Positions 1-64,000 of a DNA stretch of 64,000 nt are shown here, one piece after another. Numbering within the stretch: the stretch's first letter is position 1; the number at the start of each line of letters is the position of its first letter. A model generated the notes under the pieces. That model was not told the origin of the DNA. It worked only from the letters and a program-made list of their open reading frames with translations, and did no database searches. Made by a program: the position numbers and the translations under genes. Source of the stretch: Lentzea guizhouensis (GTDB taxonomy: Bacteria > Actinomycetota > Actinomycetes > Mycobacteriales > Pseudonocardiaceae); the NCBI RefSeq assembly GCF_001701025.1, contig NZ_CP016793.1:6944001-7008000 (forward strand), in the 5' to 3' direction.

Positions 1-749
1 TCCGGGACGCGGACGGGGTCAGCCGGACGACGTTCGTCGGCGGCAGGGCGGGGTTCGCACGGGTGCGGTCGGCGCGGCGGATCTCCTTCCGGCTCGGCGA
101 ACCCGGTTCGGCGGCCGGGCCGGCGTCGCTGGTCTTCCTGCTGCCGGGAGTGGGGGAGACGTTGCGGGTCAACGGGTCCGCGACCGGCAGCGGTGAGGTC
201 GTGTTCGACGTCGAGCAGGTGTACGTGCACTGCGCGCAGGCCGTGCTGAGGTCCGGGCTGTGGCAGGGGCCCGCTTTGGCCACACCCGGCACCGGCGGCT
301 CGCGTGCCGTGCTCGGCGACAACGGCTCAACGGCCACGCCTGGCGACGGCGGCTCAACGGCCGTGCGTAGCGAGGACGGTTCGCCCGGCGCGCCCGAGGT
401 CACCGACGGCCCGCTCGCCGCGCCCGGCGTGGCCGGCTTCCTCGCCACCGCACCGTTCCTGGCACTGTCCACCTGGGACTCACAAGGGGGCGGCGACACC
501 AGTCCGCGCGGCGAGTCCGGCCCCGTCGCGCGCGTCCTGGACGGCCGCACGCTCGTGATCGCGGACCGCAAGGGCAACAAGCGCGCCGACACCCTGCACA
601 ACCTCCTGGCCGACGACCGCGTCTCGTTCGCCGCGCTCGTCCCGGGGCGCAACGGCGTGCTGCACGTCCGCGGCCGGGCCACCATCACCGTGGATCCCGT
701 TGTGCTGGAACCGTTGTCGCTGCGCGGGGTGCCACCGCCGCACTGCTGA
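1..749 (+). CDS. Pyridoxamine 5'-phosphate oxidase-family (FMN split-barrel) domain, 5'-truncated
   Basis: The reading frame is open from the window edge, so the true start lies upstream. The C-terminal part, with RVLDGRTLVIADRKGNKRAD, HNLLADDRVSFAALVPGR and VLHVRGRATI, is typical of FMN-binding split-barrel oxidases of the PPOX superfamily. In many actinomycetes such a domain is fused to a ferredoxin reductase plus a 2Fe-2S domain. Here the frame ends after LSLRGVPP, while the next frame continues with TAALLTERGR and then runs into the reductase at 782. This suggests one fused gene broken by a frameshift near 728-740. An Ala/Gly/Ser/Thr-rich insert of about 40 residues (roughly 280-420) is odd for a barrel domain. 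Family assignment is likely; substrate is unknown. Confidence 0.7.
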   Translation, partial: RDADGVSRTTFVGGRAGFARVRSARRISFRLGEPGSAAGPASLVFLLPGVGETLRVNGSATGSGEVVFDVEQVYVHCAQAVLRSGLWQGPALATPGTGGSRAVLGDNGSTATPGDGGSTAVRSEDGSPGAPEVTDGPLAAPGVAGFLATAPFLALSTWDSQGGGDTSPRGESGPVARVLDGRTLVIADRKGNKRADTLHNLLADDRVSFAALVPGRNGVLHVRGRATITVDPVVLEPLSLRGVPPPHC

Positions 750-781
750 CCGAACGAGGTCGCGCCGGTGCGCCGACCGGC

Positions 782-1948
782 GTGCCGGACCTGATGGCGA
801 TCGCGAGCAGGCACCTCGCCGCGAACACCGCGAGCCGCCCGCGCCGGCTGCTGCTCAAGGCCGCCGGTCTCGTCCCCGCCGGGTGGCTGCGGGCGGTGAT
901 GGACCTGGCCTACCGCTCCGGCCTGCGCCAGGAGGGGTACGAGGTCGCCCCGGCGCGCCCGGCCGAGGCGGCGCCGGACCCGTTGCGCGAGGTCCGGGTC
1001 GTCGAGGTGCGCAGGGAGACGGCGAGCGCGGTCACGGTCGTGCTGGAGGACGGCAGGCCGTTCGACTTCCGGCCGGGCCAGTTCTTCACGCTGGTCGCCG
1101 ACATCGGCGGCGTCCAGGTGCGCAGGCCCTACTCGGCGTCGTCCGTGCCGGGGTCGGCGCGGCTGGAGCTGACGGTGAAGCACGCCGAGGGCGGCCAGTT
1201 CTCCTCGCACGTCCACCGCGACCTGGCCGTCGGCGACCGGCTGTTCGTGCGCGGCCCGTCCGGGGCCTTCCACGCCACGCCGGGTCATGAGGCGGTGCTG
1301 GTCGCGGCCGGCAGCGGCATCACGCCGGTGATGAGCATGATCCGCACCGCGCTGGCCGATCCGGCGGGGCACCGGATCGCCCTGCTGCACTGCGACCGGA
1401 CCGCCGAGGACACGATCTTCGGCGCCGAGCTCGCCGAGCTGGCGCGCCGGCATCCCGGCCGGTTCTCCGTCACGCACGTGCTGACCTCCCGCGACGGCCG
1501 GCTCGACGTCGCCGGGGTGCGGAGGTGGGTCACCGGGCTGGCGCCGGCGCCCGGCGCGCGGTTCTACCTGTGCGGCCCGGAGGCGTTCATGGACACGGTG
1601 CGCCAGGCCCTCGACGTCCCGGCCGATCACGTGCACCTGGAGCGCTACACCAGCGGACCCGCCGCGGCCCGCACGTCGGCCACGCCGCAGCGCATGGTCG
1701 TCGAGGGCCTCGGCACCGCGGTCGTCGAACCCGGTCAGACGCTGCTCGACGCCGCGCTCGCGGCCGGTCTGCCGATGCCGTACTCGTGCACGGTCGGCAG
1801 CTGTGGCGAGTGCGTGGTGACACTCCTCCAGGGCGAGGTGTCGCAGCAGCGACCGAACTGCCTGAACGATCAGCAGGGGGCGGAGGGCCGCATCCTGACC
1901 TGCATCAGCGCGCCGCTGACGGACGTGACGCTCAGCGCCGGGACGTGA
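782..1948 (+). CDS. Ferredoxin reductase-type oxidoreductase with C-terminal 2Fe-2S ferredoxin domain
   Basis: This 388-residue protein has an FAD-binding barrel (RPYSASSVPG near residue 115), an NAD(P)-binding half (AAGSGITPVMSM and YLCGPEAFMD) and a C-terminal plant-type ferredoxin. The ferredoxin shows CTVGSCGEC and a fourth cysteine in ILTCIS, as needed for a 2Fe-2S cluster. It resembles phthalate dioxygenase reductase and the reductase half of actinobacterial PPOX-reductase fusions, passing electrons from NAD(P)H through flavin to the cluster. The GTG at 782 is the first start in frame, but codons upstream to about 722 still read like protein. I therefore think it is the C-terminal two thirds of a fusion with the PPOX domain just upstream. 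The electron acceptor cannot be told. Confidence 0.85.
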   Translation: MPDLMAIASRHLAANTASRPRRLLLKAAGLVPAGWLRAVMDLAYRSGLRQEGYEVAPARPAEAAPDPLREVRVVEVRRETASAVTVVLEDGRPFDFRPGQFFTLVADIGGVQVRRPYSASSVPGSARLELTVKHAEGGQFSSHVHRDLAVGDRLFVRGPSGAFHATPGHEAVLVAAGSGITPVMSMIRTALADPAGHRIALLHCDRTAEDTIFGAELAELARRHPGRFSVTHVLTSRDGRLDVAGVRRWVTGLAPAPGARFYLCGPEAFMDTVRQALDVPADHVHLERYTSGPAAARTSATPQRMVVEGLGTAVVEPGQTLLDAALAAGLPMPYSCTVGSCGECVVTLLQGEVSQQRPNCLNDQQGAEGRILTCISAPLTDVTLSAGT

Positions 1949-1957
1949 CGGGGAGCT

Positions 1958-2365
1958 TCAGGCCGACTCCGTGCACGGCACGACCGCCCACACCGCCTTG
2001 CCCGTCGTGCGCGGTGTCACGCCCCACTTCTCCGACAGCTGGTCCACCAGCACCAGGCCGCGGCCCCGCACCGAGTCGGGCGAGGACGGACGGAGCTTCG
2101 GCAGAGTGGGCGAGGCGTCCTCCACCATGACCGTCACCCCGTCCGGCCGGCCGGTGCCGGCCAGCTCCAGCCTGGCGGGGAAGCGGCCGTGGTCGTAGAC
2201 GTTCGAGACGAGCTCCGTCACGACCAGCTGGACGTCCATGAGGTCGTCCTCGTGCAGCTCGGGAAGTGCGGACCGGGCCCAACGGCGGACTTCAGCGATG
2301 TCGGCGACATCACTGTTCAGCTCCAGCACGTGCGGGGTATCAGGAGGGTCGCCGCCGATGACCAA
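1958..2365 (-). CDS. RsbW-like anti-sigma factor kinase (HATPase_c_2)
   Basis: A 135-residue GHKL ATPase of the anti-sigma serine kinase type. Motifs are DVQLVVTELVSNVYDHG (N box), MVEDAS (a degenerate G1 box) and SVRGRGLVLVDQLSEKWG (G2). Such proteins bind a sigma factor or phosphorylate an STAS anti-anti-sigma protein. The TTG start at 2365 is chosen because a GAGAGG ribosome-binding site lies six bases upstream; a downstream GTG has none. It is divergent from the stressosome operon at 2505 and convergent with the reductase. No sigma factor gene is adjacent, so its partner is unknown. Confidence 0.8.
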   Translation of the reverse strand: MVIGGDPPDTPHVLELNSDVADIAEVRRWARSALPELHEDDLMDVQLVVTELVSNVYDHGRFPARLELAGTGRPDGVTVMVEDASPTLPKLRPSSPDSVRGRGLVLVDQLSEKWGVTPRTTGKAVWAVVPCTESA

Positions 2366-2504
2366 GGGGTGCCTCTCTGTGTCTCATGTTGCGCAGGGTG
2401 GACGTACCTCCGGGACGCGCTCGCTAAACGCGGCAACCACCTGAGTGTTCCGGCGCGCCCACGGCTAGTGTCTGCTGGGTCGTGAACCGCCTGAGGAGGC
2501 ATGA

Positions 2505-3356
2505 GTGACTGCAGACGCAGGGCACGCCCAGCGCTTGACCGAGCTGTTGCGGACCAACGCCGACCCCCTGATCGCCAGGTGGGTGGACGCGGTGGCTGCC
2601 CTGCTGCGAGGACGGTCGACCAAGGCCGAGCTGGAGACCGACTTCCGCGAGTTCTTCACGGCGCTGCTGCCGCTCGTGGGCAACGACGGCCGGGACGTCA
2701 ACGGGCCGGAGCTCGCCGAGATCCGGGCGCAGCTGGAGGAGTACTCGCGGTCCAGGGTGCGCGCGGGCTTCACGCCCACGGAGACCGCGTCGAGCGTGTT
2801 CTCCCTCAAGCGCGAGGTCTTCGCCCTCACCGAGAACGACGACGACCCGCGGTTGTTCCGGCAGGTCGTGGAGTTCTCCGGGTTGCTCGACGCGCTCGGG
2901 CTGCTGACCTTCGAGTCGTACGCGCGGGTGCGCGAGGAGATCATCCGCGAGCAGTCCGAGCAGCTGCTCGAGCTGACCACGCCGGTCGTGAAGATCTGGG
3001 AGGGCGTGCTGGCGGTGCCGCTGGTGGGCACGCTGGACTCCGCGCGCACCCAGGTCGTGATGGAGAAGCTGCTCGAGATGCTGGTGGAGACCGGGTCCGA
3101 GCACGCGATCATCGACATCACCGGTGTGTTCGCCGTCGACACCCAGGTCGCGCAGCACCTGCTCAAGACCGTGGTCGCCGCCCGGCTGATGGGCGCGGAG
3201 TGCATCGTGTCGGGCATCCGCCCGCAGATCGCGCAGACGATCGTGGCGCTGGGCATCGAGTTCGGCGACATCGTGACCAAGGCCTCGCTGGCCGACGCCC
3301 TGCGGCACGCGCTGCGCCGCGACGGCGTGGACGTCGTGCGCCGCGAGGTCCGCTGA
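2505..3356 (+). CDS. rsbR: RsbR-type stressosome scaffold protein (STAS)
   Basis: The 283-residue protein has an N-terminal helical sensor region (about 1-150, RsbR/RsbRD type) and a C-terminal STAS domain (about 160-275). The STAS part contains AIIDITGVFAVDT and GIRPQIAQTIVALGI. These match the two conserved threonine sites of Bacillus RsbRA; here the threonines are T213 and T245. In known stressosomes RsbR and RsbS build a large complex that holds the kinase RsbT until stress causes their phosphorylation. The GTG start at 2505 follows GAGGAGG. The gene is first in a run of overlapping genes, and its TGA overlaps the ATG of rsbS. Confidence 0.9.
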   Translation: MTADAGHAQRLTELLRTNADPLIARWVDAVAALLRGRSTKAELETDFREFFTALLPLVGNDGRDVNGPELAEIRAQLEEYSRSRVRAGFTPTETASSVFSLKREVFALTENDDDPRLFRQVVEFSGLLDALGLLTFESYARVREEIIREQSEQLLELTTPVVKIWEGVLAVPLVGTLDSARTQVVMEKLLEMLVETGSEHAIIDITGVFAVDTQVAQHLLKTVVAARLMGAECIVSGIRPQIAQTIVALGIEFGDIVTKASLADALRHALRRDGVDVVRREVR

Positions 3357-3760
3357 TGGAGCGCGTTCCCATCCTGAAGATCGGCGGCGTGCTGCTGGTC
3401 TCCATCCAGATCGACCTGCAGGACCAGAGCGTGCTCGCGCTGCAGGAGGACCTGGCGGAGAAGATCAGCGCGACCGGTGCCCACGGCGTGGTCATCGACA
3501 TCTCCGCGGTCGAGATCGTCGACTCGTTCATCGGGCGGATGTTCGCCACGATCGCGTCGATCTCCCGGCTGTTCGACGCCGACACCGTCGTGGTCGGCAT
3601 GCGCCCGGCCGTCGCGATCACGCTGGTGGAGCTGGGCCTCACGCTGGGCGGGGTGCGCACCGCGCTCGACCTCGAGCGCGGCATGAAGATCCTGGACGAG
3701 CTCGGCCGGCAGCGCCGTGGTGTGCCCGGGCACTCCGACGAGCTCGCGCGGGACGCCTGA
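3356..3760 (+). CDS. rsbS: RsbS-like stressosome STAS antagonist
   Basis: A 134-residue single STAS domain. HGVVIDISAVEIVDSFIGRM contains the DSFIGR motif whose serine (S57 here) matches the phosphorylated serine of Bacillus RsbS (S59). By family knowledge it is the negative regulator that binds RsbT and is inactivated by RsbT phosphorylation. The ATG at 3356 shares its A with the stop codon of rsbR, and its stop overlaps the ATG of rsbT. This is the strict rsbR-rsbS-rsbT order of classical stressosome modules, so translational coupling is likely. Confidence 0.92.
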   Translation: MERVPILKIGGVLLVSIQIDLQDQSVLALQEDLAEKISATGAHGVVIDISAVEIVDSFIGRMFATIASISRLFDADTVVVGMRPAVAITLVELGLTLGGVRTALDLERGMKILDELGRQRRGVPGHSDELARDA

Positions 3761-4173
3761 TGCAGCCCCGGTCCGGAGGGCCGGAAGAGGTCGCCATCAG
3801 CGGTGACGACGACGTGGTGCGCGTGCGTCAGCTCGTGCGCACCTATGCACAGCAGACAAAGCTTTCACTGGTCGACCAGACCAAGCTGGTCACGGCGGCC
3901 AGCGAGCTCGCGCGCAACACGCTCATCTACGGCGGCGGTGGCTTCGCCAGGGTCGAGGAGGTGAGCGACGGCCGCAGGGCCGGCGTGCGCGCGTCGTTCC
4001 ACGACGAGGGACCCGGCATCCCGGACCTCACGCTCGCCCTGGCCGACGGCTGGAGCAGCGGCAGCGGTCTCGGCCTCGGACTGAGCGGCGCCAAGCGGCT
4101 GGTCGACCAGTTCGACCTCGACACCGAGGTCGGCCGCGGCACGGTCGTGACGGTGGTCAAGTGGAAGAGATGA
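3760..4173 (+). CDS. rsbT: RsbT-like switch serine/threonine kinase
   Basis: A 137-residue GHKL kinase with N box KLVTAASELARNTLIYGGGG, G1 box DEGPGIPD and G2 box GSGLGLGLSGAKRLVDQF, ending GRGTVVTVVKW as in RsbT. The known role is to phosphorylate RsbS and RsbR and, when released, to activate a downstream phosphatase or other output. Its start overlaps the rsbS stop, and its end overlaps the next gene by 13 bp. All catalytic motifs look intact. No RsbU-type phosphatase follows directly; the next gene is an ATPase-phosphatase fusion. Confidence 0.92.
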   Translation: MQPRSGGPEEVAISGDDDVVRVRQLVRTYAQQTKLSLVDQTKLVTAASELARNTLIYGGGGFARVEEVSDGRRAGVRASFHDEGPGIPDLTLALADGWSSGSGLGLGLSGAKRLVDQFDLDTEVGRGTVVTVVKWKR

Positions 4174-5198
4174 CCACGGCGACGTGCCTGCCGCTGGTGC
4201 GCGACGAGGCCTGGCTGCCGGTCGAGGAGACCGCCCACGTCGGGAGGGCCAGGCGGACGGCCACGGCGCTGGCCGAACGGCTGGGCTTCGGTGCGACCCG
4301 CACGGCCGAGGTGGGGCTCGCGGTCACCGAGATCGGGTCCAACCTGCACAAGCACGCCCGGCAAGGCGTCGTGGTGGTCCGCTCGGTGCGCGGCGAGCGG
4401 GACGCGGCCGTGGAGGTCGTGGCGATCGACCGCGGGCCCGGCATCGGCGACCTGGCGCTGGCGTGGCAGGACGGGCAGTCCACCACCGGCACGCTCGGCG
4501 TCGGCCTCGGCGCGGTCGCGAGGCTCGCCACCAGCTGCGCGATGACCTCACGGCTCGGCATGGGCACCGCGCTCGCCGCCCGGTTCGCCCCCACCACCGA
4601 CTGGGCACCCGAGTGGGGTGAGGAGAGCGCGGCCGGGGTCACGAGACCTTTCAACGGCGAGGACGTGTGCGGCGACGCCTACGCGGTGTGCCGGCGCGGG
4701 GACCGGCTGGTCCTGATGATGTGCGACGGCTCCGGGCACGGGCCGCTGGCGGCGGCCGCGTCCGACACGGCGGTGCGCGTCTTCCACGACCTGCCCGCCC
4801 TGCCGGCCGAAGAGGTGGTCAAGCGCCTGCACGCGGCACTGCGCGGCACCCGCGGTGGCGCGGTGGCGGTCGCCGACGTCGACCTCGTCGCGCGCACGGT
4901 GCGGTTCTGCGGGCTGGGCAACATCGGTGCGGCCGTGGTCACCGGCGACCGCAAGCAGGGCATGATCTCGGTGCCCGGCGTGGCCGGGCACCAGGCCCGC
5001 ACGATCAGGGCGTTCGACTACGCGCTGCCGGACCGGGCCGTGGTCGTGTTGCACTCCGACGGCCTGACCGAGCGCTGGGGGCCCGACCACGGCAGCGACC
5101 TCGTGGTCGACCCACCGGTCCTGATCGCCGCGACCCTCTTGCGCGAGGCCGGCGTGCGCAAGGACGACGCGTGCGTACTCGTGGCCAGACCGACATGA
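4161..5198 (+). CDS. RsbX-like ATP-binding SpoIIE-family phosphatase
   Basis: 345 residues in two parts. The N-terminal GHKL ATPase (about 15-140) has LAVTEIGSNLHKHA, AIDRGPGIGD and GTLGVGLGAVARLA. The C-terminal PP2C/SpoIIE domain (about 155-345) has LMMCDGSGHGPLAA, FCGLGNIGAAVV, VLHSDGLTERWG and KDDACVLVARP with the metal-binding aspartates. In stressosome operons this gene takes the RsbX position and would reset RsbR/RsbS by dephosphorylation. The ATPase fused to it could add kinase or binding activity. It overlaps rsbT by 13 bp and the histidine kinase by 4 bp (ATGA). Confidence 0.88.
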   Translation: MEEMTTATCLPLVRDEAWLPVEETAHVGRARRTATALAERLGFGATRTAEVGLAVTEIGSNLHKHARQGVVVVRSVRGERDAAVEVVAIDRGPGIGDLALAWQDGQSTTGTLGVGLGAVARLATSCAMTSRLGMGTALAARFAPTTDWAPEWGEESAAGVTRPFNGEDVCGDAYAVCRRGDRLVLMMCDGSGHGPLAAAASDTAVRVFHDLPALPAEEVVKRLHAALRGTRGGAVAVADVDLVARTVRFCGLGNIGAAVVTGDRKQGMISVPGVAGHQARTIRAFDYALPDRAVVVLHSDGLTERWGPDHGSDLVVDPPVLIAATLLREAGVRKDDACVLVARPT

Positions 5199-6925
5199 CC
5201 ACGACCGAGCTGCTGCGCCTGGTGGTCGGCGACGAGCGGGACGTGTTCCCGCTCCGTCAGCGCGGCCGCGAGGTCGCGGCCGCCGTCGGGCTCGACGGGC
5301 AGAACCAGATCCGGATGGCGACGGCGCTGAGCGACGTCGGCAGGGAGCTGGTGCGCCAGGGGGTGGGCACGACCGCGGTCTTCCGGCTGCGCCGCGGGCC
5401 GGGCGCGGCGCTGCTGGTGGAGCTGACCTGGCCGGCGGGCGCGGTGACGGGCTCCGGCCCCGGCTGGGACACCGCCCGCAGGTTGATGGACGAGCTGCTG
5501 GTCACCGCCACCGGCGTGACGCTCCTGAAGAACGTGCACCACGCCGTCAGCGTCGACGAGGACCTGCTGCGCGGCCTGCGCGAGAGCACCGGCACCAGCG
5601 CACTGGACGAGCTGCGCGCGCAGAACCAGGAGCTGCTGGACACGCTCGAGAACCTGGAGACCAAAGGCAAGGAGCTCGAGCGGCTCAACGCGGAGCTGGA
5701 GGAGACCAACCGCGGCGTCGTGGCGCTGTACCAGGAGCTGTCCGACGAGCTGGAGCAGACCAACCAGGGCGTGGTCGCCCTCTACGCCGAGCTCGACGCG
5801 AAGTCGGCCGAGCTGCGGGACGCGGCCGCCGCGCGCATCCGGTTCTGGTCCAACATCAGCCACGAGCTGCGCGCGCCGATCAACTCCGTCGTCGGCCTGA
5901 CCCGGCTGCTCAACGCACCCGGCGGCGACCCGATGACCGACGACCAGCGCCACCACGTCGACCTGATCAACGAGTCGGCGGCGACGTTGCTGGCGCTCGT
6001 CAACGAGCTGCTCGACACCGCCAAGGCCGAGTCGGGCAGCCTGCAGCCGCGGATGGCGCCGGTCGCGCTCGACTACGTGCTCACCCAGCTGCGCTCGGCG
6101 GTCCGGCCGATGCTGCGCTCCGGCGACGTGGAGCTGGTCGTGGACCCCGTGGAGGAGCTGCCGCCGCTGGTCACCGACGAGACGATGCTCGTGCGGATCC
6201 TGCGCAACGTGCTGTCGAACGCGGTCAAGTTCACCGCGCGCGGTGAGATCCGCTTCACCGCCGAGGCGGGACCAGGACCCGACGAGATCCGGTTCGCCGT
6301 CACCGACACCGGCATCGGCATCCCGCCCGACGAGCAGCCCAAGGTGTTCGAGGAGTTCTACCAGGTGCCGAACGCCTTGCAAGCCGGTGCGAGCGGCACC
6401 GGCCTGGGCCTGTCCTACGCGCGCAAGCTCGCCGAGATCCTCGATGGAACCCTGACCTTGAGCAGCACTCCCGGCGTCGGCACCGAGGTGGTGCTGACCC
6501 TGCCGACCGCCGCGGACGAGCTCGTGCAGCCCGCTCCCGTCGCGTGCGCGCTGATCGCGGACGGCGACGAGGAGGGCCGCCGGCAGCTGCGGGACGCGCT
6601 GGCGGGCCTCGCGACCGAGGTCGTCGAGACCGCGGACGGCCGCTCCGCGCTGAACCTCGCCAAGAGCAGGCAGCCGGACCTCGTGCTGGTGAACGCGAGC
6701 GCCCCGCTGATGAGCGGCAGCGCGGTGCTGTCGGTGCTGCGGCTGGACCCGGAGCTCCGGAACGTGCCGGTCGTGATCGTGGCCGGCGACGACCCCGGCG
6801 GGCTCGCCCGCAGCGTGCACGGCCTCGGCGCGGCGATGCTGCACGAGGCCAGGATCTCCCCGGAAACGGTCGGCAGGGCGGTCAGGGACGCCCAGCTCAC
6901 CGCGCGCAGAACGGAACGCCGATGA
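5195..6925 (+). CDS. Hybrid histidine kinase with degenerate receiver domain
   Basis: 576 residues. An N-terminal RsbT/RsbW-like ATPase remnant (about 1-130) is followed by a Gln/Glu/Leu-rich coiled coil (about 140-210) with a repeated TNxGVVALYxEL pattern. The HisKA domain has FWSNISHELRAPINSVVGL with phospho-acceptor H223, and the HATPase has NVLSNAVKF, VTDTGIGIP and GTGLGLSYARKLA. The C-terminal receiver (about 448-560) is degenerate: the usual phospho-acceptor Asp is Asn (DLVLVNASAPLMSG, N500). The kinase probably signals to a separate partner and uses this domain for docking. It lies between the stressosome genes and the damaged receiver-phosphatase, with 4-bp overlaps on both sides. There are no transmembrane segments, so it is cytoplasmic. 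Confidence 0.88.
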   Translation: MTTTELLRLVVGDERDVFPLRQRGREVAAAVGLDGQNQIRMATALSDVGRELVRQGVGTTAVFRLRRGPGAALLVELTWPAGAVTGSGPGWDTARRLMDELLVTATGVTLLKNVHHAVSVDEDLLRGLRESTGTSALDELRAQNQELLDTLENLETKGKELERLNAELEETNRGVVALYQELSDELEQTNQGVVALYAELDAKSAELRDAAAARIRFWSNISHELRAPINSVVGLTRLLNAPGGDPMTDDQRHHVDLINESAATLLALVNELLDTAKAESGSLQPRMAPVALDYVLTQLRSAVRPMLRSGDVELVVDPVEELPPLVTDETMLVRILRNVLSNAVKFTARGEIRFTAEAGPGPDEIRFAVTDTGIGIPPDEQPKVFEEFYQVPNALQAGASGTGLGLSYARKLAEILDGTLTLSSTPGVGTEVVLTLPTAADELVQPAPVACALIADGDEEGRRQLRDALAGLATEVVETADGRSALNLAKSRQPDLVLVNASAPLMSGSAVLSVLRLDPELRNVPVVIVAGDDPGGLARSVHGLGAAMLHEARISPETVGRAVRDAQLTARRTERR

Positions 6926-8235
6926 ACCCGACAGCGATGGGCGGTGGACCGGCCAGGGTCCTCGTGGTCGACGACCTGGAAGCGAGCCGGTTCATCGCGT
7001 GCAGCTGGTTGCGCCGCAGCGGCCACACCGTCGTACCCCGGTGAGCTGCTGGCGAACGTCGAGGCGGCGCTGCGCTACCACCGGGCCCGCGCGCTGGCCG
7101 AGCACCTCGCCGCCCGGCTCACCCGGCTGACCACGGCCACGTTCGCGATCAACGCGGCGATGACGTTCGACGCGCTGGCCGAGGCGCCGCGATCGTGCGG
7201 AGGTGCTCGACGGTGCGGCCGTGCTCAGCGCCCGTCCGGTGCGCTCTGCACCGCGGCGGGCGCGATCAGCCGGACACCCGGCCCCGGCCCGCCGGCGTCG
7301 AGCAGTGGATGGCGGCGGTCAGTCCCGGCGTCGGGGTCGGCGTCACGGTGGTGGAGGCGCAAACGGTGCCGTGGCAACGGGATCCGGTGGTCATCGCGCT
7401 GGCACGGACCAAGCCGCGCCGGCCGCCGATCTGCATCGCGGTCGCACCGGAGTCCGCCGCGGACGACGACGACCAGAACCTGCTGCGGCAGCTCGCGCAG
7501 GCGACCGCGCTGGCGGCGGAAGGCCTGCACACGTTCGCCGAGGAGCACTCGCTCGCGCTCACCCTGCAGCGCAGCCTGTTGCCCCGCACCCTGCCGCACC
7601 ACCCGGAGCTGCCGATGACGGCCAGGTACGTGCCGGCGTCGAGCAACGCCGAGATCGGCGGCGACTTCTACGACGTGATCGAGCTGGACGGCCGGATGCT
7701 GATCGCGATCGGCGACGTGTGCGGCCACTCGATCCAGGCGGCGACGGTGATGGCCGAGGTGCGGCACACGTTCCGCGCCTACGCCGTCGAGGGCCACCGG
7801 TCGGCCGAGATCCTGCGCCGGGTCGACACCCTGCTGGAGCGCTTCCACCCGTCCGGCGGTCTCACCACGATGTGCCTGCTGGAGGTCGACCTGGCGGCGG
7901 GCACGATGTCCGTCGCGAACGCCGGGCACGTGCCACCGCTCATCATCGACGCCTCCGGCGCCGCGTACGCGAACGTGAAGGGACCGTTGCTGGGCATCAA
8001 CCTGGCGCGACCGGAGGCCACCGAGCTGCCGTTGCCGCGCGACACCACCGTGCTGCTGACGACCGACGGCCTCGTCGAACGCCCCGGCGTGGACCTGGAC
8101 GAGGGCATGGAGAAGCTGCGCGCCGCCGTGTCGCACACCGCCGACATGGACGAGCTCGCCGACCGCCTGCTGGCCGAGCTGGGCCAGGGCAAGCAGGACG
8201 ACATCGCCCTGCTGCTGTTGCGGAGGCTGCCGTGA
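6922..8235 (+). pseudogene. Receiver-SpoIIE phosphatase (RsbU/RssB type), internally deleted and frameshifted
   Basis: The ATG at 6922 overlaps the kinase stop and opens a receiver domain (RVLVVDDLEASRFIACSWL). It stops at 7044, right after GHTVV. The end of a receiver (GELLANVEAALRYHRARALA) then appears in another frame from about 7043, so the middle of the domain, including the phospho-acceptor, is missing. Further shifts between 7180 and 7290 pass through EVLDGAAVLSARP, SGALCTAAGAI and GVEQWMAAV in three frames. From about 7309 the SpoIIE phosphatase is intact to 8235 (GGDFYDVIELDGR, ANAGHVPPL, LLTTDGLVERPG, KQDDIALLLL). It may be a real pseudogene or an assembly fault; the phosphatase half could still be made from an internal ATG at 7309. 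Confidence 0.75.
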
Positions 8236-8618
8236 CCGCCCTCGTCCTGGACCTGGCCGTGCAGCGGGGCATGGCGATGTCGGCGTTGCGGCGCGACCTC
8301 ACCACCGCCCTGCACGAGCTCGGCGAGGACCACCTGTACGACGTGCAGCTTGTGGTGACCGAGCTCGTCACCAACGTCCTGGACCACACGCCCGGCAGCG
8401 GCCGGCTGCGGATCCTGCACCACGTCGACCCCTGCGCGGTGACCATCGAGGTGGACGACGAGTCGCCGGTCGAGCCGGTGTACGGCCGCTCCCGCCTGGG
8501 TGAGCACCGCGGCCGGGGCATCGTGGTGGTGGACAAGCTCTCGCGCGACTGGGGCTGCCGGTCGCGCGACGGCAGCGGCAAGACCGTGTTCGCGCTGGTG
8601 GACTGCAGCGGGGGCTGA
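8232..8618 (+). CDS. RsbW-like anti-sigma factor kinase
   Basis: A 128-residue GHKL ATPase of the anti-sigma kinase family with DVQLVVTELVTNVLDH, IEVDDESPVEP and HRGRGIVVVDKLSRDWG. The GTG at 8232 overlaps the stop of the upstream phosphatase gene (GTGA), so the two are probably translationally coupled. A phosphatase next to an RsbW-like kinase is the standard partner-switch pair acting on an STAS protein. The paralogue at 1958-2365 has the same layout but sits on the other strand. The target STAS protein and sigma factor are not identified here. Confidence 0.85.
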   Translation: MTALVLDLAVQRGMAMSALRRDLTTALHELGEDHLYDVQLVVTELVTNVLDHTPGSGRLRILHHVDPCAVTIEVDDESPVEPVYGRSRLGEHRGRGIVVVDKLSRDWGCRSRDGSGKTVFALVDCSGG

Positions 8619-8643
8619 CCGGTCACCGGTCCGTTCTCAGGAC

Positions 8644-11296
8644 TCAGGGCCGGTTCTGGTTCCGGGTGACGTGGTCCAGGCCGGAGAGGTCGAGAATGCG
8701 TGCCGGTGCGCTGCCGGTGCGGGCCGTCAGAGTCAGGTCGCGTCCGCGTTCGTGCGCGCTCGCCTTGGCGTGCAACAACAACGCGACGCCGGAGCTGCTC
8801 AGGTAGGCCAGGCCGGTGAGGTCGAGCTCGACGGGGCGGTCGTCGGCGGTGTCGACCCGTGCGAGCAACGGGGCGCGGAGGTCCTCGACGGTGGCGATGT
8901 CGAGGTCGCCGGTGAGGAAGATCCGCTGGACGCGGTCGTCGGTGTCGTCGGTCAGGCCGGACGTGGGCGCCGGTGCCGCCGGGGGTGCCGCCGGTGCCGG
9001 CTCCGGTGTGGTGGCCGGTCCCCGCTCCTGTTCGGCGGGGACGTGGAAGCGGATCGTCGTGCCCTCGTCGCCCGCCTCGAGGTCGACGTCGTCGCTGAGC
9101 ATGCGGATCATCGCGAGCCCGCGTCCGCGGTAGCCCTTGTCCTCCGGCTGAGGGCGCCAGCGGCCCTGGTCGGCCACCGTGACCCGCACCCCGCGGCCGG
9201 TGGACTCCAGTGCCGTGTCGAACGCCCCTTCACCGGCCGGGTAGGCGTGGTCGACGACGTTCGCGGCCGCCTCGCCGATCGCCAGTTCGAGGTCGTAGAC
9301 GGCGTCCTCGGAGAGCCCGGCGGTCTCGGCCCAGCTGGTGGCCTGTCGGCGCAGCGCGGCCAGCTTCCGCGCGTCGGCGGGCACGTGCAGGTGCAGCGGG
9401 GCGGGCAGGTGCCGGGCGACGACGAGGGCGACGTCGTCGGACTGGCCGTCCGCCAGCACCGCGTCGATGATCCGCTGCACCAGTGCCGCCGGAGCGAGGC
9501 CGGCCGCGGCACCCACCGCGGTGGTGAGCCGGCGGATGCCTTCGTCGAGCACCTCGCCGCGGCGTTCGACCAGCCCGTCGGTGTAGAGCACGACCGTCGC
9601 ACCCGGCGCAGCGCGGTGTGCTGCGGGGCGGGCGCGGCCCGACGCCGAGCACCGCGCCGAGCTTCTCGGCGAGCGGCCTCGCCCCGGTGCCGTCCACGAC
9701 GACGGGTGGCGGGTGGCCGGCCGAGGCCCAGCACAGCTCGCCGGCCTGCCAGTCGAAGACGATGCACGCACAGGTGCTGCCCGCCGCGCCGTTCACGCGG
9801 GTCGCGAAGACGTCCAGGCGCCGCAACGACTCCGCGGGGGAGTGGCCGTCGAGCAGGTACCCGGTCAGCGCGCTGCGCAGCTGGCCCATGACCGCGGCGG
9901 CGGCCGGTCCCTTGCCGACGACGTCGCCCACCGTCAGGCCGACGCGGGTCTCGCCGAGCGGCACGACCTCGTACCAGTCGCCGCCGATCTGGGTGTGCCG
10001 GGTGGCCGGCAGGTACCTGGCCGCGGTCGCGAGCCGGGGGAGCAGCGGGAGCTCGCGTGGCAGCAGGCTCTCCTGCAGCGCCGCGGCGATCGCGTGTTCG
10101 CGCTGCAGCAGCAGTTCACGGGCGGCCTCGGCGCGCTGGCGTTCGGTGACGTCCCTGCCGATGGCCTGCAGTCCCGTCGGCGTGGACTGGATGCTCAGCT
10201 CCAGCGCGACCGTGCTGCCGTCGGCGTGGCGCATCGTGACCACCTCGGAGCCGGCGAGGTCTCCCGGCAGCCCGTCCACGAGCAGGTCGGTGATCGCGGT
10301 GCCGAGCAGCTCGTCAGCGCCGTAGCCGAGCAGGTGGCTCGTCGCCGGGTTGACCGAGACGAACCGCATCTCCAGGTCCAGCAACCAGATCGCGTCGGTC
10401 GCGCGTTCCACGAGCCGCCGGTGCCGCTGCTCGCTGTCGCGCAACGCCCGGTCGGCGTGCGTGCGTTGCATCGACTCCCAGCAGCGGTTCACCACGACCG
10501 ACACCAGGTCGATCTCCTCGCGCGTCCAGTGCCGCACGCTCGCCTGGTGCACGGCCATCGCCGCCACGAACCGCCCGCCGCGCAACAACGGCAGGCAGAT
10601 CACCGCGCGGATCCCGGTCACCCGGTAGGCGGCCAGGTCGCCGGGACCGAGTCGCGGGTCGTTGAGCGCGTCGTCCACCACCCACGGCTCACCGGCGCGC
10701 ATCGCCACCAGCGCACCCTCGCCGAACTCCCGCATCGCGAACCGGCCGGGCAACGGCGGCAACCCGGTGGCGTGGTCGCCGCTCATGACGAAGTGGTTCT
10801 CGTCGGCCTCCGTGCGCGCGTACGCGCACCGGTCGACACCCATGTGCTCGCCGAGCATCCTGGTCGCGAGCGCCATCAGGTCCTCGGCGTCGTCGAGCCG
10901 TTGCGACTCGCGGTCGAGCTCCTCCAGGAACTGCTGCCGCTGCGCCGCCGCCTGCGGAGCCGTCACGTCGATGAGCACACCGCTGCGCAGCGCACCTCGC
11001 ACCCGCGTCTTCTCCAGCAACCACACGAGCCCGCCCTCGGCCGTGCGCACCCGGTAGACCGACTCGTAGTCGCCGGCCGAGCCCCACCGCCGCTCCACGC
11101 TCTGCGTGCGGTCATCGGGATGGGTGATCTCCACCCAGAACCCGGGGTCCTCGCTCCAGGCCCGCGCCGGGTGGCCGAGCAACCGCTCGACCGTGCCCGA
11201 CACGTAGGTGACCGTGCGGTTTTGCGCGTCCCCCTGCCAGACGGCCACGGGCAGGTCGTCCACCAGTGCGGCCAGTCGAGGTTCCGGATCAGTCAT
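8644..11296 (-). pseudogene. PAS-GAF-PAS-SpoIIE phosphatase-HATPase-STAS sensor protein, frameshifted
   Basis: Read across one frameshift near 9610-9650, this encodes about 880 residues: PAS (5-110), GAF (125-280), PAS (285-400), SpoIIE phosphatase (405-625; GGDWYEVVPLGETR, GDVVGKGPAAAAVMGQL, LYTDGLVERRGE), RsbW-like ATPase (635-755; ELAIGEAAANVVDHAYP, GYRGRGLAMIRM) and STAS (790-880; LDLTGLAYLSSSGVALLL). It combines input, phosphatase, kinase and anti-anti-sigma substrate of a partner switch in one chain. The ATG at 11296 begins MTDPEPRL. Upstream of the shift the frame reads AVLGVGPRPP and downstream it resumes at APGATVVLYTDG. If the shift is real, a PAS-GAF-PAS protein with a truncated phosphatase is made. 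It is convergent with the upstream operon. Confidence 0.8.
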
Positions 11297-11442
11297 CGGG
11301 CGCAGCCTCCACGTCGCGGCGCTCCTTCGTCTGCTCGAATCCTCGACGCCGAATGCTTGACGTCCTCTGCACGCATCGTACGGCGCTGGGTGGCCAGGCG
11401 AAGACTCAACTGCCACAATCACTTCAGTGTTGTCTGAAATTG

Positions 11443-12090
11443 ATGTTCCTGGACACTGACCCGGTGAGCACGAACGGCGTCGAGCTCGAAGAGAGCGACC
11501 TGGAAGCCCGCTGGGCGCACGCCTGGCGCCCGGACGAGGTCGCCAGGCGGCTCGCCGGTGTGCGCACACCCTGGTACGTCGCGGCGGGGTGGGCGCTGGA
11601 CCTGTTCCGCGGCGTCGAGTCGCGTCCGCACAGCGACCTGGAGATCGCGGTGCCCGCCGCCGGGTTCGCGGAGGTCCGCGACCGGTTCCCCGGCTTCGTG
11701 TTCGACGTGGCGCACTCGGGGCGGGTGTGGTTCGAGGCGGACGACGCCGTGCTCACCCTGACGCACCAGACGTGGCTGCGTGATCCGGTCGCGGGTGAGT
11801 GGCGGTGTGACGTCTTCCGGGAGCCGCACGACGGTGACACGTGGATCTGCCGGCGTGACGAGGACCTGCGGCTGCCCTATGCCGAGATCGTCGAACGCAC
11901 GGCCGACGGGATTCCTCACCTCCTGCCGGAGCTGGTGTTGCTGTTCAAGGCGAAGGCGATGCGGCCGAAGGACGTCCAGGACTTCGCCGGCGTGCTGCCG
12001 TTGCTGGGGCCGGACCGGCGGCGCAGGCTCGGCGGGTGGCTGGAGCGGGTGCATCCGGGCCATCCGTGGCTGGCCGCCGTGCGAGCCTGA
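11443..12090 (+). CDS. Nucleotidyltransferase-fold protein (aminoglycoside adenylyltransferase-like)
   Basis: About 215 residues. AAGWALDLFRGVESRPHSDL matches the GGWAxDLFxGxxTRPHxDxD signature of ANT(2'')-like nucleotidyltransferases. Here the metal-binding pair reads DLE instead of DxD, so activity on aminoglycosides is uncertain. Many chromosomal members of this family have no shown resistance role. The ATG at 11443 is used; a GTG at 11464 is an equal alternative, and neither has a strong ribosome-binding site. The gene is divergent from the PAS-GAF phosphatase and followed 40 bp later by a CPT-like kinase. Confidence 0.7.
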   Translation: MFLDTDPVSTNGVELEESDLEARWAHAWRPDEVARRLAGVRTPWYVAAGWALDLFRGVESRPHSDLEIAVPAAGFAEVRDRFPGFVFDVAHSGRVWFEADDAVLTLTHQTWLRDPVAGEWRCDVFREPHDGDTWICRRDEDLRLPYAEIVERTADGIPHLLPELVLLFKAKAMRPKDVQDFAGVLPLLGPDRRRRLGGWLERVHPGHPWLAAVRA

Positions 12091-12130
12091 CCACGCGGCC
12101 GGCGCGGGTGGACGTGGAAGATGCGGTGCC

Positions 12131-12709
12131 ATGTCTTCCGTTGAGGTGCGCGGCCGTGTCGTCCTGTTGAACGGCCCGTCGAGCTCCGGCAAGTCGAGCA
12201 TCGCCCAGGCCATGCTGCCGCTGCTGGCCGACCCGTGGTTCCACGTGCCGGTCGACGCGGTGAGCGGCATGCGTTCGACCGTCCACCGCCGCTCGCTGTC
12301 CGCCGCGGAGACCGCGGAGATGCTGCGCCGCACCAGACTCGGCTACCACCGCGTGGTCGCCGCACTGGCCGGTGCCGGCAACGACGTGGTCGTGGACTAC
12401 CCGCTGAGCGAGCCGTGGCGGCTGGCCGACCTGCTCGACGTGCTGGTGGGTTTCGACGTGACGCTGGTCGACGTCCGGTGCTCGGTGGAGGAGCTGGTCC
12501 GGCGCGAACGGGCCCGCGGTGACCGTCCGGAGGGCTTGGCCGTGGCGCAGACCGGTGTGTACGCGCACGGTGACAACGACCTCGTCGTGGACACCACGCA
12601 CCGCTCCGCCGCCGAGTGCGCCCGTGAGGTGGTGGACCGGTTGGCGGCGGTCCACCACCCCAAGGCGTTCGACCGCCTGCGTTCAGCTCGGCCGCACCGC
12701 CGGCACTGA
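12131..12709 (+). CDS. Chloramphenicol phosphotransferase-like P-loop kinase
   Basis: A 192-residue P-loop protein with Walker A NGPSSSGKSS at about residue 14, followed by FHVPVDAVSG and VVVDYPLSEP. The layout resembles chloramphenicol 3-O-phosphotransferase (CPT) family kinases. The ATG at 12131 is the first good start. The 3' end overlaps the convergent DUF4387 gene by 27 bp. It may form a small unit with the nucleotidyltransferase upstream. Actual substrate is unknown; CPT-like proteins are widespread in actinomycetes without being proven resistance genes. Confidence 0.75.
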   Translation: MSSVEVRGRVVLLNGPSSSGKSSIAQAMLPLLADPWFHVPVDAVSGMRSTVHRRSLSAAETAEMLRRTRLGYHRVVAALAGAGNDVVVDYPLSEPWRLADLLDVLVGFDVTLVDVRCSVEELVRRERARGDRPEGLAVAQTGVYAHGDNDLVVDTTHRSAAECAREVVDRLAAVHHPKAFDRLRSARPHRRH

Positions 12710-13015
12710 CGCCAGCGGCACGTGGTGCTGTCCCGCGTGGACGTCCCGGTCCCGCAACCCGCCCTGTGCCACCGGCCGCGGGAACGAGATCTTCACGACG
12801 TTCAGCGACGGGATCCGGAAGAGCTGCACGTCGTCCGCCCGCACCTCGTACAGCGCGGCGACGACGTCTTCGGTGACGAGCTCCGCGGCGAGTGCGTAGC
12901 CGGTCTCGTCGCGCATGAAGAGCTCCATCGTCACCCAGAACGGTCCTGCGTTCTTCGACCTGACCTCCAGCGCGAGGTCGCCGAGCGTGGGCTGCGGCGT
13001 GGACTGCTCAGTCAT
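12683..13015 (-). CDS. DUF4387 family protein (AtuA partner)
   Basis: A 110-residue protein with the DUF4387 pattern: LALEVRSKNAGPFWVTMELF, then AADDVQLFRIPSLNVVKISFPR-like sequence. DUF4387 is almost always found next to an AtuA-family (DUF1446) gene and may be its small subunit. Here its ATG at 13015 overlaps the AtuA stop at 13008, which supports a fixed stoichiometry. Function is not established. It is last in the operon MFS-AtuA-DUF4387, and its end overlaps the convergent kinase gene. Confidence 0.82.
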   Translation of the reverse strand: MTEQSTPQPTLGDLALEVRSKNAGPFWVTMELFMRDETGYALAAELVTEDVVAALYEVRADDVQLFRIPSLNVVKISFPRPVAQGGLRDRDVHAGQHHVPLASVPAVRPS

Positions 13016-14390
13016 GCGACGGTGCCTTCCGGTGGGTGGTGCGGAACATCTCGGTGGGGGTGCGGGTGTCGACGACGTGGTGCAGGACGAACTCGTAGAC
13101 CGGGCCGCGTTCGGTCTCGGCGGGGGAGGTGGCGAAGGCGAGGCTGGGCAGGTAGGCCATGTCCGGGGTGGGCAGGTGCAGCATCAGGGGGTTGGCGACC
13201 TTGGCGACGGCGGTCGCGAGCTGCTGGGTGGCGGCGCGGACCAGGAGCATGACGCCGATCTCGCGTGGGGGGCGGGTGGCCGGGTCCAGGCCCTGCAGCA
13301 CGGCGTCGTGGCCGTAGCGGCGCAGGTCGAAGGAGTAGTCGGTGTCGTCGAGGCCGAGGGTCTGGGCGACGCGGTCGGTGAAGACCTTGACGAACAGGTC
13401 GGTCCACTCGTCGATGTGGGCGAGGATGTGCTCGTCGCGGATGGCGGTGAACGACATCGTCTCGTAGCCGGTGATGCGGGCGCCTTCCAGCTTGACGGTG
13501 TGCTGGTCGGCCTCGATGAACCGCGAGCCCTCGACGCGGACGCGGCGGTCGTCGAGCGCGGTGTAGGTGGCGTCGGTGACGTCGAGCCAGCCGGCCGGTT
13601 CGCGCATGCGGAACGGGTTGACCGTTTCGTAGAGCATGTGCGCGGCGACGGAGATCGGGGTGCAGGCGGCGTCGGGGTCGAGGGGTTCGACGGTGAAGCC
13701 GGTGTGGTCGATCGTGGCGAGCACGCCGCCGGTGCGGGGGTTGGTGGTGCACTGGCCGCCGCATTCGACGATCTTGGCCGCGTGCCAGGTCGGGCCGGCG
13801 GGCATGCCCTGCAGCAACGGGAACGCGGCGGCGACGGCGGTGTCGGTGGCGCGGCCGGCGAGGACGACGTCGGCGCCGGCGCGCAGGGCCTCCTCGACGG
13901 GTTCGTGACCCATCATGCCGACGACGTGGGTGCAACTGTCCACTGTGGCCTCGTCGAGGGGGCCGGTCGGTGCGAGCGGGTGCACGGCTCCCTCGCGCAG
14001 GCGGGTCTTGACGAAGTCGGCGGGTTGTTCGCTGAGGATCGTGGCCACGGAGAGGTCGAGCTGTTCCTCGGACAGGATGTCCTCGACGATCTCGGCGACC
14101 CAGGCGACGCCGGAGTCGGTGCCGCTGGTGCCGCACGAGCCGACGATCAGCGGGATGCGGGCCTGGGCGGCGGCGCGCAGCAGGATCCGCAGGTCGCGGG
14201 CGACGGCCGCGGCGGTCGTCTTGGCGGTGCCCGACCCCAGGTAGTGCGGGCCCGAGTCGGTCGAGCCGGCGTCGACGGAGATGACGTCGGCGCCGAGCGC
14301 GATGCCGCGGTCCACTGTGGACTGGGTGAAACCGGCGCCGAGCATGCCGGTGGGGGACAGGACGCGGACGGCTCCGGTGGGAGCGCTCAT
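13008..14390 (-). CDS. Acyclic terpene utilisation AtuA family protein (DUF1446)
   Basis: 460 residues of the AtuA/DUF1446 family. Recognisable parts are DVISVDAGSTDSGPHYLGSG near the N terminus, VGSCGTSGTDSGVAWV, DVVLAGRATDTAVAAAFPL and IVECGGQCTTN. AtuA was named from the Pseudomonas citronellol/geraniol cluster, but most members have no proven reaction. The ATG at 14390 follows AAGGAAA. The gene lies between an MFS transporter upstream (20-bp gap) and DUF4387 downstream (overlap). Together they look like an uptake and conversion module for a small organic acid or its CoA ester; that role is inferred. Confidence 0.85.
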   Translation of the reverse strand: MSAPTGAVRVLSPTGMLGAGFTQSTVDRGIALGADVISVDAGSTDSGPHYLGSGTAKTTAAAVARDLRILLRAAAQARIPLIVGSCGTSGTDSGVAWVAEIVEDILSEEQLDLSVATILSEQPADFVKTRLREGAVHPLAPTGPLDEATVDSCTHVVGMMGHEPVEEALRAGADVVLAGRATDTAVAAAFPLLQGMPAGPTWHAAKIVECGGQCTTNPRTGGVLATIDHTGFTVEPLDPDAACTPISVAAHMLYETVNPFRMREPAGWLDVTDATYTALDDRRVRVEGSRFIEADQHTVKLEGARITGYETMSFTAIRDEHILAHIDEWTDLFVKVFTDRVAQTLGLDDTDYSFDLRRYGHDAVLQGLDPATRPPREIGVMLLVRAATQQLATAVAKVANPLMLHLPTPDMAYLPSLAFATSPAETERGPVYEFVLHHVVDTRTPTEMFRTTHRKAPSHD

Positions 14391-14410
14391 GTGTTTCCTT
14401 CCGGGGTTGT

Positions 14411-15667
14411 TCACAGCGAGACCGAGTGGCGGCGGCCGAGCACGGCCACGCGGGCGATCACGGCCGTGGCGAGTGCGGTGACCAGGGCGATGTCGAGGAG
14501 CATGTACCGCCAGCCGGTGAGGTCGACCATGGCGCCGACGACGCCGGGGCCGATGAACCCGCCGACCGCCCAGCTCACCGTGTACAGCCCGGTGTAGACG
14601 CCGATCACCCTGGCCGAGGGCGCGAGGTTCCACAGCACGACGGCGGCGTTGATCAGGAACCCGGACGCGCCGGCGGCGGCGACGCAGAAGGCGATGACGG
14701 TGGTGGTGGGTGCCGGCACGAGCGCGCCGAGTGCGAGCGAGACGCCGAAGACGACCATGCCGGTGGTCATCGTGCGGATGCGCCCGATGCGTTCGGCGAG
14801 CAGTGCGGCGGGGTAGGCGGCGACCAGGAACGCGATGCCGCTGGGGAACGTGAGCGAGCCCGCCTCGCCGCGCGACAGGCCGAGGGTCTCCATGCCGTAC
14901 GGGGTGAACAGCGCCCGCGAGGAGAACCAGGCCGACGCGAACAGCAGCACCGCGGTGACGACGAGGAGCCGGCTGCGGTCGGGGTCGCCGACGATGTCCT
15001 TGGCCAGGTCGCGCAGCCGGCCCGCGGGTTCCTCGGTGGCGTCCTCGGCGAGGGCGAGCCGGTAGCCGCGCGAGCGGTTGTCGCGCACCCGCCAGACCAG
15101 GACCGCGGTGCACCCGAGCATCAGCAGGGCGGGCACGGTGAACGCGAGCTTCGGGTGGTCGTCCACCAGCAGCGCGCTGATGAGCGCGGACACGATGACG
15201 GTGAGGCCGGAGGCGATCTTGACGGCGGCGTTGGCCCTGCCGCGGCGTTCGGGTTCGATGAAGTCGGGCAGGAGTGCCTGGGCGATCGGCTTGAAGCTGT
15301 TGCCCACCAACGAGTACACGAAGATGGCCGCGATCAGCGCCGGCAGCGTGGACGCCAGTGGGATGAGCGTGAACAGCAGTGCGGCGAGCGGCATGCCCAC
15401 CGCGAGGTAGGGGATGCGGCGGCCCCAGCGGGTGCGGGTGTTGTCCGACCGGTTGGCGATCCAGGGCTGGACGAAGATGCCGAGCAGGTTGTCCATGCCC
15501 ATCACCAGGCCGACGACCGCCGTGCTCGTGATGTGTTCCCGCAGCAGCGGCGGCACCTGCGCGTCGTAGAAGTCCCACGTCGCCTCTTGGGCGAACACGG
15601 CGAGCGCGACGAAGAACGTGATCCGCCTGGCGGTCCGCCGGTCCGCCGGCGCTGCGAGTGATGGCAC
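14411..15667 (-). CDS. MFS transporter
   Basis: 418 residues with about twelve hydrophobic segments. The loop after helix 2 reads QPWIANRSDNTRTRWGRRIP, resembling the RxxRWGRRxP loop of glycoside/sucrose-type (GPH, SLC45-like) carriers. The GTG start at 15667 follows GGAGG. It is the first gene of the operon with AtuA and DUF4387 and is divergent from the GntR gene. It probably imports the compound that the AtuA pair acts on; the substrate cannot be deduced. Confidence 0.85.
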   Translation of the reverse strand: MPSLAAPADRRTARRITFFVALAVFAQEATWDFYDAQVPPLLREHITSTAVVGLVMGMDNLLGIFVQPWIANRSDNTRTRWGRRIPYLAVGMPLAALLFTLIPLASTLPALIAAIFVYSLVGNSFKPIAQALLPDFIEPERRGRANAAVKIASGLTVIVSALISALLVDDHPKLAFTVPALLMLGCTAVLVWRVRDNRSRGYRLALAEDATEEPAGRLRDLAKDIVGDPDRSRLLVVTAVLLFASAWFSSRALFTPYGMETLGLSRGEAGSLTFPSGIAFLVAAYPAALLAERIGRIRTMTTGMVVFGVSLALGALVPAPTTTVIAFCVAAAGASGFLINAAVVLWNLAPSARVIGVYTGLYTVSWAVGGFIGPGVVGAMVDLTGWRYMLLDIALVTALATAVIARVAVLGRRHSVSL

Positions 15668-15705
15668 GGAAGCCTCCGTTGGCTCGTGGAGGCATCAAAG
15701 TAGAA

Positions 15706-15735
15706 TGCTATAGCAAAATCGTCAAGCAATAGCTT
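15706..15735. promoter_or_regulatory. Candidate GntR operator between MFS and GntR genes
   Basis: In an unusually AT-rich stretch of the 94-bp divergent intergenic region lies the perfect palindrome TGCTATAGCA (15706-15715). About 16 bp further on a related half-site, AATAGC, occurs. The position between a GntR gene and the operon it faces, and the contrast with the GC-rich surroundings, suggest this is the operator and promoter region for both. Confidence 0.55.
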
Positions 15736-15761
15736 ATCTGTTTGCCGTAGTATCGGCGCTC

Positions 15762-16487
15762 GTGACCGACCCCCAGTCCGACACGCTCGCCGGCCGGGCC
15801 TACCGCTCGGTCCACCAGGCCATCACCGCAGGTGAGCTCGCCCCCGGCGAGAAGATCACCGAACGTGGCCTCGCCGAACGCCTGGCGATGAGCCCCACCC
15901 CGGTCCGCGAGGCCATCCGCCGCCTCGAACAGGACGGCCTCATCCAGCGCACCGGCCCGCGCACGGTCGTCGTCGCTGACATCGGCACCACCGCCGTCGA
16001 GGACCTGGCCGAGGTGGAGATCGCCCTGCGCGGCCTCATCGCCCGCTTCGCCGCCCGCCACGCCACCCCGCCCCAGCTCGACGCCCTCGACGCACTACTG
16101 GACGAGGCCGACGACCTGCTGATCGTCATCAAGCAACGCGACGCCGACGGCCGCGAGGTCGACAAGCACCTCAACGCCCTGCTCGACACCATGCAACGCT
16201 TCAACGACGCGATCGCGGCCTGCGCGGGCAACGCGGTCCTGGTCCGGCTGCTGGAGCAGACGAGGGTCTTCACCCGCGCCGAACGCCGCACGCTCATGGT
16301 CGAACGGGTGCTCGCTGACCACCAGTACGGCCTCCAGCGCTACTCGGGACACCGCGCGCTGGTGCGGGCGCTGCGTGCGGGCGACTCGGTGCTGGCGGAG
16401 CGGATCACGATCGAGGACGTTCGGGGCGGCCTCGCCGACCTGCGCCGCGCGCCAGGCGGGGTGGCGACGACGGGTCAGCCGGGCTGA
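15762..16487 (+). CDS. GntR-family transcriptional regulator
   Basis: 241 residues with an N-terminal winged helix: RSVHQAITAGELAPGEKITE, then LAERLAMSPTPVREAIRRLE and DGLIQRTGPRTVVV. The C-terminal part is all-helical and of the FCD type (VEIALRGLIARFAARHA). FCD GntR proteins usually repress catabolic genes and respond to small carboxylic acids. The GTG at 15762 gives a product starting directly at the expected domain edge. It is divergent from the MFS-AtuA-DUF4387 operon, which is its likely target. Confidence 0.88.
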   Translation: MTDPQSDTLAGRAYRSVHQAITAGELAPGEKITERGLAERLAMSPTPVREAIRRLEQDGLIQRTGPRTVVVADIGTTAVEDLAEVEIALRGLIARFAARHATPPQLDALDALLDEADDLLIVIKQRDADGREVDKHLNALLDTMQRFNDAIAACAGNAVLVRLLEQTRVFTRAERRTLMVERVLADHQYGLQRYSGHRALVRALRAGDSVLAERITIEDVRGGLADLRRAPGGVATTGQPG

Positions 16488-16489
16488 GC

Positions 16490-16980
16490 GCGCCTCGGGC
16501 GGAACGTCCCGGCTCGGCGTGGCTTGGTGACGGCGGGTGGGGTGTCGTGGCCGCGGCGGCTCGGGCGGTCCTAGCTGAGCGTGGTTTGGTGACGGCGGGT
16601 GGGGTGTCGTGGCTGCCGCGGCTTGGGCCTAACGTCCCGGCTCAGCGTGGCTCGGTGACCACAGGGAGGAGCCTCCTGGGCCGCCGCGGCTTGGGCGGAC
16701 CGTCCCGACTCGGCGTGGCTCGGTGACCGCAGGGGTGGAGTCTCCTGGGCCGCCGCGGCTGGCGGTGGCGGGTGGGGTGCCTTGGCCGCGGCGACTTGGG
16801 CGGACCGTCCCGGCTCAGCGTGGCTCGGTGACCGCAGGGGTGGAGTCTCCTGGGCCGCCGCGGCTGGCGGTGGGGTGGGTGCCTTGGCCGCCGCGGCTTG
16901 GGCGGAACATCCCGGCTCGCGGCTCGGTGACCGCGGGGTGGAGTCCCCAGCCCGGCGCGGCTCGGCGAAGCCCGGCCCGG
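16490..16980. repeat. Degenerate tandem repeats, intergenic
   Basis: About 490 bp after the GntR gene consist of six imperfect units, roughly 60-105 bp each. Most begin near GTGGCTCGGTGACCGC, continue with GGGTGGAGTCTCCTGGGCC and GCCGCGGCTTGGGCGGA, and end with CGTCCCGGCTCAGC. The first two units are more diverged. Long open frames across it are low-complexity Ala/Pro/Arg and I do not consider them genes. It separates the GntR gene from the convergent kinase gene. Confidence 0.7.
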
Positions 16981-16982
16981 GG

Positions 16983-17636
16983 TCAGCTCTCCGGTCGGCC
17001 TGGCGCCGCCACAACGACCTCCGTCGCCGGATCGTGCGCCAGCTCAGGCGTCCCGGCCACCACGACCGTCGCCTTCACCCACGGCCGCTCACGCTCCAGG
17101 AACGGCAGCTCCTCCGCCAGCCACGCCGCCACGTGCCGCCGCTGCTCCGGCGAGTCGCCATCGCGCGCCACCAGCCGCCGTTCCTGCTCGTCGAGGTCCC
17201 CCTGCACCCAGATCGTGGCGTCCAGCCACGGTTCCAGCGCCGCGCGCACCACCCCGGTGCCTTCGACCCACACGACCGGAGCGCCGGCAGGCACCTCGAT
17301 CGCGCCCGGCCGCCCGCGCGCGACCCACGCCTGCGGCCGGAACGCCACCGCCCGGCCCGTGTGCAGTGGCCGCAGCACCTCGTCCACCAGCAGCGGTGCC
17401 CAGTCGAAGTACGCGTGGTGCCAGGCGACGTCATCGGTGTGCACCACGTGCGACGGGCAGACCCGCCGCAGCCGTTCGACCAGTGTGGACTTGCCGGCAC
17501 CACCGCGCCCGTCGACCCCGACGACCAGCGGGCGCCCGGACACGCCGGGCGCCGCCGCACGAAGCCGCGAGACGAGCGAGGTCAGCGGTACGACGCGCCA
17601 GCCGGTCGCCTCGACCTCACCCGGCCGCAGGCGCAT
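16983..17636 (-). CDS. Uridine kinase-like P-loop kinase
   Basis: About 217 residues with Walker A GVDGRGGAGKSTLVERL, then VVHTDDVAWHHAYFDW and the downstream base of the lid (RRLVARDGDSPEQRRHVAAW). This is the uridine/phosphoribulokinase-like fold common in actinomycetes as 'uridine kinase family'. The ATG at 17636 is chosen; an upstream start at 17672 would lengthen the overlap with the VanZ-RDD gene from 20 to 56 bp. It probably forms a unit with that gene. Substrate unknown. Confidence 0.75.
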   Translation of the reverse strand: MRLRPGEVEATGWRVVPLTSLVSRLRAAAPGVSGRPLVVGVDGRGGAGKSTLVERLRRVCPSHVVHTDDVAWHHAYFDWAPLLVDEVLRPLHTGRAVAFRPQAWVARGRPGAIEVPAGAPVVWVEGTGVVRAALEPWLDATIWVQGDLDEQERRLVARDGDSPEQRRHVAAWLAEELPFLERERPWVKATVVVAGTPELAHDPATEVVVAAPGRPES

Positions 17637-18726
17637 CCTCGACTGCCTTCTCGGACGGACGGGGCTGCCCAACAGCCCTGTTCAGGTCCACGTCGAGCAC
17701 GCCCCGCGTCCGCGCCGCGTGCTCGTGCCAGCCGCGCTGGTCCCGCCGGAACACCGGGAACACGAACGTCCCGACCACCACGAGTGCGACCACGACCAGG
17801 TCGAACCTGCCCACGCCGAGCCACGGCGACACCACCGTCGCGTACGCCACCAGGCCGGTCACGCCGAGCAGCTCCCGCAGCGCGATCTGGGCGGGGTTCG
17901 CGCGCGAGCCGTCCCACTTCCTGGTCCGGTACCGCATCAGCCAGCTGCCCGGGGTCACCCCTCCGGTGGCCGCCGGCAGCACGACCCGCAACCCGACCAG
18001 GACCGCGACGGCCCAGCGCGGGTCCGGCAGCGCCAGCTTCGCGAGCAGCACGACCGGCAGCAGGTCGACGACCAGCGCGACGAACCTGCGCGGCACGGTC
18101 ACCGTGCCGGCCGGGGCGGTCGCGTCGTCGGAGTGCGGCACCGTCGGCACCACCAGGGCGGCGGGTGCGAGCATCCAGCCCACCAGCGCGCCGGCGGTGT
18201 TGGAGATCAGGTCGTCGACGTCGGAGATCCGGTACGGGCACGGGTAGTAGCCGAAGTTGCCGGTGTACTGGACCACCTCGACGGCCAGCGAGATGCCCAT
18301 GCCGATGGCGATGACGGCGAGCGGGCCGCGCCGGTAGGCCTTGCGCAGCACGATGCCCAACGGCACGAACAGCACGAGGTTGAACATCTGCTGCATGAAC
18401 ACCTGCGACGTCACCATCGCCACGACGCCCGAACTCCCGTTCGCCGCCATGTTGTTGGTCATGTCGGTGACCCATTGGAACGGCACCAGCGACAGCATCT
18501 GCTCGCCCTGGCACACCTGGGACCGGTCGGCCGGGAAGGGCAGGAAGATCAACGCCAACGCGACGAGCCCGTAAGCCAGAAGTCCGTACAGCACAAAAGC
18601 GCGCCGGGGTTCGATTCGCCCGAAACGCCAGTAATGCAACAAAACCAGGGGAGCGAGCACCAACAAACCGATGCCCACGAACGCCGTGAAACCCGTTCGA
18701 GCGGTCTCCCAGTACGACGCAATCAT
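17617..18726 (-). CDS. VanZ-RDD fusion membrane protein
   Basis: 369 residues. The N-terminal VanZ-like half (about 1-200) has FVPLGIVLRKAYRRG, SLAVEVVQYTGNFGYYPCPY and RISDVDDLISNTAGALVGW, which are typical VanZ motifs. The C-terminal half carries an RDD-like membrane domain (RRFVALVVDLLPVVLLAKL, then TPGSWLMRYR). Eight or nine membrane helices are expected. VanZ proteins have been linked to teicoplanin resistance, but most are of unknown function. The 3' end overlaps the kinase gene. Confidence 0.82.
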   Translation of the reverse strand: MIASYWETARTGFTAFVGIGLLVLAPLVLLHYWRFGRIEPRRAFVLYGLLAYGLVALALIFLPFPADRSQVCQGEQMLSLVPFQWVTDMTNNMAANGSSGVVAMVTSQVFMQQMFNLVLFVPLGIVLRKAYRRGPLAVIAIGMGISLAVEVVQYTGNFGYYPCPYRISDVDDLISNTAGALVGWMLAPAALVVPTVPHSDDATAPAGTVTVPRRFVALVVDLLPVVLLAKLALPDPRWAVAVLVGLRVVLPAATGGVTPGSWLMRYRTRKWDGSRANPAQIALRELLGVTGLVAYATVVSPWLGVGRFDLVVVALVVVGTFVFPVFRRDQRGWHEHAARTRGVLDVDLNRAVGQPRPSEKAVEDAPAAG

Positions 18727-18874
18727 TTGTTCTTCACCGCTCCGGGTCGGTCAGCACACTGAGTGCTCTCCAGTGCCCGTTGGCGATGCATCTTCAAACC
18801 ACTTCCGGAGAACATCCGTCCGACGGCCGCACCCGGTGCGGCCGATCAGTCGGCGGTACCGTCCACTCCGGAAC

Positions 18875-19258
18875 TCAGCCGGCGGTGCGCCCGCTGTGCC
18901 CGGCGGCCAGGGCCTGGTCCACGTCCGGGTACAGCTCCAGGACCTGCTCCAACCCGGACGCCTCGATCGGGCGCAGCACGATCCGATGAGCCGCCACGAC
19001 CCGGAACGGCACCCGCGCGGACCTGGCCTGACGCTGCCGCACGAGCAGTTCGTTGAGCCCGGCGGAACCGAAGAACGTGACGCCGGACAGGTCGGCCACG
19101 ACGGGGAACGGCGACGTCGCCATCGCGAGCGCGACCTCGAGCTCGTTGCTGAGCTGCGCAACGGAGTCCTGGTCCAGCTCACCGAAGGCGCGCACGACGA
19201 CGGCAAGGCCGTCGACCTCGCGCTGGACGTGCAACGGGCAGTGGAAGGTGTTGGGCAT
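18875..19258 (-). CDS. STAS-domain anti-anti-sigma factor-like protein
   Basis: A 127-residue single STAS domain: VVVRAFGELDQDSVAQLSNE, FPVVADLSGVTFFGSAGLNE with the conserved serine at the usual phosphorylation site, and VPFRVVAAHRIVLRPIEASG. This is the SpoIIAA/RsbV-type substrate of RsbW-like kinases. The ATG at 19258 has GAGGAGG eight bases upstream. It stands alone, about 7.5 kb from the RsbW-like genes at 1958-11296, and could be a partner for one of them; that is inference. Confidence 0.87.
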   Translation of the reverse strand: MPNTFHCPLHVQREVDGLAVVVRAFGELDQDSVAQLSNELEVALAMATSPFPVVADLSGVTFFGSAGLNELLVRQRQARSARVPFRVVAAHRIVLRPIEASGLEQVLELYPDVDQALAAGHSGRTAG

Positions 19259-19395
19259 TGCGGGTGCCTCCTCGCTCGTCCCGACCTGAAGTCGGAGGTG
19301 GGGACGCAGCTGCAGGCTCAACCGCTCACGGTGAACTGTAGTCCAGGTTTCGGTGAATGCACACCGAGCGCGTTTTCGATCACCATGTGGGAGCG

Positions 19396-20670
19396 TCACA
19401 CCGGCGTTCTGGCCGCCGCCGCTCCGCCCTTCTGCCGCCGTTTGCGGTCGAGGAACCACATCACCGGCGACGCCGACAGCCCGTGCACCACGACCGACCC
19501 GATGATCACCAACCCGGCGATCCGCCAGATCGTGTCGTGGTCGGCGAAGTTCCCCTTGTGCAACGCGTAGGTGACGTAGAACAGCGACCCGACGCCCCGC
19601 ACGCCGAAGAACGCGATCACGGTCCGCTCCCGCGCCCCGGTCTTGCCGCGCAGCAACCCGATCCACCCCGCCAGCGGCCGGATCACGAGCAGGACCACCG
19701 CCGCGACCGCGATCTCCTGCCACCGCAGGCCCGCGAGCAACCCGCTGACCGCCGCGCCACCGAGCAGGAACACGATCAGCACCGTGAGCATCCGCTCGGC
19801 CTGCTCGACGTACCGGTGCAGCACCTGGTGGTAGCCGTGGTGCCGTTCCCCCGCCCTGATCGTGCAGGCGCAGACGAACACCGCCACGAACCCGTAGCCC
19901 TCGGCCAGCTCCGTGACCCCGTAGGCGAGGAACGTCGCCGCGAGCGCCACGAACCCCTCCGCGTGCTCGGCCAGGCGGAACTTCTCCGACGGCGCCGAGA
20001 AGAACAGCTTCCCCAGCAACCACCCCACGCCGACCCCGATCGCCAGCCCGCAGGCGAGCCGCCACAGCACGTCCAGCGCGAGCCACTCCCCGAGCCACTG
20101 CGACGGCGCGGCCCCGGCGATGCTGATGGCGATGGCGGCGTAGGTGAACGGAAACGCCAGCCCGTCGTTGAGCCCGGCCTCCGACGTCAACGCGAACCGC
20201 GCCTCGTCCTCGTCCTCGTCGGGGTTCTCGGCGGGTTCGGCGACCTGCACCTCGCTGGCGAGCACGGGGTCGGTCGGCGCGAGCGCCGCCGCCAGCAGCA
20301 CCGACGAGGCCACCCCCAGCCCCAGCGCACCCCATCCCAGCAGCCCGACCGCGAGCATCGACAACGGCATCGTGATCGCGAGCAACCGCCAGGTCGTCGC
20401 CCAGCCGCGCAGGCTGACCACCCGGTTGAGCGCGAGCCCGGCGCCCATCAGCGAGATGATCACGCAGATCTCGGTGAGGTGCAGCAGCACGCTCGCGTGC
20501 TCGTCGGGATCGGGGTTCGGCAGCGTGTCGAGCACCGAGAACGTCAGCGCGCCCGCGCCGAGAAACAGCATCGGCATGGAGATCGGGACACGCGCGAGCA
20601 GCCGGGGGAGCAACGCGGCGGCGAGCGTCGCCAGCCCCGCGCCGGTGTAGAGCAGGGAGCTCGGGTCCAC
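19396..20670 (-). CDS. CPA1-type Na+(K+)/H+ antiporter
   Basis: 424 residues with about twelve membrane helices. LAAALAPTDPVLASEVQVAE and LTSEAGLNDGLAFPFTYAAI are the conserved CPA1/NhaP antiporter motifs with the ion-binding Asn-Asp pair; an acidic loop (NPDEDEDE) lies between them. GVRGVGSLFYVTYAL is also typical. The GTG at 20670 starts VDPSSLLYTG just before the first helix. It exchanges monovalent cations for protons at the cell membrane. It is divergent from a broken gene at 20755. Confidence 0.85.
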   Translation of the reverse strand: MDPSSLLYTGAGLATLAAALLPRLLARVPISMPMLFLGAGALTFSVLDTLPNPDPDEHASVLLHLTEICVIISLMGAGLALNRVVSLRGWATTWRLLAITMPLSMLAVGLLGWGALGLGVASSVLLAAALAPTDPVLASEVQVAEPAENPDEDEDEARFALTSEAGLNDGLAFPFTYAAIAISIAGAAPSQWLGEWLALDVLWRLACGLAIGVGVGWLLGKLFFSAPSEKFRLAEHAEGFVALAATFLAYGVTELAEGYGFVAVFVCACTIRAGERHHGYHQVLHRYVEQAERMLTVLIVFLLGGAAVSGLLAGLRWQEIAVAAVVLLVIRPLAGWIGLLRGKTGARERTVIAFFGVRGVGSLFYVTYALHKGNFADHDTIWRIAGLVIIGSVVVHGLSASPVMWFLDRKRRQKGGAAAARTPV

Positions 20671-20754
20671 TGTGCGCCATCCGTTCGCTGAAAGGCACCT
20701 GGTACCCGGACGGGTGAACCGCAAACCTGGCGCGGCCCGTGCCAAGATCTCCGC

Positions 20755-21693
20755 GTGAGGCCGGACGTCACCGCCGCGACCTGGGCGGACGAGCAGGTCG
20801 CCCGCAGCAGCGTGGCCGCCGCCTACCTGGACCACCGCGAGTCCGCCGCGGACGTCACCGCCGCGACCTGGGCGGACGAGCAGGTCGCCCGCGTCCGCGA
20901 CGACCCGGCCGGTCGCCTGGCGTTGATGGAACGCTGCTACCACGGCCCGCTCGGCACCGCGCCTCGGCACCTGCCGTTCCGTCGCGCGGCGCGGTCGTTC
21001 ATGCGCTGGCAGCTCCGCGGGCGCGGCCGGCGTTCGGCGACCGCCCCGGCAGTCCGTGGTGGCGCGCGGTCAACGAACGCATCCTGCGCGACGGCTGTGA
21101 GGCGGTGGCACTGAGCGGCGGGCTGGCCGGTCCGCCCTCGTCGACCGCGGCGGGCACTGGTTCGACTTCGCCCGCAACCCCACCGCGCAGGCCTGGTACC
21201 GGGCCCACAACAGCAGCGTGGCCGCCGCCTACCTGGACCACCGCGAGTCCGCCGAGGCGGAGAACGAGCCCGAGCGCTTCTTCCTGAACGTCGTTCTCGC
21301 CGCGTCCTCTTCACCCACGCCCTGGTCGCCGCACCTCGCCTCGCGGCCGGCTGGCTGCACCGCCTCGCGCCCCACCTCGGCGACCCGCGGCTCGGCATGA
21401 CCGGCATGTTCCTGCAGCTCTCCCGCGTGCTGCCGGACCAGTACCCGCTGCGCGACACCGTGCAGTCCTACCTGGCCGAGGAACACGGGATCGGCAGAGT
21501 GATCGACTTCGGCCTGATCGTGCCGAGGCTGCAGCAGCTCTACGAGTGGTCCGCGCACGAGCTCGAAGCGCCGGGCCTGCTTCGCTTCATCGACGACGGC
21601 GCCCCCACCTACGCGTGGCCGCGCGAACAGCGCCACGTGTGGGCGCCACCGCGCTCACCCCTCATCTCGGCCGTGCACCGGCTCCTCAGCTGA
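20755..21693 (+). pseudogene. Broken actinobacterial conserved hypothetical gene with internal duplications
   Basis: The GTG at 20755 begins a protein (WADEQVARVRDDPAGRLALM, CYHGPLGTAPRHLPFRRAA, FMRWQLR) that I match from memory to a family of roughly 270-residue actinobacterial proteins of unknown function. The frame then shifts several times: SPWWRAVNERILRDGCEAVA is in frame 3, AQAWYRAHNSSVAAAYLDH in another frame, and MTGMFLQLSRVLPDQYPL to the end in frame 1. Near the start an 87-bp insert duplicates the first 42 bp of the family region and also contains a 42-bp copy of DNA found again at 21212-21253. The gene cannot give the full protein as written. Decay or misassembly are both possible. 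Confidence 0.65.
20764..20892 (+). repeat. Two exact 42-bp direct repeats around a transposed 42-bp segment
   Basis: The 42 bp at 20764-20805 (starts GACGTCACCGCCGCG, ends CAGGTCGCCCGC) recur exactly at 20851-20892. Between them, 20806-20847 is an exact copy of 21212-21253 from the same gene (starts AGCAGCGTGGCC, ends CGCGAGTCCGCC). All copies keep the same codon phase. Confidence 0.9.
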
Positions 21694-21737
21694 CCCGAGA
21701 GCCGCGTGCACCGTGATTCCCCTGAGAGGAAGGAAAC

Positions 21738-22496
21738 TCAGGCCGCCAGCGCGGGTCCGAGCAGCAGGCCGCCGTCCACCACGAACTCCGCGCCCGTCGT
21801 GAACGACGCCTCGTCCGAGGTCAGGTGCAGCAGCAGTGCGGTGATCTCCGCCGGTTCCGCCAGGCGCGGGATCGCGTACCCGGCGGGGGAGAAGAGGTCG
21901 CCGATCGCGGGCTGCCCCGGCGCGACGGGCTCGGTGATGAACGGCGTCGACACGACACCGGGGTGGATGGAGTTGACCCTGATCCGGTCGCGGCCCAGCT
22001 CCAGCGCGGCGGTCCTGGTGAGCCCGCGCAACGCCCACTTGCTCGCCGCGTAGGCCGCGTAGTACGGCGAGCCGACGTTGGCCATCGTGGAGGCGATGGT
22101 GGTGATCGACCCGCCTCCGCCACGCCTGATCGACGGTGCCACGTGCTTGATGCCGAGGAACTGGCCGGTCAGGTTGACGTCGATCGTCCGCTGCCAGACG
22201 GCGAGGCCGGTGTCCTCGATCAACGCGGCGGGGTGCTGCACACCGGCGTTGTTGACCAGGACGGAGATCGGCCCGAACCGCTCCTCCGCCGCACCGACCG
22301 CGCCGGCCCACGCCTGCTCGTCGGTGACGTCTAGCCGCACGGACAGGGCGCGCTCGCCCAGCTCGGCCGCGAGCTCGTCGCCGTTGCGGGCCGCGACCAC
22401 GACGTTCGCGCCCTCGGCGTGGTAGCCGAGCACGTGGCTCCTGCCCATGCCACCGGTCGCCCCGGTGACGAACACGGTCTTGCCCTGGAAACGCAT
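21738..22496 (-). CDS. SDR-family oxidoreductase
   Basis: 252 residues of a classical short-chain dehydrogenase: cofactor motif TGATGGMGR at residue 10, LVNNAGVQHP, catalytic serine in ITTIASTMANVGS and YAAYAASK carrying the YxxxK pair, then HPGVVSTPFI. It would oxidise or reduce an alcohol/ketone with NAD(P). The ATG at 22496 lies 18 bp from the first palindrome shared with the divergent TetR gene, so TetR repression is likely. Substrate unknown. Confidence 0.88.
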   Translation of the reverse strand: MRFQGKTVFVTGATGGMGRSHVLGYHAEGANVVVAARNGDELAAELGERALSVRLDVTDEQAWAGAVGAAEERFGPISVLVNNAGVQHPAALIEDTGLAVWQRTIDVNLTGQFLGIKHVAPSIRRGGGGSITTIASTMANVGSPYYAAYAASKWALRGLTRTAALELGRDRIRVNSIHPGVVSTPFITEPVAPGQPAIGDLFSPAGYAIPRLAEPAEITALLLHLTSDEASFTTGAEFVVDGGLLLGPALAA

Positions 22497-22514
22497 CGCT
22501 GACCTCCGAGAGTG

Positions 22515-22577
22515 GTGAGTCGAGTGACTCGCCTCGGAACGGTAGGCCGTGCCGCGATGGTGAGTCAAGTGACTCAC
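22515..22577. promoter_or_regulatory. Paired TetR operators between SDR and TetR genes
   Basis: Two 18-bp sites lie 45 bp apart: 22515-22532 (GTGAGTCGAGTGACTCGC) and 22560-22577 (GTGAGTCAAGTGACTCAC). They match at 16 of 18 bases. The second is a perfect inverted repeat (GTGAGTCA, 2-bp spacer, TGACTCAC). Each flanks one of the two divergent genes, as expected for autoregulated TetR-SDR pairs. Confidence 0.8.
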
Positions 22578-22596
22578 CTCATGGCATACTGGCAGC

Positions 22597-23448
22597 GTGC
22601 CGACCTACCACCAGCGCCTGGCCGAGCAGAAGCGGACGGCGATCGTCGACGCCGCGACCGCGCTGTTCCTGGAGTCCGGCTACGACAAGACCTCGCTGGC
22701 ACGCATCGCCGACGCCGCCGAGGTGTCGAAGGCGACGCTGTTCAAGCAGTTCCCGACGAAGGCGGAGCTCTTCGACGCGATCGTCACGGACTACTGGCGC
22801 ACCGAGGACGGCGCGCTCACCCCACCGCCCGGCGATCCCGCCGCGGGCCTGACGGTGCTGGGCAACCGGTACGTGGCGCTGCTGACCAGGCCGGGCATGG
22901 TCGCGCTGTTCCGGATCGTGATCGCCGAGGCGCCGCGGTTCCCCGAGCTCGGGCAGACCCAGGAGGTGTCGAAGGCGACGCTGTTCAAGCAGTTCCCGAC
23001 GAAGGCGGAGCTCTTCGACGCGATCGTCACGGACTACTGGCGCACCGAGGACGGCGCGCTCACCCCACCGCCCGGCGATCCCGCCGCGGGCCTGACGGTG
23101 CTGGGCAACCGGTACGTGGCGCTGCTGACCAGGCCGGGCATGGTCGCGCTGTTCCGGATCGTGATCGCCGAGGCGCCGCGGTTCCCCGAGCTCGGGCAGA
23201 CCCAGTTCAAGCTGGGCAAGCAGCCGTTCTTCGACGCCGTGCGCGACTACCTGGCCGCCGAGTCGCAGGCGGGCACGCTGGTGGTCGACGACCCGGTGTC
23301 GGCCGCCACCCAGTTCCTCGGGATGATCTCGAACTTCGCGTTCTGGCCCCGGATGCTGCTGGTGAACTGGGCGCCGACCGAGAAGGCGATGGCGAAGTCG
23401 GTGGACGAGGCCGTGCGGACGGTCCTGGCCCGGTACGCCAAGGTCTAG
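22597..23448 (+). CDS. TetR-family regulator with internal 81-residue tandem duplication
   Basis: 283 residues, against about 200 usual for the family. The N-terminal helix-turn-helix reads DAATALFLESGYDKTSLARI, then ADAAEVSKATLFKQFPTKAE. From EVSKATLF to ELGQTQ the sequence is repeated exactly and in frame, so the recognition helix and the first ligand-domain helices occur twice. The C-terminal part (FFDAVRDYLAAESQAG onward) is normal. The gene is divergent from the SDR gene and preceded by paired palindromic operators. Whether the protein folds or binds DNA in this form is doubtful; without the duplication it would be a standard 202-residue TetR. Confidence 0.85.
   Translation: MPTYHQRLAEQKRTAIVDAATALFLESGYDKTSLARIADAAEVSKATLFKQFPTKAELFDAIVTDYWRTEDGALTPPPGDPAAGLTVLGNRYVALLTRPGMVALFRIVIAEAPRFPELGQTQEVSKATLFKQFPTKAELFDAIVTDYWRTEDGALTPPPGDPAAGLTVLGNRYVALLTRPGMVALFRIVIAEAPRFPELGQTQFKLGKQPFFDAVRDYLAAESQAGTLVVDDPVSAATQFLGMISNFAFWPRMLLVNWAPTEKAMAKSVDEAVRTVLARYAKV
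22720..23205 (+). repeat. Exact 243-bp in-frame tandem duplication inside tetR
   Basis: 22720-22962 and 22963-23205 appear identical base for base. The unit begins GAGGTGTCGAAGGCGACG and ends CTCGGGCAGACCCAG. Its length is a multiple of three, so the reading frame is kept. The lack of any difference points to a very recent event or an assembly duplication. Confidence 0.95.
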
Positions 23449-23449
23449 C

Positions 23450-23485
23450 GGCTCGTCGCGGACCCGTGCGGGCCCGCGACGAGCC
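23450..23485. terminator. Hairpin between convergent tetR and catalase genes
   Basis: A perfect 12-bp stem, GGCTCGTCGCGG (23450-23461) with CCGCGACGAGCC (23474-23485), and a 12-nt loop lie between the stops of the two convergent genes. There is no T-run, as is usual for high-GC actinomycete terminators. It could serve both directions. Confidence 0.75.
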
Positions 23486-23490
23486 CGGGT

Positions 23491-24957
23491 TCACAGCGCG
23501 CCGATCGCCTCGCACGCCTTGCGCACGCCCTCGCCGTACGCGGGATCCGCCTGGCCGCAGTGGAAGATGTGCTTCTCGACGGTCTCCTTGCGCGCACCCT
23601 TGATCGCCCGCGCGGTGTTGTCGAACAGCCGCTGCTGCTCCTCGCCGCTCATCAACCGGAACAGGTCGCCCGGCTGCTCGAAGTAGTTGTCGTCGTCCTC
23701 GCGGAAGTCGAACCGGTCCGCCGTGGCGCCGACGGCCTGGCGCGGCTCGGCGTAGGCGGGCTGCTCCGCCCAGCGCCCGAAGTTGTTCGGCTGGATGCCG
23801 GGCACGCCGCCCTGGTTGCCGTCGACCCGCATCGCGCCGTCGCGGTGGTAGCTGTTCACCAGGCGGGCGCCGGTGGGGTGGTTGACCGGGATCTGGTGGT
23901 GGTTCACGCCGAGCCGGTAGCGGGCGGCGTCGCCGTAGGAGAAGAGCCTGCCCTGCAACATCTTGTCGGGGCTGAGCGAGATGCCGGGCACGACGTTGGC
24001 CGGGGTGAACGCGACCTGCTCGACGTCGGCGAAGTAGTTGTCCGGGTTGCGGTCCAGGCGCAGCTCGCCCGCCTCGACCAGCGGGTAGTCCTTCTTGCTC
24101 CACACCTTGGTGAGGTCGAAGGGGTGGAAGCGGTAGCTCGCGGCGTCGGCCTCCGGCATGAGTTGGAGGTAGAGCTTCCACGTTGGGAACTGGCCGCGTT
24201 CGATCGAGTCGTAGAGGTCGCGCTGGTGCGACTCGCGGTCGCGGCCGATCAACTGCCCGGCCTGTTCGTCGGTGAGGTTCTCGATGCCCTGCTGGGTGCG
24301 GAAGTGGAACTTGACCCAGTGCCGCACGCCGTCGGCGTTGACCATGCTGTAGGTGTGCGAGCCGAAGCCGTGCATGTGCCGGTAGGAACGCGGGATGCCG
24401 CGGTCGCTCATCACGATCGTCACCTGGTGCAGCGCTTCCGGGAGGTTCGTCCAGAAACCCCAGTTGTTCTCGGGGTCGCGCATGTTGGTCCGCGGGTCGC
24501 GCTTCACGGCGTGGGCGAGGTCGGGGAACTTCAACGGGTCGCGGAAGAAGAAGGCCGGCGTGTTGTTGCCGACCACGTCCCAGTTGCCCTCGCCGGTGTA
24601 GAAGCGGGTCGCGAAACCGCGGATGTCCCGCTCGGCGTCGGCCGCGCCGCGCTCGCCGGCCACCGTCGAGAACCGCACGAACGTCTCGCACTGGTTGCCG
24701 ACCGAGCTGAACAGCGCGGCACTGGTGTACGCGGTGAGGTCGGCGGTGACGGTGAACGTGCCGAACGCGCCGGAACCCTTGGCGTGCATGCGCCGTTCGG
24801 GGATGACCTCGCGGTCGAAGTGGGCGAGCTTCTCCAGCAGCCACAGGTCCTGCAGCAGCACCGGGCCGCGGGGACCGGCGGTGAGGCTGTTCTGGTTGTC
24901 GGCGACGGGGGCGCCGGCGGCCGTGGTGAGCGGGGTGGTGTTGTCTTGGAACGACAT
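23491..24957 (-). CDS. katA: Monofunctional haem catalase
   Basis: 488 residues of the small-subunit clade 3 catalases. Active-site parts are [17 protein letters not shown] (distal His), [35 protein letters not shown] with the distal Asn region, and the proximal haem ligand Tyr in [16 protein letters not shown]. It breaks hydrogen peroxide into water and oxygen in the cytoplasm. It follows a Fur-family gene by 18 bp on the same strand, the standard furA/catR-catalase arrangement, so it is probably co-transcribed and repressed by that regulator. Confidence 0.96.
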
Positions 24958-24975
24958 CAGGTGAACCTTCTCCGA

Positions 24976-25392
24976 TCAGGGACTCTGCACACCGGGCCGG
25001 CACGCGGGACACAGGCCCCGGTGCACGACCTCGGTCTCGTCGACGCGGAAACCGTGCGCCTGCGGGAACTCCGGTGGAGTTCCGGCACGCTCGACGTCGG
25101 CCACCGCGCCGCAGTCGCGGCACACCACGTGGTCGTGGTCGTGCCCGCGCAGCTCGAAGCGGGCGGGCGCACCGGTTTCCAGGCGGCGCACCAGCTTGGC
25201 CTCGGTCAGCGCCGTCAGCACGTCGTAGAGCGCTTGGGTGGACACGGATCCGATGTCCTCGCGGACGATCCGGCCCAGCTGGTCGACGTCGGCGTGCGGG
25301 TGGCTTTCCAGTGCCACCAGCACGGCGATCCGTTGTTTCGTGACCCTCAGCGAGGCGCCGCGCAACGTGGCGATCAGGTCGTCAGCGGGCAA
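24976..25392 (-). CDS. Fur-family regulator (CatR/PerR type)
   Basis: 138 residues. The N-terminal winged helix (LRVTKQRIAVLVALESHPHA, STQALYDVLTALTEAKLV) is followed by a metal-binding half with RGHDHDHVVCRDCGAVADVE and a second pair in HRGLCPACRP, suggesting a structural zinc site. It resembles the CatR/FurA proteins that repress a linked catalase until oxidised by peroxide. The TTG start at 25392 is supported by GAGGAG upstream. Its promoter region contains the palindromes at 25426-25449, shared with the divergent MOSC gene. Confidence 0.9.
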   Translation of the reverse strand: MPADDLIATLRGASLRVTKQRIAVLVALESHPHADVDQLGRIVREDIGSVSTQALYDVLTALTEAKLVRRLETGAPARFELRGHDHDHVVCRDCGAVADVERAGTPPEFPQAHGFRVDETEVVHRGLCPACRPGVQSP

Positions 25393-25425
25393 AGCGATCT
25401 CCTCGGGGGCGCTGGGCCGACTACT

Positions 25426-25449
25426 GAGTCCAACTAGTTAGGACTCCTA
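25426..25449. promoter_or_regulatory. Overlapping palindromic operators, fur / MOSC divergent promoter
   Basis: The arms GAGTCC and GGACTC surround AACTAGTT (25426-25446), which is itself palindromic. Overlapping it is TAGGACTCCTA (25439-25449). The same 11-mer occurs at 26931-26941 before the protoglobin gene. The first palindrome is a plausible Fur-family box; the shared 11-mer may bind the nearby MarR protein. Confidence 0.65.
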
Positions 25450-25518
25450 GCGACACTGTGCCATGCTGTGCGCGCTCGGGACAAGTAGTCCGGATCAGTT
25501 CAAGAAAACAGGGAGCCG

Positions 25519-26196
25519 ATGACCGACGCACGCGTGACGGTCGTGTCCACCGGTGCCGTGCGGCAGTTGCCGTGGCACGGCCGGGACGTCGCCACCGCCA
25601 TCGCGAAGACGCCCACGCCGGAGCCGGTCGAGGTAGGACTGCTCGGTCTCGCCGGTGACGAGCAGGGCGACCGGGAGAACCACGGCGGGCCGGACAAGGC
25701 GGTGCTGCTCTACCCCGGTGAGCACTACGCGGCGTGGGCGCAGGAGGTCGGTGAGCTCCCGATACCTGGGTTCGGCGAGAACCTGACCACCTCGGGGTTG
25801 CTGGAGACCGACGTCGTGCTCGGTGCGGTCTACGAGATCGGAACCGTTGTGCTGCAGGTGTCCCAGCCGCGCCGGCCCTGCTACAAGCTCGCCGCGCACC
25901 ACGGGATCGGCGACATGGCCGTGCGCACGCAACGCACCGGCCGCACCGGTTTCTACTGCCGGGTGCTGCGGCCGGGACAGCTGGTCCGCGGCGCCGGGGT
26001 GGTGCTGGTGACCAGGCCGTCGCACGGGATCACCGCGGCCGAGGTGCACCGCGTGGTCAACCTCGACCGCGACGACCTGGACGGCGCGCGGCGGTTGCTC
26101 GACCACGCCGGTGTGCTGCCGCAGTCGTGGGCGAAGATGCTGCACCGGCGGTTGGACGGGCGGCTCGACTCACAGGTGGAGCGCCTGCACGGCTGA
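25519..26196 (+). CDS. MOSC-domain protein (YiiM-like)
   Basis: 225 residues of the YiiM type. Typical parts are GLAGDEQGDRENHGGPDKAV, FGENLTTSGL, and SQPRRPCYKLAAHHG with the conserved cysteine that may bind a molybdenum cofactor or sulfur. The C-terminal 3-alpha segment (ITAAEVHRVVN...) is present. YiiM proteins reduce N-hydroxylated compounds in E. coli. The ATG at 25519 follows GGGAG. It faces the Fur gene, ends 3 bp from the convergent MarR gene, and its promoter shares a palindrome with the protoglobin operon, so a role in oxidative or nitrosative stress is plausible. Confidence 0.85.
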   Translation: MTDARVTVVSTGAVRQLPWHGRDVATAIAKTPTPEPVEVGLLGLAGDEQGDRENHGGPDKAVLLYPGEHYAAWAQEVGELPIPGFGENLTTSGLLETDVVLGAVYEIGTVVLQVSQPRRPCYKLAAHHGIGDMAVRTQRTGRTGFYCRVLRPGQLVRGAGVVLVTRPSHGITAAEVHRVVNLDRDDLDGARRLLDHAGVLPQSWAKMLHRRLDGRLDSQVERLHG

Positions 26197-26198
26197 CC

Positions 26199-26834
26199 TC
26201 AGATGGTGCGCTGCTTGCGCTTGCCCGCCGGCGTGCCCGCGGTTTCGTGCTCGAGGCAGTCCACGCGCAAAGCGGTCAACGGCAACGGCACGCGCAGCAG
26301 GTGGCAGTGGTGCGGCGCGGCCGGGTCCGGGTGCTCGTCACGGCCGAAGAACCGGCAGGTCGTGCACGTGCGAGCCACGCTCACGACGCCCGCGCGCTGC
26401 AGGTCCGCGATCACCCGCAGCAGCGTGTGCAGGGTGGTCGCCCGGTCCGCGTCCGGCAGCGCGGCGAGCGCTGCCGTGAGTGGATCGTCCCAAGAGGACA
26501 ACTGAGTCGCGACCTCAAGACCGGCGACGGTGAGCGTCAGCGACCGCCTGCGCCCGTCCGCGCCGGGGGAGCGGGACACGAGTCCCTTGCGCTCCAACGC
26601 GGTCACCGCGTCGGACATCGTCGGCGTGGTGACGTCGAACTCCTGTGCCAGCGCGGCCACCTCGCGCCGTGCCTGCGGCTGCTGGGCCAGTGCCAGCACG
26701 GCCTGCTGCTGCAACGGCGACAACCCGTGCTCACGCGCGGTGCGCTGCGCCAGTGACCGCATGCCGTGCCCGATCCGCTCGAGCGCGTCGGCCAGCCGTC
26801 GGTCGAGCCCGGCCGTGCCGTCGATGTGAGTCAT
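26199..26834 (-). CDS. MarR-family regulator with cysteine-rich C-terminal extension
   Basis: 211 residues. The MarR winged helix spans about 25-130 (HGLSPLQQQAVLALAQQ, EFDVTTPTMSDAVTALERKG, DGRRRSLTLT). The extension contains CTTCRFFGRDEHPD, PHHCHLL and VDCLEH, giving C157, C160, C177 and C193 with nearby histidines, enough for a Zn or Fe-S site. The ATG at 26834 has an AGGTGGAG ribosome-binding site; a GTG nine bases upstream does not. It is divergent from the protoglobin operon and convergent with MOSC. A redox or metal signal seems likely; this is inferred from the cysteines and neighbours. Confidence 0.85.
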   Translation of the reverse strand: MTHIDGTAGLDRRLADALERIGHGMRSLAQRTAREHGLSPLQQQAVLALAQQPQARREVAALAQEFDVTTPTMSDAVTALERKGLVSRSPGADGRRRSLTLTVAGLEVATQLSSWDDPLTAALAALPDADRATTLHTLLRVIADLQRAGVVSVARTCTTCRFFGRDEHPDPAAPHHCHLLRVPLPLTALRVDCLEHETAGTPAGKRKQRTI

Positions 26835-26927
26835 GCGCTCCACCTCATGATTAGGGCTTTCCCGGCGATCGTACGGGTGTTCCGCACATCCTCCGCGATG
26901 AGACCTGGGTCACGTGTGGGAAGAAGT

Positions 26928-26944
26928 AGGTAGGACTCCTACCT
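26928..26944. promoter_or_regulatory. Palindromic operator before the protoglobin operon
   Basis: AGGTAGGA-C-TCCTACCT is a perfect 8-bp inverted repeat with a one-base centre. Its core TAGGACTCCTA is identical to 25439-25449. It lies 55 bp before the protoglobin ATG and about 95 bp from the divergent MarR gene, a natural place for MarR binding. Confidence 0.75.
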
Positions 26945-26998
26945 TGTTTGTGGCAGTGTGGTCGACACACGGCCCGCCGCATCGCGAAGGAACCCGAC

Positions 26999-27589
26999 AT
27001 GACGTCTCCCGAACCCGTACCGGGCTACACCCACGACGACCCCGGCCTGCCGCCGTCCCCCGTCACCGCCGCAGATCTGGAGCTGTTGCTCGCGACCGTC
27101 CTCTTCGGACCTGAAGACCAGGCGGCGCTGCGCACGGCCGGTGAGGTCCTCAGTGGACAGATCGAGCAGGTCCTCGACGTCTGGTACGGCTTCGTCGGCT
27201 CGCACCCGCACCTCGTCGCGTACTTCTCCACCTCCGACGGCGTGCCGATCGCCGACTACCTGGCACGCGTGCGCGCCCGGTTCGCCCGCTGGATCGTCGA
27301 CACCTGCACCCGCCCGTACGACGAGCGCTGGCTGGCCTACCAGCAGGAGATCGCCCTGCGGCATACCGAGCCGAGGAAGAACCAGACCGACCACGCCGAC
27401 TCGGTGCCGCACATTCCGCTGCGCTACCTGGTCGCGTTCATCTACCCGATCACCGCGACCATCCGCCCGTTCCTCGCCGCCGGCGGCCACCCCGAGGCCG
27501 AGGTCGACGCCATGCACCAGGCCTGGTTCAAGGCCGTCACCCTGCAGGTCGCGTTGTGGTCGCAGCCCTACGCCGGACGTGCCTGGTGA
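26999..27589 (+). CDS. Protoglobin-family haem protein
   Basis: 196 residues resembling protoglobins and globin-coupled sensor domains. WYGFVGSHPHLVAYFS, RFARWIVDTCTRPYDERWLA and YQQEIALRHT contain the expected proximal histidine region; VPLRYLVAF-like and PFLAAGGHPEAEVDAM follow. Protoglobins bind O2, CO and NO. The ATG at 26999 has AAGGA upstream. Its stop overlaps the GTG of the redoxin gene, and AhpD follows, so this is a three-gene operon. A role in NO or peroxide handling fits the neighbours but is inference. Confidence 0.82.
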   Translation: MTSPEPVPGYTHDDPGLPPSPVTAADLELLLATVLFGPEDQAALRTAGEVLSGQIEQVLDVWYGFVGSHPHLVAYFSTSDGVPIADYLARVRARFARWIVDTCTRPYDERWLAYQQEIALRHTEPRKNQTDHADSVPHIPLRYLVAFIYPITATIRPFLAAGGHPEAEVDAMHQAWFKAVTLQVALWSQPYAGRAW

Positions 27590-28146
27590 GCCTCCCGCTG
27601 TCCCCGGCCTCCGGCCTGCTGACGCCCGCGCCGCCCTGGGAGACGGCGGAGTGGTTCAACAGCGAACCGCTCGACCTCGCCCAGCTGCACGGCCGCGTGG
27701 TGGTGCTGGAGGCGTTCCAGATGCTCTGCCCCGGCTGCGTGTCGCACGCACTGCCGCAAGCCGTCCGGTTGACGAGGGCGTTCGGCGACGACCTGGCCGT
27801 CATCGGCCTGCACACCGTGTTCGAACACCACGAGGCCATGACCCCGGTGAGCCTCAAAGCGTTCCTGCACGAGTACCGCATCCCGTTCCCGGTCGGCGTC
27901 GACGCCGTGCGCAGCGACCACCCCGCACCGGTCACCTTCAGCCGCTACCGCATGCAGGGCACGCCCACCACGGTCCTCATCGACCGCGACGGCGTGCTGC
28001 GCGGCCAGAAACTCGGCCAGGTCGACGACATGGCGCTCGCCTCCGCGGTGACCCGCCTGCTCGACGGAGCCGTCCCACCCGCCGTCCGTGCCACTGACGG
28101 CGCCGTCCCACCCGCCGTCTGCGCCATCGACGGCACCTGCACCTGA
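27586..28146 (+). CDS. Redoxin/TlpA-like thioredoxin-fold protein
   Basis: 186 residues with a thioredoxin fold: VVVLEAFQMLCPGCVSHALP contains the CxxC motif (CPGC), then LAVIGLHTVFEHHEAMTP and the cis-proline region MQGTPTTVLIDRDGVLRG. There is no signal peptide, so it should act in the cytoplasm, possibly as a peroxiredoxin-like or disulfide reductase partner of the neighbouring globin and AhpD. The C-terminal tail repeats DGAVPPAV twice and ends with two extra cysteines. The GTG start overlaps the globin stop. Confidence 0.8.
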   Translation: MSLPLSPASGLLTPAPPWETAEWFNSEPLDLAQLHGRVVVLEAFQMLCPGCVSHALPQAVRLTRAFGDDLAVIGLHTVFEHHEAMTPVSLKAFLHEYRIPFPVGVDAVRSDHPAPVTFSRYRMQGTPTTVLIDRDGVLRGQKLGQVDDMALASAVTRLLDGAVPPAVRATDGAVPPAVCAIDGTCT

Positions 28147-28172
28147 AACCCCGAATCGACTAGGAGAACCTG

Positions 28173-28712
28173 ATGTCACGCATCGAACTCACCAACCCCG
28201 ACCAGATCACCGACGAGCGCGCCGAGACCCTCGCCCAGATCAAGGGCGCCTTCGGCGTGGTCCCCAACATGTTCCGCGCCGTCGCCAACTCCCCGGCCGC
28301 CCTGCAGAGCATGTGGGCCCAGTTCGGCGCCCTCGGCAGCGGCAAGCTCGGCGCCAAGCTGGGCGAGATGGTCGCCGTGGCCGTCGCCGACCGCAACCGC
28401 TGCGACTACTGCCTGTCCGCGCACACCATGCTCGGCAAGAAGGCGGGCGCGACGAGCGAGGAGATGTCCGCCGCGCAGAGCGGCGTCTCCGACGACCCCC
28501 GTGCGGCCGCCGTGCTCACGCTGGCCGTCGCGCTGGTCGACAAGCGCGGGCAGATCGAGGACGCCGACGTGCAGGCGGCGCGCGATGCCGGGCTGAGCCA
28601 GGAGGAGATCGTGGAGACGGTGGCGCACGTGGCGTTGAACGTGTTCACCAACTACATCAACGTGGCGCTGGACGTGCCGGTGGACTTCACCCGCGTGAAG
28701 CTGACCCGCTGA
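28173..28712 (+). CDS. AhpD-like carboxymuconolactone decarboxylase-family peroxidase
   Basis: 179 residues of the CMD/AhpD family. The redox centre is NRCDYCLSAHTMLG, which matches the CxxCxxxH motif of AhpD-type alkylhydroperoxidases. AhpD reduces hydroperoxides or recharges a peroxiredoxin with electrons from a lipoyl protein. The ATG at 28173 has AGGAG upstream, 26 bp after the redoxin stop. Third gene of the protoglobin operon; terminator-like hairpins follow. Confidence 0.88.
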   Translation: MSRIELTNPDQITDERAETLAQIKGAFGVVPNMFRAVANSPAALQSMWAQFGALGSGKLGAKLGEMVAVAVADRNRCDYCLSAHTMLGKKAGATSEEMSAAQSGVSDDPRAAAVLTLAVALVDKRGQIEDADVQAARDAGLSQEEIVETVAHVALNVFTNYINVALDVPVDFTRVKLTR

Positions 28713-28718
28713 GCGGCC

Positions 28719-28789
28719 GGTGGTCGTGCCGAGGTGAGCCCGGCGCGACCACCGCGTGCCACCGGGGGAGTCGTGCCAGGCTCCCCCGG
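28719..28789. terminator. Two hairpins between convergent ahpD-like and ppk2 genes
   Basis: GGTGGTCG (28719-28726) pairs with CGACCACC (28746-28753), and CCGGGGGAG (28762-28770) pairs with CTCCCCCGG (28781-28789) around a 10-nt loop. The second is compact enough to act as a terminator for either convergent gene. Confidence 0.65.
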
Positions 28790-28796
28790 CCCAGCC

Positions 28797-29768
28797 TCAC
28801 GGGTGCAGCCCCGGTCCGTGCTCCGCCATCGGAGCGATCGGCGTCGGGCTCAGCGCCGTGTCGTCCTCACCCTCCTCCAGCAGCGTCGCCGCCGCCCCCA
28901 CCACGCGCCCGTCCGGCGTCCCGACCACGTCGAAGTCCTTGTCGATGTAGTCGAACCGCGCGAGCACGCTGCGCATCGCCTCGATCCGGGCGCGCTTCTT
29001 GTCGTTGCTCTTCACCACCGTCCACGGCGCGATCTCGGTGTCGGTGGCGCGGAACATCGCGACCTTCGCCTCGGTGTAGTCGTCCCAGCGGTCCAGCGAC
29101 TTGATGTCGTTGGGGCTGAGCTTCCACTGGCGCACCGGGTCGACCTGGCGGATGACGAACCGGGTGCGCTGTTCCTTGCGGGAGACCGAGAACCAGAGCT
29201 TGACCAGCAGCACGCCGTCCTCGACGAGCATCCGTTCGAACTCCGGGGCCTGCTTCATGAACAGGTCGTACTCCTCCTGCGTGCAGTAGCCCATCACGTG
29301 TTCGACGACGGCGCGGTTGTACCAGGAGCGGTCGAACAGGACTATCTCGCCGGCGGTGGGCAGGCGGCGGACGTAGCGCTGGAAGTACCACTCGCCGCGT
29401 TCGCGTTCGGTGGGTTTGGTCAGTGCCACGGTCCTGGCGCCGCGCGGGTCGAGGTTCTCGGTGAACCGCTTGATCGTGCCGCCCTTGCCGGCGGCGTCGC
29501 GGCCCTCGAACAGGATCACCATGCGCTGGCCGGTCTCGTCCAGCCAGTACTGCAGCTTGAGGAGCTCGATCTGCAGCAGGCGCTTGAGGCGTTCGTACTC
29601 GTGGCGGGACATCCGTTCGGTGAACGGGTAGTTCTCCTGCCAGGTCATCACCTCGCGGCCGTCCGCGTCGCGCAGGATCGGCTCGTCGTCGTCAGGGAAC
29701 TCGGCGGTGTACCCCTCGACCAGCAGGTCAGCCGAATCGACAGTCACGTCGGTCACGAAACCGTACAT
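28797..29768 (-). CDS. ppk2: Polyphosphate kinase 2
   Basis: About 323 residues of the class I PPK2 family. Walker A is LFEGRDAAGKGGTIKRFTEN, Walker B IVLFDRSWYNRAVVEHVMGY, and the lid region includes KLWFSVSRKEQRTRF; DPVRQWKLSPNDIKSLDRWD is also diagnostic. It transfers phosphate between polyphosphate and nucleoside diphosphates. The ATG at 29768 (MYGFVTDV) is chosen; an ATG at 29798 is also possible. An acidic tail (LLEEGEDDTALS) follows the domain. It stands alone, convergent with AhpD. Confidence 0.92.
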   Translation of the reverse strand: MYGFVTDVTVDSADLLVEGYTAEFPDDDEPILRDADGREVMTWQENYPFTERMSRHEYERLKRLLQIELLKLQYWLDETGQRMVILFEGRDAAGKGGTIKRFTENLDPRGARTVALTKPTERERGEWYFQRYVRRLPTAGEIVLFDRSWYNRAVVEHVMGYCTQEEYDLFMKQAPEFERMLVEDGVLLVKLWFSVSRKEQRTRFVIRQVDPVRQWKLSPNDIKSLDRWDDYTEAKVAMFRATDTEIAPWTVVKSNDKKRARIEAMRSVLARFDYIDKDFDVVGTPDGRVVGAAATLLEEGEDDTALSPTPIAPMAEHGPGLHP

Positions 29769-29901
29769 ACCCGGCGGATCGCCGCTGGAAACCGGCATGG
29801 TCGGGGCACCGCCGGCAACCCGCAACCGGGGGCTCGGCCGAAAGTACTAGATCGCAACTCGTTGTCTCGCAACCACTTCCGTTGCGCCATACGGTCTGAT
29901 C

Positions 29902-30354
29902 ATGACTACTGCAACGGGTAGGACCACGCCGCCGCGCACCGTGATCGCCGCGTTCATGGGATTCCTCGTGTCGAGTGTGTTCGCGGTGGCGTCGATCGGT
30001 GTCCTGGTGGGAACGCACGACGATCTCGTCGAGACCCTGCGGGCGACGCAGCCGTCGTGGACCGAGGAGCAGCTGCAGGCCGCGGCCACCACGAGCCAGG
30101 TCGTCGTGGCGGGGATCGCGCTGGTGATCGCGCTGGTGCAGCTGTGGCTCGCGTTCAAGCTCCGGTCGGGCCGCAACTGGGCGCGGGTGCTGCTGGCCGT
30201 GTTCACGGTGTTCCAGGTGGGGTCGTTGTTCATCGGTGAGGGAGAGGCGACGCTGCCCGCTTACGGTGGTGCGGTCGTGGCGGCGCTGGCGGTGGTGGCC
30301 AGCTACCTGCCGGCGTCCAACGCCTACTTCGACTCGGTGCGCAGGGCGGGGTAG
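29902..30354 (+). CDS. Small four-helix membrane protein
   Basis: 150 residues with four predicted transmembrane helices: VIAAFMGFLVSSVFAVASIG, VVVAGIALVIALVQLWLAF, VLLAVFTVFQVGSLFIG and GGAVVAALAVVASYLP. A soluble loop of about 30 residues lies between helices 1 and 2. No family is recognised beyond generic actinobacterial membrane proteins. No ribosome-binding site precedes the ATG at 29902, so the transcript may be leaderless. It is 28 bp upstream of a histidine kinase gene and could be its membrane partner; that is only a positional guess. Confidence 0.7.
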   Translation: MTTATGRTTPPRTVIAAFMGFLVSSVFAVASIGVLVGTHDDLVETLRATQPSWTEEQLQAAATTSQVVVAGIALVIALVQLWLAFKLRSGRNWARVLLAVFTVFQVGSLFIGEGEATLPAYGGAVVAALAVVASYLPASNAYFDSVRRAG

Positions 30355-30382
30355 TGGAATCGGCACGCGGCAGAATGCCGGT

Positions 30383-31449
30383 ATGACCGCAGGTGTGCCG
30401 CCGGCGCGGCGGAGCGTGTTCGTGGCCGAGGTCGTCGCGCTGCTCGTGGCCACGGCCGTGGACGCCGCGCTGGCGGTGCGCTCGGGCACTCCGCGGGGAG
30501 TGGCCGGGCCGTTGCTCACGATGGTGCTGCCGTACGCGGGGACGGCGTCGGCGGTGCTGGCGGTGTTGCGGCGGAGGTTTCCGCGGCAGGTCGAACTGCT
30601 CGGCGGCTCGGTCGTGGCGCTGTCCCTGCTCGGCACGGCGACCGCCGGCTGACGCCGGGCAGCCGGTCGTGACCGAGACGCTAGCCCTGTTGCTGGTGGC
30701 CGCCGCGGGGCCGGCGGTTGCCGCGGTGCGGGCGGCGGTGCTCGCCGTCGCCGCCTGTGCCGCAGTGGTGCTCGCGCCGATCGTGCGGTACGGCCTCGAC
30801 TACCCGGCGGCGCTGGTCCCGGTGGCCGCGCTGGCGTGGGGCGCGGCGGTGGCGCTGGGGCTGATCCTCCGGGACGCGGACGCCCGGCACCGCCGCGAGC
30901 TGGAACGCATCCGCACCGAGGACAGGCTGCAGCTCGCGAGGGACCTGCACGACCTGGTTGCGCACCACGTCACCGGGATCGTGGTGCGCACCCGTGCGGC
31001 GCAGGCGCTGGCCGAACAGCGCTGACCGACACGAGCCTGACCGCGCGCCGAGCCGCTGCCCGCCGAGCCTGGTGCTGGGGGACGTGGTGCGCGCGGCGAG
31101 CCAGGGCGTCTCGGTGCGCGTCGACCCCGACGTGGACGGCCTGCGGTTGCCGGCCCAGGTTTCCGTTGCGCTGCACCGGGTTCTGCTGGAGGCGCTGACC
31201 AACACCCGGCGGCACGCGCAGGCCTCGGACGTGCGGGTGACCGCCCGGTCCGACGGCGACGACCTGGTGCTGCGGATCGACAACGACGGTGTGCTCGGCG
31301 AAGCCGCCTGCGGCGGGCACGGCATCATCGGCATGACAGAACGGATGGCGGCGTTGGGCGGCGAGCTGACCGCGGGTCCACACGGGAACGACGGCTGGCG
31401 GGTCACCGCGCGCATGCCCCTCGACGCCGACCTGCCAGGGGGCATCTGA
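30383..31449 (+). pseudogene. NarL-type sensor histidine kinase, frameshifted and internally deleted
   Basis: Three pieces in three frames together make a HisKA_3 sensor kinase. 30383-30652 encodes membrane helices (VFVAEVVALLVATAVDAALA). About 30654-31025 continues with more helices and the dimerisation region RLQLARDLHDLVAHHVTGIV with the phospho-acceptor His. About 31065-31449 encodes the HATPase (VALHRVLLEALTNTRRHA, GGHGIIGMTERMAALGG). Stop codons end the first two pieces, and sequence normally found between the DHp helices and the ATPase seems missing. The last piece overlaps the response regulator by one base. No functional kinase can be made as written. Confidence 0.75.
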
Positions 31450-32097
31450 TGACGATCCGGGTGCTGATCGCCGACGACCAGACCCTCGTCCGCACCGGCT
31501 TCCGGCTGATCCTCGACGCCGAGCCGGGCATCGAGGTGATCAGCGAGGCCGCCGACGGCGAGGCGGCGGTGCGGATGGCGAGGCAGCTGCGCCCCGACGT
31601 GACGCTGATGGACATCCGCATGCCGAAGCTCGACGGCCTGCGCGCGACCCGGCTGCTGGCCGGTCCGGACGTCCCCGATCCGTTGCGGGTGCTGGTCGTC
31701 ACCACCTACGACGTCGACGAGAAACGTCTACGCGGCGCTGCTCGCCGGTGCCTGCGGGTTCCTGCTGAAGGACGCCCGGCCGCGGCTGCTGGTGGAGGCG
31801 GTGCACGCCGCGGTCAGGGGAGAGGCGCTGGTGTCACCCGCGGTGACCGTGCGCCTGCTCGCCCACTTCACCGCAGGCGGTGGCCGGGAGAGGCAGCCGG
31901 ACACCCCGCTGACCGGTCGTGAGCTCGAGGTCGCGCTGGCCGTGGCGCGCGGCTCGACCAACGCAGAGATCGCCGACCGCCTCACCGTCTCGCTGTCGAC
32001 GGTGAAGTCGCACCTCACGAACGTCCAGGCCAAGCTCGGCGCCCGCAACCGCACCGAGATCGCGATCTGGGCGTGGCGCAACGGTCTGCTCAGGTGA
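31449..32097 (+). pseudogene. NarL/LuxR-type response regulator with a single-base frameshift
   Basis: The receiver part is normal (VLIADDQTLVRTGFRLIL, LMDIRMPKLDGL with phospho-acceptor D55) until about 31725. There GACGAGAAACGTCTAC reads out of frame; removing one A gives DENVYAALLAGACGFLLKDA, the expected sequence. The rest, including the LuxR helix-turn-helix (TGRELEVALAVARGSTNAEI, LSTVKSHLTNVQAKLGARNR), is intact in the new frame to 32097. A one-base insertion in an A-run is a common sequencing error, so the gene may be functional in the organism. It pairs with the upstream kinase and overlaps the convergent RDD gene by 8 bp. Confidence 0.85.
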
Positions 32098-32548
32098 CCG
32101 CGCGCACCACCACGGTCCCGGCGACCATGTCCCCGAGCCGCTGGTGACGCGGTGTCACCGCGATCAGCACCGCCCCGACCAGCCCCAGGAACATCCCGTC
32201 CACCACCATCAGCAACCACCGCACGGAGTAGTCCCGCAACGACGGCTCACCACCGCGGACCTTCGTGATCCGCAACCCGAGCCACCGCATCGCCGGCGTC
32301 GCCCCGCCGTGCCGGTGCGGGTACCAGATCTCGACCCACAGCGTCCCGAGCAGCGCGACCGCCGCCACCACCACCATGGGCACGATGGTGAACGCCTCCG
32401 GGGTGAGCCCGAGCTTGATGAGCCCCACCGCCAGGAACAGGCCGGGCACCAGGCTCAGCACGGCCGCGACGACGAGCAGGACGAACTCGATGACGTGCTG
32501 CCAGTACCGGCGGAGGACGACCCCGCGGGCATCAGCGTCGGAGATCAC
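32090..32548 (-). CDS. RDD-family membrane protein
   Basis: 152 residues with the RDD layout: VVLRRYWQHVIEFVLLVVAA near the N terminus (the motif is partly degenerate), WVEIWYPHRHGGATPAMRWL and ITKVRGGEPSLRDYSVRWLL. Three or four transmembrane helices are expected. RDD proteins are of largely unknown function, some linked to ion transport. It lies 25 bp downstream of an SRPBCC gene on the same strand, so the two may be co-transcribed. Confidence 0.8.
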   Translation of the reverse strand: MISDADARGVVLRRYWQHVIEFVLLVVAAVLSLVPGLFLAVGLIKLGLTPEAFTIVPMVVVAAVALLGTLWVEIWYPHRHGGATPAMRWLGLRITKVRGGEPSLRDYSVRWLLMVVDGMFLGLVGAVLIAVTPRHQRLGDMVAGTVVVRAVT

Positions 32549-32573
32549 CCGAAGATGATGCCAGGGCCCGCGG

Positions 32574-32981
32574 TCACCCGTTCGAGCGGTCGTCGGCGGC
32601 CGCGGTCTGCGTCAGCACGGCCACCGTCTCCTCCAGCCCGCGCTGCACCTCGTCGCCCTTCGCCTCCCGCACGCTGTGCAGGCTCACCGTGATCCGCGAC
32701 CGCCCCGGCGCCACCTCCTCGATCTGAAGCTCACCGTGGTAGTCGTCCGGCCCTTCGGCACCCCACTCCAACCGCCGCCGCCCGGCGTCCGGCCGCACCC
32801 ACGCCTCACCCTCGACGTGGTGCCCGTGCACCTCGGCCTCGACGTGCACCTGCTCGCCGCCCTCGGGCTCGGCGGCGGTCATCTGCGGGAAGTAGCGGGG
32901 GAGGTTCCTGGGCTCGGCCAGGAACTGGAACAGCGTGTCGGCCGGGATGTCGGCCTCCGCGGTGTGCGTGTAGGTGGTCAT
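32574..32981 (-). CDS. SRPBCC-family protein (polyketide cyclase/dehydrase-like)
   Basis: 135 residues with the START/SRPBCC helix-grip pattern: TAEADIPADTLFQFLAEPRN at the N terminus, PRYFPQMTAAEP, then LEWGAEGPDDYHGELQIEEV and SRITVSLHSV. These proteins hold hydrophobic ligands in a cavity. No catalytic residues can be named. The ATG at 32981 begins directly at the domain. The neighbouring RDD gene follows in the same direction. Confidence 0.8.
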   Translation of the reverse strand: MTTYTHTAEADIPADTLFQFLAEPRNLPRYFPQMTAAEPEGGEQVHVEAEVHGHHVEGEAWVRPDAGRRRLEWGAEGPDDYHGELQIEEVAPGRSRITVSLHSVREAKGDEVQRGLEETVAVLTQTAAADDRSNG

Positions 32982-33187
32982 GGGAGCGGGGGTACCCGGT
33001 GGCGCGCCGGTCCGAACGAGGTGGTCGGTGCGGCTCGGGCAACGCCAGGCGCGGGGTCGTCACCGTCCGACAACGTGAATCACGTTCGAGCGAACCCTCG
33101 TCGCTGGATGGTGCGCAAATGGAGCAGTCAGCCGCCGCACCTGGGTACCTCGCGATCGCAGACACCAGCGACACGAGAGGAAGAACG

Positions 33188-33916
33188 ATGATCGATCGGA
33201 CCCAGCTCGAAGCGCTTTACGACTGCGACGTGATCGACCGCAAGGGCGAGCGGATCGGCTCGGTGAAGCAGGTGTGGCTCGACGACGTCGACGGTGCGCC
33301 CACGTGGGCGGAGGTCCACACCGGACTGTTCGGGCTGAAGGAGAGCTTCGTGCCCATCCAGCAGGCGCGGGTGAGCGCGGGGGCGATCACGGTGCCGGTG
33401 GACAAGGAGCTGGTCAAGGAGGCGCCGAAGATCGACGTCGACGGGCAGCAGATGACCGACGACCAGCAGCAGGAGCTCTACCGGCACTACGGGATGATCC
33501 CGAGCGCCAAGACCGGTGAGCACGACCGGTTGCCCAAGCACGGCCGGCGCGACGACGACAGCATGTCCGTCACGCGCAGCGAGGAGCGGATGGACGTCGG
33601 CACCCGCGAGGTCGAGTCGGGGCGGGTGCGGCTGGTCAAGCATGTCGTCACCGAGCAGCGCAACGTGACCGTGCCGGTGTCGCACGAGGAGGTTCGCGTG
33701 GTGCGCGAGCCCGTGGAGGGCCAGGCGGCGGGCTCGTTCGAGGACGAGGAGGCCTCGGTGACCCTGCACCGCGAGGAGCCCGTGGTGCAGAAGCGGGCGG
33801 AGGCCGTGGAGCGGGTGCGGCTGGAGAAGGAGAACGTCACCGAGCAGCGCCAGGTCAGCGGCGAGGTGCGCAAGGAGCGCGTCGACGTCGAGCGGGACGA
33901 CGACAGCCGTCGGTGA
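33188..33916 (+). CDS. PRC-barrel and YsnF/AvaK (DUF2382) stress protein
   Basis: 242 residues. The PRC barrel (about 1-80) has LYDCDVIDRKGERIGSVKQV. The C-terminal DUF2382 region (about 120-235) has EERMDVGTREVESGRVRLVK and several heptad-like segments rich in Glu, Arg and Val (EEVRVVREPVEGQ, VTEQRQVSGEVRKERVDVER). Such proteins are common near general stress regulons in actinobacteria and cyanobacteria; molecular function is unknown. The ATG at 33188 follows GAGAGGAAG. A strong hairpin follows the stop. Confidence 0.88.
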   Translation: MIDRTQLEALYDCDVIDRKGERIGSVKQVWLDDVDGAPTWAEVHTGLFGLKESFVPIQQARVSAGAITVPVDKELVKEAPKIDVDGQQMTDDQQQELYRHYGMIPSAKTGEHDRLPKHGRRDDDSMSVTRSEERMDVGTREVESGRVRLVKHVVTEQRNVTVPVSHEEVRVVREPVEGQAAGSFEDEEASVTLHREEPVVQKRAEAVERVRLEKENVTEQRQVSGEVRKERVDVERDDDSRR

Positions 33917-33927
33917 GAACGCTGGTG

Positions 33928-33960
33928 TGGGGCCCGCTCGGCACTGCTGAGCGGGCCCCA
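33928..33960. terminator. Terminator hairpin after the PRC/YsnF gene
   Basis: TGGGGCCCGCTC (33928-33939) pairs perfectly with GAGCGGGCCCCA (33949-33960) around a 9-nt loop, 11 bp after the stop codon. There is no T-tract. It is followed by tandem repeats and the convergent PaaX gene. Confidence 0.85.
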
Positions 33961-33977
33961 GCCGCATGAGCGGACCT

Positions 33978-34096
33978 CAGCCGTGCGCGACCTCCAGCCG
34001 TGCGCGACCTCCAGCCGTGCGCGACCTCCAGCCGTGCGCGACCTCCAGCCGTGCGCGACCTCCAGCCTTGCGAAACCCTCAGCCGTGCGAAACCCT
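33978..34096. repeat. Seven 17-bp tandem repeats
   Basis: Five copies of CAGCCGTGCGCGACCTC start at 33978, 33995, 34012, 34029 and 34046. Two diverged copies (GAAACCCT ending) start at 34063 and 34080. The array lies between the terminator of the PRC gene and the stop codon of the convergent PaaX gene, touching the latter. Confidence 0.93.
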
Positions 34097-34935
34097 CAGC
34101 CGCGTGCGTGGATCACGGCAAGAGCGTGCTCACGGGCCGGTGCGCTCAACCGGGTGTTCAGCTCCTCGAACAACGCCTCCGCGGTTACGCCGTTCCACCC
34201 CGGCGGCAGCAGCGCCAGCGGCAGGCCGGGGTCGCTGTAGGGCAGGCGGCGCCACTGGGTCAGCATCGGCACGTACGTCTGGAACGCCTGCGAGGCGCTG
34301 ATCGAGGCGGGCAGCGCGGCCAGGACCGGGCGGTGGCGGCGCAGGAAGTCCGCGTACAGGTCGGCCAGCTCGTCGAGGTCCCACCAGGCCCGCACCTTCG
34401 AGCGCAGGTCGCCGAACGCGAAGTGGTGACCGGCGAAGATGTCCACGTACTCGGCCAGGCCGCGGCGGGCCAGGGTGCGCCTGGTCTCGGCGGCGAGGTT
34501 GCCCGGTGCGATCCACACGCCCGGCGCTGTGGTGCCGAAACCCAGCTGGGTCAGGCTGGTGCGCAGCTCGTGGCGCTTCTCGCGTTCGGACTCCGGTACG
34601 GAGAACACGACCACCAGCCAGCCGTCGTCGGTGGTGGCGCGGCGGCGTTCGAAGATCCGCGCGTCGCCCTCCGCGAGCGTCTCCAGGGTCGGTTCGGCCA
34701 GCGCGTAGCCGGCGGCGCCCTCGCGCCGGTCGCTGATCACCACGCCGCGGCGCTTCAGCCGGGAGATCGACGAGCGCACGGCCTGGCCCTCCACGCCCAG
34801 CTCCGCCATCAGCCCGACGACCGACGCCACCGACAGCCAGTTGTCCTCGCCGCGCGCGTACAGGCCGAAGATCGTGACGATGAGCGGCCCGAGCCGGTCG
34901 CGCCCGGCGAGTGCCACGTCGGCGTCACTGTTCAC
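34096..34935 (-). CDS. PaaX-family transcriptional regulator
   Basis: 279 residues with the PaaX layout: an N-terminal winged helix (about 10-75; LIVTIFGLYARGEDNWLSVA, AVRSSISRLKRRGVV), a central domain (WLVVVFSVPESEREKRHELR, TAPGVWIAPG) and a C-terminal domain (PYSDPGLPLALLPPGWNG). PaaX proteins repress aromatic catabolic genes and are released by aryl-CoA esters. It lies 26 bp downstream of the FAH gene, at the end of the minus-strand arm of a cluster that includes an aryl-CoA ligase, so its ligand may be the CoA thioester made there. Confidence 0.92.
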   Translation of the reverse strand: MNSDADVALAGRDRLGPLIVTIFGLYARGEDNWLSVASVVGLMAELGVEGQAVRSSISRLKRRGVVISDRREGAAGYALAEPTLETLAEGDARIFERRRATTDDGWLVVVFSVPESEREKRHELRTSLTQLGFGTTAPGVWIAPGNLAAETRRTLARRGLAEYVDIFAGHHFAFGDLRSKVRAWWDLDELADLYADFLRRHRPVLAALPASISASQAFQTYVPMLTQWRRLPYSDPGLPLALLPPGWNGVTAEALFEELNTRLSAPAREHALAVIHARG

Positions 34936-34961
34936 CGCGAGGTTCAGCGCCCTCTCCCTCC

Positions 34962-35813
34962 TCAGCTGAGATCCGTGAGGGTGACAGTGTTGCGCAGCTC
35001 GCCGAGACCGCTCACACGTGTCACCACCAGGTCGCCGTCGCGCAGGAAGAGCTGCGGTTCACGGGCGCTGCCGATGCCGCTGGGCGTGCCGGTGAGGATC
35101 ACGTCGCCGGCGCGCAACGTCATGCCGTGGCTCAGCTCGGCGATGATCCGCGCGAACGAGAACGCCATGTCCGTGCTGGAGGCGTTCTGCAGCAGCTGCC
35201 CGTTGACCTCGCACTGCACCTGCAGGGCCGACAGGTCCACGGAGTCGGTCGTCGTGACCCACGGACCGAGCGGCATCGTGCGGTCCAGGCTCTTGCCCTT
35301 GAGCCATTGCCCGCCGTGCGCGCGTTGGAGGTCGCGCTGGGACACGTCGTTGGCGACGAGGAAGCCGAAGACGTGGTCCAGGGCCTTCTCCTCCGGGATC
35401 GACCGGCCGTCGCGCCCGATGACCACCGCGATCTCCGCCTCGTAGTCCCACGACGTGGAGATCGCCGGGTCGTAGGCGATGTCGTCGACCGGGCCGATGA
35501 CCGTGTCCGGCCCCTTGGTGAAGAACGTCGGGCGCTCCGGCACCGACACGGGGTCCTGCCCGCCGCGCTTGCCCTGCGACTCCAGGAAGTGGTCGAGGTA
35601 GTTCCAGCCCGTGCACAGGACGTCCCGGTTGAAGCGGTGCAGCGGTGACTCCAGCCGCAGCGAGGACAACGGCAGCACCTCACCGCGCTCACCCGCGGCG
35701 CCACCTCGCACGATGTCGTCGACCGTCGTGTCCAGCAACGTGATCGACTGCGCGGCCTCGTCCACGACACCCGCGCGGCGCACGCCGCCGACGGTCACAG
35801 ATGCCAGCTTCAC
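34962..35813 (-). CDS. Fumarylacetoacetate hydrolase-family enzyme
   Basis: 283 residues of the FAH superfamily. Metal-binding and catalytic parts are DYEAEIAVVIGRDGRSIPEE, FGFLVANDVSQRDLQ, KSLDRTMPLGPWV and DVILTGTPSGIG. Members hydrolyse, hydrate or decarboxylate 2-oxo dienoates after ring cleavage of aromatic compounds. The neighbours (RidA, cupin, aryl-CoA ligase, monooxygenase) fit such a lower-pathway role. The ATG at 35813 is at the expected N terminus. It lies between RidA (upstream, 36-bp gap) and PaaX. Confidence 0.9.
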   Translation of the reverse strand: MKLASVTVGGVRRAGVVDEAAQSITLLDTTVDDIVRGGAAGERGEVLPLSSLRLESPLHRFNRDVLCTGWNYLDHFLESQGKRGGQDPVSVPERPTFFTKGPDTVIGPVDDIAYDPAISTSWDYEAEIAVVIGRDGRSIPEEKALDHVFGFLVANDVSQRDLQRAHGGQWLKGKSLDRTMPLGPWVTTTDSVDLSALQVQCEVNGQLLQNASSTDMAFSFARIIAELSHGMTLRAGDVILTGTPSGIGSAREPQLFLRDGDLVVTRVSGLGELRNTVTLTDLS

Positions 35814-35849
35814 TATCGCGTCTCCATTTCGCTGATCATGAAAACGCTA

Positions 35850-36269
35850 TTACGATTCAGGAGTGATCAGCCGGTGCTCCGGGATCACGGCCACGCCGAG
35901 GATCTCGATGAGGGCCTCCGGTTGCCACAGCGCGGTGCAGCCGATGCCCGCCATGGCCGGGTAGACGGGCCCGGCGAGCTCGCGCCACACCTCGCCGATC
36001 GCCTTGCCGTTGGCCTGGTAGTCCGGGATGTCGGTGAGGTAGATCGTGATGCTGACCAGGTCCTCCGGCTCGCCGCCCGCCGCGCGCAACGTGGTCAGCA
36101 CGTTGCCGAACGCCTGGCGGAACTGGGCGACGATGCCGCCGGGGACGATCTTCATCTCGGCGTCGGTGGCGGTCTGGCCGCCCAGGTGCAGCGTGGTGCC
36201 CACGAGAGTGCCGTGGGAGTAGCCGCGCGGGGAGGGAAGGCTGGCCGGGTTCACTGCTGCGGGCCTCAT
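35850..36269 (-). CDS. RidA/YjgF-family protein
   Basis: 139 residues of the RidA family with RGYSHGTLVGTTLHLGGQTA, GGIVAQFRQAFGNVLTTLRA and EDLVSITIYLTDIPDYQ. RidA proteins deaminate enamine/imine intermediates, and some members are true 2-aminomuconate deaminases in aminoaromatic degradation. Beside a 2-aminobenzoyl-CoA-type monooxygenase, a deaminase role in the same pathway is attractive but unproven. The ATG at 36269 lies a few bases from a palindrome shared with the divergent cupin operon. Confidence 0.88.
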   Translation of the reverse strand: MRPAAVNPASLPSPRGYSHGTLVGTTLHLGGQTATDAEMKIVPGGIVAQFRQAFGNVLTTLRAAGGEPEDLVSITIYLTDIPDYQANGKAIGEVWRELAGPVYPAMAGIGCTALWQPEALIEILGVAVIPEHRLITPES

Positions 36270-36272
36270 GAG

Positions 36273-36283
36273 TATTGACAATA
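36273..36283. promoter_or_regulatory. Palindrome and -35-like element between ridA and cupin operons
   Basis: TATTG-A-CAATA is a perfect inverted repeat in the 31-bp divergent gap and includes TTGACA (36275-36280), a consensus -35. AAGAAT 16 bp downstream could be a weak -10 for the cupin operon. Candidate binding site for the linked PaaX protein. Confidence 0.5.
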
Positions 36284-36300
36284 TCTGACGGCAGTGAAGA

Positions 36301-36792
36301 ATGCGATATATGGAGCCCGACTCGAGCAGGTACCAGCTCGAAGGCGACAACTCGATGTACCGGCTGCCCAGCGGCTTGGTCGCCCCGGTGGTCACGCGCG
36401 GCGGTGCGGAGAACCCGGACACCGCCAACTCCGGTGGCGCGATCCGGATCTCCGGCGTGAGCATCCAGCACACCCCGGCCACCCGGCTGTGGTTCGGCAA
36501 GGTCACCAACGAGCCCGGCTACCGCTCGGTGACCCACCACCACGGCGAGGCCGAGACCGGCGGGTACGTGCTGTCCGGCCGGGCGCGGATCTACTTCGGC
36601 GAGAGGTTCGAGGACTACGTCGACATGGAGGAGGGCGACTGGGTCTTCGTGCCGCCGTTCATGCCGCACATCGAGTGCAACCTCGACCGCACCCGGCCGC
36701 TCACCTGGATGACCACCCGCACGCCGGAGAACATCGTGGTGAACCTGGCCGACGTCCCCGACGAGGACCTGCGCGACTGGCTGACCCGATGA
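36301..36792 (+). CDS. Single-domain cupin protein, possible ring-cleaving dioxygenase
   Basis: Up to 163 residues. Both cupin motifs are complete: THHHGEAETGGYVLSG (metal ligands His, His and Glu) and GDWVFVPPFMPHIECN (third His). The start is uncertain: ATGs at 36301 and 36310 lie close to the promoter, and one at 36355 has AAGG upstream. Its size is nearer to bacterial 3-hydroxyanthranilate dioxygenase than to the two-domain gentisate dioxygenases. Within this cluster it is the best candidate for opening the ring after thioester release, but a non-enzymatic cupin cannot be excluded. Its stop overlaps the thioesterase ATG. Confidence 0.82.
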   Translation: MRYMEPDSSRYQLEGDNSMYRLPSGLVAPVVTRGGAENPDTANSGGAIRISGVSIQHTPATRLWFGKVTNEPGYRSVTHHHGEAETGGYVLSGRARIYFGERFEDYVDMEEGDWVFVPPFMPHIECNLDRTRPLTWMTTRTPENIVVNLADVPDEDLRDWLTR

Positions 36793-37682
36793 CGGCCGGC
36801 ACGTCGGCGTTCTTCACCTCGGCGGTCACGCTGAAGCAGGCGGAACCGGAGCACTTCGACCTCGCCTTCACCGCCGTCACCCAGCCCTGCCCGTGGCCCA
36901 AGGCGTACGGGGGAGACCTGGTCGCGGCCGCCGCGGCCGCCGCCATGCGCACGGTGACCGACGGCAAGTCGATGCACTCGATGCACAGCTACTTCCTGCG
37001 CCCGGCCGACATCGGTGCCGAGGTGCGCTACGAGGTGGAACTGCTTCGCGACGGCCGCGGCTACAGCACCCGGCAGGTCCGCGGCTACCAGAACGGCAAG
37101 GCCCTCTACGTCTGCCTCGCCAACTTCGCCGCCGGCGAACCGGGCGGCGCCTTCCACGCCGAGCTCACCGACGAGCTGCCCGCGCCGGAAGGACTTCCGA
37201 GCACCGCGGACCACCTCGCCGACCGCGCCGGCGGCACGATGACCGAGGAGTCCAAGGCGTACTGGTCCGGTGGTCGCAGCTTCGACATGCGGCACGTGCC
37301 CGGCCCTGTCTACCTCGCGGTGGAGGGTGATCGCGTGCCGCACCAGGCGGTGTGGCTGCGGCCGTTCGACCCGTTGCGCCAGGTCGAGGGGCTCACCGAC
37401 GCCCAGCGCGACCTCGCCGCGCTGGCCTACATGTGCGACTACACGATCCTCGAACCGGTCCTGCGCGTGCTCGACCTGCCGTGGGCGCGACCGGGGCTGG
37501 TCACCGCGAGCCTCGACCACGCCATGTGGTTCCACCGCCGCGGCCCGGTCGGCGACTGGCTGCTCTACGTGCAGGAGGCGGTCGCCGCCGACGACGGCAG
37601 GGGCCTCGGCCACGGCCGGTTCTTCACCCGCGACCACCGGCACCTCGCCACCGTTGCCCAGGAGGGCATGATCCGCGCCTGA
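36789..37682 (+). CDS. Acyl-CoA thioesterase II (double hot-dog)
   Basis: 297 residues of the TesB family. KAYGGDLVAAAAAAAMRTV and MHSMHSYFLRPADIGAEVRY belong to the first hot-dog domain; VTASLDHAMWFHRRGPVGDW in the second carries the catalytic Asp region. It hydrolyses acyl- or aroyl-CoA. The ATG overlaps the cupin stop (ATGA). Between a ring-cleavage candidate and an aryl-CoA ligase/monooxygenase pair, its likely job is to release the hydroxylated acid from CoA. Confidence 0.9.
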   Translation: MTAGTSAFFTSAVTLKQAEPEHFDLAFTAVTQPCPWPKAYGGDLVAAAAAAAMRTVTDGKSMHSMHSYFLRPADIGAEVRYEVELLRDGRGYSTRQVRGYQNGKALYVCLANFAAGEPGGAFHAELTDELPAPEGLPSTADHLADRAGGTMTEESKAYWSGGRSFDMRHVPGPVYLAVEGDRVPHQAVWLRPFDPLRQVEGLTDAQRDLAALAYMCDYTILEPVLRVLDLPWARPGLVTASLDHAMWFHRRGPVGDWLLYVQEAVAADDGRGLGHGRFFTRDHRHLATVAQEGMIRA

Positions 37683-37702
37683 CCTGCCCGGAAGGACCTG
37701 CG

Positions 37703-39280
37703 ATGGACACCTTCGCCCGCGACCACCTCCCTCCGGCGGCGCTGTGGCCGACGATCGAGTTCACGACGCCGGAGCTCACCTACCCGGACCGCCTCAACGC
37801 CGCGGCCGAGCTGATCGACGGAGCCGTGCAGCTCGACCGCCCCGCGGTGCGGACGGCGGACGGCGAGGTCTGGACCTACGGCGAACTTCGGACGCGCGCC
37901 AACCAGGTCGCGCAGGTGCTCACCGAGGACCTCGGTCTCCAGCCGGGACAACGGGTGCTGCTGCGCTCACCCAACAACCCGTGGACGGTGGCCGCGTGGC
38001 TGGGCGTGCTCAAGGCCGGCGGTGTCGTCGTGACGACCATGGCGGCGTTGCGGACCCGTGAGCTGGCACCGGTCGTCGAACGCACGCGTCCCTCGATCGC
38101 GTTGGTGGACACCAGGTTCGTCGAGGACGTCCGCGCGTTCGAGGGGCTGACCGTGGTGGACTACGACGACCTCGCCGCCAGGTGCGGGACCAAGTCGGGC
38201 GAGTTCACCGCGGTCGACACCGCCGCGGACGACGTGGCACTGCTGGCCCCGACGTCCGGCAGCACCGGATCCCCGAAGATCACTGTGCACTTCCACCGCG
38301 ACGTCCTGTCCATCGACAACACCTTCGGCCGGCACGTGCTGCGGCTGACCGAGGACGACCTGGTGGCCTGCACGGCCCCGTTCGCCTTCACGTTCGGCCT
38401 GGGCATGCTCGTCGTCTTCCCCTTGCGCGCCGGTGCGTGCGCGTTGCTGACCGAGGCCGCCACGCCCGTCCAGGTCGCGGATCTGGTGCAGCAGCACGGG
38501 GTCACGGTGCTGGCCACCGCACCGACGGCGTACAAGGCGATCCTGCGCGAAGGCGTCGAGTCCAAGCTCGCCGGGCTGCGGACCGCGGTGTCGGCGGGTG
38601 AGCACATCCCGCGCGAGACCTGGCAACGATTACGGGACCGGTTGGGACTGAAGGTGATCGACGGCATCGGTGCCACGGAGTTGTTGCACATCTTCATCTC
38701 CGCGGCGGGCGACGACATCCGGCCCGGCTCCACCGGCAAACCCGTGCCCGGCTACCGCGCCACCGTGCTCGGCGCCGCCGGTGAGGAGCTCGGTCCCGGC
38801 GAACAGGGGCGGCTCGGCGTGATCGGCCCGGTCGGCTGCCGCTACCTCGACGACGAACGGCAGGAGGACTACGTGGTGAACGGCTGGAACGTCACCGGCG
38901 ACGTCTTCCACCGCGACGAGGACGGCTACTTCCACTACCACGCCCGCAGCGACCACATGATCGTCTCCTCCGGCTACAACATCGGCGGCCCCGAGGTCGA
39001 GGAGGCCATCGACACCCACCCGGACGTGCTGGAGTCCGCCGTCGTCGCCAAGCCGGACGACGAACGCGGCTCGGTCGTGTGCGCGTTCGTGGTGCTGCGC
39101 GAAGGTGTTGTGGGCGACGAGACGAAGGCGCGTGAGATCCAGGACCACGTCAAGCGCACCATCGCGCCCTACAAGTACCCGCGCGACGTGCGGTTCCGGA
39201 CCTCGTTGCCGCGCAACGCGAGCGGCAAGCTGCAGCGCTTCGCACTCCGCAGGATCATCGAGGACGAGGTGCTCACGTGA
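37703..39280 (+). CDS. Benzoate/2-aminobenzoate-CoA ligase-like AMP-forming enzyme
   Basis: 525 residues of the acyl-adenylate family. The phosphate loop is LAPTSGSTGSPKITVHFHRD, the A4-A5 region DGIGATELLHIFISAAGDD, and the hinge/A8 and A10 parts are ARSDHMIVSSGYNIGGPEVE and PRNASGKLQRFALR with the catalytic lysine. HIFIS and the overall order resemble benzoate-CoA and 2-aminobenzoate-CoA ligases. The ATG at 37703 follows GGAAGGA. Its stop overlaps the start of the monooxygenase gene, which uses a CoA thioester substrate, so the two steps are probably consecutive. Salicylate is an alternative substrate. Confidence 0.88.
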   Translation: MDTFARDHLPPAALWPTIEFTTPELTYPDRLNAAAELIDGAVQLDRPAVRTADGEVWTYGELRTRANQVAQVLTEDLGLQPGQRVLLRSPNNPWTVAAWLGVLKAGGVVVTTMAALRTRELAPVVERTRPSIALVDTRFVEDVRAFEGLTVVDYDDLAARCGTKSGEFTAVDTAADDVALLAPTSGSTGSPKITVHFHRDVLSIDNTFGRHVLRLTEDDLVACTAPFAFTFGLGMLVVFPLRAGACALLTEAATPVQVADLVQQHGVTVLATAPTAYKAILREGVESKLAGLRTAVSAGEHIPRETWQRLRDRLGLKVIDGIGATELLHIFISAAGDDIRPGSTGKPVPGYRATVLGAAGEELGPGEQGRLGVIGPVGCRYLDDERQEDYVVNGWNVTGDVFHRDEDGYFHYHARSDHMIVSSGYNIGGPEVEEAIDTHPDVLESAVVAKPDDERGSVVCAFVVLREGVVGDETKAREIQDHVKRTIAPYKYPRDVRFRTSLPRNASGKLQRFALRRIIEDEVLT

Positions 39281-41667
39281 AGGCCGCTCCCAAGAAGATC
39301 GCCGTCGTCGGCGGCGGCCCCGGCGGCCTGTACTTCGCCGCGCTGATGAAGCAGCTCGACCCCGCGCACGACGTCACGGTGTGGGAACGCGACGCCGCGG
39401 ACGTCACGTTCGGCTTCGGCGTGGTGTTCTCCGACGAGACCGTCGGCGGGATCGAGAACGCCGACCCGGAGTTCGCCGGCGCCATGGCCCGCCGGTTCGC
39501 CCGGTGGACCGACATCGACATCCACTACCGCGGCGAGACGCACACGGTGGGCGGGCAGGGGTTCGCCGCGATGAGCCGCAAGGAGCTGCTCGGCTTGCTG
39601 CAGCGGCGGTGCCGTGATCTCGGCGTGGCCGTGCACTTCTCGACGCCGGCGCCGTACACCGAGGACCTGCGCGCGTCGCACGACCTGGTGGTCGGGGCGG
39701 ACGGCGTCAACTCGCTGGTGCGGCAGTCCTCTTCGGACGTCTTCGGGCCGAGGCTCGACCAGCGGCACAACAGGTACATGTGGCTCGGCACGGACCTGGT
39801 GTTCGAGGCGTTCCAGTTCTTCATCAAGGACACCGAGTGGGGGACCATGCAGGTCCACGGGTACCCCTACTCGGACAGCGGGTCCACGTTCATCGTCGAG
39901 ATGCACGAGGACGTGTGGCGCCGCGCCGGCTTCGACACCGGCGAGCAGTTCCCGCCAGGCGTCTCGGACATGGCCTCGGTCGACCGGGTCCGCGAGCTGT
40001 TCGCCGAGGAACTGGCCGGACACCAGGTGTTCGCCAACAACTCGAAGTGGCTCAGCTTCACGACCGTGCGCAACGAACGGTGGCACGACGGCAACCTCGT
40101 CCTCGTCGGCGACGCCGCCCACACCGCGCACTTCTCCATCGGCTCCGGCACCAAGCTCGCGATGGAGGACTCGCTCGCCCTAGCCGCCTGTCTGCACGAA
40201 CACCGAGACGTCGAAACCGCGCTGACCGCGTACGAAGCCGAGCGCCGCCCCGTCGTGGAGTCCACCCAACGCGCCGCGCAGGCCTCGCTGGAGTGGTTCG
40301 AGAACATCGGCATGTACACCGGCCAGGAGCCGACCCGGTTCTGCTTCAACCTGCTCACCCGCTCGCGCCGGATCACCTACGACAACCTGCGCACCCGTGA
40401 CGCCGAGTTCGCCGACCGGGTCGACGCCGCGTTCGCCGCCGCGCAGGGGTTGCCCTCGACCGTGCCCGCGATGTTCCAGCCGTTCCGCTTGGGACAGTTG
40501 GAACTCAAGAACCGGGTGATCGTCTCGCCGATGGACATGTACTCGGCCGTGGACGGCGTGCCGGGCGACTTCCACCTCGTCCACCTGGGCTCGAAGGCCA
40601 TGGGCGGCGCGGGACTCGTGATGACCGAGATGGTGTGCGTGTCACCGGAAGGCCGCATCACGCCCGGCTGCACCGGTCTGTGGAACGACGAGCAGCGCGA
40701 CTCCTGGGCGCGGATCGTGTCGTTCGTGCACGAGCGCAGCACCGCGCGCATGGGCCTGCAGCTCGGCCACTCCGGCCGCAAGGGATCGACCCGGCTGATG
40801 TGGGAGGGGATGGACGTTCCGCTGCCCGACGGCAACTGGGAGACCGTCGGTCCGTCCGCGCTGCCCTACGGCCCCCAGTCACCCACCCCGCGCGAGGTGA
40901 GCCGCGCCGACCTCGACCGGGTCACCGCCGAGTTCGCCGCCGCCGCCCGCCGTGGTGCCGAGGCGGGGTTCGACCTGCTGGAACTGCACTGCGCCCACGG
41001 CTACCTGCTGTCGTCGTTCCTCTCGCCGGTCGCCAACCAGCGCACCGACGAGTACGGCGGCTCCGTCGAGAACCGCCTGCGGTACCCGTTGGAGGTCTTC
41101 GACGCCGTGCGCGCGGTGTGGCCCGCCGAGCGCCCGATGATCGTGCGCATCTCCGCGACCGACTGGGTCGACGGCGGCAACACCGAACACGACGCCGTGG
41201 AGATCGCCCGCGCGTTCATCGCCCACGGCGCCAACGGGATCGACGTCTCCTCCGGTCAGGTCACCGCTGACGAACGCCCGGCGTACGGCCGCTCCTACCA
41301 GACCCCGCTCGCCGACCGGATCCGCCACGAGGCCGCCGCCGCGACCGGCACCGCCGTCATCGCCGTCGGCGCCATCGCGTCCTACGACGACGTCAACTCG
41401 ATCCTGCTGGCCGGCCGGGCCGACCTGTGCGCACTCGGCCGCACCCACCTCTACGACCCGCACTGGACCCTGCACGCGGCCGCCGAGCAGGACCACCGCG
41501 CGGAGTGGCCCGTCCAGTACCGGGCCGGCAGCCGCAAGCCGCCGACCGCCCGCACCGACGCCGTGCGCCCACGCCTGTCGCTGCTGCGCGCGGACGAGCC
41601 GGACCGGACCGTGCACCTGCGCTGGACACCGCTGACACCACGGGAATCGGCCGTGTCAGTGCCGTGA
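39277..41667 (+). CDS. Bifunctional aryl-CoA monooxygenase/OYE reductase (2-aminobenzoyl-CoA or salicylyl-CoA 5-hydroxylase)
   Basis: 796 residues in two halves. The N-terminal flavin hydroxylase (about 1-385) has IAVVGGGPGGLYFAALMKQ, LVVGADGVNSLVR and GDAAHTAHFSIGSGTKLAME. The C-terminal old-yellow-enzyme barrel (about 395-770) has QPFRLGQLELKNRVIVSPMD, LQLGHSGRKGS, LHCAHGYLLSSFLSP and NQRTDEYGGSVENR. This fusion is the hallmark of 2-aminobenzoyl-CoA monooxygenase/reductase and of enzymes annotated as salicylyl-CoA 5-hydroxylase. It hydroxylates, and may also reduce, the ring as a CoA thioester. The start overlaps the ligase stop. The last codons overlap the first of the phased repeats upstream of the next gene. 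Confidence 0.93.
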   Translation: MKAAPKKIAVVGGGPGGLYFAALMKQLDPAHDVTVWERDAADVTFGFGVVFSDETVGGIENADPEFAGAMARRFARWTDIDIHYRGETHTVGGQGFAAMSRKELLGLLQRRCRDLGVAVHFSTPAPYTEDLRASHDLVVGADGVNSLVRQSSSDVFGPRLDQRHNRYMWLGTDLVFEAFQFFIKDTEWGTMQVHGYPYSDSGSTFIVEMHEDVWRRAGFDTGEQFPPGVSDMASVDRVRELFAEELAGHQVFANNSKWLSFTTVRNERWHDGNLVLVGDAAHTAHFSIGSGTKLAMEDSLALAACLHEHRDVETALTAYEAERRPVVESTQRAAQASLEWFENIGMYTGQEPTRFCFNLLTRSRRITYDNLRTRDAEFADRVDAAFAAAQGLPSTVPAMFQPFRLGQLELKNRVIVSPMDMYSAVDGVPGDFHLVHLGSKAMGGAGLVMTEMVCVSPEGRITPGCTGLWNDEQRDSWARIVSFVHERSTARMGLQLGHSGRKGSTRLMWEGMDVPLPDGNWETVGPSALPYGPQSPTPREVSRADLDRVTAEFAAAARRGAEAGFDLLELHCAHGYLLSSFLSPVANQRTDEYGGSVENRLRYPLEVFDAVRAVWPAERPMIVRISATDWVDGGNTEHDAVEIARAFIAHGANGIDVSSGQVTADERPAYGRSYQTPLADRIRHEAAAATGTAVIAVGAIASYDDVNSILLAGRADLCALGRTHLYDPHWTLHAAAEQDHRAEWPVQYRAGSRKPPTARTDAVRPRLSLLRADEPDRTVHLRWTPLTPRESAVSVP

Positions 41668-41703
41668 CAGCCCGGTGTCCACCCGCTCGGTCACCGTGGT
41701 GGC
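41653..41703 (+). promoter_or_regulatory. SARP-type operator: three 11-bp-phased repeats before the DUF4097 gene
   Basis: GTGTCAG (41653), GTGACAG (41664) and GTGTCCA (41675) start exactly 11 bp apart. The element ACCGTGGTGGC follows at 41693-41703. The same array, with the same 18-bp offset from third repeat to ACCGTGGTGGC, stands before the P450 gene. Repeats one helical turn apart are how SARP/AfsR activators bind, and a SARP-type gene lies between the two. Confidence 0.8.
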
Positions 41704-41738
41704 GACAACCACGGACGACGAGCACGGGAGACACCGAG

Positions 41739-42563
41739 ATGACCACCTTCACCACCCCGAACCCGATCACCGCCGCCCTCACCACCGCCGGCGCCCGCGT
41801 CCGGATCACCGCGACCGACCGCACCGACACCGTCGTCCACGTCGAGCCGGTCGACCGGACGAGCTCCCGTGACGTGCAGGTCGCCGAGCGCACCAAGGTC
41901 GACTTCGCCGATGGCGTGCTGGCGGTCAAGACGACGAAGTCGGGTGCCCGCACCGGTTCCGTCGCCATCACCGTCGAGCTGCCCGCCGGCTCAAGGCTGG
42001 TGCTGCACACCGCGTGGACCGAGGTGCGAGCCGACGGCCGCCTCGGCGACTGCGAGGTCAACCTCGGCTCCGGCCAGGTCCAGCTCGACCACGTCACCGC
42101 GGTGCGCGGTCACCTCGGTGCCGGTGCGCTGGCCGTCGGGCACGTCGCCGGGACCGCCGACATCGAGGGCGGCACCGCCGGTGTGCGCATCGGCGAGGCC
42201 GGCGGCGCCGTCAGCTACCGGGGCAGCAGCGGGAAGGTGTGGATCGGCCACGCCCGCTCCAACGTCGACCTGGGTGGTTCCAGCGGCAGCTTCGACATCG
42301 GCAGAGCGGACGGCGGGGTGGTGGCCAAGGCCGCCGACTGCCCCATCCGGATCGGCCGGGTCAGCCGCGGCCGGGTCGAGCTGATGAACGCTTCCGGCGG
42401 CATCGAGGTCGGCGTCAGCGAGGGCACCGCGGCCGAGGTCGACGCGAGGAGCACGAAGGGGCTGGTGCGCAGTTCCGTTGTGCCGCGGGGAGATGCCGCG
42501 AGCGCCGTCCGGGTGTTCGCCCGCACCAGGCTCGACGACATCGTGATCCACCCCGCTGCCTGA
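41739..42563 (+). CDS. DUF4097-family beta-helix-like protein
   Basis: 274 residues, mostly short beta strands with Gly/Asp/Ser turns (DCEVNLGSGQVQLDHVTAVR, GNVAGTADIEGG-like and FDIGRADGGVVAKAADC). This is the DUF4097 pattern of a right-handed beta-helix. There is no signal peptide or membrane segment, so it is probably cytosolic. Actinomycete DUF4097 proteins often lie beside regulators or transporters, and no biochemical role is known. The ATG at 41739 follows GGGAGACACCGAG. Its promoter has the same phased repeats as the P450 gene, so both are likely targets of the SARP-type activator next door. Confidence 0.8.
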   Translation: MTTFTTPNPITAALTTAGARVRITATDRTDTVVHVEPVDRTSSRDVQVAERTKVDFADGVLAVKTTKSGARTGSVAITVELPAGSRLVLHTAWTEVRADGRLGDCEVNLGSGQVQLDHVTAVRGHLGAGALAVGHVAGTADIEGGTAGVRIGEAGGAVSYRGSSGKVWIGHARSNVDLGGSSGSFDIGRADGGVVAKAADCPIRIGRVSRGRVELMNASGGIEVGVSEGTAAEVDARSTKGLVRSSVVPRGDAASAVRVFARTRLDDIVIHPAA

Positions 42564-42609
42564 CCGGTGTGGCGCCGCCGGGGCAGGGCGGGCTGGCAGG
42601 ATCGAGGGG

Positions 42610-45600
42610 GTGCAGATCAGGATCTTGGGGCCGTTCGAGGTGCGCGGGGACGACGGCGTGGTCGCCGACGTCCCCGGCGCCCGGTTGCGGGGGCTGCTCG
42701 TGGCCCTCGCGCTCACCCCCGGCCAGCCGGTCGGCAAGGCGGCGCTGATCGACTGGATCTGGGGCGAGCAGCCACCGGCCGACGCGGGGAACGCCCTGCA
42801 GCGCCTGGTCTCCCGGTTGCGCAAGGCGTTGCCGGACGCCGTGGTCGAGGGGCTGACCGACGGCTACCGGCTGGCGCTGGACCCCGGCGCGGTCGACGCG
42901 GTGCGGTTCGAACGGCTCGCCGCCGGAGCCGCACCGACCAGGGACCGCCGCGGTGCAACGGCTGCGCGACGCACTGGCGTTGTGGCGCGGCCGGCGATGC
43001 AGGACGTGGGCCTGCCGGACAGCGGGCGTTCGCGGCGGCCACCCGGCTCGACGCGCTGCGCCTGACCACGGCGGAGGACCGGTTCGACGCGGAGATCGGC
43101 CTCGGCCACGGCGCGGACCTGGTCACCGAGCTGACCGACCTGGTGGCGGCGCACCCCGTGCGGGAGAAGCTGGTCGCCGCGCTGATGCGGGCGCTGGTCG
43201 CCGCCGGGCGCAACAACGAGGCGCTGGTCGCCTACCAGCGCACGCGCGAGGCGCTCGCCGACGAGCTGGGCGTCGACCCGTCACCGGAGCTGTCCGAGCT
43301 GCACGTCGCGGTGCTGCGCGGGGAGGTCGGGCGGCGGGAGGAGAACCGGAGGACGAACCTCCGTTCCGAGCTCACCGGCTACATCGGCAAGGCCGCCGAC
43401 GTCGCCGCGGTCCGCGAGCTCGTCGCCGGTCACCGGCTGACCACGTTGACCGGGCCCGGCGGTTCCGGGAAGACCAGGCTGGCGGCGGAGAGCGCGCGCA
43501 CGGTGCTCGGCGACCTGCCGGACGGCGTGTGGCTGGTGGAGCTCGCGGGCATCGGCCCCGGCGACGACGTGGCCTCGGCGACGCTGTCCGCACTCGGTCT
43601 GCGCGACGCGTTGCTCGGTGACGCGCCGGCGGCAGAACCGGTGGACCGGCTCATCACCGCGTTGCGCGACCGGGAGACGTTGCTGCTGCTGGACAACTGC
43701 GAGCACGTGATCGAGGCGGCGGCCGCGCTCGCGCACCGGTTGCTCGGCGAGTGCCCGCGGTTGCGGATCCTCGCCACCAGCCGCGAACCGCTCGGCATCA
43801 CCGGCGAGGCGCTGTGGCCGGTGGAACCGCTGGCGCTGCGGGAGGCGGTCGAGCTGCTGACCGACCGCGCGGCCGCCGTGCGCAAGGACCTCGTGGCCGA
43901 CCCCGCGACGATGGAGCGCGTCTGCACGGCGCTGGACGGGATGCCGCTCGCGATCGAGCTGGCCGCCGCGAGGTTGCGGACGATGTCGCTGGAGCAGCTC
44001 GCCGACCGCCTCGACGACCGCTTCCGGTTGCTGACCGGGGGAAGCCGCACCGCGTTGCCGCGCCACCGGACGTTGCGCGCGATGGTCGACTGGAGCTGGG
44101 AGCTGCTCAGCGACGCCGAACGCGTGGTGCTGCGCCGGCTGTCGGTGTTCGCGGGCGGGGCGAGCCTGTCCGCCGCGGAACGGGTCTGTGCCGGTGACGT
44201 CGTCGAGGAGCACGAGGTCCTCGACCTGCTGACCGCGTTGACGGAGAAGTCGTTGCTGGTGGCGGCCGGCGACGGCGCGCCGAGGTACCGGATGCTCGGC
44301 ACCATCAAGGAGTACGGTGCCGCGCGGCTCGCGGAGGCGGGGGAGACCGAGCTCGCGCGCCAGGCGCACCTCGCCTGTTTCACCGAGCGGGCCGAGACCG
44401 CGGAACCGCGGTTGCGCCGCAGCGAACAGCTGGACTGGCTGGCTGTTCTCAAAGCGGAGCACGACAACCTCGGCTCGGCGATGCGCGGCGCACTGACCGC
44501 GGGTGACGCGCACGCGGCCATGCGGCTCGCCGCGGCGGCGGCCTGGTACTGGTGGCTGATCGGGCGCAAGGCCGAGGGCATGGAGCTGATCACCGCCGCC
44601 ATCGAGACTCCAGGTTCGGTGCCGGACGAGGTCAGGGCCGTGGTGTACGCGCTGACGTCGATGTTCGTGACATCCGGACCGGGTGACGTGCCAGAAGCGG
44701 CGGAGTGGATCCACCGCGCCTACGAGCTGGGCCGGCACAGCCCGCGCTACCACCCGGCGCTGCGGGTCGTCGTGCCGCTGCAACGGTTGCTGCGCGAGCC
44801 GGAGTCCGTGCTGCCGGCGTGGGAGTCGTTGCTGGCCGACGAGGACCCGTGGGTGCGCGCGTTGTCCCGGCTGCACATCGGCAAGATGCTGACCGCACTC
44901 GGACGCGGTGCCGCCGCCGAGGCACACTTCGAGGAGTCGCTGGTCGAGTTCCGCGTCCTCGGCGAACGGTTCGGCATCTCGTTCGCGCAGACCGAGCTGG
45001 CCGACCGGATCGCGCTGCGCGGCGAGTTCGCCGAGGCGTGCGAGCACTTCGAGCAGGCGATCGCGGTCGTCACCGAACTGGGCGCGCTCGACGACGTGGT
45101 CCAGCTGCGGGCGCGCCAGGCCCGGCTGCACTGGCTGATGGGCGACAAGGACGCGAGCGCGGCGGCCGTGGCCGAGGCCGAACGCCGGGCTGTCGGCGTG
45201 ACCTGGCCTGGGACGCTCGCCGCGCTGGCGCTGACGAAGGCCGAGCTGGCGCGGTGGAACGGTTTCGCGGGGGAGGCGTTCGCGCAGCTCTCGATCGCGG
45301 TGGCGTTGCTGGGCGAGGAAGCGCTCCAGCCGCACCTGCGCGCAACCGCCCACGACCTGCGCAGCCACTTCGCGTCGTCGCTGGAGGAGGCCCGTTGTGA
45401 ACGTGCCGCGGCCTGCGCGGCGGCGGCCGAAACCGGGCATGCGCCGGTGATCGCGCAGATGCTCGTCGGGGCCGCTGATCTCGCGTTGCGCCGGGACCAG
45501 CACTCGCAGGCGGCGCGGTTGCTGGCGGCGAGCGCGCGCGTACTCGGTCTGCCGGACCGGTGCAACCCAGATGTTGAGCGCATCTCGCGGATCGTCCGTG

Positions 45601-45692
45601 ATCACCTCGGTGAGCAGGCGTTTTCGGCCGCTTCTGTGGAAGGCGCGGAGGCGGACTGGGAGGAACTGGTGGCGGCGACCGTCGGCCCCTGA
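42610..45692 (+). pseudogene. SARP/AfsR-type BTAD-NB-ARC regulator, frameshifted in the BTAD domain
   Basis: About 1025 residues when joined. The GTG at 42610 starts an OmpR-like winged helix (MQIRILGPFEVRGDDGVVAD, VGKAALIDWIWGEQPPADAG, LQRLVSRLRKAL). Between about 42940 and 43030 the frame changes three times (QRLRDALALWRG, PAMQDVGLPDSG, AFAAATRLDALRL). The rest of the BTAD domain, the NB-ARC ATPase (LTGPGGSGKTRLAAESA; LLLLDNCEHVIEAAAALAHR; ATSREPLGITGEALWPVEPL) and a TPR-like region to the end are intact. Such proteins activate promoters with 11-bp-spaced direct repeats, and both neighbouring promoters have them. As written the full protein cannot be made. Sequencing error in a very GC-rich stretch is a real alternative. 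Confidence 0.8.
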
Positions 45693-45707
45693 CAGCGGTG
45701 GCGGCCC

Positions 45708-45758
45708 GTGTCAGCGCCGTGTCAGCCGGATGTCTGGATCATCGTGGACCGTGGTGGC
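45708..45758 (+). promoter_or_regulatory. SARP-type operator: three 11-bp-phased repeats before the P450 gene
   Basis: GTGTCAG (45708), GTGTCAG (45719) and ATGTCTG (45730) are 11 bp apart, and ACCGTGGTGGC stands at 45748-45758. Spacing and order match the element at 41653-41703, with the same 18-bp offset. It starts 16 bp after the stop of the SARP-type gene. Confidence 0.82.
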
Positions 45759-45783
45759 ACCACACCACCACGAGGGGAAACCG

Positions 45784-46998
45784 ATGAGCCAGACGGTGTC
45801 AGTCCCGCAGGGTCTGCCGATGGAACGCGACGCGGGCCCGTTCGACCCGCCCACCCGGATCACCGCCCTGCGCGAGACCCGCCCGGTCAGCCCGATGCTG
45901 TTCCCGGACGGCCACGAGGGCTGGCTGGTCACCGGCTACGAGGCGGTGCGCCAGGTCATGGCCGACACCAGGTTCAGCAGCCGCCAGGACCTCGGCATCA
46001 TCCACGTGCCCTACGAGACACCCGGCATGCCGGCGGCCACCGAACCCTCCCCGCAGATCCCCGGCCTGTTCATCAGCATGGACCCGCCGGACCACACCCG
46101 GTTGCGCCGCAAGCTGACCGGCGCGTTCACGGTCAAGCGGATGAAGCAGCTCGAAGAGGGCATCACCGCGATCACCGAGCAGCAGCTGGACTTCCTGGCC
46201 TCGCTGACCCCACCGGTCGACCTGGTCGCCTCGTTCGCGCTGCCGGTGCCATCGCTGGTCATCTGCGAACTGCTCGGCGTCCCTTACGCCGACCGCGAGA
46301 CGTTCCAGTCGAACTCGTCGAAGTTCATGGAACGCGACGTGGCGCTCGACGAGAAGATGGCCGCGTTCGGCGCGATGATGGGCTACCTCGGCCAGCTGTG
46401 CGTCTCGAAGCGCGCGGAACCCGGCGAGGACATCCTGTCCGACCTGGCCCGCGACCCCGACCTCAGCGTCGAGGAGCTGACGGGCATGGCGTTCCTGCTG
46501 CTGCTCGCCGGCCACGAGACAACCGCGAACATGTTGGCACTGGGCACGTTCGCACTCCTGGAACACCCAGACCAACTCGCCGCCCTGCAGTCCGCACCGG
46601 AACTCATCCCCGACGCCGTCGAGGAGCTGATGCGATACCTGTCCGTCGCGGACATCTTCTTCCGGTACGCGGTCGAGGACGTCGAACTGGGCGGCGAACT
46701 CATCCCGGCCGGCTCGACCGTCGTGGTGTCCCTGCTGGCCGCGAACCGCGACCCGGCGAAGTTCGACAACCCCGACACCCTGGACGTGCACCGCCAGGTC
46801 CGCGGACAGGTGGCGTTCGGGCACGGCGTCCACCAGTGCCTCGGGCAGCAGCTGGCGCGGATCGAGATGCGGGCCGCATTCGACGGGTTGCTGCGCCGGT
46901 TCCCGACGCTGCAGCTCGCCACGCCGGCCGACGAGGTGCCGTTGCGCACCAACATGAACATCTACGGCGTCCATTCGCTTCCGGTGACCTGGGTCTGA
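45784..46998 (+). CDS. Cytochrome P450
   Basis: 404 residues, a class I bacterial P450. The I helix has FLLLLAGHETTANMLAL, the K helix EELMRYLS (the Glu and Arg of ExxR), and the haem loop AFGHGVHQCLGQQLARIE with the cysteine ligand. FISMDPPDHTRLRRKLTGAF is the usual C-helix region. It needs a ferredoxin and reductase encoded elsewhere. The ATG at 45784 follows GAGGGG. Its promoter carries the SARP-type phased repeats, which suggests control by the adjacent regulator and perhaps a role in specialised metabolism. No biosynthetic core enzyme is in the window. Confidence 0.94.
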   Translation: MSQTVSVPQGLPMERDAGPFDPPTRITALRETRPVSPMLFPDGHEGWLVTGYEAVRQVMADTRFSSRQDLGIIHVPYETPGMPAATEPSPQIPGLFISMDPPDHTRLRRKLTGAFTVKRMKQLEEGITAITEQQLDFLASLTPPVDLVASFALPVPSLVICELLGVPYADRETFQSNSSKFMERDVALDEKMAAFGAMMGYLGQLCVSKRAEPGEDILSDLARDPDLSVEELTGMAFLLLLAGHETTANMLALGTFALLEHPDQLAALQSAPELIPDAVEELMRYLSVADIFFRYAVEDVELGGELIPAGSTVVVSLLAANRDPAKFDNPDTLDVHRQVRGQVAFGHGVHQCLGQQLARIEMRAAFDGLLRRFPTLQLATPADEVPLRTNMNIYGVHSLPVTWV

Positions 46999-47194
46999 GT
47001 CTCGGGTTCGCGGATCGAACGTAGGTGAGGGCCGTTCGTGGGGGAGAGGTGGAGGTGTCGCCCGCCCCCCTTCCTTGTGGCTCGGCGGAGTTGGTGGTGG
47101 ATCGGGACGTGGTGAGGGTGCACGGGAAGGAGACGTGCCGGGCTGCGGATCGGGACAACGTTCACCTGTCCGAGTGAACGAGGGGTGCTCGGTC

Positions 47195-47462
47195 GCTCCG
47201 GCGACGAGGGGCACTCCCGGCTGTGCGGCGGCGAATGAGGGGCATCCCGGCGCTCCGGCGACGAACAAGGGCACCCCGGCCGTCCGGCGCGAGCGGAAGG
47301 CACCGGCTGTCCCGGCGGCGAAGAAGGGGCACCTCGGCCGTCCGTTGGTGAGCGAAGGGCACCGGCTGCCCCGGCGGCGAAGAAGGGGCACCTCGGCCGT
47401 CCGGCGGTGAGCGAAGGGCACCGGCTGCCCCGGCGGCGAGGGGCACCCGGCCGCCCGGCGGT
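47195..47462. repeat. About nine degenerate 30-bp tandem repeats
   Basis: Units of roughly 28-30 bp alternate between two forms: CCCCGGCGGCGAAGAAGGGG with CACCTCGGCC, and GTCCGGCGGTGAGCGAAGGG with CACCGGCTG. They fill the intergenic stretch between P450 and the convergent DUF4326 gene. 46999-47194 shows no gene or clear signal. Open frames across the repeats look low-complexity and are not called. Confidence 0.75.
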
Positions 47463-47480
47463 GTGGCGTGGGCGTGCTGG

Positions 47481-47777
47481 TCAGGCGTTCGCGAGCTCGG
47501 CCAGCACCTCCGCGTGGCACGGTTCCGGCGCGCACCAGCATCCCAGCCTCCGCCCGCGCAGTTCCGGCAGCCGGGCGAGCAGGTCGGGGCGGTCGAGCAG
47601 CCACGCGCGGTACTTCGCCATGACCTCCTCGCGCGTGCCGTCCTCGCCCGGCCGGAACGGGTTCGCGAACGGGGAGGCGTCGAGGTGCCACCCGCCGCGG
47701 TGCATGGCCCGGCCGACGTACACGACGTCGGCGTAGGCGGGGTCGTCGCGGTGTCCCTTGAGGTTGACCACGGTCAT
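47481..47777 (-). CDS. DUF4326-family protein
   Basis: 98 residues. VVYVGRAMHRGGWHLDASPF, ANPFRPGEDGTREEVMAKYR and GRRLGCWCAPEPCHAEVLAE are the DUF4326 hallmarks; the CWCxPxxCH motif suggests a metal site. Members occur in bacteria and phages and have no known function. The ATG at 47777 opens MTVVNLKGHRDD, the usual N terminus. It is a small gene surrounded on both sides by tandem repeats. Its upstream region is the 17-bp array at 47801-48035, so any promoter must lie within the 23 bp between or inside the repeats. Confidence 0.85.
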   Translation of the reverse strand: MTVVNLKGHRDDPAYADVVYVGRAMHRGGWHLDASPFANPFRPGEDGTREEVMAKYRAWLLDRPDLLARLPELRGRRLGCWCAPEPCHAEVLAELANA

Positions 47778-47800
47778 CGGACCATCATCGGACACCGCGA

Positions 47801-48035
47801 CCCGCCTGGCGGCCGAACCCGCCTGGCGGCCGAACCCGCCTGGCGGCCGAACCGCCTGGCGGCCGAACCCGCCTGGCGGCCGAACCCGCCTGGCGGCCGA
47901 ACCCGCCTGGCGGCCGAACCCGCCGGCGGCCGAACCCGCCCGGCGGCCGAACCCGCCCGGCGGCCGAACCCGCCCGGCGGCCGAACCCGCCCGGCAGCCG
48001 AACCCGCCCGGCAGCCGAACCCGCCGGCAGCCGAA
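47801..48035. repeat. Fourteen 17-bp tandem repeats
   Basis: Units of CCCGCCTGGCGGCCGAA (first seven) grade into CCCGCCCGGCGGCCGAA and then CCCGCCCGGCAGCCGAA. Three units (near 47852, 47919 and 48020) have lost one base, which breaks any reading frame. The stepwise change along the array indicates growth by slippage. Confidence 0.93.
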
Positions 48036-48492
48036 CGCGGGCCCTGACGTGTCGGGCAGCCGACCCGCCACCGCGACCCTTCGAGCGGCCGATTCCGTCG
48101 CCGGACCTGCCCATCAGCCGTCCCACCGCCGCGGCTTCTCGGGTGGCCGAACCCGCCGCCGGGACGTGTCGGGCGGACCTGCTGCCTGGGACCCGTCGGG
48201 GTGGCCGATCCCGCCGCCGGGACCTGTCGGGCGGCGGACCTGCTGCCCGGGACCCGTCGGGGTGGCCGATCCCGCCGCCGCGACAGGTCCCAGGCAGCCG
48301 AGTCCACAGTCGCAACCTGCTCAGGTAACCCGTGACCACACTCGCGACCCGTCCGTCAACCGACCCCGCAGCCCTGACCTGTCAGGTGGCCGCGCCTGCC
48401 GCCACAACCCAACCGGCTGCCGTGACGTACCGCCTGGGCGGAGACCGGTGGTGCCGCAAAATCCGCCGCGGCACTGGCCCACTCGATGCGAC
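48036..48492. repeat. Intergenic DNA with a second, longer repeat pair
   Basis: Two copies of a unit of about 60 bp (48152-48209 and 48210-48270) share CGGGACCTGTCGGGCGG, GACCTGCTGCC and GGGACCCGTCGGGGTGGCC. Related shorter pieces continue on both sides. From 48300 to the NmrA stop I see no gene, promoter or clear hairpin. The whole 47778-48492 gap appears free of coding sequence. Confidence 0.7.
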
Positions 48493-49320
48493 TCACGCCC
48501 AGACGGTCGCCGCCGCGAACTCCGCGAAGGTGCGCGGCGGCCGGTTGAGCGCCCGTTGGACGCCGTCGGAGAGGTAGGCGTCCGTGCCGTTGCGCAGCGG
48601 CTCGACCACGTCCGCGAACGCCTGGGCGTCCTGTGGGGTGACGCCCTGCGACACGAGCTCGGCCACGTACTCGGACGGGGACAGCGGCACGTAGCGGACG
48701 TTCCGCCGGGCGTGCTCGGAGATCGTGGCCACCGCCTCCTCGACCGTGACGGCCGCCGGTCCGGACAGCTCGTAGACCTGCCGGTCGTGGCCGTCCTCGG
48801 TGAGTGCTGCCGTGACCACGGCGGCGATGTCCTCGGCGTCGACGAAGCTCGCGGCGCCGTCGCCCGCGGGCAATCGCAGCTCGCCGGTGCTGACCGCGTC
48901 GGCGAAGAACCCCTCGCTGAAGTTCTGCGCGAACCAGCCGGGGCGGGTGATCGTCCACTCCAGACCGCTCTCCCGCACGGCGTTCTCGCTGTCGACGAGG
49001 CCGTCCAGCACGCCGCCGCTGTCCGTTGCGTAGTCCGGGTCGTCGATGCCCCGGCCCGAGGCCAGCACCACCCGCCGCACCCCGAGGTCCGCCGCCAGCT
49101 CCACGAACGGCCGCACCAGCTTCGTGCCGTCCACCTGCACCACGTACACCGCCCGCACCCCGGCGAGCGCGGCCTCCCAGGTGCTCCGGTCGAGCCAGTC
49201 GAACACCTGCTCACCACTGCGCGCCGCCGCCCGCACCCGGTGGCCCCGCTCGCGCAGCTGCCGCACGACCCGCTTGCCGGACTTGCCCGTCGCTCCGGTG
49301 ACAAGAACTTGATCAACCAT
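48493..49320 (-). CDS. NmrA/NAD(P)-binding atypical SDR
   Basis: 275 residues beginning VLVTGATGKSGKRVVRQLRE, the NAD(P)-binding turn of NmrA-like atypical SDRs. RRVVLASGRGIDDPDYATDS and LEWTITRPGWFAQNFSEGFF follow, without the classical YxxxK. Members act as redox sensors or as quinone or ether reductases. The ATG at 49320 is 81 bp from the divergent AraC-family gene, a usual pairing in which the regulator controls the reductase. Confidence 0.87.
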   Translation of the reverse strand: MVDQVLVTGATGKSGKRVVRQLRERGHRVRAAARSGEQVFDWLDRSTWEAALAGVRAVYVVQVDGTKLVRPFVELAADLGVRRVVLASGRGIDDPDYATDSGGVLDGLVDSENAVRESGLEWTITRPGWFAQNFSEGFFADAVSTGELRLPAGDGAASFVDAEDIAAVVTAALTEDGHDRQVYELSGPAAVTVEEAVATISEHARRNVRYVPLSPSEYVAELVSQGVTPQDAQAFADVVEPLRNGTDAYLSDGVQRALNRPPRTFAEFAAATVWA

Positions 49321-49401
49321 GGCGCCAGCCAACCCGACTTCGTTGAGACGATCCATGGCTTGGACCCTCAGGTTGATGTTCGAGCGTCTACGCTGCGGCG
49401 G

Positions 49402-50310
49402 GTGGACATCGTCTCGGGGCTGCTGGCCGACGTACGTGCGCGCGGCGCGGTGTTCCGCCAGGCGGTCCTGCACCCGCCCTGGGCGCTGCGGATGGCCGGC
49501 GGTGCTCCGCTGACGCTCGCCACGATGCTGCGCGGCCACGCCTGGATCGTTCCCGACGACGGCTCGCCGGTCCTGCTCGAACCGGGCTTCGTCGCTCTCG
49601 TCCGCGAGCACCACACCGTCGCCGACGACCCGGCCAGTGCGCCGACCAGGGTCGTCACCGCGGCCGACTACTGCCCGGCCGGACCCGCGGCGCACACCTG
49701 CGGGACGCCGGAGGCCGGCGCGACCGTGCTGCTCAGCGGCGCCTTCGAACGCCGCGGCTCGCTGAGCGAACGCCTGCTCCAGTCGCTGCCGCCGGTGCTG
49801 GTCGTGCCGGCGGTGACGTCGTTGGCCGAGGTGCTGGCCGAGGAGGTCGCCGGGCAGCGCGAGGGTCACCAGCTGGTGCTCGACCGGCTGCTGGACCTGA
49901 TGCTGGTCTCGGCGCTGCGTGCCTGGCTCGCGGACCCGGCGGCCGACGTGCCCGCGTGGTGCCGCGCGCTGGACGAACCCGTGGTGGGCGATGCGCTGCG
50001 GTTGCTGCACGCGGATCCGGCGCACCCGTGGACCGTCGCGTCGCTGGCGGCGGAGCTGGGCGTGTCGCGGGCGGCGTTCGCCCGCCGGTTCACGGCGTCG
50101 GTCGGGGAGCCGCCGATGGCGTACCTCGCCCGGTGGCGGGTCGCGGTGGCGGTTGATCTGCTGCGGTCGGGCGGGGACACGGTCGGGGCGATCGCGCGAA
50201 AAGTGGGCTACTCCACGGCTTTCGCGTTGAGCGCGGCGTTCAAGCGGCTGCTCGGCGCGCGGCCGAGCGACTACCGGGGTCAGGTCAACGGGCCCCTGCG
50301 TCCCACCTGA
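49402..50310 (+). CDS. AraC-family regulator with N-terminal cupin (AraC_binding_2 type)
   Basis: 302 residues. The N-terminal cupin-like part (about 1-180) has AVLHPPWALRMAGGAPLTLA and VLLSGAFERRG; the C-terminal double helix-turn-helix (about 195-300) has WTVASLAAELGVSRAAFARR, GEPPMAYLARWRVAVAVDLL and ARKVGYSTAFALSAAFKRLL. The GTG at 49402 opens VDIVSGLLADVRARG. It is divergent from the NmrA gene, its likely target. The last 31 bp overlap the convergent MHYT gene. Confidence 0.9.
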   Translation: MDIVSGLLADVRARGAVFRQAVLHPPWALRMAGGAPLTLATMLRGHAWIVPDDGSPVLLEPGFVALVREHHTVADDPASAPTRVVTAADYCPAGPAAHTCGTPEAGATVLLSGAFERRGSLSERLLQSLPPVLVVPAVTSLAEVLAEEVAGQREGHQLVLDRLLDLMLVSALRAWLADPAADVPAWCRALDEPVVGDALRLLHADPAHPWTVASLAAELGVSRAAFARRFTASVGEPPMAYLARWRVAVAVDLLRSGGDTVGAIARKVGYSTAFALSAAFKRLLGARPSDYRGQVNGPLRPT

Positions 50311-51092
50311 CGCGTCTCGTTGCGCCGCATCACCCGGTCCAGCAGCTCCGCGTCCTCGCCGCTCTCGTCCCCGGAGGACGTCAGCGCCAGCAGGAAGATG
50401 ATGACGACGCTGACGCCGGCCCCGCCGATGATCAGCGTGGTGATGAGATCCTGCGAGTTGTCCACCACGATCCCGGCGGCCGGGTTCAGCACGATGTGCA
50501 TGGCGTGCATGCCGGTGTAGTGCATGCCGGTCACCGCGACGCCCATCACCAGCGACGCGCCGGCCACGGCGAGCCAGCCGCGGACGTTCGCGGTGGCCCA
50601 CAGGGCGGCGGTCGCGGCGCCGACGGCGATCGCGATGGAGAGGACCACCAGGCCCGCGTGGTAGGTGACGTCGGCGTTGATCACGATGCCCGCCATGCCC
50701 GTGTAGTGCATGCCGGCGACGCCGAGGCCGGTGATCACGCCGCCGACCAGGAACGGCCAGAACCTCCGGTCGTCACCGCGCCGCACGACGAGCAGGCCGA
50801 TGCCCACGACGACGATGGCGACCACCATGCTCAGCAACGTGATCGGGATGTCGTAGGCCACCTTGGTCCCCATCCAGGTGCCGAGCATCGCGGTGAAGTG
50901 CATGCCCCAGATCCCGAGCCCGCCGATGGACACCGCGGCGACCGCCAGCCACCAGTTGCGCGACGCGCCGGTCGCGTTCCGGGCGCGCTCGGCGGACAGG
51001 AGCCCGAGTGCGGAACCGACGCAAGCGACGAGGTACGCGGTGACCAGTGTGGAGCTCCCCATGTCCATGCGCGAGATGCAAACATTCTTCAT
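50280..51092 (-). CDS. MHYT-domain integral membrane sensor protein
   Basis: 270 residues with seven hydrophobic helices and three MHYT motifs: GIWGMHFTAMLGTWMG, GVAGMHYTGMAGI and AVTGMHYTGMHAMHIV. MHYT domains are thought to bind copper and sense O2, CO or NO. Here the domain has no output module such as GGDEF or a kinase, only an acidic cytoplasmic tail (SSGDESGEDAELLDRVMRR), so it must act alone or through a partner. The ATG at 51092 is used; ATGs at 51068 and 51062 are alternatives. Confidence 0.9.
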   Translation of the reverse strand: MKNVCISRMDMGSSTLVTAYLVACVGSALGLLSAERARNATGASRNWWLAVAAVSIGGLGIWGMHFTAMLGTWMGTKVAYDIPITLLSMVVAIVVVGIGLLVVRRGDDRRFWPFLVGGVITGLGVAGMHYTGMAGIVINADVTYHAGLVVLSIAIAVGAATAALWATANVRGWLAVAGASLVMGVAVTGMHYTGMHAMHIVLNPAAGIVVDNSQDLITTLIIGGAGVSVVIIFLLALTSSGDESGEDAELLDRVMRRNETRQVGRRGPLT

Positions 51093-51484
51093 CTATGAGT
51101 GCAAGGCCGATCAGGGCGGCGTTTTGGCGAACAAATGTCCTATGGGGACAGAGGGCCACCGGGCGGTCACGGACAGCGTGACCACGGAACCCGTTGCCGC
51201 GCAGGGTGTTCCGGTGATCACGCAGCGTGAGAGCCCGTGGAGGTGGGTGGGGTGGTCGGATCGCTTGCCGCGGCTGGGCCTTCGCGTGGGAGGGTCGGTT
51301 GATGGTGTGCGTCACTCGTTCGTCGCAGTGACCGGGTGTATTCGAGCCGAGAAGTCCACTGCGGGTGGGTGTCGCGGTGCGTGCCTGGCCGGAGATTCGT
51401 TCGAACGGACCTCTCCGGAATGATCGTGGCCGGGCCGGCGTTCACCGAGGCAAGCCACCAACGGATGGAAGTGTTCCCACGGTT
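51093..51484. other. 392-bp divergent intergenic region
   Basis: No coding sequence is seen. The half near the MHYT gene is less GC-rich and should hold its promoter. GGTCACG-GACAG-CGTGACC (51165-51183) is a perfect 7-bp inverted repeat with a 5-base centre, a possible operator or small hairpin. The half before the LLM oxidoreductase gene shows no recognisable site. Confidence 0.5.
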
Positions 51485-52507
51485 ATGAAGAAGATCGGTT
51501 TTCTGTCGTTCGGGCACTGGTCGGACAGCCCGCACTCGCAGACCAGGTCCGCGTCGGACACGCTGCTGCAGTCGATCGACCTGGCCGTGGCCGCCGAGGA
51601 GCTGGGCGCGGACGGCGCCTACTTCCGCGTGCACCACTTCGCCCGGCAGCTCGCGTCGCCGTTCCCGCTGCTCGCGGCGATCGGCGCCAAGACGGAACGC
51701 ATCGAGATCGGCACCGGCGTGATCGACATGCGCTACGAGAACCCGATGTACATGGTCGAGGACGCGGGCGCCGCCGACCTGATCGCCGGCGGCAGGCTGC
51801 AGCTCGGCATCTCCAGGGGATCGCCCGAGCAGGTCGTCGACGGCTGGCGCTACTTCGGCTACCAGCCGGCCGAGGGTGAGACCGAGGCCGACATGGCCCG
51901 CAAGCACGCCGAGGTGTTCCTCAGGCTGCTGGAGGGCGAGGGGTTCGCGCGCCCGAACCCGCGCCCGATGTTCCCCAACCCGCCGGGCCTGCTCCGCCTC
52001 GAACCGCACTCGCCGGGCCTGCGCGACCGCATCTGGTGGGGCGCCGGCTCCAACGGCACCGCGGTCTGGGCGGCCGAGCAGGGCATGAATCTGATGAGCT
52101 CGACGCTGAAGTTCGACGAGGGCGGCGCGCCGTTCCACGTCCAGCAGGCCGACCAGATCCGCGCCTTCCGCAAGGCCTGGACCGAGGCCGGCTGGGACCG
52201 CGAACCGCGGGTCTCGGTGTCGCGCAGCATCTTCGCGCTCACCACGGACCTCGACCACGCCTACTTCGGCGACGACGGTCAGAGCTCCGACCAGGTCGGC
52301 TTCATCGACGGCCCGAACCGCGCGATCTTCGGCCGCTCCTACGCCGCCGAGCCCGACGTGCTCGTCGAGCAGCTGGCCGGCGACGAGGCGATCGCCGAGG
52401 CGGACACGTTGCTGCTGACCGTGCCGAACCAGCTGGGCGCGGACTACAGCGCGCACGTCGTGGAGAACATCCTGCGGCACGTGGCGCCGGCGCTGGGCTG
52501 GCGCTGA
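51485..52507 (+). CDS. LLM-class flavin-dependent oxidoreductase
   Basis: 340 residues of the luciferase-like (bacterial luciferase/F420) fold. Typical segments are LAVAAEELGADGAYFRVHHF, IGTGVIDMRYENPMYMVEDA, GRLQLGISRGSPEQV and IWWGAGSNGTAVWAAEQGMN. It could use FMNH2 or F420; the sequence does not decide. The ATG at 51485 opens MKKIGFLSFGHWSD. It stands alone between the intergenic region and a small CsbD gene. Substrate unknown. Confidence 0.9.
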   Translation: MKKIGFLSFGHWSDSPHSQTRSASDTLLQSIDLAVAAEELGADGAYFRVHHFARQLASPFPLLAAIGAKTERIEIGTGVIDMRYENPMYMVEDAGAADLIAGGRLQLGISRGSPEQVVDGWRYFGYQPAEGETEADMARKHAEVFLRLLEGEGFARPNPRPMFPNPPGLLRLEPHSPGLRDRIWWGAGSNGTAVWAAEQGMNLMSSTLKFDEGGAPFHVQQADQIRAFRKAWTEAGWDREPRVSVSRSIFALTTDLDHAYFGDDGQSSDQVGFIDGPNRAIFGRSYAAEPDVLVEQLAGDEAIAEADTLLLTVPNQLGADYSAHVVENILRHVAPALGWR

Positions 52508-52657
52508 CGGTCCCCGGCGGCACCGGCCGGGTCCCGCGAACGGCCGCCCGCAGATCGGCGGAAATCCTTCACGTTCGACGGTTGAGGCGCGCCGTTGCGG
52601 GCACCCCGGAGGCGAACGTCGCACCTGAGAGCCAGGTGCCGGTGACGGAAGGACGAC

Positions 52658-52834
52658 ATGGGCACCGACGACAAGATCGACGCCAAGGCCGACGAGCTCA
52701 AGGGCAAGGTCAAGGAAGGCGTCGGCGACGCGACCGACGACCAGGGGCTCGAGACCGAGGGCAAGGTCGACCAGGCCAAGGGCAACCTCAAGGAGTCGGC
52801 GGAGAAGGTCAAGGACGCCTTCAAGAAGGACTGA
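52658..52834 (+). CDS. CsbD-family general stress protein
   Basis: 58 residues, nearly all charged: DKIDAKADELKGKVKEGVGD, then ETEGKVDQAKGNLKES and VKDAFKKD. This is the CsbD pattern of small unfolded or helical proteins. CsbD of Bacillus is under sigma-B control. Upstream at about 52580-52605, GTTGAG followed by GGGCAC at 15-16 bp vaguely resembles actinobacterial stress-sigma promoters. A strong terminator follows. This is a plausible output gene for a general stress sigma factor, the kind of factor normally governed by stressosomes. Confidence 0.9.
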   Translation: MGTDDKIDAKADELKGKVKEGVGDATDDQGLETEGKVDQAKGNLKESAEKVKDAFKKD

Positions 52835-52847
52835 CCCGCTCTCCGTC

Positions 52848-52882
52848 GCCGGGCGCGCACCCACACCGGGTGCGCGCCCGGC
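52848..52882 (+). terminator. Strong terminator after csbD-like gene
   Basis: A perfect 15-bp stem, GCCGGGCGCGCACCC (52848-52862) with GGGTGCGCGCCCGGC (52868-52882), closes on a 5-nt loop and is followed by GGGCTTTC. It lies 13 bp after the stop codon. Confidence 0.92.
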
Positions 52883-53045
52883 GGGCTTTCCGTCCACTGT
52901 GAACTGATCATGCTGCCGGTGAGCCGGTGCGCTACAGTGCAGGTACAGGGCCGTTGATCGGCTCGCCCACTCGCTTCGTCACCTCCGCGGTCCGCACCGC
53001 ACGTCGACCGTGGTCCGGCAGCGACCTGAGGAAGACGGAGTCCGC

Positions 53046-53522
53046 ATGACGCAGACCAAGCACCCCGCTGACCGAACACCGTCCCGGCCCACCACCTCCG
53101 AGGGCACCCACCTGCTGGCCGAGGCCCTCGAGCGGTACGTGCGGACGGTCGCCGAGGCGCTCGGCGTGCCGCACCACGGCGTCAGCTGTGAGGTCACCGA
53201 CACGGCCACGGCCTACCTCGCGCTCGGCTGCCGCGCGGCGGCCCACCCCGGCCGGGACGTCATGCTCGTCTGGAGCGCGACGCACGGCTGGGCGGTGTCG
53301 ATCGAGACCCGCCCCGGCGAGCCGTTGATCGTGCTGGCCCAGCTGACCGGTGACGTCGTGCAGCCCCCGGAGGCGGTGGCCCGTCTCGTCGCGGACGCCA
53401 CGACCCGCCTCGACGTCCAGCCGGTCCCCGCGGTGACCGCGCGGCCCATGGGATGGTCCGACCTCGCCGAGTGCATGGACCGCTACGCGCCCGCGGCGGG
53501 AGCCGACGGCCGTTCAGACTGA
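53046..53522 (+). CDS. DUF6292-family protein
   Basis: 158 residues. LAEALERYVRTVAEALGVPH, VEVTDTATAYLAL-like sequence (VTDTATAYLALGCRAAAHPG), DVMLVWSATHGWAVSIETR and the C-terminal domain edge PEAVARLVADATTRLD follow the pattern of actinobacterial DUF6292 proteins. The function is unknown; the family is common near regulators in Pseudonocardiaceae and Streptomyces. The ATG at 53046 has GGAG upstream. The last 40 bp overlap the convergent monooxygenase gene. Confidence 0.75.
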   Translation: MTQTKHPADRTPSRPTTSEGTHLLAEALERYVRTVAEALGVPHHGVSCEVTDTATAYLALGCRAAAHPGRDVMLVWSATHGWAVSIETRPGEPLIVLAQLTGDVVQPPEAVARLVADATTRLDVQPVPAVTARPMGWSDLAECMDRYAPAAGADGRSD

Positions 53523-54997
53523 AGAGCACCTCGCTCGGCCGTGGCGCTGCGCGACGACGTGAAGTGCAGGTGCTCGTCGGCGACCTCGCCCGTCCGCAGC
53601 AGTCCCAGGTCCTCGGCGTACGACATCGACATCAGCCACGGCACCGCCGGCCCCTGCTTCGGCAGGTCCGCCAGCGACCGCTGGACGTAGCCCGCGCCGA
53701 AGTCGAGCAACGGCCGGGTGGGCATGTCCGGGTCGGCCACGGCCCACGCGGTGTCGGTGCCGGTGGCGTCCATGTGCGCGAGCAGTCGGCAGAAGTACTC
53801 GCAGAGCAGGCCGATCTTCAGCGTCCACGACGAGTTCGTGTAACCGATCGCGAGCGCGAAGTTCGGCACCCCGCTGAGCATCATGCCCCGGTAAACCACC
53901 GTGTCCGGGATGGACACCGGGCGGCCGTCGACCGCCAACGCGATCGCGCCGGCGACCTGGAGGTTGAGACCGGTGGCGGTGACGATGACGTCGGCGGGCA
54001 CCACCTCGCCCGCCGTCGTCTCGACGCCCTCGGGGGTGAACCGGGTGATCCGCGACGTCACCACGGACGCCTTGCCGGCGCGGATCGACCGGAACAGGTC
54101 ACCGTCCGGGACGACGCACATGCGCTGGTCCCACGGGTTGTAGGGCGGGTTGAAGTGCTCGTCGACCGGAAAGCCCTCCGGCAGCGCCTTCCGGTTCGCC
54201 CAGCGGATGAGCTTGCGGGCGGCCTGCGGGAAACGGCGGCAGAACCGCCAGATCAGCCGTTGCTGGCCGATGTTCTTGCGGCGGGTCAACGCATACGCGC
54301 GTTCTTCCGGCAGGAGCTTCCTGAGCAGGTTCGCCAGGCCGTCCTTGCTCGGCAACGGCAGCACGTACGTCGGGGTGCGCTGCAGCATCGTCACGTGGGC
54401 GGCGGACTTCGCCAGCGCGGGCACCAGCGTCACGGCCGTGGCGCCGCTGCCGATCACGACCACCCGCTTGCCGGTCGCGTCGAAGTCCTCCGGCCAGTGC
54501 TGCGGGTGCAGGACCTCGCCGGCGAAGTCGTCGCGGCCCTCGAAGTGCGGCGTGTAGCCCTCGTCGTAGCGGTAGTACCCGGAGGCGCAGAAGATCCAGT
54601 TCGCCGTGATCGTGACGGTCTCGTCGCCCCGGTCCACCTCGACCTGCCAGTGCCCGTCGGCGGACGACCAGTTGGCGCGCACGACCCGGTGGTGGAACCG
54701 GATGTGCCGCTCCAGGCCGTTCTCGGTGACGGTGCCGCGCAGGTAGGACAGGATCCGGTCGGCGCTCGCGATCGACTCCTCCTCCCGCCACGGCTTGAAC
54801 TCGTAGCCGAACGTGTGCAGGTCCGAGTCCGACCGGATGCCGGGGTAGCGGAAGAGGTCCCACGTGCCACCCGTCGCGCCGCGGGCCTCGAGGACCGCGA
54901 ACGTCTTCTTCGGGTGCCGGACGCGCAGGTAGCGGGCGGCGCCGATGCCGGAGATGCCGGCTCCGACGATCAGGACGTCGAGGTGCTCTGCGGTCAT
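53483..54997 (-). CDS. Flavin-containing monooxygenase (Baeyer-Villiger type)
   Basis: 504 residues. FAD-binding VLIVGAGISGIGAARYLRVR at the N terminus, TGGTWDLFRYPGIRSDSDLH, the Baeyer-Villiger fingerprint FAGEVLHPQHWPED (F-x-G-x3-H-x3-W-P) and the second dinucleotide fold RVVVIGSGATAVTLVPALA are all present. It uses NADPH and O2 to oxidise ketones or heteroatoms. The ATG at 54997 follows GAGGGAG. It is divergent from a PucR-type regulator, which may control it. Substrate unknown. Confidence 0.92.
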   Translation of the reverse strand: MTAEHLDVLIVGAGISGIGAARYLRVRHPKKTFAVLEARGATGGTWDLFRYPGIRSDSDLHTFGYEFKPWREEESIASADRILSYLRGTVTENGLERHIRFHHRVVRANWSSADGHWQVEVDRGDETVTITANWIFCASGYYRYDEGYTPHFEGRDDFAGEVLHPQHWPEDFDATGKRVVVIGSGATAVTLVPALAKSAAHVTMLQRTPTYVLPLPSKDGLANLLRKLLPEERAYALTRRKNIGQQRLIWRFCRRFPQAARKLIRWANRKALPEGFPVDEHFNPPYNPWDQRMCVVPDGDLFRSIRAGKASVVTSRITRFTPEGVETTAGEVVPADVIVTATGLNLQVAGAIALAVDGRPVSIPDTVVYRGMMLSGVPNFALAIGYTNSSWTLKIGLLCEYFCRLLAHMDATGTDTAWAVADPDMPTRPLLDFGAGYVQRSLADLPKQGPAVPWLMSMSYAEDLGLLRTGEVADEHLHFTSSRSATAERGALQSERPSAPAAGA

Positions 54998-55095
54998 GGG
55001 GCTGCTCCCTCGGTCGGCTGAGGTCCACCTTGCCGAGTCCCAGCTGTCCCGCACAGGCACAATCTGCCACTCTTCACCCGGTCCGGTGGTGCAGA

Positions 55096-56301
55096 ATGTT
55101 CACCATGTGGCCGCTTCCCACGCCTGCGGTGCGCGATCTCCTGCGCCGGGGCGCCGAGGTGGCGCTGAACCCGCGGCCGAACTGGCTGCACGACCTGCAC
55201 GCGGCGGTGTTCGCGGGCGACCGGATGCGCGTGCTGGCCGAGGACCCGGTGCTGTCCGAGGCGTTGCGCCACAACACCGTGTCGAACCTGGTCCACTGGG
55301 CGGCGGCCAACGTGCAGGACCCCGGCCACCGGGTGGCGCCGAACGTCGGCCCTCAGACCCTGGAGCTCGCCCGCGACCTGGCCCGCCGCGGCCTTGACGA
55401 ACGCGTGCTCGACTCCTACCGCACCGGCCAGAGCGCGGCGTGGCGGCGGTGGATGGAGATCTGCTTCGACCTGACCTCCGACCCGGCGCAGCTGCGCGAG
55501 CTGCTGGACTTCTCGTCGCTGTCCATCTCCACGTTCCTCGACGACACCATCGCCGGGCTGACCGCGCGCATCGAGGCCGAACGCCAGGAGCTCGACCAGG
55601 GCAGCCACGCCGACCGCCGCGCCGTGGTCGGCCTGCTGCTGGAGGGCGCCCCGATCCACCGCCGCCACGCCGAGGAGCGCCTGGGCTACGGCCTGACCGG
55701 CGCCCACACCGCCGCGATCGTCTGGTCCACCACCGGCGCCGCGCTGGAAGGCGCCGCCGAGACGCTCACGAAGATCACCGGCGCCGCCCGCCGCCTGACC
55801 GTCATCCCCGGCGCGTCGGTGCTGTGGGTGTGGCTGCCGGTGGCCGGCGTGCCCCGCGACCTGGAGACCGCGCTGCACGAGCACCCCGGCGTGCGGGTCG
55901 CGGTCGGCCGCGCGGGCCGCGACCTGGAGGGGTTCCGCCGCAGCCACCTCGACGCCGTGGCGACCCAGCGGATGCTGACCAGGCTGACCTCACCGCGCCA
56001 GGTCGCGCGCTACCAGGACGTGCACCTCGTCGTGCTGCTCAGCGCGGACCCGGCCCAGGCCGACGAGTTCGTGGCGGACACGCTCGGCGACCTGCGCGCC
56101 GCCGACCAGGACGTGCTCGACACCCTGCACACCTACGTGGCCGAGCAGTGCAACACCTCCCGCACGGCCGAACGCCTTTACACGCACCGGAACACGGTGA
56201 TCAGGCGGCTGGCACGGGCGGACGAGCTGTTGCCGCGGCCGTTGGCGGAGAACGTGGCCGGAGTGGCGGCCGCGCTGGAACTGTTGAGGTGGCGCGGCTG
56301 A
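55096..56301 (+). CDS. PucR/CdaR-type regulator
   Basis: 401 residues. The N-terminal RsbRD-like helical region (about 1-150) resembles other PucR regulators; the central GGDEF-like degenerate part (about 170-290) precedes the C-terminal PucR helix-turn-helix: LDTLHTYVAEQCNTSRTAER, LYTHRNTVIRRLARADELL. The ATG at 55096 opens MFTMWPLP; a second ATG nine bases on is possible. It is divergent from the Baeyer-Villiger-like monooxygenase and precedes the small peptide gene. Confidence 0.88.
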   Translation: MFTMWPLPTPAVRDLLRRGAEVALNPRPNWLHDLHAAVFAGDRMRVLAEDPVLSEALRHNTVSNLVHWAAANVQDPGHRVAPNVGPQTLELARDLARRGLDERVLDSYRTGQSAAWRRWMEICFDLTSDPAQLRELLDFSSLSISTFLDDTIAGLTARIEAERQELDQGSHADRRAVVGLLLEGAPIHRRHAEERLGYGLTGAHTAAIVWSTTGAALEGAAETLTKITGAARRLTVIPGASVLWVWLPVAGVPRDLETALHEHPGVRVAVGRAGRDLEGFRRSHLDAVATQRMLTRLTSPRQVARYQDVHLVVLLSADPAQADEFVADTLGDLRAADQDVLDTLHTYVAEQCNTSRTAERLYTHRNTVIRRLARADELLPRPLAENVAGVAAALELLRWRG

Positions 56302-56480
56302 ACGGCTCTGGGTCCCGCGCCACCGCGACGGCCACCGCGACGGCCGCCGGGAAAACATCCATCCACTATGGACGGAATTCGTGATCTCGAAGTGGTTTCC
56401 GGCAGTGCCGCCAAGGGAAAGTACAGGCACCACCACGGTTCGCCGTGAGCACGTACCGAACGCGGAAAGAGTCGCCACAG

Positions 56481-56639
56481 ATGAACCAGAAGATCGACGC
56501 ACCCGTTGCCGCCCGTCCGGTCGAGGCGCTGTTCAGCCACCCGGACGTGCACCAGGCCGGCGCGGGCCCGGTGCCCGCCCAGGGCACCTACACCGAACTG
56601 TTCCGCGAGCCCGCCGCGGCCGCCGTGAACGCCGGCTGA
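56481..56639 (+). CDS. 52-residue peptide, function unknown
   Basis: The peptide MNQKIDAPVAARPVEALFSH... continues PDVHQAGAGPVPAQGTYTEL and ends FREPAAAAVNAG. Codons have strongly GC-rich third positions, which supports real translation. GGAAAGAG lies about ten bases before the ATG; a GTG at 56445 would add 12 residues without a ribosome-binding site. There are no cysteines and no membrane segment. AGP followed by a GxYxE pattern recalls some small actinobacterial peptides of unknown use, including putative RiPP leaders, but no modifying enzyme is near. A short inverted repeat, TCCAT-N5-ATGGA (56358-56372), lies upstream. Confidence 0.6.
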   Translation: MNQKIDAPVAARPVEALFSHPDVHQAGAGPVPAQGTYTELFREPAAAAVNAG

Positions 56640-56757
56640 ACTCCTCCCGAAGCCGCCGACGCCGATCGGCGCGTATTGGCCGCGTGCGTGACCTGCGGGC
56701 ATTACGGTGTTGATCGGCAGAACGGCGAGTGTGGTGTGTGAGGAGCAGGGGCGGGAC

Positions 56758-57150
56758 ATGACCTCGTGGATCGATGTCGTCAACTACGTCCGGCTGCGGC
56801 ACGAGGTGCTGGAGGAACGCGACGACTGGCTGCGCTTCCGCCTCGACACCGGTGACGGCCGCACCCAGCAGGTCTCGGTGCACCACCTGCCGGACGTGGA
56901 CGGCGTGGCGTGGCTCGACATCTCCTCGGCGGTCGGCCGCGCCGAGGAGATCGACCTGCGCCGCCTGCTCGAACTGGCCGGTGCGTCGACGATCGGCGGA
57001 GCGGCCGTGGTCGACGGGCTGGCGCTGCTCAAGCACACGGTGCCGCTGGAGGACCTGAGCGTGCGGGAGGAGTTCGAACGCCCGCTGACGCTCCTGGTGG
57101 CCGGGGCGGACGCGTTCGAGCGGGAGCTGACGAGCGGCGACCACTACTGA
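56758..57150 (+). CDS. Conserved hypothetical protein, 130 residues
   Basis: The ATG at 56758 has AGGAGCAGGGG upstream. The product begins MTSWIDVVNYVRLRHEVLEE and contains RTQQVSVHHLPDVDGVAWLD and EEIDLRRLLELAGASTIGGA; the pattern of two beta-rich segments and a helix resembles YbjN/type III chaperone-like folds, but I cannot assign a family with confidence. Acidic overall, no membrane helix. It lies 118 bp after the small peptide gene and its last 7 bp overlap the convergent amidohydrolase gene. Confidence 0.6.
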   Translation: MTSWIDVVNYVRLRHEVLEERDDWLRFRLDTGDGRTQQVSVHHLPDVDGVAWLDISSAVGRAEEIDLRRLLELAGASTIGGAAVVDGLALLKHTVPLEDLSVREEFERPLTLLVAGADAFERELTSGDHY

Positions 57151-58241
57151 CCCGGGTCGACCCGCACACCGCGTTTCCACACGCCGGTGATGTCGCGGGA
57201 GGCCGTGATGTCCCGGCTCGGGTCGCGGGCGACGAGCAGCAGGTCCGCCCGCTTGCCCGGTGCGATGACACCGCGGTCGTCGAGCCCGAACACCGCCGCC
57301 GCACGGGACGTCGCGGCGGCGAGCGCGTCGGCCGGGCTCATCCCGCACTCCACCAGCAGGGCGAGCTCCTCGTGCACGGCGCGGCCGTGCGGGACCCGGG
57401 CGGGGGAGGAGTGGGCGGCGTTCGCGTCCGTGCCGAGCACGATCGGCACACCGGCGGAGTGCAGCGCCGCGGTCGAGGCGGTCGACTGGCCGAAGTGGAG
57501 CGACCTCGGCGTGAACCGGAGGCCCTCCAGGATCGTGCGCATCATGACCAGCGTGGGCGAGACGGCGGTGCCGGCGGCGGCGATGCGGGCGGCCAGGTCG
57601 GCGGGCAGTGCGGCGCTGATCGGGGTGTGGGTGATGACGTCGGCGCCCGCGTCGAGCGCGGTGGTGTAGGCGCGCGGTGAGGCGGCGTGGACGACCACCT
57701 TCTTGCCGGCGCGGTGGGCCTCGGCCACGATGGCGGCCACGGTCTCCGTGCTCAACGGTCTGGGCTGCCAGGGGAAGAGCTTCTCCTCGACGACGACCTT
57801 GATGTGGTCGGGGTCCTGCAGCAGTCGTTCGGCGACCCAGCGGGCGGCGTCGGCGGGGCCGCGCACCGCCGTGGACGCCGGGAAACCCATCTTGCGCACG
57901 GCCGTGCCGCGCACCGCGCACGCCGGGTACGACACCCCGCGGACGTCGGCGCGGTCGTCGGACTCGTTGTCCCGCAACGCACGCACATCATCCCAGTGCT
58001 TCGCGCCCATGTCGAGCATGGTCGTGACGCCCCAGCGCAGCCCGGCGGCGAGCTCGTCGGCGTGACCGATGTGGACGTGGGTGTCGATCAGGCCGGGCAG
58101 CAGGTAGCCGCCCCGCCCGTCGACCTCCTCGCCGCCGGTGCCTTCGGTGATCATTCCGTTCTCGACACCCACGGACGAGAGAGGGCCGAAGGTGTGCGCT
58201 GCGGTGAACGGGTGCACGTTGGTGATGGTGAACCGGGTCAT
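57144..58241 (-). CDS. Amidohydrolase-family metal-dependent hydrolase
   Basis: 365 residues. YLLPGLIDTHVHIGHADELA contains the HxH metal ligands, VVVHAASPRAY and DVITHTPISA supply further histidines, and PIVLGTDANAAHSSPARVPH the conserved Asp. The C-terminal ADLLLVARDPSRDI is typical of imidazolonepropionase/prolidase-like amidohydrolases. Its ATG lies one base after the stop of the MarR gene, so the two are co-transcribed. The substrate is unknown; it likely hydrolyses a cyclic amide or peptide-like compound. Confidence 0.88.
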   Translation of the reverse strand: MTRFTITNVHPFTAAHTFGPLSSVGVENGMITEGTGGEEVDGRGGYLLPGLIDTHVHIGHADELAAGLRWGVTTMLDMGAKHWDDVRALRDNESDDRADVRGVSYPACAVRGTAVRKMGFPASTAVRGPADAARWVAERLLQDPDHIKVVVEEKLFPWQPRPLSTETVAAIVAEAHRAGKKVVVHAASPRAYTTALDAGADVITHTPISAALPADLAARIAAAGTAVSPTLVMMRTILEGLRFTPRSLHFGQSTASTAALHSAGVPIVLGTDANAAHSSPARVPHGRAVHEELALLVECGMSPADALAAATSRAAAVFGLDDRGVIAPGKRADLLLVARDPSRDITASRDITGVWKRGVRVDPGQ

Positions 58242-58242
58242 G

Positions 58243-58746
58243 TCACGCCTCCGCCGACGGGTCGATCGTGCCGAGCACGGACCGGAGCGCCTCCACGGCG
58301 GCGGTGAGCTCCGCGCGGCCCACCAGCTCGTGCTGGGCGGCGACGACCTCGCGGACCACCCGCTCAGCCGTCGCCCCACCCTCCGGCGTCAGCGCGACCC
58401 GCCTGCTGCGCCCGTCCGTCGCGTCCGAGGTCTGCGCGGTGAGACCACGGCGTTCCAGCGAGCGCAGCACGTTGCTCAGCCCGCCGGTGGTGAGCAGCAG
58501 CCTCGACGACAGCTCCGACGGCTTGAGGTGCGGTTCGCCCGCTGTCAGGAGCGTGCCGAGGACGTCGTACTCGGCCCGGCTCAGGCCGGACCTCGCCAGC
58601 ACCGCGACCGTGACCCGGTCGGTGAGCGCGTGCATCCGCGCCACGCGTTTCGTGAACTCGATCGTCTGCGTCGGCAGCTCGGGTGCGTGGCGTTCCCACC
58701 ACGCCACCACCCCGCCCACCAGGTCGTCCCGCACCCGCGCCTCCAT
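58243..58746 (-). CDS. MarR-family regulator
   Basis: 167 residues with the MarR winged helix: LARSGLSRAEYDVLGTLLTA, SELSSRLLLTTGGLSNVLRS, LERRGLTAQTSDATDGRSRR. The ATG at 58746 is preferred; a GTG at 58770 would start inside the operator. A palindrome immediately upstream (58751-58774) suggests autoregulation. The next gene, one base downstream, is the amidohydrolase, and the SDR gene lies upstream on the same strand. Confidence 0.88.
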   Translation of the reverse strand: MEARVRDDLVGGVVAWWERHAPELPTQTIEFTKRVARMHALTDRVTVAVLARSGLSRAEYDVLGTLLTAGEPHLKPSELSSRLLLTTGGLSNVLRSLERRGLTAQTSDATDGRSRRVALTPEGGATAERVVREVVAAQHELVGRAELTAAVEALRSVLGTIDPSAEA

Positions 58747-58750
58747 CTGC

Positions 58751-58774
58751 CTTTGTGCATAGCTTTTCACAAAG
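58751..58774. promoter_or_regulatory. Candidate MarR operator
   Basis: CTTTGTG (58751-58757) and CACAAAG (58768-58774) form a perfect inverted repeat with a 10-bp spacer, directly before the MarR start and after the SDR stop. The region is AT-rich compared with its surroundings. Confidence 0.7.
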
Positions 58775-58787
58775 GTAGATTTGGTGG

Positions 58788-59579
58788 CTAGGCGGTCTTC
58801 ATCTGGCCGGCGTGCACGGTCCAGTTCGACCCGATCGCGCTCGGCATCGCCGGGGACGCCAGCAGCACGACCGCGCGGGCGATCTCGCTCGGGTCGATCA
58901 GGTCGCCGGTGAGCAGGCCGAACTGCTCCGGCAGGCCCGCCAGCAGCGCGGAGTGGTCCACGCCGAGGTTCGCCGCGATGCTCGCCGCCAGGCCGTCGGG
59001 GCCCACCAGCAGGTCGGTGCGCGTCGCGCCGGGGGTGACCGCGTTGATCCGCACGCCCGCCCGGCCCGTCGCCTCGGCGAGACCGCGCGTGAACGCGTTG
59101 AGCGCGGCCTTGGCGGCGGCGTAGGGCAGTGGTGCGGTGTGCGGGTCGCGGGCGCTGCTGGAGCTGATGTTCACCACCGAGCCGCGTGCTTTCGTGAGCG
59201 CCGGCAACGCTGCCCGTGTGGTGCGCACAGCCGCGTTGAGGTTCAACGCGAACACGGACGCCCACGTGTCGTCGTCGCCGCTGAACGGGTCCTCGAACAT
59301 CCCTTCCGGACGTTCGTCGCCGCCTCCGGCGTTGTTGACCAGGACGTCGAGCCGGTCGTCCTGCCCGAGCACGGTCTCCACCAGTCGCGCCGGACCGTCC
59401 ACCGTGGACAAGTCGGCCGGGACGAACACGGCGTCCGTCACGGCGAGTTCGGGGGTGCTGCGGCGCGCGGTCGCGACGACGGACGCCCCTTCGGCGATGA
59501 ACGCCTTGACGACGGCGAGTCCGATGCCCTTGCTCGCGCCGGTGACGAGCACGCGCTTGCCTTCGAGCTGCAGGTCCAT
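58788..59579 (-). CDS. SDR-family oxidoreductase
   Basis: 263 residues of a classical SDR: VLVTGASKGIGLAVVKAFIA, LDVLVNNAGGGDERP, VVNISSSSARDPHTAP (catalytic Ser) and PYAAAKAALNAFT (YxxxK), ending SAIGSNWTVHAGQ. The ATG at 59579 follows GAGAGG. It is divergent from a TetR gene, with a nested palindrome between them, so repression by that TetR is likely. Confidence 0.9.
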   Translation of the reverse strand: MDLQLEGKRVLVTGASKGIGLAVVKAFIAEGASVVATARRSTPELAVTDAVFVPADLSTVDGPARLVETVLGQDDRLDVLVNNAGGGDERPEGMFEDPFSGDDDTWASVFALNLNAAVRTTRAALPALTKARGSVVNISSSSARDPHTAPLPYAAAKAALNAFTRGLAEATGRAGVRINAVTPGATRTDLLVGPDGLAASIAANLGVDHSALLAGLPEQFGLLTGDLIDPSEIARAVVLLASPAMPSAIGSNWTVHAGQMKTA

Positions 59580-59617
59580 GACGAGGTTCCTCTCAGGGGT
59601 GGTCCTTCGCTTTAAGT

Positions 59618-59665
59618 GATACACATCTGTCACAGTTAACGCAACAAGTGTGACAGTGCAGTATC
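59618..59665. promoter_or_regulatory. Nested 48-bp palindrome, SDR/TetR divergent promoter
   Basis: Two pairs of arms are arranged symmetrically: GATAC (59618-59622) with GTATC (59661-59665), and CTGTCACA (59627-59634) with TGTGACAG (59649-59656), each four bases apart from its neighbour, around a 14-bp centre containing GTTAAC. The symmetry covers almost the whole gap. Confidence 0.82.
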
Positions 59666-59673
59666 GTTTAGGC

Positions 59674-60264
59674 ATGGCAGGCACGGGAACACGACGACTG
59701 CGGGCGGACGCGGAGCAGAACACCGCGCGGATCCTGGCCGCCGCCGAGGAGGTGCTGGCCGTCGAACCGGCGGCGTCGCTGGAACGCATCGGCGAGGCGG
59801 CCGGACTGACCCGCGCCACCGTGCACCGCCGCTTCGCCTCCCGTCAGGCGCTGCTGGACGCGTTGACCGACCAGCTCGACCGGCGCTACCTCAGCGCGCT
59901 CGAACAGTCCAGGATGGACACCGCGCCACCGCTCGTGGTCTTCCTGCGGCTCACCGAGATCCTGTTCGAGCTCAAGGTCAGCAACCGGTTCGCCATGGAG
60001 CTCATGAGCGGCCGCGACGAGTGCCGGGCCGGACTGAGCCCCGCGGTCGAGGACGGGCTGGAGCAGGTCTTCGCCCGGCTGCGGGAGGCGGGGGACATCA
60101 CCGCCACCGGCGCGGAGTGGTGCCGGCGGGTCTACCTGGCCATGGCACACGAGGTGCACCAGCTGCCCGAGGACGCCGAGGACCTCGTCGCGGCCGGGGG
60201 ATCCCGGCCGCTGCTGGTCGTGCGGGCCGTGGTGGGTGCGCTGGGAGGCACCCCTCAGGCCTGA
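59674..60264 (+). CDS. TetR-family regulator
   Basis: 196 residues. The helix-turn-helix is ARILAAAEEVLAVEPAASLE, RIGEAAGLTRATVHRRFASR, QALLDALTDQ; the ligand domain has CRAGLSPAVEDGLEQVFARL and WCRRVYLAMAHEVHQLPEDA. The ATG at 59674 starts MAGTGTRR; an upstream start at 59650 would lie inside the palindrome. Divergent from the SDR gene. Its last 10 bp overlap the convergent AraC gene. Confidence 0.9.
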   Translation: MAGTGTRRLRADAEQNTARILAAAEEVLAVEPAASLERIGEAAGLTRATVHRRFASRQALLDALTDQLDRRYLSALEQSRMDTAPPLVVFLRLTEILFELKVSNRFAMELMSGRDECRAGLSPAVEDGLEQVFARLREAGDITATGAEWCRRVYLAMAHEVHQLPEDAEDLVAAGGSRPLLVVRAVVGALGGTPQA

Positions 60265-60989
60265 CCCGCGCGCTCTCCCGCCTGGTAGGCACCGGGCGTC
60301 TGCCCCGTCGTGCGGGCGAACGCGTCGACGAACGCACTCGCCGTCGCCCACCCGCAGCGGTGCGCCGTGGTCGTCACCGACGTGCCCGCGCTGAGCTCGA
60401 GCATCGCGTGGAACACGCGGACGTTGGTGCGCCACTGGGGATACGTGCACGCGAACTCGGCGCGGAACAGCCGGGTGAGCTGCCGGTCGCTCGTGCCCAC
60501 CTGGCGGGCGAGCCACGGGATGGTGCGCGGCCGGGCCAGGTCGTCGGTGACCAGGCGGCAGGCGTGGGCGAGCCGGGCGTCGCGGGCGGCCGGCAGGGTG
60601 AGCGGCGCGAGGTCCGCGCGCCGCACCCGGTCGCGGACCACCGCGCGCAACCGCCGGGCCTCCGCGGGCGGGAGACCCGGTTCGGTGCAGGCCATCAGGA
60701 GCTCGCGCAGCAACGGGGACACGGCGATCACGGTCGGGCGGTCGCCGGGGAAGAGCGACTCCTGCGCCGGGAACCGCAGCAGGTGCACCTGGACGTGGCC
60801 GTGCACGCGGTGCTCGTGCCAGCACACCGCGGGCGTCCAGATCGCCCGCTGCGCACCCGCGACCCACGTCCCGTACTCGGTGCTGACCGCGAGGACGCCG
60901 CTGCTGACGTAGAGGAGCTGGTGCTCACCGTCGTGCCGGTGCCGCGCGATCACCTCGCCGGGCAGGTGGTGATGGCGGCTTTCCGACAC
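60255..60989 (-). CDS. AraC-family regulator
   Basis: 244 residues. The N-terminal cupin-like half has PGEVIARHRHDGEHQLLYVS and WTPAVCWHEHRVHGHVQVHL; the C-terminal helix-turn-helix pair has TIPWLARQVGTSDRQLTRLF and AHRCGWATASAFVDAFARTT. The GTG at 60989 is the start. It is divergent from an MFS exporter gene, and TTCCGA (60981-60986) with TCGGAA (61004-61009) forms a possible operator overlapping its start codon. It probably regulates that exporter. Confidence 0.9.
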   Translation of the reverse strand: MSESRHHHLPGEVIARHRHDGEHQLLYVSSGVLAVSTEYGTWVAGAQRAIWTPAVCWHEHRVHGHVQVHLLRFPAQESLFPGDRPTVIAVSPLLRELLMACTEPGLPPAEARRLRAVVRDRVRRADLAPLTLPAARDARLAHACRLVTDDLARPRTIPWLARQVGTSDRQLTRLFRAEFACTYPQWRTNVRVFHAMLELSAGTSVTTTAHRCGWATASAFVDAFARTTGQTPGAYQAGERAGQA

Positions 60990-61042
60990 AGGTCGTCAGT
61001 TTATCGGAAGTCCTCCGGCCTCGATTCGATCACCGTGAGGGC

Positions 61043-62281
61043 ATGAGACGGTTCTTCGCCGACACCCGGCCGCTCGCGATCCCGGCGTTCCGCAGGACCT
61101 TCGCCGGTCAGGGCACCGCGGTGGTCGGCCTGATGATCACCGCGGTCGCCGTGCCGGTGCAGCTCTACGACCTGACCCGCTCGTCGTTCGTCGTCGGCCT
61201 GAGCGGGCTCGTCGGACTGCTGCCGGTCGTGGTGTTCGGCCTCTACGGCGGCGCGGTCGCGGACGCGGTCGACCGGCGCAGGCTCTACCTGGCGTCCTGC
61301 TCGGTGTCGTGGGCCGCGACGCTCGGCCTGCTCGCCCAGAGCCTCGCCGACGTCCGATCACCGGCGTTGATCCTCGGCTTGGTCGCCGTGCAGGCCGGCA
61401 GTTTCGCGGTTTCGTCGTCGGTGCGCGGCGCGATCGTCCCGCTGCTGGTGCCCGCCGACCTCGTGCCCGCGGCCACCGCGTTGAACTACACCGTCGGCAC
61501 GCTCGGCCAGGTGCTCGGCCCGTTGATCGCCGGTGTCCTCATCGGACTGCCCGGCGGCTTCGCCTACGCCTACGCCGCCGACGCCGTGCTGTTCACCGCC
61601 GCCCTGTACGCCGCACTGCGCCTGCCATCGTTCGGCGTGGCGGACCCGGTCGGGCGTCCGGGGCTGCGGTCCGTCGTGGAAGGGCTGCGGTTCCTGGGCG
61701 GGAACCCGGTCCTGCTCATGTCGTTCGCCGTCGACATCGCCGCCATGGTGCTGGCGACGCCGGAGGCGTTGTTCCCGCAGGCCGCCGCCACCCGGTTCGA
61801 CGGCGGTGTCGGTCCGCTGTACTCGGCGATCGCCGCCGGGGCGGTCCTGGCGGGCGTGCTGGGCGGCTGGATCGGCCGCGTGCGCAGACAGGGCGTGGCG
61901 CTGACGGTCGCCGTCGTGGTCTGGTCGGCCGCGATCGCCGCCGCCGGGTTCGTGCACGAGCTGTGGGTGGTCGTCGTGCTGTTGGTCGTGGCGGGGGCAG
62001 CGGACCTGGTGAGCGCGGTGTTCCGGCAGTCGATCCTGCAGACCTTCGTACCGGACCGGCTGCGGGGGCGGTTGCAGGGCGTGTTCACCGTGGTGGTCAC
62101 CGGAGGTCCGCGGCTGGGGGACCTGCGGGCCGGGGTGATGGCGGCGACCACGACCTTCACGCTGGCCTGGTCCGGGGCCGCGTTGCTGTGCATCGCGGTC
62201 GTCGTGGTGGCGGCGGTGTGCGTGCGGCCGTTCTGGCACTACGACCGCCGCGAGGCGGAGGTGGCGCAGCCGGCCACGTGA
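61043..62281 (+). CDS. MFS exporter (EntS/MFS_3-like)
   Basis: 412 residues with about twelve membrane helices. FRRTFAGQGTAVVGLMITAV near the N terminus, YGGAVADAVDRRRLYLASCS as the loop 2-3 motif and VFRQSILQTFVPDRLRGRLQ in the second half match the MFS_3/EntS-like exporters. These export siderophores or drugs. The ATG at 61043 is 53 bp from the divergent AraC gene. A hairpin follows the stop. Confidence 0.87.
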   Translation: MRRFFADTRPLAIPAFRRTFAGQGTAVVGLMITAVAVPVQLYDLTRSSFVVGLSGLVGLLPVVVFGLYGGAVADAVDRRRLYLASCSVSWAATLGLLAQSLADVRSPALILGLVAVQAGSFAVSSSVRGAIVPLLVPADLVPAATALNYTVGTLGQVLGPLIAGVLIGLPGGFAYAYAADAVLFTAALYAALRLPSFGVADPVGRPGLRSVVEGLRFLGGNPVLLMSFAVDIAAMVLATPEALFPQAAATRFDGGVGPLYSAIAAGAVLAGVLGGWIGRVRRQGVALTVAVVVWSAAIAAAGFVHELWVVVVLLVVAGAADLVSAVFRQSILQTFVPDRLRGRLQGVFTVVVTGGPRLGDLRAGVMAATTTFTLAWSGAALLCIAVVVVAAVCVRPFWHYDRREAEVAQPAT

Positions 62282-62285
62282 GAAC

Positions 62286-62321
62286 GACCGGGCTGCCACT
62301 CACGCAGGCGGCAGCCCGGTC
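62286..62321. terminator. Terminator hairpin between convergent MFS and BMP genes
   Basis: GACCGGGCTGCC (62286-62297) pairs perfectly with GGCAGCCCGGTC (62310-62321) around a 12-nt loop, 4 bp after the MFS stop and 6 bp before the BMP stop. It can serve both directions. Confidence 0.85.
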
Positions 62322-62327
62322 CGATGC

Positions 62328-63461
62328 CTACGGCTGTTCCGCGACCTTGATCTTGCCCTCGATGATCTGGGCCTTGTAGCCCTCGAGGATGCCCTGCAGC
62401 CTCGCGTCGATCTTGCCGCCCGACGTGGCGTACCCGACGCCGTCCGACTTGAGGTCGAACACCTTCGGCAGCGACGCGAGGTCGTTCTTCGCGGCCGCGC
62501 GGAAGAAGTCGTACACCGCCACGTCGACGCGCTTGAGGCTCGACGCCACGATGACGTCCCTGGTGTTCACCAGGGCCGGCTGGTTGTACTGGTCGGCGTC
62601 ACAGCCGATCGCGAGCACGCCCGCCTGCTTCACCGCGGAGAACACGCCGATGCCGGACGCGCCGGCGGCGGGGTAGAGGACGTCGGCGCCCTGGTCGATC
62701 AGGCCCTTCGCGGCCTCCTGGCCCTTCGGCGGGTCCTGGAAGCCGGTGAAGTCACCGGCCGGGGTGATGTACCTCTTGTCGACCTGGATCTTCGGGGCGG
62801 CGGTGCGGGCGCCCTGGGCGTAGCCGGCCTCGAACTTCTGGATCAGCGGGATGTTCACGCCGCCGACGAAGCCGACGTGGCACTTCTTGCTCTGGTACGC
62901 GGCGACGACGCCCGCCAGGAAGGCGCCCTCCTGCTCGGCGAAGACCAGCGGCGTCACGTTGGCGGCGCCCTCGACCGCGGAGTCGACCAGGCCGAACTTG
63001 ACGTTCGGGAACTCCGGCGCCACGACCTTCAGCGACTCGGTGTAGGCGAAGCCGACGCCGACGATCGGGTTGAAGCCCTCGGAGGCGAGCTGGCGCAACC
63101 GGGTCTGCTTGGCGGCCTCGTCCTCGTTCGGCGCCGCGGACAGCTCGCGGGTGTTCTCCTTCTTGACGCCCAGGTCCTTGATCGCCTGGTCGAACCCGGC
63201 GGCGGCGAGGTCGTTGAACGACGCGTCGCCGCGGCCACCGATGTCGTAGGCCAGGCCGATCTTGAGAGCGCTCCCGTCGACCGGCTCCCTCGCGGCCGTG
63301 GTGGTGCTGGACGCGGCGGCCGCGGTGGGCGGGGTGGCGAGCTCACAGGCGGCACCGGTGGGCGTCGCGGTGGTGCCACCTCCGGAGTCCTTCGCGCAGG
63401 CGCTCACCACCATGGTCAACGCGATCGCGGCAACAGCGGTGCCACGCATACGACGGCGCAC
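62328..63461 (-). CDS. BMP-family (PnrA/Med-like) substrate-binding lipoprotein
   Basis: 377 residues. The GTG at 63461 has GGGAGGAG upstream and gives a basic N terminus, a hydrophobic stretch and the lipobox VVSAC, so it is a membrane-anchored lipoprotein. The mature part, after a Thr/Ala linker, has LKIGLAYDIGGRGDASFNDL, FVGGVNIPLIQKFEAGYAQG and DVLYPAAGASGIGVFSAVKQ, typical of BMP/PnrA nucleoside-binding proteins. The usual ABC ATPase and permeases are not adjacent in the window. Confidence 0.92.
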   Translation of the reverse strand: MRRRMRGTAVAAIALTMVVSACAKDSGGGTTATPTGAACELATPPTAAAASSTTTAAREPVDGSALKIGLAYDIGGRGDASFNDLAAAGFDQAIKDLGVKKENTRELSAAPNEDEAAKQTRLRQLASEGFNPIVGVGFAYTESLKVVAPEFPNVKFGLVDSAVEGAANVTPLVFAEQEGAFLAGVVAAYQSKKCHVGFVGGVNIPLIQKFEAGYAQGARTAAPKIQVDKRYITPAGDFTGFQDPPKGQEAAKGLIDQGADVLYPAAGASGIGVFSAVKQAGVLAIGCDADQYNQPALVNTRDVIVASSLKRVDVAVYDFFRAAAKNDLASLPKVFDLKSDGVGYATSGGKIDARLQGILEGYKAQIIEGKIKVAEQP

Positions 63462-63590
63462 GGCTCGTCTCCTCCCTGCTCGGCAGAGCAGAACCCGGTT
63501 GGCGGTTGTGGGGCTACGCGGACGGACGCTACCTCGCCTGCCGAACAACCCGGTCACGCGCTCACCTGCTGGGAAACGTCCACAGTGGAA

Positions 63591-64000
63591 TCACAGCGCC
63601 ACCTGGCCCGTGACACCGACGACCGTGTCCCCGCCCACCCAGATCTCGCCGTCGGCCTGGCGCAGGTGCACCCGGCCACGCCGGCCGAGCACCGTGCCCT
63701 GCGCGGCGACGTACTCCGCGGGCGCGACGCCCGCCGGGATGAGCCACTGGGCGATGGCGGCGTTGAGGCTGCCGGTCACCGGGTCCTCGTCGTACCGGCT
63801 GCCCTCGTCGACGAACGCCCGCACCTCGAACGCCGCGTCACCGCCCGGCTGGTGCGGCCCGACCACGCCGACGCTGGTGAACCCGCCGAACTGCGCGTAG
63901 TCCGGTTCGAGGGCGAGCACCGCATCGGCCGACCGCAGCAGCACGGCGACCCAGCCGGGTCCGTTGTCCGCCCACCGCGCCTCGACGATCTCGCCAGGCT
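63591..64000 (-). CDS. PhzF-family protein, N terminus beyond the window
   Basis: The C-terminal 136 residues are present and the frame runs open to the window edge. YAQFGGFTSVGVVGPHQPGG, the conserved YDEDPVTGSLNAAIAQWLIP and GRVHLRQADGEIWVGGDTVV are typical of the PhzF/diaminopimelate epimerase-like fold. Most PhzF homologues outside phenazine clusters have unknown isomerase activity. It is 129 bp downstream of the BMP gene start, on the same strand. Confidence 0.92.
   Translation of the reverse strand, partial: PGEIVEARWADNGPGWVAVLLRSADAVLALEPDYAQFGGFTSVGVVGPHQPGGDAAFEVRAFVDEGSRYDEDPVTGSLNAAIAQWLIPAGVAPAEYVAAQGTVLGRRGRVHLRQADGEIWVGGDTVVGVTGQVAL

Follow-up and report, generated by a model that had tools for sequence, protein, structure and literature searches.

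A probable regulon of a large AfsR-like SARP, marked by triple 11-bp repeats, in Lentzea guizhouensis and related actinobacteria

In the window analyzed here (a stretch of 64,000 nucleotides of Lentzea guizhouensis DNA), a large AfsR-like SARP probably activates a small, scattered regulon through operators built of three repeats at 11-bp steps. Control by this SARP of the neighboring DUF4097 and cytochrome P450 genes is well supported by comparison with relatives, and this part of the three-gene regulon originally predicted from the window stands, since both genes are linked to the SARP by conserved operators and by co-occurrence. As a description of the regulon it was too narrow: in most relatives a DrrA-type ABC exporter appears to be included, as are, at other places in the genome, serine hydrolases and additional DUF4097 genes.

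Table 1. Features of the SARP locus (window positions)
Feature	Position	Strand	Remarks
Operator 1	41653..41681	+	three heptamers, 11-bp steps, upstream of DUF4097 gene
-10-like hexamer CACCGT, operator 1	41692..41697	+	17 bp past start of third repeat
DUF4097 (Toastrack) protein, 274 aa	41739..42563	+	Pfam PF13349
Likely -10 of SARP gene, CAGGAT	42597..42602	+	7 nt upstream of GTG start; without repeats
Large SARP gene (winged helix, BTAD, NOD, TPR)	42610..45692	+	frame broken within about 42928-43030
Operator 2	45708..45736	+	three heptamers, 11-bp steps, upstream of P450 gene
-10-like hexamer GACCGT, operator 2	45747..45752	+	17 bp past start of third repeat
Cytochrome P450, CYP105-like, 404 aa	45784..46998	+

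Paired operators and their geometry

SARP/AfsR activators bind direct repeats one helical turn apart, just before the -10 region. Triples of the GTGTCAG type at exact 11-bp steps had been predicted at 41653/41664/41675 and 45708/45719/45730, and they are present there as variants. In order of position, the heptamers are GTGTCAG, GTGACAG and GTGTCCA in operator 1, and GTGTCAG, GTGTCAG and ATGTCTG in operator 2, i.e. three and two mismatches, respectively, among the 21 positions of a perfect GTGTCAG triple. The further claim that both operators have ACCGTGGTGGC in common, starting 18 bp past the start of the third repeat, was borne out, and this shared ACCGTGGTGGC is the -10 region. Operator 1 overlaps the final codons of the preceding gene, the stop codon of which lies at 41667.

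The window DUF4097 protein passed the Pfam model only marginally (23.1 bits, cut-off 22.9). For the P450, the best match among solved structures was CYP105AS1 (404.1 bits), and CYP105-like denotes this match.

When up to three mismatches to the triple were allowed, the window gave two matches, and 100 shuffles of it gave none. The whole genome (9.99 Mb) contained three triple-repeat matches compared with none in the backwards control. A relaxed pattern with an in-phase -10 (A..GT) recovered the same three sites with zero mismatches, while shifting the -10 by one base in a control pattern left no match in this genome. The third operator is located at 1,381,598 on the minus strand, and behind it a DUF4097 homolog (78% identical) breaks off after its first 37 codons and passes straight into a P450 fragment. 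This site represents a second cassette copy that has collapsed, and it links the operator to DUF4097 and P450 on evidence independent of the window. A search of the same genome for the ABC exporter ortholog found full-length matches of 52–53% at best; a partial 70% match belonged to a separate operon without a GTGTCAG operator.

The spacing and phase were strongly conserved in relatives. Among 179 operators with up to three mismatches and located within 250 nt of a gene, xAnnnT occurred at one offset in 170, and at any other offset in at most 7. In 80 loci from named genomes (see below), 103 triples with 4-nt spacers were detected versus 0 to 3 at equal spacers of 1–3 or 5–8 nt, and five scrambled heptamers yielded 0, 0, 2, 0 and 0 matches. 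A scan of 150 genomes of the Lentzea family gave 145 operator matches, compared with 10 in the backwards control. A chance origin of the repeats was ruled out by the window shuffles, the backwards genome controls, and the spacer and scrambled-heptamer controls. The SARP-type geometry that had been claimed, with the repeats just before the -10, is upheld by the conserved phase and spacing. In several relatives the ATG lies only 6–7 nt past the -10, suggesting leaderless messages. At known SARP sites the last repeat is 8 bp from the -10 (PMC10936776), whereas here the -10 lies 10 bp after the last heptamer, a difference that may reflect only the choice of register.

Co-occurrence with the SARP and target genes in relatives

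SARP orthologs were defined by at least 58% identity, below which there was a gap down to 54% and lower, and 52 of the 150 family genomes qualified. The strict operator was found in 46 of these 52 genomes, while five of the 98 genomes without the ortholog still showed it (Fisher test, 3.5e-26); in permutations within genera, 46 was never reached in 20,000 trials. In five of the six ortholog genomes lacking the strict operator, a looser version (2–5 mismatches, with a -10) lies close to the SARP gene; in G065, which also has the ortholog, neither a strict nor a looser operator was found. Outside the family, 196 genomes of the class were scanned, and operator plus -10 occurred in 8 of 15 genomes with the ortholog versus 7 of 181 without. 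Inclusion of a sister clade at 51–57% identity, defined post hoc when the matches had already been seen, changed these counts to 12 of 20 versus 3 of 176.

The PHO box, the binding site of PhoP, also has 11-bp repeat units, and binding of the repeats by PhoP or another regulator with such units, instead of by the SARP, was considered a very improbable explanation. The heptamer GTGTCAG is unlike the PHO unit GTTCACC, and PhoP binding would leave unexplained the match in presence and absence with one SARP ortholog group, which also holds within genera. In favor of PhoP, its site overlaps that of AfsR at afsS (PMC10972967).

The DUF4097 protein and an intact SARP were each searched for in the 150 family genomes. 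All 150 had some match to DUF4097, and 29 places, fragments aside, had at least 53% identity over most of the length. In 35 mapped regions the order DUF4097-SARP-P450 was the same as in the window in three congeners (L031–L033) and rearranged in six regions (L037, L051, L054, L057, L058, L061), and L056 had DUF4097, SARP and ABC genes with the P450 absent. In 40 mapped SARP regions, ABC and/or P450 genes mostly adjoined the SARP gene. A link between the cassette and the preceding catabolic genes was dropped, as the fusion gene among them was not kept in the 35 mapped regions, the sole match being a partial one of 33% in L056.

Of 144 SARP relatives, 80 were retained in a scan of named genomes, and they represent Lentzea, Amycolatopsis, Streptomyces, Micromonospora, Kribbella, Glycomyces and others; genes in relatives were called by simple codon usage and labeled by BLAST to 13 reference proteins. 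An operator with up to four mismatches and a phased -10 was located within 250 nt of a gene in 77 of the 80 loci, and was missing at these settings from L149, L202 and L209. Directly behind an operator were 34 of 35 P450 genes, 52 of 57 ABC ATPase genes and 12 of 21 DUF4097 genes. Of the nine remaining DUF4097 genes, eight come after ABC genes that are preceded by an operator, while that of L208 has one with 5 mismatches. All named loci with the order DUF4097-SARP-P450 kept both phased operators (11 of 11, one operator at 5 mismatches). The pairing predicted from the window thereby withstood the refuting condition set for it, loss or dephasing of the repeats in relatives with these three genes.

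In total, 198 distinct operators were assigned to targets: an ABC ATPase (82), a P450 (68), DUF4097 (34), a second ABC type (2), PadR (1), a hydrolase (1) and other genes (6), with no gene near the remaining four; these shares are conditional because the loci were fetched by DUF4097 or SARP. The ABC ATPase of the relatives (P0008) passed the drrA model TIGR01188 (313.6, cut-off 312.45), and the permease scored below the cut-off of the DrrB-family model TIGR00025 (79.9, cut-off 146.9). Other targets near the SARP gene were a CAAX-protease-like gene (L187, L216, L219) and a gene for a 134-aa protein (L157, L175); of the examples compared with Pfam, that of L216 was Rce1-like and that of L175 had no match.

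Forty further regions (L224–L263) were operator matches away from SARP loci, chosen by us and all in SARP-positive genomes. The operator preceded a match to a beta-lactamase-fold reference protein in 21 of them (27–76% identity), and both the reference, which came from L056, and the low-identity L238 belong to Pfam PF00144. DUF4097 was the target in 9 regions (plus one in L262, counted already), P450 in 5, and PadR, an alpha/beta-hydrolase or an ABC operon in 3, while L224 and L236 had no gene or an unlabeled gene behind the operator. Among 30 short loci picked by the search tool, L072 (the same place as L224), L075, L076, L077 and L082 were without a recognized target.

It seems unlikely that this is an ordinary pathway-specific SARP whose P450 and ABC genes serve tailoring and export in a biosynthetic cluster. 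SARPs typically activate such clusters (PMC10972967), and the table of the lunaemycin cluster of Streptomyces lunaelactis lists DUF4097, P450, DrrA-type ABC and SARP genes together (PMC9866976), the nearest printed association found. That SARP, however, has 285 aa and lies inside a peptide cluster, DUF4097 is listed there as unknown, and no operator was seen in the cluster description (PMC9866976). In the present data the flanks of the 80 named loci vary while SARP, ABC, P450 and DUF4097 recur, and the operator targets are dispersed over the genome, both of which argue against a cluster regulator. No description of the operator, the ortholog group or the regulon was found in the open-licence papers searched.

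The SARP gene and its reading frame

The SARP gene had been taken as one gene, but its 3083 nt are not a multiple of three and the frame is not continuous. In the window stretch, winged helix (Trans_reg_C) and BTAD were detected above cut-off (pieces P0003 and P0004); NB-ARC in P0004 scored 22.6 against a cut-off of 23.5, and the AAA and TPR models were also below theirs. An intact ortholog (P0007) has the winged helix (Trans_reg_C) followed by BTAD, and both NB-ARC (24.8, cut-off 23.5) and TPR_12 (36.7, cut-off 30.1) were above cut-off. When aligned to four of seven relatives, the window gene shows four gaps inside a stretch of about 100 bp, three of a single base and one of four bases; the other three relatives differ by indels of their own as well. 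The missing bases separate the winged helix from BTAD. In three congeners the SARP is encoded in a single frame of 1023–1046 aa.

These base losses, which cut the winged helix off from BTAD, and the collapse of the second cassette copy in the same genome would fit a true pseudogene, with both window operators being relics or read by another SARP. This explanation was given more weight because one of the frame losses proved to be four bases, and is regarded as a lesser, though appreciable, possibility. The remainder of the gene is open (849 codons by gene call) and 71–81% identical to the congeners. In addition, a histidine kinase at 30393–31449 appears to be split over two frames in the assembly, as does an ABC ATPase gene near 1.109 Mb to have a frame break; because these genes appear frame-broken too, an assembly error is the likelier, if not certain, cause of the break in the SARP gene.

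Control of the SARP gene itself by an operator was rejected, as its start has a separate -10 without repeats. GGCAnnAT is found 6–7 nt upstream of the SARP start in 66 of the 80 named loci. With this repeat-free -10 of its own, the SARP is probably expressed at a basal level, with its activity turned on by a signal; from the sequence, read-through from the DUF4097 promoter across the 46-nt gap is possible.

Proposed mechanism and comparison with known systems

In the proposed mechanism, an AfsR-like large SARP (winged helix, BTAD, NOD, TPR) would be made from its own repeat-free promoter. By analogy with AfsR, it would on a signal bind the three 11-bp repeats, which would occupy the -35 position, the last of them starting seventeen bp before the -10, and activate transcription. 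The Lentzea targets would be the DUF4097 gene and the CYP105-like P450; elsewhere they would be joined by a DrrA-type ABC exporter, by hydrolases of the beta-lactamase fold and by a small number of further genes.

Exporter, P450, hydrolases and Toastrack protein together suggest a defense against toxic small molecules. That the regulon is a chemical-defense response comprising export, oxidation, hydrolysis and envelope functions is more speculative, and is the weakest step of the proposal. On a tentative reading, to which we give somewhat less than even weight, a ligand-sensing STAND-type SARP outside antibiotic clusters might run a widespread actinobacterial chemical-stress regulon, in which the TPR region would detect either a toxic small molecule or damage to the envelope, and a single operator code would jointly turn on export, oxidation by the P450, hydrolysis and a membrane scaffold of the Toastrack type.

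In the PSP network, Toastrack genes accompany genes for ABC transporters and regulators and are found with PadR and HAAS too; the proteins were proposed to help in assembling sub-membrane signaling complexes (PMC11237479). Unlike the loci described here, SARP, BTAD and P450 have no occurrences in the accessible text of that study (PMC11237479). The regulon proposed here places DUF4097 proteins in a regulatory setting that includes exporters and P450s.

The cluster-situated SARPs DnrI, ActII-ORF4 and PimR have three heptameric repeats as in the present operators, and those of PimR have the same 4-nt spacers (PMC10972967), although the PimR repeats do not overlap the -35. SARPs have mostly been studied as activators of antibiotic clusters, as these three are, whereas the regulon here appears to span scattered export, P450, hydrolase and DUF4097 genes. 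Since the SARP ortholog group has a readable operator, the members of its regulon can be enumerated from sequence.

The closest likeness is to the large SARP AfsR and its target afsS in Streptomyces coelicolor. AfsR has the same domain order, binds two 11-bp direct repeats overlapping the -35 and preceding a weak -10 (CACTGT at afsS), and contacts sigma and RNA polymerase (PMC10936776); here there are three repeats of another sequence, and other targets. The recognition-helix residues S91, R92, R94 and K95 of AfsR are kept in P0007, with R replacing T88, which would fit a related binding mode with another heptamer. The SARP scored 157.6 bits against the AfsR model NF053617 of NCBIfam, below its cut-off of 1430; judged by its domains the protein is a large SARP, but not AfsR. 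AfsR is kept inhibited by its NOD and TPR until it binds ATP, and the inducer is not known (PMC10936776). The SARP described here could serve as a test case for the signals to which large SARPs respond, the question left open for AfsR in that paper.

Cassette remnant and a separate operon in the same genome

The L. guizhouensis genome holds a remnant (locus L069) in which the operator is followed by 37 DUF4097 codons and a P450 fragment; this remnant is a collapsed second copy of the cassette. Apart from the cassette lies an operon (locus L064) that encodes a distant DUF4097 protein (33%), an ABC permease, a DrrA-like ATPase whose reading frame is interrupted, and a P450 that is 78% identical to the P450 of the window. 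The GTGTCAG operator was absent from this operon.

Features with coordinates
Feature	Locus or window position	Position in own genome	Strand	Content
Cassette remnant	L069, about 9333-9651	near 1,381,598	minus	
Separate operon	L064, 6351-10135	about 1.107-1.111 Mb		
Histidine kinase	window 30393-31449			HisKA_3 in one frame, HATPase_c in next
Catabolic genes, aromatic-acid type	window 34096-41667			PaaX-like regulator, FAH hydrolase, RidA-like protein, cupin, acyl-CoA thioesterase, benzoate-CoA-ligase-like enzyme, salicylyl-CoA 5-hydroxylase/oxidoreductase fusion
GC-rich repetitive stretch, 3' of P450	window 47200-48050			
DUF1048-ABC cassette	L036, 9606-12756			

Surroundings of the cassette

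The GC-rich stretch was identified by eye, and its ORF translations are repetitive too. The histidine kinase in the window is apparently split over two frames, which suggests that the assembly contains frame errors.

Candidate regulon members and a variant operator in relatives

DUF1048-ABC cassettes occur at four loci, accompanied by PadR in L036, L053 and L240 and by an alpha/beta-hydrolase in L257, and some of them adjoin DUF4097. The operator precedes three of the four (L036, L240 and L257). Genes for CAAX-protease-like proteins (L187, L216 and L219) and for a 134-aa protein (L157 and L175) were also seen behind operators, and both are candidates for extra regulon members.

Four genomes (G208, G224, G262 and G293; family f21) carry a variant operator with the heptamers GTGTCAG, GTGTCAG and ATGTCAG, and encode a sister SARP group (54–57% identity). 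The variant may represent a second operator code.
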